Shown here piece after piece: positions 1 to 34,159 of a stretch of DNA of 34,159 bases. The notes under the pieces are model-generated. The model ran no database searches. It saw nothing but the letters and a program-made list of their open reading frames with translations, and was not told the DNA's origin. This DNA is from Clostridia bacterium (GTDB taxonomy: Bacteria; Bacillota; Clostridia; Peptostreptococcales; Acidaminobacteraceae). Made by a program: the position numbers and the translations under genes. Every line of letters begins with the position of its first letter. The stretch's first letter is position 1. The stretch covers positions 1 to 34,159 of the forward strand of contig JAFGVN010000059.1 of NCBI GenBank assembly GCA_016937975.1, written 5' to 3'.

Positions 1-187
1 CTTAAAAGCGACTGCTTGATATAGTTTTTATTTGTCGTGTATTGAATTTTCAATGTTCATAGATATATTTTATGTGCGAAGTTTGAGACTATAATCCTAA
101 TTGTACAAATATTCTGCATTATTGTGTAAAGCCACAGACCATCCTATTGGATAAAATAGCATTAACAGATTGAACAAGGAGGAATTC
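1..187 (+). promoter_or_regulatory. Leader region of the amino-sugar operon
   Basis: All three forward frames are closed by stops within the first bases, so no forward gene enters from the left. A TATAAT-like -10 lies at 90-95, with no good -35 at the expected spacing. Two imperfect copies of the half-site seen upstream of the AraC gene (TTTTRTGCAAA) lie at 70-80 and 120-130, each matching 9 of 11 positions; the first would border a -35 region, as expected of an AraC-type activator site. The ribosome site AAGGAGG at 176-182 belongs to the first gene. The promoter and operator calls are inference. Confidence 0.35.
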
Positions 188-1114
188 ATGAAAGCACCTA
201 TTTTAGTCATAATGGCTGCCGGATTAGGTAGTCGTTATGGTGGTTTGAAGCAAATGGATGCTATTGGACCTAATGAGAGCAGACTCATTGATTATTCAGT
301 ATATGATGCCTATCAAGCAGGATTTAAAAAGGTTATATTTATTGTTAATGCAATGATTAAAGAAGATTTTATAAAATTAATTGGTAATCGCATTTCTAAA
401 GAAATTCACATTGAGACTGTTGTACAAGACATTTCAGATATACCTTTTGAAGTGCCTAAGCATCGCGTCAAGCCTTGGGGCACAGCGCATGCGGTTTATG
501 CAGCACGAGATAAAATAGATGCACCCTTTGTAGTAATTAATGCAGATGATTATTACGGTAGAGAAGCCTTTAAGCAAATGTATCAATTTTTAACTCAGGA
601 TGTAAATGAGTGCACTTATGGTATGGTTGCCTTTAATCTGTATCAGACCATGACAAAACACGGTTCTGTTTCTCGGGGCGTATGCCAAGTTGAAAATCAT
701 CAATTAATCTCTGTAAAAGAAAAAATTGAAATATATTTCGAAGAAAATCAAATTATCTCAAAAGAAGGGGATCTCAAAGAACATTTGCCTAGTGATCAAT
801 TGGTATCCATGAACATGTGGGGTTTTCATCCCAATGTGCTTCAAAGAATATCTAACCAATTGGACATCTTTCGTTTTGAAATGAAGGATCCTTTAAAAAG
901 TGAATTCTTTTTACCTGATGTTGTGTCAAAAGCCATTGAAGAGCATACCATTATCAAAGTGCTTGAAAGTAAGGAAAAATGGTACGGTGTAACCTACAAG
1001 GAAGATAAAGCAGAAATTGTTGATGCAATAACAAAAAAAATAAAGGCAGGAGAATATCCTGAAGCATTATGGAGGACACATGATTCAACAATATACATTG
1101 GAGAAAATTTGTAA
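188..1114 (+). CDS. Sugar-1-phosphate nucleotidyltransferase (probable UDP-HexNAc/UDP-sugar pyrophosphorylase)
   Basis: This is a cytosolic nucleotidyltransferase of the NTP_transferase fold, 308 aa. The N-terminal nucleotide-binding loop AAGLGSRYGG spans residues 10-19, followed by K21, and a metal-binding NADDYYG lies near residues 118-124. The reading frame extends to a TTG at 170, but that codon lies upstream of the strong AAGGAGG at 176-182, which serves the ATG at 188. The stop lies 35 bp inside the next gene, a N-acetylhexosamine kinase homologue. Kinase, nucleotidyltransferase and GalE in one operon suggest it turns HexNAc-1-phosphate plus UTP into UDP-HexNAc, taking the place of the GalT-like uridylyltransferase of the bifidobacterial lacto-N-biose pathway. 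The fold is clear; the exact sugar and nucleotide are inferred from context. Confidence 0.8.
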   Translation: MKAPILVIMAAGLGSRYGGLKQMDAIGPNESRLIDYSVYDAYQAGFKKVIFIVNAMIKEDFIKLIGNRISKEIHIETVVQDISDIPFEVPKHRVKPWGTAHAVYAARDKIDAPFVVINADDYYGREAFKQMYQFLTQDVNECTYGMVAFNLYQTMTKHGSVSRGVCQVENHQLISVKEKIEIYFEENQIISKEGDLKEHLPSDQLVSMNMWGFHPNVLQRISNQLDIFRFEMKDPLKSEFFLPDVVSKAIEEHTIIKVLESKEKWYGVTYKEDKAEIVDAITKKIKAGEYPEALWRTHDSTIYIGENL

Positions 1115-2183
1115 ACAATTTGTTTTTCAAGGACAGTTTAAGTGCGTGGAACCTTATGGAGATGGTCATATCAATGATACTTATCTTGTTACTTTTGAAG
1201 ATGAAGATGAAGTGATCAAACATTATATTTTACAAAGAGTGAATCATGAAATTTTCCTCGAAACAGAGAAACTCATGATGAATATAGAGAATGTGACTTT
1301 GTATTTGCAAGACATCATTAAGGAATATGATTTTGAAAATTATGAAGTTCTGGCACTGGTTAGAACTACCCATGACAAATGCTATTATAAGCATCCAGAT
1401 GGCAGTTACTGGAGAAGTTATGTCTATGTAAAAAATGCAACTGGTCACACTTTTACAGAAGATGTAAGAATGTTTGAGCATGCAGGCGTTGCCTTTGGAG
1501 AATTCCAATTGCTTTTGAAAGACTTTCCTGTGGAAGGGCTTCATGAAACCATTAAGGATTTTCATCATACACCTAAAAGATTTGAAGCCTTGTTAATGGC
1601 TATTGAAGAGAATGTTATGAACAGAAAAGAGAGTTGTCAGGATGCCATTGATTTTGCCCTTGAGAGAATGGCTTCTGCAGATTTGTTGATTAGCGCTCTT
1701 GAACAACATAAAATTCCTTTAAGAGTTACACACAATGATACAAAGCTGAATAACGTACTGCTCGATAATCAAACTTTGAAAGGCAGATGTGTTATAGATT
1801 TAGATACTGTTATGCCTGGAAGTGCTCTTTTTGATTTTGGTGACGCTATTAGATCCTGTGGCAGTACAGTTGCTGAAGATGAAGAGCATTTGGAACTTTT
1901 AAAATTAGATTTGAAGCGATTTGAATCTTATACAAAAGGTTACTTGTCTGTTCTGAGAACAGAATTAACACCTCAAGAAATCATGTGGTTACCAGATGCA
2001 GCTATTTTAATGACCCTGGAATGCGGTGTTCGGTTTTTAACCGATTATTTAAAGGGTGATGTTTACTTTAAAACCCATAAGTCAAACCACAATTTGATTC
2101 GCGCGAAAAATCAATTTAAATTTGTGGAAGTAATGGAGAAACAATATCAGGATATGGTAGAAGTGGTTAACCGATACCGCTAG
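1080..2183 (+). CDS. nahK: N-acetylhexosamine 1-kinase-like phosphotransferase
   Basis: A 367-aa protein of the aminoglycoside phosphotransferase/choline kinase fold, resembling NahK (LnpB), which phosphorylates GlcNAc or GalNAc at C1. The catalytic loop HNDTKLNN is at residues 218-225 (D220 the likely base, N225 a metal ligand). The metal-binding IDLDT is at 239-243, followed by FDFGDAIR, a signature shared with NahK. An early GDGHINDTYLV segment is the nucleotide-binding part. GGAGG at 1071-1075 lies four bases before the ATG, so the 35-bp overlap with the previous gene is real and suggests translational coupling. The next gene is a sugar-binding lipoprotein, so the kinase probably traps the imported sugar or a hydrolysis product. 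It could act on another hexose; the family is confident, the substrate is inferred. Confidence 0.75.
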   Translation: MIQQYTLEKICKQFVFQGQFKCVEPYGDGHINDTYLVTFEDEDEVIKHYILQRVNHEIFLETEKLMMNIENVTLYLQDIIKEYDFENYEVLALVRTTHDKCYYKHPDGSYWRSYVYVKNATGHTFTEDVRMFEHAGVAFGEFQLLLKDFPVEGLHETIKDFHHTPKRFEALLMAIEENVMNRKESCQDAIDFALERMASADLLISALEQHKIPLRVTHNDTKLNNVLLDNQTLKGRCVIDLDTVMPGSALFDFGDAIRSCGSTVAEDEEHLELLKLDLKRFESYTKGYLSVLRTELTPQEIMWLPDAAILMTLECGVRFLTDYLKGDVYFKTHKSNHNLIRAKNQFKFVEVMEKQYQDMVEVVNRYR

Positions 2184-2215
2184 AATCGGTTGTTTATATA
2201 ATTTAGGAGGGGAAT

Positions 2216-3496
2216 ATGAAAGGTTTGAAAAGGTTATTGATATTTTTAATGGTTACAATGTTAGCTTTATCAGGTTGTGCATCCCAAAATAGTGATGCAG
2301 GAGGTAGTGATGATGGGGCTAAAGTTGAGTTGGTTTACTGGTCAATGTGGAATTCAACGGAACCACAAGCTGTTGCTTTGGAAGCGGGTATCAAAGAGTT
2401 TATGGAAAAGAATCCTGATGTGAAAGTGACAATCAACTGGAATGGTAGAGAAATTAGAAAAACACTACAACCCGCTCTGGACAATGGTCAAAAAATTGAC
2501 ATTTGGGATGAAGATTTGGAACGTGTCACTAAAAACTGGAAAGCCTATGCTTTAAATTTAGAAGATTATCTTAAAAAGACATATGATACAACAGATGGAA
2601 AGCGTTATGAAGATGCAGTAATGGGAAGCTTGATTGAATTAGCAAGATATTTCTCTGAAGAAGATGCTGCATATGCAGTACCATATCAACCTTTTGTATT
2701 TGCATTTATGTATAATAAAGAGCACTTTGAAGCTGCAAATATTACAGAAACACCAAAAACATGGGATGAGTTCTTAGTAGCGTGTGAGAAGTTAAAAACT
2801 GCAGGTTATGTACCTTTAACGACTGATGATGCATATATCGATACCTTACTGGGCTACCATTTAGCTAGATATAAGGGGTACGAATGGGTAGAAACTTTAG
2901 TTCAAGACAAGACCAATGCCCTTTGGGATGATGAAGCGGTATTGAAAACTGCAGAGAACTTTGAATATTTGGCTACACAAGGTTATTTATCGGATACCGT
3001 AGGTTCAAATAAGTGGCCAGCTGGACAACAAGATATTGCAGCTGGAACGGTTTCAATGTACTTAAATGGCACTTGGTTAGTCAATGAAATCATGGGTTCA
3101 ACTGGACCAGACTTTAAATGGGGTACATTCTCTTATCCGACCGTTGAAGGTGGCGTGGATGGACAAAATGCAGCGAACTATGGTTCCCAAGCCTTCCAAA
3201 TCAACAAGAACTGTGAAAATCCAGATGTAGCATTTGAATTATTAGTTTACTTAACAACTGGTAAATGGGATACAGAAATTGCAAAACAATCCTTCGGTGT
3301 TCCTGTAAGTGGTACAGCAGAATGGCCAAGTCAATTAAATGAAGCAAAATCTGTATTTGAAAACTTAAATCAAGTTTATCCTTGGGCAGCTGGTATTCAA
3401 GCAGATACAGACAAATTACCAATAATAGCAGAAGCTTTCACAAAATTATTAAGTGGACAATTTACTGCTAAAGAATTTATTGAAGCAATGAAGTAA
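2216..3496 (+). CDS. ABC transporter sugar-binding lipoprotein (CUT1 type)
   Basis: An extracellular solute-binding protein of family 1, 426 aa, the usual length for carbohydrate binders. The N-terminus has two basic residues, a hydrophobic stretch and a lipobox ending LSGC with C21 as the lipidated cysteine, so it is anchored outside the membrane. The mature part begins with an acidic/serine linker and then LVYWSMWN, typical of sugar-binding proteins; several aromatic residues (FKWGTF, YPWAAG) fit sugar stacking. AGGAGGGG precedes the ATG by a few bases. Two permease genes follow after a hairpin. No ATPase gene is present, so energy probably comes from a shared MsmX-like ATPase elsewhere. 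The ligand is unknown; operon context suggests an amino-sugar-containing saccharide. Confidence 0.9.
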   Translation: MKGLKRLLIFLMVTMLALSGCASQNSDAGGSDDGAKVELVYWSMWNSTEPQAVALEAGIKEFMEKNPDVKVTINWNGREIRKTLQPALDNGQKIDIWDEDLERVTKNWKAYALNLEDYLKKTYDTTDGKRYEDAVMGSLIELARYFSEEDAAYAVPYQPFVFAFMYNKEHFEAANITETPKTWDEFLVACEKLKTAGYVPLTTDDAYIDTLLGYHLARYKGYEWVETLVQDKTNALWDDEAVLKTAENFEYLATQGYLSDTVGSNKWPAGQQDIAAGTVSMYLNGTWLVNEIMGSTGPDFKWGTFSYPTVEGGVDGQNAANYGSQAFQINKNCENPDVAFELLVYLTTGKWDTEIAKQSFGVPVSGTAEWPSQLNEAKSVFENLNQVYPWAAGIQADTDKLPIIAEAFTKLLSGQFTAKEFIEAMK

Positions 3497-3508
3497 AGGA
3501 AGTTATTG

Positions 3509-3530
3509 GGTTGCCGTAAGGCAACCTTTT
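3509..3530 (+). terminator. Intercistronic hairpin after the binding-protein gene
   Basis: GGTTGCC (3509-3515), a GTAA tetraloop and GGCAACC (3520-3526) form a perfect 7-bp stem followed by TTTT. It sits 12 bases after the binding-protein stop and just before the ribosome site of the first permease. The short T tract suggests a leaky terminator or 3' stability element that keeps binding-protein mRNA in excess over permease mRNA. Confidence 0.7.
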
Positions 3531-3542
3531 AAGGAGATTTTT

Positions 3543-4448
3543 ATGAAAAAAAGTAAATCCATGATGATTATTTTTCTTGCACCAGCAGTGCTATCCTACT
3601 TAATCATCTTTTTATATCCATCTGTGAGAACTGCATTTATGAGCTTGTTCAAAGTTGAAAATATTACAGATGCAGTCAGCAAATGGGAGTATGTAGGATT
3701 GCAAAATTATCAGGGATTACAAGAAAGCAGTTTGTTTGTTCAATCCATGAAGAATTTAGTAAACATTTGGTTTTTTGGTGGTTTAATTGTATTTTCTATG
3801 GCCTTGTTGTTCTCGGTGATTTTAACTTCAGGTATTAAATATAAATCCTTTTATCGTGCAATCATATATTTACCAAATGTCGTTTCAGCTGTAGCCATGG
3901 GAACCATGTGGATGCAGTATGTTTTCAGCTCGAGATATGGTTTGTTGAAAGGTGTCTTTGAAAGCTTGCATCTTACAACTTTAACCAATATTCAATGGAC
4001 GAGTCCAGATATGATCTTTATAAGCTTATTGATTGCTTATTGTTTCGGTATGATTGGTTATTATATGTTAATTTTCATGGCAGCCATAGAGAACATCCCT
4101 ACATCCTTTTATGAAGCTGCTACATTGGCAGGTGCAAATATATGGCAAAAATTCACAAAGATTACTTTACCACTTTTAAAAGATGTTTTTAGAACCAATA
4201 TTGTACTTTGGACCATTAGTTCAGTGGCATTCTTCATATGGTCTCAAGTATTTTCACCGCTGAATCCAGAGCCGGGAACTGTAACACCTATGGTGTACAT
4301 GTATCAAATGGTCTTTGGCAACAATATGGTTGTAACGGATCGTAATGTTGGTGCTGGAGCAGCAGTAGGCGTAATTTTAACCTTGATTGTTGTGGCAATG
4401 TTTGCTATCACATCAAAACTTTTGAAATCCGATGAATATGAGTATTAG
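3543..4448 (+). CDS. ABC transporter sugar permease 1 (MalF/UgpA type)
   Basis: An inner-membrane permease of the CUT1 sugar ABC family, 301 aa with about six transmembrane helices. The cytoplasmic coupling motif YEAATLAGANIWQKF followed by ITLPLL is the expected EAA loop that docks to the ATPase. The first helix (MIIFLAPAVLSYLIIFLYPS) is typical of MalF-like subunits. AAGGAG at 3531-3536 lies six bases before the ATG. It pairs with the next gene, which starts eight bases after this stop, to form the transmembrane channel. Substrate not readable from sequence. Confidence 0.92.
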   Translation: MKKSKSMMIIFLAPAVLSYLIIFLYPSVRTAFMSLFKVENITDAVSKWEYVGLQNYQGLQESSLFVQSMKNLVNIWFFGGLIVFSMALLFSVILTSGIKYKSFYRAIIYLPNVVSAVAMGTMWMQYVFSSRYGLLKGVFESLHLTTLTNIQWTSPDMIFISLLIAYCFGMIGYYMLIFMAAIENIPTSFYEAATLAGANIWQKFTKITLPLLKDVFRTNIVLWTISSVAFFIWSQVFSPLNPEPGTVTPMVYMYQMVFGNNMVVTDRNVGAGAAVGVILTLIVVAMFAITSKLLKSDEYEY

Positions 4449-4456
4449 GAGTTGGT

Positions 4457-5296
4457 ATGAGATATAAAATGAATAAAAAAACAGCTATGTTGCCTGGTTA
4501 TGCCATGCTAAATCTATGGATCTTATTTACCTTTTTCTTAATTGGTTGGATTGTTGTTGCTTCTTTATCAACAACATCAGGTATCTTTGGCGGTAAAATA
4601 CTCAGTTCAGGATTCCATCCCTCCAATTATTCAAAAGCATTGTTTACCCATAATGTAGCAACCTATTTTAAGAACTCCATGTTGTATACCTTTACAGCAT
4701 GCACAGGTGTCATTTTAATTGCAGCACCAGCTGCTTATATTTTGGCAAGATACAAGTTTAAATTCTCCAATGTCATGGAAAGTGTTTTTGTTTCTGCTTT
4801 GGGAATTCCACAAATCATGATTATTTTACCTTTGTTTGCATTAGTAACGAAGTTAAACATTGCAAATTCGAGATTGTTGTTGATTATACTGTATATTGGT
4901 ATCAATGTTCCTTTTACTTTATTCTTTTTGATTACTTTCTTTAAAACGATCCCTAAAGACTTTGAAGAAGCTGCGGCAATAGATGGTTGCTCACCTATGA
5001 AGACGTTCTGGATTGTTATCTTTCCATTAGCTCAACCTGCAATTGTTACTGTGACCATATTTAATTTCATTACGGTTTGGAATGAATATTTTATGGCGTT
5101 GATTTTTGCAAATACCTCAGAATTACGCCCTGTAGCAGTTGGTCTTTACTCTATGATTCAATCGATGCGATATATAGGTGATTGGGCAGGCATGTTTGCA
5201 GCGGTTGTTATTGTTTTCTTACCAACCTTTTTATTGTATATCTTCTTATCAGAAAAAATCATCGCAGGTGTTACAGGTGGCGGTGTGAAAGGATAG
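4457..5296 (+). CDS. ABC transporter sugar permease 2 (MalG/UgpE type)
   Basis: The second membrane subunit of the sugar importer, 279 aa, about six helices. The EAA coupling loop reads FEEAAAIDGCSPMKTFW followed by IVIFPLAQPA, and the C-terminus has the usual short positively charged tail after FLSEKIIAG. The start has a GGAG ribosome site a few bases upstream; M5 (MNKKTAML) could be an alternative start but has a poorer site. It lies between permease 1 and galE with only 2 bp before the galE start, so the two are probably translated together. Confidence 0.92.
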   Translation: MRYKMNKKTAMLPGYAMLNLWILFTFFLIGWIVVASLSTTSGIFGGKILSSGFHPSNYSKALFTHNVATYFKNSMLYTFTACTGVILIAAPAAYILARYKFKFSNVMESVFVSALGIPQIMIILPLFALVTKLNIANSRLLLIILYIGINVPFTLFFLITFFKTIPKDFEEAAAIDGCSPMKTFWIVIFPLAQPAIVTVTIFNFITVWNEYFMALIFANTSELRPVAVGLYSMIQSMRYIGDWAGMFAAVVIVFLPTFLLYIFLSEKIIAGVTGGGVKG

Positions 5297-5298
5297 TT

Positions 5299-6297
5299 AT
5301 GATCTTAGTAACCGGCGGGTTAGGGTATATTGGTAGTCATACGGTTGTGGAACTTTTGAAATCAGAAGAAGTCTTGATTCTTGATAATCTATACAATTCT
5401 GAAAAGAAAGTTTTAAATCGAATTGATCAAATCACAGGAAAAGACCCTGTGTTTATAGAAGGGGACATTCGAGACGAGAAATTACTAGATCAAATTTTTA
5501 CAAGATATAATATTGAAAGTGTTATTCATTTTGCGGGCCTGAAAGCTGTAGGTGAATCCGTAGAAGTACCCTTGCGATATTATGATCATAATGTTAATGG
5601 CACATTAACACTTCTTAAAGCGATGGCAAAACATAAGGTTTTCAATTTGGTGTTTTCATCCTCGGCAACCGTATATGGTGATAAAAATCCTGTCCCTTTT
5701 CATGAAGAAATGCCACTGAGTACGACAAATCCATATGGCACTACAAAGAGAATGATTGAAGAAATGCTCGGTGATTTAAGTCGTAGTGATGAAAAATGGC
5801 GAATTATGATTTTAAGATACTTTAATCCTGTCGGTGCACATTCCAGTGGATTGATTGGTGAATCGCCGAAAGGAATACCTAATAATCTGATGCCTTTTAT
5901 TTGTCAGGTTGCAAAAGGAGAAAGACCGAAATTAAATATTTTTGGTAATGACTATAATACCCCTGATGGCACAGGTGTTCGCGATTATATTCATGTGGTT
6001 GATTTAGCCAGAGGACATGTCTTAGCCTTGGAATACTTGTTAAAAAATATAGGGCTGGAAATTGTAAATCTAGGGACGGGTAGAGGCTATAGTGTTCTTG
6101 AAATGGTGAAAACCTTTGAGAAGGTTAATCAAATCTCTATACCCTTTGAAGTCGTAAATCGTAGAAGTGGTGATATTGCCAGTTGTTATGCATCAACAGA
6201 TAAAGCCAAGGTTATTTTGAAGTTTGATGCGCATAAAAATTTAGAAGATATGTGTGCTGATGCATGGTATTATATGAATCTAGGAGAAAATCAATGA
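5299..6297 (+). CDS. galE: UDP-glucose 4-epimerase
   Basis: A short-chain dehydrogenase-type epimerase, 332 aa, the usual GalE length. The NAD-binding GGLGYIGSH is at residues 6-14, the catalytic serine S122 sits in SSSATVYG, and Y146 and K150 form the YxxxK pair in NPYGTTKR. The frame is open further upstream, but ATG 5299 gives the exact GalE N-terminus (MILVTGG) and is preceded by GAAAGGA, whereas upstream starts lie inside the permease gene. It interconverts UDP-Glc/UDP-Gal and, if of the broader type, UDP-GlcNAc/UDP-GalNAc. In this operon it would finish the route from HexNAc or galactose to UDP-GlcNAc/UDP-Glc. The stop overlaps the next start in an ATGA arrangement. Confidence 0.93.
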   Translation: MILVTGGLGYIGSHTVVELLKSEEVLILDNLYNSEKKVLNRIDQITGKDPVFIEGDIRDEKLLDQIFTRYNIESVIHFAGLKAVGESVEVPLRYYDHNVNGTLTLLKAMAKHKVFNLVFSSSATVYGDKNPVPFHEEMPLSTTNPYGTTKRMIEEMLGDLSRSDEKWRIMILRYFNPVGAHSSGLIGESPKGIPNNLMPFICQVAKGERPKLNIFGNDYNTPDGTGVRDYIHVVDLARGHVLALEYLLKNIGLEIVNLGTGRGYSVLEMVKTFEKVNQISIPFEVVNRRSGDIASCYASTDKAKVILKFDAHKNLEDMCADAWYYMNLGENQ

Positions 6298-8255
6298 TAA
6301 AAGTGGAAACCATGAAAATTATGGGAAGTCCAATAGGTTCTTTAAACCCTATGCCTATATTAAGAGATTTAAATCCCCATAAACCCGTGGATGTTCATCC
6401 AGAATTGTCTCAGTCCCTTAAGGAGACCTTAGGTCATCATTGCGGATTCAGAGTTCTGCCATATAAAGTTCAAGACGGTTATAAAAACGAATTGATAGAA
6501 ATGGAAATAAAGACTGTTGTCTTGGAAAATAAATATTTAAAAGCAACCTTTTTACCTGAATATGGAGGTAGATTATATGCCTTGTATCATAAGGTTCAAA
6601 AGCGAGAACTCTTAACGGTGAATCCAATTTTCAGACCTAGAAATCTTGCCCTTAGAAATGCATGGTTTTCAGGTGGTATCGAATGGAATATGGCCCATTT
6701 TGGACATAGTTTTCTCACTTGTGATGATGTTTATTTTGCAGTCATTGAACATGGCGAAGATCTCGTTTTAAGAATGTATGAGTATGAGCGTTGTAAAGGA
6801 TTGTTTTATCAAATTGATTTCCATTTGCCTAATCATCAAGATCAATTGATTTGCTATACAAAAATCTTTAATATCAAGGACAAAGAAATTCCTTTGTATT
6901 ATTGGTCTAATGTAGCTGTGCCAGCGATGGAGAAAACCAGAATTTTCTCTTCCACAGACAGGGTGCTTTACATTCAGCCTTATTTAGATGCTACAGGAAA
7001 TTTAATCAACACTTTTAATGATGGGACTTTACCAACTTTAAACAATTGGATGGAGGATGCTTCTTATCCAGAGTCTTTTAAGCATTCCAATGAATATTTT
7101 TATCAGATATCAAAGGATGAAAAGTATCCATGGCAAGGTGTAGGGTATAAGGAAGGTTTCTTGTTCTACGAATTTTCAACACGCCCTTTAGCTTATAGAA
7201 AAATGTTTTGCTGGGGGACACACAAAGGTGGCGAGAAGTGGCAAAGCTATTTAACTTTACCTTCAGAGGACGCCTATTTGGAAATTCAAGCAGGACTATT
7301 TCCGTCCCAAATGCATCAGGAGATGATATTACCAAAGCAGGTCATAGAGTTTATGCAGGTTTTTGGTTGTGAAAATGTAGCACCAAATCAATTGTATTGT
7401 GATCTTCAAACCTCAAGTGAGGCAGTAAAACAAGTCATCTTTAATAAAAATAATTCTGATACGATCGCTGCATTTGAAAACAAAGCGAAGCTTATTTCGA
7501 AATTGCCTGTGACACAAATTCTCCATGAAGGTCAACCCTATGGTAAAGTAGCCCTAAAGAAAGCCAAGAAAACTATTCCTACAATGGATTTTACTCATAG
7601 TAAAGAAGAAAAAGTCAAGATTCTATTGGATTTACTGGATCAAAAGTCAATTCAAACAGATGTGAAAAGAAAGATTTATCCTTTCTATGTGGATTCTGAT
7701 TGGGAAGAAATTTTTTCTGGTTCGGAAGATTATTATGCAAAATGGATGTTAGCTTTAAGTTATTATGAAGATTTAAAACCGCATCGGGCATTAAGGATGC
7801 TTGAGGAAATGGAAAAAAACACCATAACCTATGGTACCCTTGGAGACATCTATTTCAAACTTGAAAAATATGAAGAAGCAAAAGAAGCCTTGGAACTAGG
7901 GTTGAATCTCATGGATGAAATTGAACTTGAGGGATATAAAGAAAGGTATTTAGTATTATATTTTAAGGTGCTCAAAGCCCTAAATGAGTGGCAGAAAGCC
8001 TATGAAATAGGGCATGCATATACAAAGACTGATTATGAACCTTTATATGTTCTTCTTGTAGAGATTTTGCTGGAAAATGGTGATCACGAAAAAGCTGCAG
8101 ATATGCTTTTGTTCAATCCTGTTCAGCTACGAGAAGGCGATAATACTTTAGTTGAACTATGGTACAGACTTGAAGCCATAAAGGCAAACAAATCCATTGA
8201 CTGGATCAAAAAACATAAAGAGCCACCCTTTGCGATAGATTTTCGTATGGCTTAA
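6294..8255 (+). CDS. DUF5107 domain protein with C-terminal TPR repeats
   Basis: A 653-aa cytosolic protein without signal peptide. The first half resembles the DUF5107 family, a carbohydrate-binding/mutarotase-like beta fold: NKYLKATFLPEYGGRLYALYHK and WFSGGIEWNMAHFGHS are the recognisable stretches (roughly residues 70-135). The last 200 residues are helical with TPR-like units (KWMLALSYYEDLKPHRALRML, GDIYFKLEKYEEAKEALELG). Start: TAGGAG at 6281-6286 serves ATG 6294, which overlaps the galE stop. Many DUF5107-TPR proteins I know of are about 1000 aa, so this one seems to have a short repeat region. Being last in a sugar operon, it may act on or sense a saccharide, but its role is not established. 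Confidence 0.75.
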   Translation: MIKVETMKIMGSPIGSLNPMPILRDLNPHKPVDVHPELSQSLKETLGHHCGFRVLPYKVQDGYKNELIEMEIKTVVLENKYLKATFLPEYGGRLYALYHKVQKRELLTVNPIFRPRNLALRNAWFSGGIEWNMAHFGHSFLTCDDVYFAVIEHGEDLVLRMYEYERCKGLFYQIDFHLPNHQDQLICYTKIFNIKDKEIPLYYWSNVAVPAMEKTRIFSSTDRVLYIQPYLDATGNLINTFNDGTLPTLNNWMEDASYPESFKHSNEYFYQISKDEKYPWQGVGYKEGFLFYEFSTRPLAYRKMFCWGTHKGGEKWQSYLTLPSEDAYLEIQAGLFPSQMHQEMILPKQVIEFMQVFGCENVAPNQLYCDLQTSSEAVKQVIFNKNNSDTIAAFENKAKLISKLPVTQILHEGQPYGKVALKKAKKTIPTMDFTHSKEEKVKILLDLLDQKSIQTDVKRKIYPFYVDSDWEEIFSGSEDYYAKWMLALSYYEDLKPHRALRMLEEMEKNTITYGTLGDIYFKLEKYEEAKEALELGLNLMDEIELEGYKERYLVLYFKVLKALNEWQKAYEIGHAYTKTDYEPLYVLLVEILLENGDHEKAADMLLFNPVQLREGDNTLVELWYRLEAIKANKSIDWIKKHKEPPFAIDFRMA

Positions 8256-8260
8256 GTAGG

Positions 8261-8310
8261 AATCCCACTAAAAGACAGTGAATAGCTGTTTCTTAGTGGG
8301 ATTTATCATT
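8261..8310 (+). terminator. Convergent terminator between sugar operon and AraC gene
   Basis: AATCCCACTAA (8261-8271) pairs perfectly with TTAGTGGGATT (8293-8303); a small ACAG/CTGT stem may form inside the loop. The forward tail TTATCATTTT is moderately T-rich. On the reverse strand the hairpin has no T tract, so it mainly ends the + strand operon. Confidence 0.65.
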
Positions 8311-9228
8311 TTACAAGTGTGCATCGTAATCAATTAGTTTTTTTACTGAGTTGGCATAATCCGATAAAGTCATACCTGTAACATTTTTAAAGGTTCGTGA
8401 AAAATAATGAATGGAATTATAACCCAATAGTCTAGAAATTTCAGTAAAATTATAGTTGGATTCCCGAATGAGTGTTTTTGCTTCCTGTATTTTTAGTAGC
8501 TTAAAATACTCCATAATACTAATATTCATATGATTTTTAAAGAGCTTTTGTAATGAAGATTTAGATAAAAGTGTTTGCTTAGAAATATCTTCTAAAGATA
8601 AACTTTCATGGATGTTCTCTTTCAGTAAGTTGATGATAATGTTGACCTTTTCTTCTTCTACATATGCTCGGATATTTGGTGATGTTCTGGTAACTTCCTT
8701 AAGGGAGCTCTCTTCTCGGATCATCTCAATAAGCAATAATTCCAAATAAGTTTTAATGAGTTGTTCTGCTCCAAAATGAATTTGTTTTCTTTTGACAAGA
8801 GACTTGAGTTGAGGATCACTTAAATCTGAAATAAATGCATTTTTTGCCTCTGCAATAATTTTGCCGAGACAACTTTTAACAATTTGATTGACAGACAACA
8901 CTTTTTCTTGAAAATACGCCATAGCAGGTGAAGGGCAAACAAAGGCAATAACAATTAAGTTTGGCGCAACTTTACCATTAGCGATTACATTGTGCCACTC
9001 ATTGGGTTTATGAAAAATCATTTCACCTTGTTTGAGAATGAATTTACGATCATCTGCCATGATATTAATAATCCCTTTATCCACATATAAAAATTCCCAA
9101 AAATCATGTTTTTCTCCTTCGAAAATATAGTTTTTTGAGTATTCAAAGTAATGGACGCTTATGAGTTCCTTAATTTCTATGGTCATATTCAATGATGTTA
9201 AGTGATAATTATCAACGATTGCCTTCAT
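8311..9228 (-). CDS. AraC-family transcriptional regulator with cupin sensor domain
   Basis: A 305-aa DNA-binding regulator. Residues about 20-95 form a cupin-like ligand domain (FEGEKHDFWEFLYVDKG, FHKPNEWHNV). Residues about 205-300 carry the two AraC helix-turn-helix motifs: LSLEDISKQTLLSKSSLQKLF and NFTEISRLLGYNSIHYFSRT, followed by the family signature FKNVTGMTLSDY. AAAGGAG lies seven bases before the start codon at 9228-9226. It converges on the sugar operon and has no other partner, so it most likely controls that operon in response to the imported sugar or a metabolite. Direct repeats 21 bp apart in its upstream region are candidate binding sites. Target and effector are inferred. Confidence 0.9.
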   Translation of the reverse strand: MKAIVDNYHLTSLNMTIEIKELISVHYFEYSKNYIFEGEKHDFWEFLYVDKGIINIMADDRKFILKQGEMIFHKPNEWHNVIANGKVAPNLIVIAFVCPSPAMAYFQEKVLSVNQIVKSCLGKIIAEAKNAFISDLSDPQLKSLVKRKQIHFGAEQLIKTYLELLLIEMIREESSLKEVTRTSPNIRAYVEEEKVNIIINLLKENIHESLSLEDISKQTLLSKSSLQKLFKNHMNISIMEYFKLLKIQEAKTLIRESNYNFTEISRLLGYNSIHYFSRTFKNVTGMTLSDYANSVKKLIDYDAHL

Positions 9229-9300
9229 AGAGAATCTCCTTTATGTCATTTATTGTAACAAATAGTTGTGTGATAACATAGCATACTTTGGAACTAAGAG

Positions 9301-9334
9301 AATTTTGTGCAAAAAAAAAATAATTTTATGCAAA
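9301..9334. promoter_or_regulatory. Candidate AraC-type operator: two direct repeats 21 bp apart
   Basis: AATTTTGTGCAAA (9301-9313) and AATTTTATGCAAA (9322-9334) are direct repeats with one difference, starting exactly 21 bp apart, i.e. two helical turns. AraC-family dimers classically bind two direct half-sites with this spacing. The pair is 73-106 bp upstream of the regulator's own start codon and also upstream of the divergent gene at 9424, so it could serve autoregulation. Binding is inference. Confidence 0.5.
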
Positions 9335-9390
9335 TTTCAGTGACGATAGTATTACAAATCAGTAGTTTTAATGCGCTATAAACAGAGTTC

Positions 9391-9419
9391 TGGTATAATA
9401 AAAGTAATGTTGGAGGCTA
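9391..9419 (+). promoter_or_regulatory. Extended -10 promoter and ribosome site for the envelope operon
   Basis: TGGTATAAT at 9391-9399 is a perfect extended -10 (TGnTATAAT) with no clear -35, as such promoters permit. Transcription would start near 9406, only about 18 bases before the ATG at 9424, with TTGGAGG between. Confidence 0.65.
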
Positions 9420-9423
9420 TAAA

Positions 9424-10359
9424 ATGGATGGTTATAATGAATTGATAGAGACCCTTCAAAAAATTCGTCGCTCAGAGGAACGGTTGAAGGTCTTATTAGA
9501 TAATAAGGTGCTTTTGGAACAGAAAGTAAGAGAGAAAAAAGAGATTATGGAGAAAGAGAGTTATGATGTAGACAAATTGGAAGGTCTATCGATTAGTGGA
9601 TTTCTTCATCTCATTAAAGGTACTTTAATTGATAAGTTAGATCAAGAAGAAAGAGAAGCTTTGATTGCAAAAAATCAGTATGAATTTGCCCTTGAAGAAT
9701 TGAATGTTTGTATGAAAGAAATAGAACTTGTAAGAGATCGTATTCAAAATAAATTTACAGTAGAAAGGCAATATGAAACCTTTTTAAAGAATCAAGAGCA
9801 GATTTTATTAAGACAACACACAGCTTTAGGGGAAAAAATCAAAGATCTAACGGAGAAAGAATACTATCTTTCAGAAGTTATTTGTGAAATAGAAGAAGCT
9901 GAAGAAGCTGGTCAGTATTTGGAAAAGTTATTTTTGAATATTATCCACTGTTTAGATGCAGGTGAGGATTTAGGCGTAGTGGATATTTTGGAAAGTGGTT
10001 TGTTGGTTTCATCATGTATCAATGAAACTGTTAAGGAAACCAACAGTAATTTGGTACTAATTCAACAAGCCATTCAAAAATACCATTTGGAAGTTATGGA
10101 TGTTATGGCACTTTATACTTTGAATTTAGATACGAATAAACTATTACAGTTCTCTGATCGTTTCTTAATTGGAGTTTTACAAGGTAAGGAATTATCAGAT
10201 AAATTAAAAATAGCAAGTGAAATGATCAAAGAGATGGAAGTGATTCTCACAAAGAACATGGAAACCCTCAAAACTAAAAAAATGGAAGTGAAATTAGAGC
10301 GTCAACAGATAAAAGACAGTAAAGTGCAAATGATTGAGACAGCATTGGAGATTAAATGA
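9424..10359 (+). CDS. Coiled-coil protein of unknown function
   Basis: A 311-aa, highly charged protein with no signal peptide and no transmembrane segment, so probably cytosolic. Residues 5-55 and 85-145 have strong heptad character rich in E, K, L and R, and the C-terminal 60 residues are again coiled coil. A less charged segment around 52-75 (LEGLSISGFLHLIKGTLIDKL) interrupts the helices. I do not recognise a catalytic motif. It is first in an operon with a secreted transglutaminase-like protein, a glycosyltransferase and an SLH protein; the stop overlaps the next start (ATGA). A structural or regulatory role tied to the envelope is possible but unproven. Confidence 0.7.
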   Translation: MDGYNELIETLQKIRRSEERLKVLLDNKVLLEQKVREKKEIMEKESYDVDKLEGLSISGFLHLIKGTLIDKLDQEEREALIAKNQYEFALEELNVCMKEIELVRDRIQNKFTVERQYETFLKNQEQILLRQHTALGEKIKDLTEKEYYLSEVICEIEEAEEAGQYLEKLFLNIIHCLDAGEDLGVVDILESGLLVSSCINETVKETNSNLVLIQQAIQKYHLEVMDVMALYTLNLDTNKLLQFSDRFLIGVLQGKELSDKLKIASEMIKEMEVILTKNMETLKTKKMEVKLERQQIKDSKVQMIETALEIK

Positions 10360-12032
10360 AAAAAGGGTTGATTATTGTTTTATTGGTATGTCTCATGAGC
10401 TTTGCTTATGGACAGGAACCAGCAGATATTTCAATAATTTTAGACGGTAACAATTTGATAATGGAACAGCCATCTTATATACAGGATGGGAGAACTTTAG
10501 TCCCTGTTAGATTTTTGTTTGAACCTCTTGGTTTAAAGGTCAGTTGGGATGAGGATAATTTCACTGCCATAGGTGAAAAAGAGGATTTATACATTGAAAT
10601 GCCCATTGGCAGTTCATATGCCACAATTAATGGTGAAATGGTGGTTCTGGATGTACCTGCGGTCATTTATAATAATAGAACCTATGTCCCATTGCGATTT
10701 GTCTCCGAAGCAACAGGTGCTAAAGTAACGTGGCGTGGAGATACAAAAACGATTTTTATTGAGAGTGATGGACTAGGGATAAAGGACACATATTATTATC
10801 TGAATCATATATATGAAGATTCTGTGGATTACAATGGTCCAAACTTCCTTTCTAATCGTGTAGAGTATCATGAAATTATAGATCAGTTAACAGAACTGAA
10901 AACAGATTACAAGAGTTATAGAGATGAATTAAATGAAGCTTTGATTCGGTTGGCAAATAATGCAAATGTTCATTTAAATCAAGACAATTTAGTGGCTAAT
11001 ATGGAAATGTTTCATGACAAACTTATGCCGATCCATTTAAAGGATACAGATAAAGATGCGTCAGTTGGTGGAGATGGTTATTATAATTTGCAATATGATT
11101 CAGCTTACTATTACACTTATATAAAAAATCAAAAGTTTTCAGGTTATTTGTTTGGATATCATGATTTGGGAAATGTATACTTGCTGACTTTAACACCTTA
11201 TTCAGCGGATCTTAAAGATGGTGTAGGTTATGAATTGGTTTTTAGTAAAAAGGGTAACTTGATTTATGAAGGTTATGCTTTAGCTGAAAAAGGTGTGTTA
11301 TCCGTACCCAAATATGTAAAGTATACAGATGGGATACAATCTTTTTACAAAGGAAATGATTCAGATCTTGTACTGATGCAGATTGAAAAAGATGGTACAA
11401 TTTATATTCCACCCTATACAAGTGATGAAACAGAACTCTATGGTGTGGGGTATGAAAAGTTTGCAAATGGCGTTGAATATGTCGGTTACTTTGAGAACTA
11501 TGAACGCCTTGGTGAAGGGTTGTATTTTGGTCCCGAGGATGACTATACCTTGGAGACTAATTTATTGGATTTAAGAGCTGAAGAAATTCTTGAAGAAGTT
11601 ATCCTGCCTCATATGACTAATCTCGAAAAAATAAAAGGAATTCATGATTATTTGGCAAGTCATATTATTTATGACATGAGTAACGAAGAGAATATCTCGG
11701 ACATGTCTCATACCGCTTATGGTGCATTAATACAAGGTAGTGCAGTGTGTGATGGTTATGCAGAAGCTTTCAAATATTTGTTGGACAAGGTAAATATTGA
11801 AAATGTTCTTATTTTTGGTGAGGCGAGTGAAACTGGAGACTTTGTAGGTGAAATAAACCACGCCTGGAATCTGGTGAAAATCAACAATTTGTACAAACAC
11901 TTTGACATGACCTGGGATGATGATGATATGAATCAAAAAATAAGATACACTTATTTTAATCAGACAAGTGATTTTATGGATGATACCCATGAATGGCATA
12001 TAGAAAAATACAAAGCATATTTAGGGAAATAG
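10356..12032 (+). CDS. Secreted copper-amine-oxidase-N / transglutaminase-like protein
   Basis: A 558-aa exported protein. Residues 1-19 form a signal peptide (MKKGLIIVLLVCLMSFAYG). Residues about 28-130 form a copper amine oxidase N-terminal-like domain with the paired signatures GRTLVPVRFLFEPLG and NRTYVPLRFVSEATGAKV, common in clostridial surface proteins and not itself enzymatic. A middle part without recognised motif (about 140-410) precedes a transglutaminase-like domain. The likely triad is C465 in GSAVCDGYAEAF, H502 in NHAWNLVKI and D517 in HFDMTWDD, all present, so activity is plausible: peptide crosslinking or cysteine-protease-like cleavage at the cell wall. It overlaps the preceding gene by 4 bp and lies 8 bp before the next, fitting one operon. 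Substrate unknown. Confidence 0.85.
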   Translation: MKKGLIIVLLVCLMSFAYGQEPADISIILDGNNLIMEQPSYIQDGRTLVPVRFLFEPLGLKVSWDEDNFTAIGEKEDLYIEMPIGSSYATINGEMVVLDVPAVIYNNRTYVPLRFVSEATGAKVTWRGDTKTIFIESDGLGIKDTYYYLNHIYEDSVDYNGPNFLSNRVEYHEIIDQLTELKTDYKSYRDELNEALIRLANNANVHLNQDNLVANMEMFHDKLMPIHLKDTDKDASVGGDGYYNLQYDSAYYYTYIKNQKFSGYLFGYHDLGNVYLLTLTPYSADLKDGVGYELVFSKKGNLIYEGYALAEKGVLSVPKYVKYTDGIQSFYKGNDSDLVLMQIEKDGTIYIPPYTSDETELYGVGYEKFANGVEYVGYFENYERLGEGLYFGPEDDYTLETNLLDLRAEEILEEVILPHMTNLEKIKGIHDYLASHIIYDMSNEENISDMSHTAYGALIQGSAVCDGYAEAFKYLLDKVNIENVLIFGEASETGDFVGEINHAWNLVKINNLYKHFDMTWDDDDMNQKIRYTYFNQTSDFMDDTHEWHIEKYKAYLGK

Positions 12033-12040
12033 GAGGTAGC

Positions 12041-12994
12041 ATGGAATTAAGTGTGGTTATACCTGTCTTTAATGAGGAAGAAAATGTACTTCCCATGTAT
12101 AATCGATTAAAACAGGTTTTAAATGAAATCACAGATGAACATGAAATCCTTTTTGTAGATGATGGCAGTAAAGATCTTACAGTAGACCAAGTGATGTTTA
12201 TTCGTGAAAGAGATGATAAAGTAAAACTTGTTAGTTTTTCAAGAAATTTTGGACATGAAATGGCAAATAGTGCAGGCTTTAGAAATGCATCTGGCGAAGC
12301 CGTTGTCATCATAGATGGAGATTTACAAGATCCGCCAGAGTTGATTGCAGAAATGTACAAAAAATATAAAGAGGGCTTTGATGTCGTATACGCGAAAAGA
12401 AGGAAAAGAGATAAGGAAACTTTTTTAAAGAAATTTACCTCGAAAACCTTTTATAGAGTGATGCGATTCATGAGTTATGTGGAACTCCCCCTTGATACAG
12501 GTGATTTTAGATTGTTAAGTCGTCGTGTTGTAGATGAACTGAATAAAATGGATGAGCATAATCGATTTTTTAGAGGCTTAACCCACTGGGTAGGCTTTAA
12601 TGTGACTTATGTGGAATATGATCGTCATGGTCGTCATGCAGGAGAAACGAAATACAATTATTTCAAATTAATGCGATTGGCTGTTGATGCTATTTTATCA
12701 TTTTCCTACAAGCCATTGAAAATATTCTCAGTTGTAGGCGTTACCACATCCCTATTCAGTTTCTTGTTTATGTTATTTTGGATCTTCTTTAAAATCTTTA
12801 CAGATAAGCCTATTGAAGGTTGGACTTCCACTATAACTGTCATTTTGTTCTTCTTTGGAATATTGATGCTTCAAATCAGTATTCTAGGTGAATATATTGC
12901 TAGAATTTACGAAGAAGTTAAACAGCGCCCTCTCTATATCATTTCTAGACAAGAAGGGGTCCATCAAAAGGAGGAAAATTTTGAGAAAAAATAG
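12041..12994 (+). CDS. Membrane-bound GT2 glycosyltransferase (GtrB/DPM1-like)
   Basis: A 317-aa family 2 glycosyltransferase that probably loads a sugar onto undecaprenyl phosphate. The GT-A domain begins with LSVVIPVFNEEENV, has the nucleotide-binding VDDGSKD, and the metal-binding D92-G-D94 within DGDLQDPPE; GDFRLLSRRVV is a further family hallmark. Two transmembrane helices follow at about 230-290, ending in GEYIARIYEEVKQRPLY, which is typical of bactoprenol glucosyltransferases. AGGAGG at 12031-12036 is four bases before ATG 12041; the frame is open further upstream but inside the previous gene. With the surface proteins on both sides, it may glycosylate an envelope polymer or protein. 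The GT-C enzyme at 17503 could use the lipid-linked sugar. Confidence 0.9.
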   Translation: MELSVVIPVFNEEENVLPMYNRLKQVLNEITDEHEILFVDDGSKDLTVDQVMFIRERDDKVKLVSFSRNFGHEMANSAGFRNASGEAVVIIDGDLQDPPELIAEMYKKYKEGFDVVYAKRRKRDKETFLKKFTSKTFYRVMRFMSYVELPLDTGDFRLLSRRVVDELNKMDEHNRFFRGLTHWVGFNVTYVEYDRHGRHAGETKYNYFKLMRLAVDAILSFSYKPLKIFSVVGVTTSLFSFLFMLFWIFFKIFTDKPIEGWTSTITVILFFFGILMLQISILGEYIARIYEEVKQRPLYIISRQEGVHQKEENFEKK

Positions 12995-14807
12995 TCTTTT
13001 AAGCTTAATGCTGATTGTAGTGATGATCTTATCTAGCTTTGTATCAGCAGGAACATTTACTGATGTAGAAGAAAATAACTGGGCAAAGATTTATATTGAT
13101 AAAGTAACAGCGTCTGGCATTATGCCAAGCTTTGACAATCAATCTTTTATGCCTGAAAGTTTAGTGACAAAAATGGAAGTTATTGATGTTATATACCGCA
13201 TCGCCTTATTAAAAGGTGAAGTAACAGAAGCTGAAGTGGATGAGTATTTGATTGCTTATCAAAGTACCATTGACAATTTAATGATCCCTGAAGCTTTGGT
13301 GCCATATGGTTCTGATAATCATCGCGCTATTGCTTATGCATTGGATCGCAACATTTTGAGAACTTCAGAATTGAGTTTGTTTTATACCAATGGTAGTTTC
13401 GAAAAGATTACGAAAGTAGACGCTTCAGTTTATATGGCGAAAGCTTTGAATGTTTACTTAAATGAAAATGTGAATAAATTCTATGAAATTAGATATAAGG
13501 ATGGTAGTGAAATAACTTTAATGGCGTGGCCATATATCAATTTATTAATTGAAAAAGGGATTGTCTCTGCATCGGGGAATGATGGATATTATTACCCTAA
13601 CAGTAATCTTAGAAGAGATGTTTTCTCAGTATTTGGCACTGGTGTGTTAAGAGAACTTGAAGATTATCAAAGAACAACAGATTCTTCTGATGCTGCATCT
13701 TCAACTAGTGGTACAGGCACTGTTTCAATTATTCACTATGATAAAAATATCATTGAGATCAGAGATAGTTACAATCGTTTAAAAGTATATGATGCTACAG
13801 ATGCTGTTATTATGCTAAACGGTGAAAAAATAACATTACAAAATTTAGAACCAGGTACTGCAGTTTCGATAAAATATGTAGGCAATAAGTTATCTAATGT
13901 TGATGTTAAAGCTGAGCATGACATGCTTGTAGGAACCTTTTCATCCTTAGGTGTTGAAAATGAAGTCAATGGTGAAACTTCAAGATTAGTGGTGGTTAAA
14001 ACTGCTCAAGGTTTTAAATATATGAAAGCATTAAATTCAGTGATTGTTGAACGAGATTATCAAAGCTCGGAATTGGATGCCATTACAAAAGGTCAAGAAG
14101 TAACTGTTTATTATGATGGTGACTATTTGAAGAAAATAGTATCTTATTCGGAGCAAGTTGTTCTTGAAGGTGTTATGCAAAGATCTTCTGATTTTAAGGC
14201 TGGTTCAGATGTTTCCATTAAGTTGTTTAATGATAAATTAGTTGAACAAATATTGGAACAAAGCGCAGTTAGAATTAATGTTACTGAGGATTTGGTAAAA
14301 GGTGACATCGTGAAAGTGACTTTGTCTCATGGTAAAATTGTATCTGTAGAAGCAACGGGTTTAACAACAGAAGCAACAGGTAGAGTCGTCAAAATCGTAA
14401 TTTCTGATGCCCCACAAATTAGCATCGTTACAAATAAAGGATTAACAAAAACTTATAATGTAGCAAAGGATGTTGTCGTTAAGAATCTTGGTGCTATAGA
14501 TGAATTAGGTTTATACGGTTTAAGATTGGATCAAGATGTAACTGTGGAATTAACAGGTTTATCCGTAAGCAATATTTCCATTAACAAAGCCGTTGAGAAA
14601 ATTGAATTTGAAGCAACTATTACCGAAGTACATTCAAACATTAATTTAATTAAAGCTGTAGATGCAAATAACAAGACTTGGTTTATATCCCTAGAGGGCT
14701 CAAATGAGAATATAGGTGATTACACTGTAGGTGATAAAGTATATGTTTATGGTGTGGCTTTATCAGCAGACTTGTTTGAAGCAGACTTAATTATTGTATT
14801 AGAGTAG
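12981..14807 (+). CDS. SLH-type surface protein with beta-rich C-terminal region
   Basis: A 608-aa secreted protein. The start is TTG 12981, six bases after AAAAGGAGG (12966-12974); it overlaps the previous gene by 14 bp. Residues 1-23 are a signal peptide (hydrophobic LLSLMLIVVMILSSFVSA). Three S-layer-homology-like segments follow: about 25-70 (TFTDVEENNWAKIYIDKV), 105-155 and 175-225 (WPYINLLIEKGIVSASG, NLRRDVFSVFG), which would hold it to cell-wall polysaccharide. After a Ser/Thr linker near 238, the rest is a chain of beta modules with recurring patterns such as GTVSIIHYDKNIIEI, GRVVKIVISDAPQIS and ATITEVHSNINLI, each followed by a turn and a VxV strand. No catalytic motif is seen; a structural or scaffold role is likely. 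Confidence 0.82.
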   Translation: MRKNSLLSLMLIVVMILSSFVSAGTFTDVEENNWAKIYIDKVTASGIMPSFDNQSFMPESLVTKMEVIDVIYRIALLKGEVTEAEVDEYLIAYQSTIDNLMIPEALVPYGSDNHRAIAYALDRNILRTSELSLFYTNGSFEKITKVDASVYMAKALNVYLNENVNKFYEIRYKDGSEITLMAWPYINLLIEKGIVSASGNDGYYYPNSNLRRDVFSVFGTGVLRELEDYQRTTDSSDAASSTSGTGTVSIIHYDKNIIEIRDSYNRLKVYDATDAVIMLNGEKITLQNLEPGTAVSIKYVGNKLSNVDVKAEHDMLVGTFSSLGVENEVNGETSRLVVVKTAQGFKYMKALNSVIVERDYQSSELDAITKGQEVTVYYDGDYLKKIVSYSEQVVLEGVMQRSSDFKAGSDVSIKLFNDKLVEQILEQSAVRINVTEDLVKGDIVKVTLSHGKIVSVEATGLTTEATGRVVKIVISDAPQISIVTNKGLTKTYNVAKDVVVKNLGAIDELGLYGLRLDQDVTVELTGLSVSNISINKAVEKIEFEATITEVHSNINLIKAVDANNKTWFISLEGSNENIGDYTVGDKVYVYGVALSADLFEADLIIVLE

Positions 14808-14835
14808 AAGCGTCGGTTTCCGACGCTTTTCTTTT
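14808..14835 (+). terminator. Rho-independent terminator of the envelope operon
   Basis: AAGCGTCGG (14808-14816), loop TTT, CCGACGCTT (14820-14828), then TTCTTTT. A perfect 9-bp GC-containing stem starting right after the SLH-protein stop. Confidence 0.92.
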
Positions 14836-14918
14836 GTGTAAAAGAATTGAAGTAGAGTCAAATAACTTAATTGAGGAAAATTTCTATTTGGAAGCAACGA
14901 GCAACTGATGAGGTGAAT

Positions 14919-15518
14919 ATGAAGAACTTAATGAATCAATTAAAAAACAGGTTTTTATTGGGTCTAGTGATTTTAATGCCAATGGGTTTATCTCTTTGGA
15001 TTATCGTGAAAATATTTAATGCCGTAGATGCGATTCTCGGCAATTCCATTTATGAAATACTCGGTAAGCGCATTCCTGGACTAGGTATTTTAATTATGTT
15101 GGCGACTATTATTTTAGCAGGTTATTTAGGTAATCAGTTTGCTTTTAAGAAAGTGACTAATTTTATTCAGCAAATGTTCTTGAAGGTTCCAATTGTAAAA
15201 ACCATTTATGGACCACTTAAAGATATTTTTACAAACTTTTCAGATGAAGAGTCCAATAATTTCAAAAAAGCAGTTTTGGTAACTTATCCCAAGGAAGGGA
15301 GTCAATGTATTGGTTTTGTAACCAAGGATTCTGTCTTGATAGGTGATCAAGAGAAATCAGTTGTTTTTATTCCAACTACCCCAAATCCCACAAGTGGCAT
15401 TTTAGTTTATGTGGATCACAGTCAGTATCAGGAATTGGATTTGCCCGTTGATGATGCTTTAAAGGCGATAGTTTCTTTAGGAGCAATTTCTCCTAACAAA
15501 ATTGAAGATTATAAATAA
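14919..15518 (+). CDS. DUF502 family membrane protein
   Basis: A 199-aa integral membrane protein of the DUF502 family, at typical length. Two transmembrane helices (residues about 12-32, LLGLVILMPMGLSLWIIVKIF, and 50-70, LGILIMLATIILAGYLG) are followed by the hallmark KVPIVKTIYGPLKDIF and a soluble part ending FIPTTPNPTSGILVYV, both conserved in this family. The reading frame extends upstream to 14871, but ATG 14919 has TGAGGTGA before it and gives the family N-terminus (KNRFLLGLVILMPMGLSLWII). It stands alone between a terminator and the pyrG leader. Function is not established; homologues are widespread in bacteria and plants. Confidence 0.85.
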   Translation: MKNLMNQLKNRFLLGLVILMPMGLSLWIIVKIFNAVDAILGNSIYEILGKRIPGLGILIMLATIILAGYLGNQFAFKKVTNFIQQMFLKVPIVKTIYGPLKDIFTNFSDEESNNFKKAVLVTYPKEGSQCIGFVTKDSVLIGDQEKSVVFIPTTPNPTSGILVYVDHSQYQELDLPVDDALKAIVSLGAISPNKIEDYK

Positions 15519-15581
15519 ATCACAAGTGCAAATCTAGAGGTTGTATATTATACACAAAAATGTTTTAAAATATAACTATAA

Positions 15582-15615
15582 AAAACCTGTAAATGTGATT
15601 TTTACTGGTTTTAAG
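15582..15615 (+). terminator. Weak hairpin terminator after DUF502 gene
   Basis: AAAACC-T-GTAAA (15582-15593) pairs with TTTAC-T-GGTTTT (15601-15612), with one T/T mismatch and a 7-nt loop; the 3' arm itself supplies the short T run. AT-rich and only moderately stable. A 13-bp palindrome, TGTATA-T-TATACA (15542-15554), lies upstream and has no assigned role. Confidence 0.4.
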
Positions 15616-15654
15616 GTGAAATAGTAACGTAAAGAAAGAAATAAAAATTCATGC

Positions 15655-15690
15655 TTGCATCGCTATGGTAAATAGTTTATACTAATTGAG
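15655..15690 (+). promoter_or_regulatory. pyrG promoter
   Basis: TTGCAT (15655-15660), 17-bp spacer, TATACT (15678-15683): a good sigma-A promoter. Transcription should begin around 15688-15690, giving a leader of about 145 nt before pyrG. Confidence 0.75.
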
Positions 15691-15723
15691 TATTTTAATT
15701 TTAGGAAAAAAGTAAACAATGGA

Positions 15724-17441
<1,718 letters not shown>

Positions 17442-17446
17442 TACAC

Positions 17447-17471
17447 TAGCCAGGGGAAACCCTGGCTATTA
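17447..17471 (+). terminator. Hairpin after pyrG
   Basis: TAGCCAGGG (17447-17455), GAAA tetraloop, CCCTGGCTA (17460-17468). A perfect 9-bp stem with a GNRA-type loop starting six bases after the pyrG stop. The tail TTATAATAA is a poor T tract, so it may be a partial terminator or an mRNA 3' stabiliser, leaving some read-through into the next gene. Confidence 0.65.
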
Positions 17472-17502
17472 TAATAAGAAGAGAGTATATGAGGAGCTTA
17501 AT

Positions 17503-18825
17503 ATGAAGAAATTTTTAAAATGGGAATATGGTGTTGTTCTATTAATGGCACTGCTGGGCATGTTTTTGCGATTGTACGTCATTCGTGAAATTCCCACAAC
17601 ACAAATAACAGACTTTGATAGTTATTATAAAATTGCTGTTAATGTTGCAACGGGATATGGTTTTCAATTGGATGGTTTCCCAATTGCTTTTCAAGGGATG
17701 GGGTTCTCAACTTTATTGGGTATCTGGTTTAAGATTTTTAATTCAACGACACAGTTGACTGCCAAGTATTTTAATGTTTTTCTATCCATGATGACCATTG
17801 CAGTCTTGTATGTTTTCTTGTTGCAACTTGTCAAAAAAAGAGGATTAAGATTGGTTCTAATTGGAGCTGTTATTTTCTTTCCACAACATATTTTCTATTG
17901 TAATACCATTGGATCAGAAGTTTTATCTGTGTTTTTATTGAGTTTGACCCTTATGATCTTTGTTCTGAAGTTTAATTCATGGATGAAGTGGATCCTGCTA
18001 GGGGTTGTGATTGGCGCATTAGCTTTGACAAAACCTTTCTTTATTGCTTATCCCCTTGTGATTTTTGCAAGTGTATGGTTATCGGAGAAAAAGTTAAAAA
18101 AGGCATTGTCGGCATTGGTGATAACTTTTGTTGCAATGGCCCTTGTGATTGCGCCATGGACCTATAGAAACTATCAGAAGTTTGATCGTTTCATTCCAAT
18201 CTCTTATAATTCTGGATTTAATTTATATATCAATAACAATCCTCATAACACTGAAGGTGGCTGGCAATCCTTTGATGATATTTACAAAACACCTGAATTG
18301 CAGGAAAAGATAAATATGCACTTGGATAATCCATTACATAGCGTAAAAATTGCCAGTGACATTGAATTGGATTTTAAACCTGAAGCAATGCACTGGATTA
18401 AAAATAACCTGGATGAGTTTATGAAATTAGGTGTGATTCGTATTCAACGCACTTATTTCAATGGGACTTGGGACATTGAATATTGGACAATGAATGACTA
18501 TCGTGAAAGTCAAAAAGATGAAGACCCCTATTTATTGAAAAGACAAATGAACTTTATGAAAAGTTTAAATGATATTTTGTTGGCAACAGTAAGTGTCTTT
18601 GGCTTATGGTTTATCCTTGTTCATTTTAAAACAGTCCTATTAGGCTTCTTTAATAAGAAGGAATTAAATATTTGGAATATTATTTTGTTTTTAAATTTAT
18701 CTTATGTTTCATTGGTTTACTTTGTGTATGAAGGACAGTCAAGATATAATTTTGTCGTATTATTCTTGTTGATATTTGCTGCTGGTGATTGGATTAGTCA
18801 GTATATAGAAAAGAAGGAGGCTTAA
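17503..18825 (+). CDS. GT-C type membrane glycosyltransferase (PMT/ArnT-like)
   Basis: A 440-aa polytopic membrane protein with about ten hydrophobic helices. After the first helix (VVLLMALLGMFLRLYVI) comes the acidic loop TDFDSYYKIAVNVATGYGF, matching the DD-type catalytic loop of GT-C enzymes that take sugar from a polyprenyl-phosphate donor on the outer face. A second large loop is at about 230-330 with APWTYRNYQKFDRFIPIS and NPHNTEGGWQS, resembling the PMT_2/GT39-GT83 group. Start: GAGGAG (17491-17496) six bases before ATG 17503. The donor could be made by the GtrB-like enzyme at 12041. The stop abuts the next start (TAAATG), so it is co-translated with a ZIP transporter, an unexplained pairing. 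Confidence 0.82.
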   Translation: MKKFLKWEYGVVLLMALLGMFLRLYVIREIPTTQITDFDSYYKIAVNVATGYGFQLDGFPIAFQGMGFSTLLGIWFKIFNSTTQLTAKYFNVFLSMMTIAVLYVFLLQLVKKRGLRLVLIGAVIFFPQHIFYCNTIGSEVLSVFLLSLTLMIFVLKFNSWMKWILLGVVIGALALTKPFFIAYPLVIFASVWLSEKKLKKALSALVITFVAMALVIAPWTYRNYQKFDRFIPISYNSGFNLYINNNPHNTEGGWQSFDDIYKTPELQEKINMHLDNPLHSVKIASDIELDFKPEAMHWIKNNLDEFMKLGVIRIQRTYFNGTWDIEYWTMNDYRESQKDEDPYLLKRQMNFMKSLNDILLATVSVFGLWFILVHFKTVLLGFFNKKELNIWNIILFLNLSYVSLVYFVYEGQSRYNFVVLFLLIFAAGDWISQYIEKKEA

Positions 18826-19647
18826 ATGGTAGATTGGATTTCGAATTTTACACCTGTAGAGCAGGCATTATTCGCAACACTATTTACGTGGGGTGTAACA
18901 GCACTGGGTGCTGCCTTGGTATTTTTCTTTAAATCCATTAACAAGACTGTTTTAAACGGTATGTTAGGTTTTGCTGCTGGGGTTATGATTGCAGCAAGCT
19001 TTTGGTCTTTATTGGCACCTGGGATTGAAATGGCAGAAGAGTTAGGACAAGTTGCTTGGTTGACAGCTGTGATTGGATTCTTAGGTGGTGGAGCATTCCT
19101 ATATGGTGTAGATAAGGTGTTGCCCCATTTACATTTGGGATTGGAAACAAATCAAGCGGAAGGGATCAAGACCAGTTGGCAAAGAAGTGTACTGTTAGTT
19201 CTTGCAATAACCCTTCACAATATTCCAGAGGGTCTTGCAGTAGGTGTTGCCTTTGGTGCTGTTGCTGCAGGCTCAGGGGGAGCTACTATAACTGGTGCTA
19301 TTGCATTAGCCATTGGTATTGGGTTGCAGAACTTTCCTGAAGGTGCGGCGGTTTCAATTCCGCTACGCCGAGAAGGCTTTTCAAGAACAAAAGCTTTCCT
19401 TTACGGTCAGGCAAGTGGCATAGTTGAACCTATAGCAGGTGTATTAGGTGCCTTTGCAGTGATTAAGATCAAACCTATTCTACCTTACGCTTTGGCATTT
19501 GCAGCAGGGGCAATGATTTATGTTGTCATTGAAGAATTAATCCCTGAAGCCCAACTGGAAGAAGGCGGTTCAAAAACGGATATTGCTACCATTGGTTCAA
19601 TGATTGGTTTTGCTGTTATGATGTTACTAGATGTTTCTTTAGGATAA
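18826..19647 (+). CDS. ZIP family divalent metal transporter
   Basis: A 273-aa membrane protein of the ZIP family (GufA-like branch), probably importing zinc or other divalent metals. Eight hydrophobic segments are visible. The two metal-site signatures are H131-N-I-P-E135-G in helix IV and Q168-N-F-P-E172-G in helix V, followed by [15 protein letters not shown], also conserved in this branch. AAGGAGG lies inside the end of the upstream gene, eight bases or so before the ATG. The loop between helices III and IV lacks the long His-rich stretch of eukaryotic members. A terminator follows. Metal specificity cannot be read. Confidence 0.92.
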
Positions 19648-19660
19648 GTACTTTATGATG

Positions 19661-19687
19661 AAGTCATCACTTAAGTGGTGACTTTTT
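19661..19687 (+). terminator. Rho-independent terminator after ZIP gene
   Basis: AAGTCATCAC (19661-19670), TTAA loop, GTGGTGACTT (19675-19684), then TTT. One G-U pair in a 10-bp stem. Confidence 0.88.
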
Positions 19688-20148
19688 GCATGTGCATCGG
19701 TTTTAAAGAAGGAGATCATGATGGTGTGCTGTAATTTTGTATAAATAAGTGTTTATTTTCATAATTATAATGGCATGAAAGTATAGAATTGGTTAAATGT
19801 ACTCTGTATTTTTGAATTTTCACTACTTTAATATACTTTTAACAGAGTTTCCTTGGAAAATGAATATTCTTGTGAAAACGCTTCCTTGAGAAAATGGAAA
19901 TAAAAGCAGCAAAACCATTAAAAAACCTTTAAAAATCATGCATAATTGGCAATTGGATTATGCATGCCGTTAAAAGTTAAATGAGAATGTTTTTCTTTTA
20001 AAATTGTTAATCTATTAACAATTCTCAGTATGAATTGAAATTTCAACAAAAAATATATTTCGTGAACAAAAATAATAAAAAGTTAATTGTTCAGAATTTT
20101 CAAATAATTGAAAGTTCAAAATAACTTTATGTATTTTTAATAAATGTG
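19688..20148. promoter_or_regulatory. Long intergenic region dense in inverted repeats
   Basis: About 460 bp with no supported gene. It holds a perfect 10-bp inverted repeat CATGCATAAT/ATTATGCATG (19937-19946/19957-19966), an exact Rex-type box (20004-20021), a 12-bp palindrome TTGAAATTTCAA (20035-20046), TGAACAA/TTGTTCA (20063-20069/20087-20093), and GAATTTTCAA/TTGAAAGTTC with one mismatch (20094-20103/20108-20117). Most lie 60-200 bp upstream of the promoter of the next operon, so the stretch looks regulatory. Confidence 0.5.
20004..20021. promoter_or_regulatory. Rex-type redox operator
   Basis: TTGTTAA-TCTA-TTAACAA matches the Rex repressor consensus TTGTTAAnnnnTTAACAA at all 14 fixed positions. 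Rex senses the NADH/NAD+ ratio in Gram-positive bacteria. The box is about 130 bp upstream of the -35 of the small-protein/permease operon; a weak promoter (TTGTTA, 19 bp, TATGAA at 20029) overlaps it. Function is inferred from the match. Confidence 0.6.
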
Positions 20149-20183
20149 TTGACTTTAAAATTTAGAGGCGTATACTGAACAAC
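20149..20183 (+). promoter_or_regulatory. Promoter of the small-protein/permease operon
   Basis: TTGACT (20149-20154), 16-bp spacer, TATACT (20171-20176). Start expected near 20183, about 23 bases before the ATG at 20206. Confidence 0.78.
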
Positions 20184-20205
20184 GGATTCAAAAAAGAGGT
20201 GGAAT

Positions 20206-20412
20206 ATGAAGGCTTTTAAAGAATTAGCGAAAAATTTTATCGCTTTGGCGTTGTTTGTAGTTTTGTGTTTATTCATTGATCAGATGACACCAGATAAAGA
20301 TGTTCATGCATATAGGTCAGCACAATTCTATGGGCTGAAAGATTTTAACTTGGAACAAAATTCGTCATATGAGGCGGATCAAAATAAATTTTGGGGTATC
20401 CCATCATTATAG
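20206..20412 (+). CDS. Small single-pass membrane protein, unknown
   Basis: A 68-aa protein. A basic N-terminus (MKAFKELAKNF) leads into one hydrophobic helix (IALALFVVLCLFI, residues about 12-24), then a polar, aromatic-containing tail of about 43 residues that by the positive-inside rule should be outside. GAGGTGGA sits just before the ATG and a strong promoter lies 30 bp upstream, so it is a real gene. It ends nine bases before the permease gene and shares its promoter. It could be an accessory or regulatory subunit of the permease; I recognise no family. The helix could also be an uncleaved signal, as no clear cleavage site follows. Confidence 0.7.
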   Translation: MKAFKELAKNFIALALFVVLCLFIDQMTPDKDVHAYRSAQFYGLKDFNLEQNSSYEADQNKFWGIPSL

Positions 20413-20421
20413 GAGATTGTT

Positions 20422-21693
20422 ATGTTTAATCATTTAACTTTAGCGATTAGTATATTTGTCTTAACTTATGTTATTATTATGTCAGAGAAAATCAATAGAA
20501 CTGCTATAGCGATGTTTGGAGCTGTTTTACTGCTTTTATTTAATATTGAATCTCAGGAAATGGCTCTAGAACATGTGGATTTTAATACAATTGGTCTTTT
20601 AATTGGTATGATGATTATTGTTAACATCATGAAAAAAACAGGGATTTTTCAATATATTGCAATTGTTTCAGCAAAATTTGTTAAAGGTGAACCATGGAAG
20701 ATTATTGTAATATTTTCAATAATTACAGCCGCGTCATCCGCTTTACTGGATAACGTAACAACAATACTTTTGATTGTTCCTATTACTTTAGTTATTACTG
20801 AAACTTTAGGTGCAAATCCAATCCCTTTTCTAATCCCATTAATTTTAATGGCAAACATAGGTGGTACAGCAACGTTGATCGGTGATCCACCTAATATTAT
20901 GATTGGTTCAGCAACGGGACTAGGCTTTCTAGATTTTATTCAAAATATGACACCAATCACTATTGTAATTTTTATAGTAACTTTGTTTTTGTTAAAATTG
21001 ATTTATAAAAAGGATTTAAATGCTACAGAAGAACAAAAGGCAAAAATAATGGCTTTGAATGAAGCTTTGGCAATTAAAGATAGAGCATTGTTAAAGAAAA
21101 GTTTATTTGTACTGTTTTTAACTGTATTCGGGTTTATGTTTCATCAATCGTTTGGTTATGAATCGGCAACAGTTGCATTATTTGGGGCAGGATTACTGCT
21201 TCTTTTATCAAAGATAGATCCTGAAGAAATACTGCTCGAAGTTGAATGGCCAACAATATTTTTCTTTACTGCCTTGTTTATTCTGGTAGGAGGTCTAGTA
21301 GAAGTTGGTGCAATTGATTTCCTTGCAGAAAAAGTTTTGGCGATTACTCATGGCAATATGGTTATGACAATGTTGTTAATTTTATGGGGAGCAGCGATTG
21401 CTAGTGCATTTTTAGATAATATTCCGTTTGTAGCAACTATGATTCCGTTAATAAAGAGTATTGGAGCAATGTCAGCAATAAGTATAACACCTCTTTGGTG
21501 GGCACTTGCATTGGGAGCTTGTTTGGGAGGCAATGGTACCTTGGTTGGAGCATCTGCAAATGTTATAGTAAGTGGTATGTTGGAAAAGAAAGGTAGAAGA
21601 ATTGGTTTTCTGAATTATATGAAAATTGGTTTTCCTTTAATGATTATCTCTATTGTTTTATCAACAGTATATCTTTTGATATTTTATGTTTAG
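20422..21693 (+). CDS. ArsB/NhaD-type ion transporter (probable Na+/H+ antiporter)
   Basis: A 423-aa polytopic permease of the ion transporter superfamily that includes NhaD, ArsB and the P protein. About eleven helices. Hallmarks: GGTATLIGDPPNIMIG with G154-D-P-P-N158 in the first half, and the pseudo-symmetric DNIPFVATMIP and GACLGGNGTLVGASANVI in the second half; both half-repeats carry the expected polar breaks for substrate binding. AGGAG lies before the ATG. Neighbours are a small membrane protein upstream, a soluble protein downstream and then the V-type ATPase operon, which favours a Na+/H+ antiporter over arsenite or dicarboxylate transport; no ars genes are nearby. Substrate remains an inference. 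Confidence 0.85.
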   Translation: MFNHLTLAISIFVLTYVIIMSEKINRTAIAMFGAVLLLLFNIESQEMALEHVDFNTIGLLIGMMIIVNIMKKTGIFQYIAIVSAKFVKGEPWKIIVIFSIITAASSALLDNVTTILLIVPITLVITETLGANPIPFLIPLILMANIGGTATLIGDPPNIMIGSATGLGFLDFIQNMTPITIVIFIVTLFLLKLIYKKDLNATEEQKAKIMALNEALAIKDRALLKKSLFVLFLTVFGFMFHQSFGYESATVALFGAGLLLLLSKIDPEEILLEVEWPTIFFFTALFILVGGLVEVGAIDFLAEKVLAITHGNMVMTMLLILWGAAIASAFLDNIPFVATMIPLIKSIGAMSAISITPLWWALALGACLGGNGTLVGASANVIVSGMLEKKGRRIGFLNYMKIGFPLMIISIVLSTVYLLIFYV

Positions 21694-21702
21694 GAGGAAT
21701 AT

Positions 21703-22182
21703 ATGAGAAAATTGATAAATGCAGAAGTTCTGGAGCACTCAATGAAATTACAACAAATGGGTGGGAAGATTAATATTGTCAATAGTAAGCTATGTTATGT
21801 CAGCTTTGATATAAGTGGATTTGAGCTGATGTATGTTTACAACATTAATAAAAAGGGAAACTATTTTTTAGAAAGAATCAAACCATATCCATTGCCATTA
21901 AAAGAGTTTGAAAGTGAAAATGACGTAGTAGATATCATTGCTATTGATTTGGAGCAGTTTAAAAACGCTATAAAAAGCCATCACTCAAGTGAGTTTGTGG
22001 ATGCAGGTAGAATGCTTATTGAAGTACTAAAGAAATTCGAAGATCTATATCTCTATTATAATATTTCTACTGAACATATGAATGAAATGATGAATCAATT
22101 AAATAAGTTTGCTGAGCAAATTAAACAAGTGAAATCTGAATCGGAAAGATTATATTTTAAAAAAGAACCAGAAAATTTATAA
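21703..22182 (+). CDS. Uncharacterised soluble protein linked to the antiporter
   Basis: A 159-aa protein without signal or transmembrane segment. The first 70 residues look like a mixed beta fold (GGKINIVNSKLCYVSFDIS, FELMYVYNINKKGNYFLERIKPYPLPL). The remainder is helical, ending in a likely coiled coil (MNEMMNQLNKFAEQIKQVKSESERL). AGGAGG precedes the ATG. It starts nine bases after the permease stop and is followed at once by a terminator, so it is the last gene of a three-gene unit. It may regulate or link to the permease; no family recognised. Confidence 0.65.
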   Translation: MRKLINAEVLEHSMKLQQMGGKINIVNSKLCYVSFDISGFELMYVYNINKKGNYFLERIKPYPLPLKEFESENDVVDIIAIDLEQFKNAIKSHHSSEFVDAGRMLIEVLKKFEDLYLYYNISTEHMNEMMNQLNKFAEQIKQVKSESERLYFKKEPENL

Positions 22183-22203
22183 GCGGATATTCCGCTTTTT
22201 TTT
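22181..22203 (+). terminator. Rho-independent terminator of the antiporter operon
   Basis: AAGCGGA (22181-22187), TAT loop, TCCGCTT (22191-22197), then six T. The stop codon of the preceding gene overlaps the stem. Confidence 0.92.
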
Positions 22204-22482
22204 ATTTCGGTTGAAGCGAGGAAGAAAAAATGCTTCTTATGATTGTGAGTATAATGTATATTAGCAATAATAGTATATTTTGTTTCAAGTATGAAAGAAC
22301 AACAAAGTTACTGTGAAATTTTCTTATAGAACCTTCGATATATTTTGCGGCTTGTATGAATAATTGTGACCTTCATATATCTGAAAAGGAGAAAATATTA
22401 AATAGATATAGAATATTCTGGGTATCCTTTAAAAATAAGGCACCAAGTGATATCATTAATATAAGGAAAAAGAGGTGATTTT
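22204..22482 (+). promoter_or_regulatory. Upstream region of the V-type ATPase operon
   Basis: About 280 bp with no supported gene. A TATAAT at 22250-22255 lacks a convincing -35. An inverted repeat TATATCT (22376-22382)/AGATATA (22404-22410) encloses an AAGGAG that opens only a three-codon frame. The promoter must lie here because a terminator precedes the stretch, but I cannot place it firmly. Confidence 0.4.
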
Positions 22483-22812
22483 TTGAAAGAACTGAATATT
22501 GAAGAAGTTTTGACGGAACTTTATGATATAGATAAAAAAGGTCAGGACTTAGAAAACAAACTTCAAATTGTTGAAGATGAGTTTTACAATAAATTGTTGG
22601 AAAATTTAAAAAAATCTGAACGAGAATATATGAAGGCAGCAAGAATTGATGCTAAAAAGAGAACACAGCAAATTCTTGATGAATCCATTGAAGAAGAACA
22701 AAAGATTATGGAAACTTGTTATGCAGAATTGGATCGATTAGATGAAATCCTAAAAAATCACAAGGAAGAATTGGTTAAGCAAGTTTTTGAACATGTATTT
22801 CTAGAGGAATAA
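22483..22812 (+). CDS. ntpF: V-type ATPase peripheral stalk subunit (G/H-like)
   Basis: A 109-aa, almost wholly alpha-helical, charged protein (EEVLTELYDIDKKGQDLENKL, RIDAKKRTQQILDESIEEEQK), the expected shape of the subunit that pairs with E as a coiled-coil peripheral stalk. The start is TTG 22483, four bases after AGAGGTGA (22471-22478). It is first in a run of nine ATPase genes, the place where clostridial V-type operons carry this subunit. Assignment rests on context and helix content rather than on a motif; the 2-bp gap to subunit C supports it. Confidence 0.7.
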   Translation: MKELNIEEVLTELYDIDKKGQDLENKLQIVEDEFYNKLLENLKKSEREYMKAARIDAKKRTQQILDESIEEEQKIMETCYAELDRLDEILKNHKEELVKQVFEHVFLEE

Positions 22813-22814
22813 AT

Positions 22815-23858
22815 ATGTCTAATGTAAGGAAGTTTGCAGCTTTAAATACAAAAATAAAAGGCATGGTTGGTAAATTGTTAAGCCATGAAGATTATATGAA
22901 TATGTTAAAGCTGGAAAAGGAAAGTGAAATATTTGAATATCTTATGAGTCATACTTATTATGGGAATATCTTTAATGATATGCCACCGACAGATTATACG
23001 GTATCCAATGTTGAGAGACAAATAAAAGGGTATATTGTATCACTATATAGAAAAATCTTGTGTTATATTTCTGGAGATTATAAAAAGCTTTTTAAGTTGT
23101 TGATGAAAAGATTTGAAGCAGAAGATATTAAATCCTACTTAAGAGCGTTGCATTTGAATCAAAATATCACAGAGCTTTATAAGGAGCATTTGAACTATGA
23201 AGTTTATACGAATTTGAACTACAAAGAATTATCTTTATCACGTTCAATGGAAGAATTCATAGAGGGATTAAAAAGTACCATGTATTATAAAGTCCTTAAA
23301 TTGTATCTTAGTGAGTCTAAAGATCGTATGCTCTTTTATATGGAGATGAACATTGACCGCATGTATTTTTCTAAGCTTGCTTCTGAAATCTCAAAGTTTA
23401 AAGGTGATGAGAAACCGATCTTTGAAATTTTAAGAATGAATATTGATTTCTTGAACTTTCAATGGATTTATAGAGGTAAGAAATTCTATAAATTATCACC
23501 GGAAGAAGTTCTAAACTATACTTTGGATAATGGCCATTATTTGAATTACGAAACCCTTAAAGCCCTAAGTTATGCATCTGATGAAGCGTCATTATTTGAA
23601 ATTATGGAAGAAACCCATTATCATAAGTTGTTTAAACACGATGAAAAAACAGAACGTTATTTAGAAAGAGATATGGATCGTTATTTATATGGGAAGTTTC
23701 TAAAAAGTGATCGTGAGTCTAATTTAAACATGATTACAGTAGTGGCATTTACCCATCGATTGGAATTTGAAATGCGGGATTTGTTTACCATAATGGAAGC
23801 AAAACATTATGGCATACCTGCTGATGAATTAAAAGACTACTTGATCCGAATCTTGTAG
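22815..23858 (+). CDS. ntpC: V-type ATPase subunit C
   Basis: A 347-aa helical protein of the V-ATPase C/AC39 (d) family, which connects the rotor shaft to the membrane ring. Hallmarks are the opening AALNTKIKGMVGKLL, LFKLLMKRFEAEDIKSYLRAL near residue 95, the later repeats FEILRMNIDFLNFQWIYRGKKFYKLSPEEVL (about 195-225), and the closing DLFTIMEAKHYGIPADELKDYLIR. Length agrees with bacterial homologues. It starts two bases after the previous stop and ends 11 bases before subunit I. Unlike the Enterococcus hirae order, C precedes I and K here. Confidence 0.88.
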   Translation: MSNVRKFAALNTKIKGMVGKLLSHEDYMNMLKLEKESEIFEYLMSHTYYGNIFNDMPPTDYTVSNVERQIKGYIVSLYRKILCYISGDYKKLFKLLMKRFEAEDIKSYLRALHLNQNITELYKEHLNYEVYTNLNYKELSLSRSMEEFIEGLKSTMYYKVLKLYLSESKDRMLFYMEMNIDRMYFSKLASEISKFKGDEKPIFEILRMNIDFLNFQWIYRGKKFYKLSPEEVLNYTLDNGHYLNYETLKALSYASDEASLFEIMEETHYHKLFKHDEKTERYLERDMDRYLYGKFLKSDRESNLNMITVVAFTHRLEFEMRDLFTIMEAKHYGIPADELKDYLIRIL

Positions 23859-23869
23859 GAGGTGATTTC

Positions 23870-25867
23870 TTGGCGATAGAAAAAATGAAATTATTGAACA
23901 TTGTAATTGAAAAAGATAAAGCCCATGATGTTCTAAAAGATATAGTCCTTGCTGAGAAAATTCACTTAGTGAGTGCTATTTCAGAAATAAACGAAAACAA
24001 CTTTGTTATGAAAGTTGATGCTGAACACATCGAAGAAGTTGCAGGGTTGTGTTTAATTGATACCTTTACGGAAAAAAAGGATTACAAGTCTATACAGAAG
24101 AAATTGTATAAATTAATGGAATATATGCAGATTCCTAAAACTTTGGATAAGCAATTAATAGATACATCTTTTGATTTTATCGATTTGCAAAATGAGATCG
24201 ATAGTATTTATGAGGATTTATCATCGATACGCCTTCGCATGCAGGAATTAAGTGATGAGAAAAGTCAGCTGAGTCAGATGTCGATTATTCAGGGCATTTA
24301 TGAACCTGGTGTTGATTTTAGAAAACTCTTTGATTTGGAATATTTTAATATTAAATTTGGTATTTTAACCAAAGATAATATGGAGAGATTAATCCGAAAT
24401 TATGAAAACATCTATGCAGCAGTATTACATATTGGGAGAAGAGGACATGATGAAATCTATGTTGTTATCTCCTTAAAGGAACTTGCGGTGGAAACCGAAC
24501 GCATTCTAAGATCTGTTTATTTTGAAGACATATCCTTGTTAGATGAATATTTAGGCACACCTGAAGAAATGATCAAAAAAATAGATGAGAGAATGCTTCA
24601 TATTGATCAGGAACTTGAAGGTCTTCAATTAAGATCAGAAGAGTATGATGAACAGTATGGCAAAAGACTTATGGTTTGTTATGCACATCTGATGCTGGAA
24701 ATCAAAATCGAACAGATGAAAAAGTATCTTGCTGTGACCAGCAATTACGTTTATATCAGTGGTTGGGTTGGTGAGGAAGATGAGGACTTTATCAATACTC
24801 TGTTTGAGCCTTATGGAGATCAAATGGTCATAGGAGAAAGTGATGATGCTGAAACTGTAGTAGCATTAAAACCTCCAACAAAATTGAATAACAATTGGTT
24901 GTTTAAACCTTTTGAGAATTTGGTTCACATGTATGGTACACCATCTTATTCTGAACTGGATCCAACGCCGTTTGTAGCCCTAGCTTACATGATTTTGTTT
25001 GGTGCTATGTTTGGTGATTTGGGACAGGGTATGCTACTTGTTTTAGCAGGTGTTCTCATGACGAGAAAGCGGTCAAGTGATTATGGTGGCATTTTAAAAC
25101 GTATTGGCTTGTTTTCAATGGTGTTTGGATTCTTTTATGATAGTTTCTTTGGCTATGAGCATGTAATTTCAAAACTGTTTCCTGAAAGCCTTTCGGAAAA
25201 AATGTTTCTAAGACCGATTGAACACATTAATACAGTTCTTATTTTAGCTGTCGTCACAGGCTTGATATTTTTATTGATCAGTTATGGTTATAGCATTGTT
25301 AACAAAATAAAATCCTCAGATCTTAAAGAAGGGGTTTTTGGTAGGAATGGCGTTGTTGGCTTATGTCTTTATCTGGTGCTTCTTTTGTGGGTTGGAGGTT
25401 CTGCATTGGGATGGCGCTGGGTACCTGTTAATCTATTGAAAATACTAGCCGTAATAGCAGTTGTACTCATGGTGATTCGAGAACCTTTGAGTAACAGTAT
25501 TTTAAAGAAAAGACCATTGTATCATGAACCTGCTTCAGCTTATTATGTGGAAAGTGGCTTTGAACTTTTAGAGACTTTTTTAGGGATGCTGAGTAATAGT
25601 GTTTCATTTATAAGAGTCGGAGCTTTCGCTTTGAACCACGTTGGTTTATTTATGGCGTTCCATACCATCGCATCTTTAATTGGAACGGCATCAGGTGAAG
25701 TTGTTATGTTTGTTATTGGTAATGCTGTGGTTATAGGTTTAGAAGGCCTTATTGTACTTATTCAAGGTTTGCGTTTGGTTTATTATGAAATGTTCAGCAA
25801 ATATTATAATGGAGAAGGGGAGATTTTCTCACCAGCGGTTGTTGACGATTTAGGAGGAAATAAATAA
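23870..25867 (+). CDS. ntpI: V-type ATPase subunit I (membrane a-subunit)
   Basis: A 665-aa protein forming the stator half of the ion channel. Residues 1 to about 350 are soluble with coiled coils; the C-terminal part has about seven helices. Conserved stretches are the helix FVALAYMILFGAMFGDLGQGM, then KRIGLFSMVFGFFYDSFFGYE, and SFIRVGAFALNHVG with R582, the arginine that faces the carboxylate of the c-ring. The start is TTG 23870 after AGGAGGTGAT. The stop overlaps the ATG of subunit K by one base (TAATG). Confidence 0.95.
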   Translation: MAIEKMKLLNIVIEKDKAHDVLKDIVLAEKIHLVSAISEINENNFVMKVDAEHIEEVAGLCLIDTFTEKKDYKSIQKKLYKLMEYMQIPKTLDKQLIDTSFDFIDLQNEIDSIYEDLSSIRLRMQELSDEKSQLSQMSIIQGIYEPGVDFRKLFDLEYFNIKFGILTKDNMERLIRNYENIYAAVLHIGRRGHDEIYVVISLKELAVETERILRSVYFEDISLLDEYLGTPEEMIKKIDERMLHIDQELEGLQLRSEEYDEQYGKRLMVCYAHLMLEIKIEQMKKYLAVTSNYVYISGWVGEEDEDFINTLFEPYGDQMVIGESDDAETVVALKPPTKLNNNWLFKPFENLVHMYGTPSYSELDPTPFVALAYMILFGAMFGDLGQGMLLVLAGVLMTRKRSSDYGGILKRIGLFSMVFGFFYDSFFGYEHVISKLFPESLSEKMFLRPIEHINTVLILAVVTGLIFLLISYGYSIVNKIKSSDLKEGVFGRNGVVGLCLYLVLLLWVGGSALGWRWVPVNLLKILAVIAVVLMVIREPLSNSILKKRPLYHEPASAYYVESGFELLETFLGMLSNSVSFIRVGAFALNHVGLFMAFHTIASLIGTASGEVVMFVIGNAVVIGLEGLIVLIQGLRLVYYEMFSKYYNGEGEIFSPAVVDDLGGNK

Positions 25868-26304
25868 TGGAATGGATTTTAGTATTAAATATAGCAATTG
25901 TACTTATAACTTTGGGATTTGGTATTTATTTTCTGATTAAAGAGAATGAAAAATCTATGAAACGATTAAGAAAAATGTTAAAAGTGAATGTCTTTACTTT
26001 TATTCCGCTTATGTTGATTGCCATGGCAATTTTAGTGCCAGACGCGGTATTTGCAGCAACATCAGATACTGCAACACAAGTGGCAGACAGTGGCATTGGT
26101 CTTGGTTATATTGCAGCTGCCATCTCAACGGGTTTAGCAACAATTGGTGCTGGATATGCAGTAGGCGCTGTTGGTTCTTCTGCTTTAGGAGCAGTCTCTG
26201 AAGATCCAAAAATTTTAGGTAAAACGCTGATCTTTGTTGGTCTTGCAGAAGGTATTGCTATTTATGGTTTAATTATTTCAATTCTTATTATAGGTAAACT
26301 ATAA
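25867..26304 (+). CDS. ntpK: V-type ATPase subunit K (membrane ring proteolipid), single-hairpin form
   Basis: A 145-aa proteolipid. Only the last 72 residues form the classical ring hairpin: GLGYIAAAISTGLATIGAGYAVG, polar loop SEDPKILGK, then the second helix FVGLAEGIAIYGLIISILI carrying the ion-binding E128. The first 70 residues are a separate helix (LVLNIAIVLITLGFGIYFLI), a basic loop and a second hydrophobic stretch ending VFAAT, which resembles a signal-peptide cleavage site. The duplicated 16-kDa proteolipid of E. hirae has two homologous hairpins; here the first is unrelated and has no carboxylate. E128 is followed by Gly rather than the Ser/Thr of known Na+ rings, so H+ or Na+ coupling is undecided. 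It overlaps its neighbours by one base at each end. Confidence 0.9.
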   Translation: MEWILVLNIAIVLITLGFGIYFLIKENEKSMKRLRKMLKVNVFTFIPLMLIAMAILVPDAVFAATSDTATQVADSGIGLGYIAAAISTGLATIGAGYAVGAVGSSALGAVSEDPKILGKTLIFVGLAEGIAIYGLIISILIIGKL

Positions 26305-26609
26305 TGGAATCCTATTTAATCAGTGACAATCACGATACCCTCGTTGGACTTAAAATGGCAGGTATTTCTGGAGAAATTTTAACAGAACCTCATGCTATTA
26401 TAGAGAAGATGGAAGCTCTTCTTGAAGATCCCAATATCGGTATGATTATTGTAACAACTCAAGTTAAAAAACTGGTTGAATCCGCTTTATTAGAGATGAA
26501 AATGAAGCAAAATACAACCCTTATTGTGGAAGTGCCAGGACCAAATGATACAATTCCAAAGGATTTTATAACAAAATATATCCGAGAATCCATAGGGTTA
26601 AAACTTTAA
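26304..26609 (+). CDS. ntpG: V-type ATPase subunit F
   Basis: A 101-aa Rossmann-like small subunit of the central rotor shaft, partner of D. Key stretches are SDNHDTLVGLKMAGISGE near the start, DPNIGMIIVTTQVKKLVE in the middle, and the closing VEVPGPNDTIPKDFITKYIRESIG, the family signature. Length is that of the family (about 100 aa). Start overlaps the subunit K stop (TAATG). Confidence 0.92.
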   Translation: MESYLISDNHDTLVGLKMAGISGEILTEPHAIIEKMEALLEDPNIGMIIVTTQVKKLVESALLEMKMKQNTTLIVEVPGPNDTIPKDFITKYIRESIGLKL

Positions 26610-26620
26610 AGGACTAAAAA

Positions 26621-27259
26621 ATGATAACAGTTAACGATAAATTAAGATTATTTTCAAAAAGAATTGTTGAAAAAAGACAATTGGAATATGATGCGAAAGT
26701 GGTTGCTTTAGAAGAAAAAATGGCTTCTGAATTTGCTTCTAGACAGGTGCTTCTTGAAAAAGAACGCATGAAATATGAAGATTCTTTATTGAAAGGCGTC
26801 AAGAAGGAAAAACATCAACGTCTTGCAAATGCAAGGTCTGAGAAGAAAAGGCGTTTACTTCTAAAGAAAAGAACGATGATTGACACCTTGCTAGAAGGTG
26901 TTAAGACTTATGCTCAAGAGTTTGTAAATTCGGAGGCTTATTTTGGTTATTTGGGTCAGGTTATTGAGAAACATTATGAAATTATAGCGCACCTGGGTCA
27001 CTTTGAAGTGTATCTTAATCAGAAAGATTATCATGACAGAAGATATGGTTTAAGTAAAGTTTTTAAGCATCTGGGTTTGTCCTGTGATGAATTTCATGTT
27101 TATGAAAAACCTATTATAGGCGGTATGATCTTAATGAAAAAGGATCAAACGACAAGATTAGATCTTTCCATTGATTCTGTTATTGAAGACAACAGAAGAT
27201 ATATGGGACAGTTGATTTATAACATCTTAGAAGAAGCAGGTGAATTCAGTGAGAAATGA
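26621..27259 (+). CDS. ntpE: V-type ATPase subunit E
   Basis: A 212-aa peripheral stalk subunit that forms a long coiled coil with the G/H-type subunit. The N-terminal 90 residues are charged helix (RIVEKRQLEYDAKVVALEEKM, KKEKHQRLANARSEKKRRLLLKK). The C-terminal part is globular, with GGMILMKKDQTTRLDLSIDSVIEDNRR, a fit to the conserved GG(A/V)-x-DNT-type end of E subunits. AAAGGA lies seven bases before the ATG. It ends 11 bp inside subunit A. Confidence 0.85.
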   Translation: MITVNDKLRLFSKRIVEKRQLEYDAKVVALEEKMASEFASRQVLLEKERMKYEDSLLKGVKKEKHQRLANARSEKKRRLLLKKRTMIDTLLEGVKTYAQEFVNSEAYFGYLGQVIEKHYEIIAHLGHFEVYLNQKDYHDRRYGLSKVFKHLGLSCDEFHVYEKPIIGGMILMKKDQTTRLDLSIDSVIEDNRRYMGQLIYNILEEAGEFSEK

Positions 27260-29015
27260 TGCAAAAGTAATTATGATCAATGGTCCTGTTGTCAAAGGCA
27301 GGGGTATGGCCAATTTCAAAATGCGTGAAATGGTTATGGTAGGCAGACAAAAGCTCATTGGAGAGGTCATTGGCTTAGATGGTGACGTAGGAACTGTTCA
27401 AGTTTATGAAGAAACGGAAGGTTTAATGCTTTATGAAGAAATTACTTCAACGGGTAAACCTTTGTCTTTAAAACTGGGACCAGGTTTGTTAAAAAATATG
27501 TTTGATGGCATAGAACGACCGCTCAAAAGACTTCAAGAACTTTCAGGAGATTTTATTGCTGAAGGTATTGGTTTGATAACCATTGATGAAGATAAAGAGT
27601 GGTATGTAGAAATGGTTGTAAAAAAAGGGGATTACGTTGATGAAGGTTATACCATTGGCGTTGTACCCGAAACCTCTGTCATTGAGCATAGGATTATGAT
27701 GCCGCCAGGTAAAAATGGTAGAGTCGTTCACTGTGTTCAAGATGGTAGATATAAGCTCAATGATGTTATTTGTGTTTTGGAAACAGAGGATCACGAAAAA
27801 ATAGAAGTTAAATTGTATCAAGAATGGCCGGTAAGGGAACCAAGACCTATTTTGGAGAGAAAAGCCCTAACGATTCCACTCCTAACCGGTCAAAGGGTAT
27901 TAGATGTATTCTTCCCTATTGCAAAAGGTGGAACTGCAGCTATACCAGGTGGATTTGGTACAGGAAAGACCATGACCCAACATCAGCTTGCCAAATGGTC
28001 TGATGCTGATATTATCGTCTACATTGGTTGCGGTGAGCGTGGCAATGAAATGACTGATGTTTTAAATGAGTTTCCAAAATTGAAAGATCCCATCAGTGGA
28101 AAATCCATTATGGAAAGAACAGTACTCATTGCAAATACTTCCAACATGCCCGTTGCTGCCAGAGAAGCAAGTATTTATACAGGCATAACCATAGCAGAAT
28201 ACTATAGAGATATGGGGTATCACGTAGCGATTATGGCAGATTCTACTTCTAGGTGGGCTGAAGCTTTAAGGGAGTTGTCAGGTCGACTTGAAGAGATGCC
28301 TGCAGAAGAAGGTTTTCCTGCATACTTACCTTCGAGGCTTGCAGGGTTTTATGAACGTGCAGGTTTAGTGGAGACTTTATGTGGTCAAGAAGCGTCGGTA
28401 ACGATTATTGGTGCGGTATCACCTGCTGGAGGAGATTTTTCTGAACCTGTCACAGAAAATACAAAGAGGTATGTGAACGCGTTTCTTGCTTTAGATAAAA
28501 AGTTGGCTTATGCGAGACATTATCCGGCAATTAACTGGTTGGATTCCTATTCAGGGTACTTAAAGATGTTAAGTGATTGGTATTCCAATTTTGTATCTGA
28601 AAATCTCATGGAATTAAGAGCTGAGATGATAAAAGTTTTACATGAAGAAGATAAGCTAATAGACATTGTACAGCTGGTTGGTGAAGATGTATTACCTGAT
28701 GATCAAAGATTAATTCTTGAAATTGCTAAAGTTATAAAAGTAGGTTTCCTGCAACAAAATGCTTTTCATAAGGAAGATACATATGTACCAATACAGAAAC
28801 AGCATTTAATGCTGGAGATTATCAATTATCTTTATGAAAGAGGTAAAGAAGCGATAAAACTTGGCATTCCTATTTCTGTAGTCAAGAATGATGAGTTATA
28901 TTCAAAGGTAACCAGAATCAAATATACCATAAAAAATGATAATTTACAGGATTTTGGATATTTGATGCAAGCCATAGATGCGTTCTATGAACCATTGATT
29001 AGAAAATATAAGTAG
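27249..29015 (+). CDS. ntpA: V-type ATPase catalytic subunit A
   Basis: The ATP-hydrolysing or synthesising subunit, 588 aa. The Walker A loop GGFGTGKT is at residues 234-241; GERGNEMTD follows with the catalytic glutamate, Walker B is [15 protein letters not shown], and a non-homologous insertion (WPVREPRPI just before it) marks the V-type A subunit. Start: the frame is open to GTG 27240, but GTG 27249 lies five bases after AGGTGA (27238-27243) and is preferred. It overlaps subunit E by 11 bp, and a 7-bp gap follows to B. Confidence 0.97.
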
Positions 29016-29022
29016 GGGTTTT

Positions 29023-30390
29023 ATGAGACAAGAATATTTAAATATAAAAAGAATAGAAGGACCTTTAATTGTATTGGAGAATGTAGATAATCCATCTTAT
29101 GGCGAAATCATAGAAATACGTATGGAAGATCACAAAATTCGAATGGGGAAGGTTATTAAAATTGAAGAAAAACTTGTAATTGCTCAGGTATTTGAAGGCA
29201 CTCAAGGATTATCAACAAACAACACCGCTATAAAATTTACAGGAAAACCCTTTGAATTGAATGTTTCCAAAGAGGTTCTCGGTCGTGCTTTTAATGGTGT
29301 AGGAAAACCCATTGATGACGGTGGTGAAATTTATAGTAAACATCGTTACAATATTAATGGACGACCAATAAACCCTGTTGCAAGGCGTTATCCTAGGGAT
29401 TATATACAAACTGGAATATCAACGATTGATACGCTGATGACCCTCATTCGTGGGCAAAAGTTACCAATTTTTTCAGGCAATGGTTTGCCTCATAATGAAA
29501 TTGCAGCTCAAATCGTAAGACAAGCTAAGCTTCGTGATGCCGAAAACAAAAAATTCGCAGTTGTTTTTGCTGCTATTGGCATAAAAAATGATGATGCCGC
29601 TTTTTTCAAAACCAGCTTTGAAGATGCTGGCGTTATGGAAAATGTGGTGATGTTTTTGAACTTGGCAGATGACCCCATTGTTGAAAGAATCAGTACACCT
29701 AGATGTGCTTTGACAGCAGCCGAGTATTTAGCCTTTGAACAGGATTATGATATTTTAGTGGTTATGACAGATATCACCAGTTACTGTGAGGCCTTAAGAG
29801 AAATTTCTTCTGCTAGGGAGGAAGTCCCCTCTAGAAAAGGCTATCCAGGGTACTTATATTCGGACTTGGCGACGTTATATGAGAGAGCTGGTGTCATTCA
29901 TCACAAGGAAGGTTCCATTACTTTCTTGCCGATTTTAACCATGCCAAATGATGATATTTCTCATCCAATACCAGATTTAACAGGTTATATTACAGAAGGA
30001 CAAATTGTTTTAGGCAGGGATTTGCATAGAAATAATCTATACCCACCTGTAAGTGTTTTACCTTCTTTATCCAGATTGATGAAGGATGGTATTGGTGAAG
30101 GGTTTACAAGGGAAGATCATCCAGATGTATCCAATCAGTTGTTTGCAACTTATTCGCGCGTACAAGATGTTAGAGCTTTGGCACAAATTATTGGTGAGAA
30201 TGATTTATCTGAGATGGATCAGAAAATTATGGACTTTGGTCGTGCTTTTGAAGCAAAATTTGTTACCCAGAATATGAATGAAGAGAGAACGATTGATCAA
30301 AGTATTGAAATTGCATGGGAATTATTAAGGATTTTACCTAAAAGTGAACTTGATCGTATTGATGATGAAATTTTGAATAAGTATTATTAA
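29023..30390 (+). CDS. ntpB: V-type ATPase regulatory subunit B
   Basis: The non-catalytic partner of A in the head, 455 aa. It has the ATPase fold but no intact P-loop: the position reads [15 protein letters not shown], as usual for B subunits. Other hallmarks are [60 protein letters not shown] and the [21 protein letters not shown] region. AGGGG precedes the ATG. A 33-bp gap separates it from subunit D. Confidence 0.97.
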
Positions 30391-30423
30391 AGGTGAAGTA
30401 ATAGAAGTTTCGCGAGGAAAATT

Positions 30424-31038
30424 ATGAGTAAAGTAGCGCCAACAAAAGCGAATTTAATGAAATCTATGAATATGCTCAGCTTTTCAAAGAAAGGATTTGA
30501 TCTTTTAGACAGAAAGAGAAATGTCTTGATCCGAGAAGTCATGGGGTTAGTTTCACGTGCAGAAAACATCCAGGATTTAATTTCTGAGATTTTTAAAGAG
30601 GCTTATGAGTCTTTGCAGTTTACGAATGTGATTATTGGAACAAGTGTTGTTGACGAACTGGCATCTTCTATTGATAAGGGTGAGGATTATGATATTTTAC
30701 AACAATCTGTCATGGGCGTTGAAATTCCATCTGTGAAATTTGAAAAACATGATATTCAACCGGCATATGGTTTGTACAGAACCAATGCAACCTTTGATAA
30801 TGCTTTAATGAAATTTAATGATGTAAAATATTTGTTGTATGAGTTGGCTGAAATTGAAACGACGGTCTATAAGTTGGCAATGGAAATCAAAAAAACACAA
30901 AAGCGGGCAAATGGTCTTGAAAAGATACAAATTCCTAGATATACGGCATTGGTCCATGAAATTGAAAATGCTTTAGAAGAAAAAGAGAGGGAAGATTTCT
31001 TCAGATTAAAGAAAGTTAAAGAAAAGACAAAAAGGTAA
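30424..31038 (+). CDS. ntpD: V-type ATPase subunit D
   Basis: The central rotor shaft, 204 aa. The family start VAPTKANLMKSMNML is followed by a long helix (KGFDLLDRKRNVLIREVMGL) and a C-terminal helix (KKTQKRANGLEKIQIPRYTALVHEIENALEEKEREDFFRLKKVKEK) that forms the coiled coil with the first. GCGAGGA lies a few bases before the ATG. It is the last gene of the operon. Confidence 0.95.
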   Translation: MSKVAPTKANLMKSMNMLSFSKKGFDLLDRKRNVLIREVMGLVSRAENIQDLISEIFKEAYESLQFTNVIIGTSVVDELASSIDKGEDYDILQQSVMGVEIPSVKFEKHDIQPAYGLYRTNATFDNALMKFNDVKYLLYELAEIETTVYKLAMEIKKTQKRANGLEKIQIPRYTALVHEIENALEEKEREDFFRLKKVKEKTKR

Positions 31039-31046
31039 GTGAACCC

Positions 31047-31108
31047 TTGCGGTACACATCTTTCCTTGTTATAATGAATTGAATTTAGACACAAGGATCC
31101 TTGTGTCT
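31047..31108 (+). promoter_or_regulatory. Possible upstream promoter and perfect 22-bp palindrome
   Basis: TTGCGG (31047-31052), 17 bp, TATAAT (31070-31075) form a promoter-like pair. Five bases after its expected start a perfect 22-bp palindrome runs 31087-31108 (arms AGACACAAGGA and TCCTTGTGTCT). It could act as an operator, a 5' hairpin, or a T-tract-less terminator for the ATPase operon. Confidence 0.45.
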
Positions 31109-31127
31109 ATTCTAATGAAGATGAGTT

Positions 31128-31181
31128 TTGCAAATTTTCTAAAAACTTGATACAATCTAATTGATAATAGATATCAGTTAG
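31128..31181 (+). promoter_or_regulatory. fprA promoter with Fur/PerR-like operator at the start site
   Basis: TTGCAA (31128-31133), 17 bp, TACAAT (31151-31156); start near 31163. An inverted repeat CTAATTGATA (31157-31166)/TATCAGTTAG (31172-31181), one mismatch, covers that start. Its core TGATAATAGATATCA (31162-31176) matches the Fur-box core TGATAATnATTATCA at 12 of 14 fixed positions. In clostridia fprA genes are known PerR targets. Operator call is inference. Confidence 0.55.
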
Positions 31182-31207
31182 GAATAATATAATAAAGGAG
31201 TTTTACT

Positions 31208-32431
31208 ATGCATGTTTCAAAAGTAACAGATGGTGTATATCAATTATCCATCAACATAGAAAATATGCTTTTTGAGGGCTTATGGGAAGTTCCGAATGGC
31301 GTATCCATGAATTCCTACATCATTAAAGGTGAGAAGACAGCAATTATAGATGGTGTTTGTGGTTGGGACGGCGTGCCAGAACATTTTTTTGGTTTGCTTA
31401 AGGAATTAGATATTGAACCGGAATCAATTGAGTATGTTATTTTAAATCATATGGAACCGGATCATACAGGTTGGATTGAAGATCTTAAAAAAATCCATAA
31501 TAATTTCAAGGTTATTTGTACCAAAAAAGGTGCACCTTTATTAGAAGCCTTTTTTAATCACACAGAGAATATTATGGTAGTTGGTGATGGCGATACTTTG
31601 GATCTAGGTGGTCATGTCCTTGAATTCGCAGAAATTCCCAATGTACATTGGCCAGATACCATGGCAACTTTTGATCATAATACGGGAACTTTATTTTCTT
31701 GCGATGCTTTTGGTTCTTACGGTCGAGTGGATCATGGTAACTACGATGACATGCTATCAGAAGAGGATTTGAAATGGTATGAGGAGGAAGCAGTACGCTA
31801 TTATGCGAACATCGTTGCAGCCTTTTCAATGTTCGTTGATAAAGCCATCACTAAATGTGCAGGCTTACCAATTAAGATTATTGCACCAGGACATGGTGTT
31901 GTATGGCGTAAAGATCCTATGAGAATTGTTGAAGACTATAAGCGTTATGTAGCTTATCAAAAAGGTCCTGCAATGAAGGAGATAACAGTTCTTTGGGGTT
32001 CGATGTATGGTATGACAGAGAAAGGCGTTAACAAAGTTGTTGAGCTTCTAGAAAAAGAAGAGGACATCAAAGTTAATGTACATGAATTACCTCAAACTTC
32101 ATGGGGTCAAATTCTAAAGAGTGTATGGACTTCTACAGGTGTTGTATTGGCAATGCCAACCTATGAGTATAAAATGTTCCCTCCGATGGCAGCTGCTTTG
32201 GAAGAATTAGGAAAGAAAAAAGCGGTTAATCGTTTAGCCTTCAGAATTGGTTCTTATGGTTGGTCAGGTGGTGCTCAAAAGGAATTAGATCACATTATGG
32301 AACAACAAAAGATGAACTGGTCTTTTATTGATCCAGTTGAGTACAAAGGTGCACCTACAAAAGATGATTTAGTCAAGATTGAAGCTGGTGTAAAAGCGTT
32401 GGTGGAAGCTGTAAGAGAAGCAGTTAAGTAA
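31208..32431 (+). CDS. fprA: Flavodiiron protein (oxygen/NO reductase), class A
   Basis: A 407-aa cytosolic enzyme that reduces oxygen to water (or NO to N2O), protecting anaerobes. The N-terminal metallo-beta-lactamase-like domain has all diiron ligands: H81, E83, D85 and H86 in HMEPDHTGW, H147 in HWPDT, D166 in SCDAFGS and H229 in APGHGVVW. The C-terminal flavodoxin domain begins ITVLWGSMYGMTEKGV (FMN loop) with SYGWSGG later. There is no rubredoxin or NAD(P)H-oxidoreductase extension, so it is class A and needs an external electron donor. AAAGGAG lies seven bases before the ATG. A single-gene unit with its own promoter and strong terminator. Confidence 0.96.
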   Translation: MHVSKVTDGVYQLSINIENMLFEGLWEVPNGVSMNSYIIKGEKTAIIDGVCGWDGVPEHFFGLLKELDIEPESIEYVILNHMEPDHTGWIEDLKKIHNNFKVICTKKGAPLLEAFFNHTENIMVVGDGDTLDLGGHVLEFAEIPNVHWPDTMATFDHNTGTLFSCDAFGSYGRVDHGNYDDMLSEEDLKWYEEEAVRYYANIVAAFSMFVDKAITKCAGLPIKIIAPGHGVVWRKDPMRIVEDYKRYVAYQKGPAMKEITVLWGSMYGMTEKGVNKVVELLEKEEDIKVNVHELPQTSWGQILKSVWTSTGVVLAMPTYEYKMFPPMAAALEELGKKKAVNRLAFRIGSYGWSGGAQKELDHIMEQQKMNWSFIDPVEYKGAPTKDDLVKIEAGVKALVEAVREAVK

Positions 32432-32463
32432 TCTTTGTTAATCAAGTTTATAAGTTAATCATG

Positions 32464-32500
32464 ACGTGAAAATCATAAAGGGTTTTCACGTTTTTTTTTT
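32464..32500 (+). terminator. Rho-independent terminator after fprA
   Basis: ACGTGAAAA (32464-32472) pairs with TTTTCACGT (32483-32491), followed by a run of T to 32500. Confidence 0.93.
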
Positions 32501-32534
32501 CATTTTTGGAGGATAAATCTCCTTGAAATAAGTG

Positions 32535-32570
32535 TTGAAGTAGGTTTCTAATCATTATATAATCAGTATT
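32535..32570 (+). promoter_or_regulatory. Promoter of the kce-like gene
   Basis: TTGAAG (32535-32540), 17-bp spacer, TATAAT (32558-32563). Start near 32570; AAGGAGGAA before the ATG at 32595 gives a leader of about 25 bases. Confidence 0.82.
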
Positions 32571-32594
32571 GAGGATATATAACAAGGAGGAAAT

Positions 32595-33407
32595 ATGGAA
32601 AAACTGATTATTACAGCTGCATTAACAGGTGCTGAAGTAACAAAGGACATTCAGCCCAACTTACCAGTAACACCAGACGAAATTGCTGAAGCAGCCTATG
32701 CGTGTTACAAAGCAGGAGCGTCAATCATCCATGTACATGCACGTGATGAAAAAGGCAATCCAACACAATCTTATGAAGTATATAAGGAAATCAAAGAGAA
32801 AATTGAAGCAAAGTGCAACATTATTGTTCAACCTTCTACAGGTGGCGCAACTTGGCATACACCAGAAGAGAGATTACAACCTGTCGAGTTGAAACCTGAA
32901 ATGGCAACATTATCATGTGGTACATGTAACTTTGGCAATGAAGTGTTTATGAACTCGTCAGAGTACATGGAGAAGTTTGCAAAACGTATGCAAGAACTAG
33001 GTGTTAAGCCAGAAGTTGAAGTTTTTGAGCGTGGTATGATTGAAAATGCTAAAACTTTAGTTAAAAAAGGCTTGCTTAATACGCCGATTCACTTTGATTT
33101 TGTTTTAGGTGTACCTGGTGCTTGTCCTGGGACCCCAGAAGATTTAATGCATATGATCCATTGCATACCACAAGGTTCTACTTGGACGGTAGCAGGCATT
33201 GGTCGTGCAGAAACACCATTGGCAATGATGTCAATTGTAATGGGTGGTCATGTGAGAGTTGGTTTTGAAGATAATATTTATTATTCAAAAGGTGTTTTAG
33301 CTGAGTCGAATGCACAACTTGTTGAAAGAATTGTAAGAATTGCTAAAGAAGTTGGAAGAGAAGTTGCAACGCCTGATGAAGCAAGAAAAATTCTGAATCT
33401 TGTTTAA
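32595..33407 (+). CDS. kce: Beta-keto acid cleavage enzyme (BKACE), 3-keto-5-aminohexanoate cleavage type
   Basis: A 270-aa TIM-barrel enzyme of the BKACE family (formerly DUF849). Such enzymes condense a beta-keto acid with acetyl-CoA and cleave it to acetoacetate and a CoA ester; Kce uses 3-keto-5-aminohexanoate in lysine fermentation. Zinc ligands H46 and H48 are in IHVHARDEKGNPT, and E225 in RVGFEDNIYYSKG is the likely third ligand. LGVPGACPGTPEDLMHM and WTVAGIGRAETPLA are other family stretches. The substrate residues of Kce cannot be confirmed by eye. No kamA, kamDE, kdd or kal neighbours are present, so it stands alone and may serve another beta-keto acid. Its own promoter and terminator bracket it. 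Confidence 0.85.
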   Translation: MEKLIITAALTGAEVTKDIQPNLPVTPDEIAEAAYACYKAGASIIHVHARDEKGNPTQSYEVYKEIKEKIEAKCNIIVQPSTGGATWHTPEERLQPVELKPEMATLSCGTCNFGNEVFMNSSEYMEKFAKRMQELGVKPEVEVFERGMIENAKTLVKKGLLNTPIHFDFVLGVPGACPGTPEDLMHMIHCIPQGSTWTVAGIGRAETPLAMMSIVMGGHVRVGFEDNIYYSKGVLAESNAQLVERIVRIAKEVGREVATPDEARKILNLV

Positions 33408-33437
33408 CAGCATTCAAATGTTTATGATCATGATTTT

Positions 33438-33475
33438 AAAAGGTAAACTGGAGTTAATCTGGTTTGCCTTTTTTT
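33438..33475 (+). terminator. Rho-independent terminator after kce
   Basis: AAAAGGTAAAC (33438-33448) pairs with GTTTGCCTTTT (33462-33472), one T-G wobble, and the T run continues to 33475. Confidence 0.88.
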
Positions 33476-33510
33476 GAAATAGTATACCTTTTCAACGTAT
33501 AGCTACATGT

Positions 33511-33537
33511 AATTATTCTACAAGATGTAGAATAATT
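33511..33537. promoter_or_regulatory. Perfect 27-bp palindrome, candidate TetR operator
   Basis: Two 12-bp arms, AATTATTCTACA and TGTAGAATAATT, are exact inverse complements separated by AGA. The site is 40-75 bp upstream of the TetR start. TetR repressors usually bind such palindromes near their own promoter, so autoregulation is likely. The AT-rich arms and lack of a T tract make a terminator less likely. Confidence 0.65.
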
Positions 33538-33609
33538 TTCAGGGATATGCTCTAAAATCTTTTCGAACTAAAGAAAATGAAATATAATAGCTTTGGTGAT
33601 GATATGACT

Positions 33610-34095
33610 ATGAGAAAAACAAAGGAAAATACTAGAAATAAAATAATTGATGCTGCAAAAACATTGTTTATAGAAAAAGGTGTTAATGAAACAACGATAC
33701 AGTCTATTGCAAGAAAAGCAGGTGTAGATCGTAAAACTGTTTACAATAATTTTGCTGATAAAGAAGATATCTTAAAAGTGCTTGCCAATGATTACTCCAC
33801 AACAAAACTTAATTTTGATGTGGAGGTACATGATTTATCAGGTATGGAAAGTCTTAAACGCTATATGAATTTTATGTTTGACCATTTGTTGCTGTATAGA
33901 GAATTGATGATGATAACTTCTCAATTGGACGATTCCAATCCGAATTATCATATTTTTGTTGGTGCAAAAAATCATGAGCGTCTTAAAGAAAACTTAATTT
34001 ATCAGTTTGTTGAAAAGGGATTGAAAGATGAATCCATTGATTTAAATGGATTGGCCATTCATGAGTTTATGATTTTAACTGAAAAAATCAACTAA
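33610..34095 (+). CDS. TetR-family transcriptional regulator, short
   Basis: A DNA-binding regulator. The TetR helix-turn-helix is clear: IIDAAKTLFIEKGVNETTIQSIARKAGVDRKTVYNNFADKEDIL begins about ten residues in. The ligand domain that follows is helical with no recognised family. Start is uncertain: the frame opens at ATG 33577 (172 aa) and also has ATG 33604 and ATG 33610 (161 aa); I chose 33610 because GGTGAT (33595-33600) is nine bases upstream and the protein then begins MRKTKENTRNKII. Most TetR proteins are 185-210 aa, so the C-terminus may be shortened; a GC-rich hairpin follows within 10 bp of the stop. Targets are unknown and probably lie beyond the window. Confidence 0.8.
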   Translation: MRKTKENTRNKIIDAAKTLFIEKGVNETTIQSIARKAGVDRKTVYNNFADKEDILKVLANDYSTTKLNFDVEVHDLSGMESLKRYMNFMFDHLLLYRELMMITSQLDDSNPNYHIFVGAKNHERLKENLIYQFVEKGLKDESIDLNGLAIHEFMILTEKIN

Positions 34096-34098
34096 TTC

Positions 34099-34132
34099 TC
34101 CCGCCTCTAAATGGAGTGAAGGCGGTGAGTCT
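34099..34132. other. GC-rich hairpin at window edge
   Basis: CCCGCCT pairs imperfectly with AGGCGGT around a loop holding a small CTC/GAG stem. It is not followed by T residues, so it is not an ordinary terminator. The shape recalls subterminal hairpins of IS200/IS605-type elements, but no transposase is visible before the window ends. Confidence 0.3.
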
Positions 34133-34159
34133 CACAGAGAGTTGATTATTAGCCATGAA

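Follow-up and report, generated by a model that had tools for sequence, protein, structure and literature searches.

A candidate Rex operator upstream of an ArsB/MamN-like permease operon in a clostridial genome

Results

We analysed a stretch of 34,159 nucleotides (the window; contig JAFGVN010000059.1 of assembly GCA_016937975.1) from a member of the Clostridia placed in the Acidaminobacteraceae. The candidate operator described here sits within 558 bp of intergenic DNA that separate a gene for a ZIP-type metal transporter, which ends at 19647, from an operon encoding a small protein, a permease and a 159-aa protein, which starts at 20206 (Table 1). The G+C content of this intergenic stretch (19648-20205) is 26%, against 34.4% for the window, and an RBS-like AGAGGTGG lies ahead of the ATG at 20206. 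Downstream of the operon we recognized by eye a V-type ATPase-like operon, in which the c-type subunit was confirmed by Pfam.

Measured against the ArsB, MamN and CitMHS permeases of the ion transporter superfamily, the permease passes the Pfam models, with a full-length match to CitMHS (321.6 bits) and scores above the cut-offs for ArsB (65.9 bits versus 22.2) and Na_sulph_symp (80.8 bits versus 27), and it stays below the NCBIfam cut-offs, both for its best model, MamN (235.6 bits versus 500), and for the ArsB-type (cut-offs 415-760) and DASS (198.6) models. Profile searches with the permease found the ArsB and VcINDY structures. The sodium/proton antiporters NhaD and NhaB, which we take to belong to the same broad superfamily, gave weak, partial matches below all cut-offs: 28.6 bits for NhaD_1, where a score of 80 marks the NhaD family, 26-30 bits for two NCBIfam NhaB models (cut-offs 640-826), and 26.2 bits over 54 residues for Pfam NhaB, a narrow miss of its cut-off of 27. 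An earlier interpretation made from the DNA letters and their open reading frames (hereafter the sequence-only reading) had described a small-protein/antiporter operon; a small-protein/transporter operon does follow the box, but given these scores the label "antiporter" is best replaced by ArsB/MamN-like permease.

The two other products of the operon have no Pfam or NCBIfam family. The 159-aa protein, which gave weak, scattered Pfam matches only, has its gene next to that of the permease in all 26 loci from relatives (L016-L041) and in 12 of 80 named loci; its structure is predicted with confidence (mean pLDDT 87.5) and found no match in the PDB at E <= 0.001. It is a conserved orphan partner of the permease. 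Conservation is poor for the 68-aa protein. In one genome (G005, locus L020) the permease gene follows one for a weak relative that ends in KFWGVPLI, the two small proteins having a similar KFWG(V/I)P tail, and another weak match to the 68-aa protein lies near the permease in locus L028.

Table 1. Features of the intergenic region and the operon, in window coordinates
Feature	Position	Strand	Basis or remark
Inverted repeat, 10-bp perfect arms CATGCATAAT / ATTATGCATG, 10-nt spacer	19937-19966	.	Second strong repeat; not Rex-like
22-bp palindrome enclosing the candidate Rex operator	20002-20023	.	10-bp perfect arms, 2-bp centre
Candidate Rex operator, 18 bp, exact TTGTTAAN4TTAACAA	20004-20021	.	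Consensus match; matrix ranking
Weak possible promoter, TTAATC-16-TATGAA, overlapping the Rex box	20007-20034	+	7/12; putative, by eye, below scan threshold
12-bp palindrome TTGAAATTTCAA	20035-20046	.	Near chance
Overlapping short inverted repeats, TTTCAA-ATAA-TTGAAA and TTGAAAGTTCAA	20098-20119	.	Near chance
Best predicted operon promoter, TTGACT-16-TATACT, sigma-70-like	20149-20176	+	10/12; consensus match only
68-aa small protein, first operon gene	20206-20412	+	One likely N-terminal membrane helix (by eye)
423-aa ArsB/MamN-like permease (CitMHS)	20422-21693	+	
159-aa conserved partner protein	21703-22182	+	

The sequence TTGTTAATCTATTAACAA agrees with the Clostridia Rex consensus at 14 of 14 fixed bases, and with this the claim of the sequence-only reading that TTGTTAA-TCTA-TTAACAA is exact at all fixed positions is borne out. 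The box forms the core of the palindrome AATTGTTAAT-CT-ATTAACAATT. It is the single exact copy of the consensus in the 4.03-Mb assembly, in which the reversed control pattern has none. Markov models of order 1-4, built on 131,641 bases of the same genome, predict 0.0014-0.0021 exact matches by chance per window, in good agreement with an earlier guess of about one in a thousand, and 0.16-0.25 per genome; under an order-1 model of the 558-bp intergenic stretch, 0.00015 exact boxes are expected there. Inexact matches tell a different story by number, since the genome holds 14 places with at most one mismatch versus 10 for the reversed pattern, and 111 versus 133 with at most two (111 in 4.03 Mb corresponds to about 0.008 expected per 300 bp). 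A broader Rex pattern, TTGTKAN6TMACAA, shows no excess in this genome either (6 places versus 9 reversed), and a scan for the CRP/FNR-like TTGTGAN6TCACAA with up to three mismatches returned 32 matches versus 31.8 expected by chance. By count alone, the Rex motif is not clearly over-represented in the genome, and the case for the Rex box therefore rests on its context.

The sequence-only reading had made its proposal depend on the presence of a Rex gene, and the genome encodes a clear one (NCBIfam Rex equivalog NF003990, 338.9 bits versus a cut-off of 233). We examined all 13 other places with one mismatch, which fall in 12 stretches, together with rex. Four of the 13 lie ahead of hydrogenase genes: two at 81 and 230 bp from the start codon of a first [FeFe]-hydrogenase operon (NuoE-like, NuoF-like and [FeFe]-hydrogenase genes; L006), one at 55 bp from that of a second [FeFe]-hydrogenase operon (L008), in which the third gene, truncated where the stretch ends, has a group A6 NADH-dependent hydrogenase as its best model, and one at 221 bp from that of a TM1266-hydE-hydG-hydF operon (L007). 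One of these hydrogenase boxes, TTGTTAATCTAATAACAA, is a single base away from the window box, spacer counted. Boxes with two mismatches are found 58 bp before the ATG of rex, where the TTGACA half doubles as a strong -35 element (11/12), and 130 bp before the ATG of rnfC. The remaining nine of the 13 places either fall inside open frames or at their margins or have neighbours with no evident redox function; one of the nine separates a gene judged Lrp-like by eye from a sodium:solute symporter gene. Because a clear Rex occurs together with boxes of one or two mismatches before rex, two NADH-linked [FeFe]-hydrogenase operons, TM1266-hydE-hydG-hydF and rnf, a Rex regulon exists in this genome.

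A matrix built from the six boxes before rex, the three hydrogenase-related operons and rnfC, with the window site excluded, placed the window box top among all 18-mers of 151,144 bases, a sample chosen around candidate boxes, so that the result is a ranking and not a genome-wide test. The genome scan for Rex sites that had been suggested as a check cuts both ways: boxes turned up before classic targets, and inexact matches did not clearly outnumber those of the control. The contig of the window agrees with other stretches of the assembly in G+C content and tetranucleotide usage (r 0.80-0.91). A stretch of Fusibacter ferrireducens reaches 0.84 in the same tetranucleotide comparison, and the agreement therefore argues against foreign DNA, yet would fit DNA from a close relative too.

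The geometry of the gap places the Rex box at a considerable distance from the operon, its end lying 184 bp from the ATG at 20206 and 127 bp from the -35 element of the best predicted promoter, which would be too far upstream for simple occlusion of that promoter. The promoter itself is a weak call, as a scan found five promoter-like sites versus 5.2 in shuffled sequences. In the TM1266-hydE-hydG-hydF operon, a TTGATT-17-TATGAT site overlaps the Rex-like box, and the geometry of the weak possible promoter at 20007-20034 could resemble this arrangement of box and -10 element.

The sequence-only reading had further counted at least four more inverted repeats within 180 bp around the box. This holds loosely, but just one of them, at 19937-19966, stands out beside the Rex box, and the rest have 6-bp arms. 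The two repeats with 10-bp perfect arms are 65 bp apart, and two or more such repeats occurred in none of 300 shuffles. When every repeat whose arms reach 6 bp or more is counted, there are four in 19930-20130, Rex box included (matched by 29 of 300 shuffles), and seven in 19648-20205 (matched by 19 of 300), a mild excess at most. There was no sign that the intergenic stretch belongs to a repeat family; among up to 10 candidates scored per genome, its best further similarity in the genome covers 53 bases at 19877-19933 (E 8e-5).

Across 61 genomes, this one included, we found 11 exact boxes in 10 genomes, versus 3 for the reversed pattern. Three of the 11 fall within genes for nicotinate phosphoribosyltransferase (one assigned by model, two by likeness to it) and reflect coding conservation, and other exact boxes in relatives stand before rnfC, nadA, pyruvate carboxylase and malate dehydrogenase genes, with one lacking a clear target. 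Judged by these neighbouring genes, the exact motif does serve as a marker of Rex-type targets in this order. Within 600 nt ahead of orthologous permeases, however, the best matches to the Rex box resemble those of the reversed control, both in 24 relatives and in 80 named loci. The set of 24 leaves out L029 and L039, which have too little upstream DNA, and the weak homologues L042-L044; in the set of 80, which shares a few species with the former, the match start was taken as gene start and some loci offer fewer than 600 nt upstream. A match with two mismatches in L016 was rejected as support, as it sits, by eye, in an apparent terminator hairpin of the preceding gene, and it is still included in the counts for the 24 relatives. 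Because a box before the permease is not common to the relatives, the window site, if functional, is a local acquisition. In two genomes from another family of the order, exact Rex-consensus palindromes lie upstream of agcS-type amino-acid carriers, assigned by model in G050 (L053:3961-3978) and by likeness to it in G039 (L054:3973-3990), and an amino-acid carrier may be a further Rex target there.

Discussion

Rex, a widespread bacterial sensor of the NADH/NAD+ balance, binds DNA at low NADH/NAD+ and releases it as NADH rises. We propose that this repressor uses the palindrome at 20002-20023 as an operator. Rex would thereby lower expression of the small protein, permease and 159-aa protein when NADH is low, and at high NADH the operon would be released, as would those of the hydrogenases and Rnf. 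Given the 127 bp between the box and the best promoter, occlusion of the main promoter is less favoured than either of two other routes, namely that Rex represses a second promoter farther upstream, overlapping or preceding the box, or that it blocks transcription arriving from upstream. Binding of Rex at 20004-20021 is, in our judgement, quite likely, and we see in the window box a probable addition to the Rex targets. Control of the operon by Rex is less certain than binding, because the promoter is remote, orthologous loci have no such box, and deletion of rex in Caldicellulosiruptor bescii had a slight effect at a comparably placed box; on balance we lean somewhat towards meaningful control.

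Consensus sequences of the TTGTTAAN4TTAACAA type (TTGTTAANNNNTTAACAA) are ascribed to Clostridia or Clostridiaceae Rex in PMC8457756 and PMC9600882. The window box resembles these operators in its 14 fixed bases, its 18-bp length, its intergenic position, and the presence of Rex and of classic targets in the same genome. It differs from them in its distance from the predicted promoter and in preceding a permease operon, a type of gene that does not figure among the Rex targets, established or predicted, named in the available portions of these papers and of PMC6391272 (rex itself, hydrogenases, a hydrogenase regulator, hydG and rnf). Of the literature on Rex in connection with antiporters, sodium, MamN or permeases, the text consulted of PMC13077300 and PMC9600882 likewise showed no Rex-controlled permease of this type, which is no proof of absence. 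Rex regulons are described as highly variable (PMC8457756), and conservation upstream of orthologues is therefore not strictly defining for a Rex operator.

Distance from the gene has precedents in the same sources. A predicted Rex box lies 243 bp from a start codon (PMC9600882), and in C. bescii a top-scoring box located 181 bp before a CopG-hydG unit, close to the 184 bp found here, was bound in vitro (PMC6391272). The two cases differ in that the C. bescii box precedes a CopG-type regulator gene and hydrogenase maturation genes and is backed by a gel shift, whereas ours precedes a permease and is a sequence prediction. Deletion of rex in C. bescii changed expression behind the 181-bp box by a log2 value of only -0.21 to -0.27, and not upward as derepression predicts (PMC6391272). 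The C. bescii box is thus a fair precedent both for control of the operon and for a site that is bound but silent.

The latter outcome, in which Rex occupies the box with little or no effect on the operon as the working promoter at 20149-20176 is too far downstream, strikes us as rather unlikely, even though the spacing to the predicted -35, the lack of a box beside the permease in relatives and the slight response in C. bescii (PMC6391272) all speak for it. Against these points, the box of the TM1266-hydE-hydG-hydF operon, a classic Rex target, lies even farther from its ATG and is overlapped by a promoter-like site, which makes an upstream promoter plausible here as well, and the perfect 22-bp palindrome suggests upkeep by selection. 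The same palindrome, together with the very low number of exact boxes expected in the 558-bp stretch, weighs against a chance palindrome in AT-rich intergenic DNA that is used by no protein, or not by Rex. Such an origin would be in keeping with the number of exact matches expected per genome, the failure of matches with one or two mismatches to outnumber the reversed control clearly, and the absence of the box from relatives, but we regard it as improbable because the box scores highest in the regions sampled from this genome, which has a real Rex regulon, and because 61 genomes hold 11 exact boxes versus 3 controls, even if three of those 11 belong to one conserved coding gene.

That the palindromes are instead hairpins of a structured leader RNA, a riboswitch or attenuator for the permease operon and not protein operators, could be read from the predicted fold of the plus strand of 19925-20205, which is better than 200 of 200 shuffles (z -4.27). 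Any DNA palindrome, however, lifts the fold score on both strands; the opposite strand also gives a signal (z -2.66), and the plus-strand value falls to -2.18 once the two strong repeats are removed, so that much of the signal stems from the DNA palindromes themselves. Additionally, Rfam searches of the intergenic region returned 0 matches even at E <= 1, the matches listed from a comparison with 60 relatives are short, the best having an E of about 1e-4 over 26 bases, a scan found no terminator before the ATG at 20206, and the structure has the best promoter at its 3' end, all of which makes a leader RNA very improbable. Least credible of all is that another protein governs the operon through the repeat at 19937-19966, with Rex a minor or absent input: the pairing of two strong repeats, unmatched in the shuffles, would suit several regulators, but no known motif was recognized, short of a systematic search, in the second repeat, for which the matches listed in relatives are short and of low score.

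Should Rex control of the operon hold true, the genes under redox control in an anaerobe would come to include one for a membrane transporter, and for the permease and its orphan partner there would be a first hint, namely that both work as NADH accumulates, alongside the hydrogenases and Rnf. In line with the sequence-only reading, we hypothesize that ion transport may be under NADH/NAD+ control. It is tempting to go further and suggest, tentatively and with more doubt than confidence, that in this Fusibacter-family lineage Rex recently recruited the permease operon and the 159-aa partner by way of a remote operator, so that an ion or anion would be transported under the NADH signal that also governs the hydrogenases and the ion-pumping Rnf, perhaps with a second regulator acting jointly at 19937-19966.

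For Rex boxes that lie far upstream, start sites need to be mapped before a gene is called Rex-regulated. In the TM1266-hydE-hydG-hydF locus, the Rex box and the promoter-like site are followed by a leader of about 200 nt before the first gene (L007:3887-4126). Rfam gave no match to this leader, and at L007:4054-4077 it contains a hairpin resembling an intrinsic terminator, which may point to attenuation.
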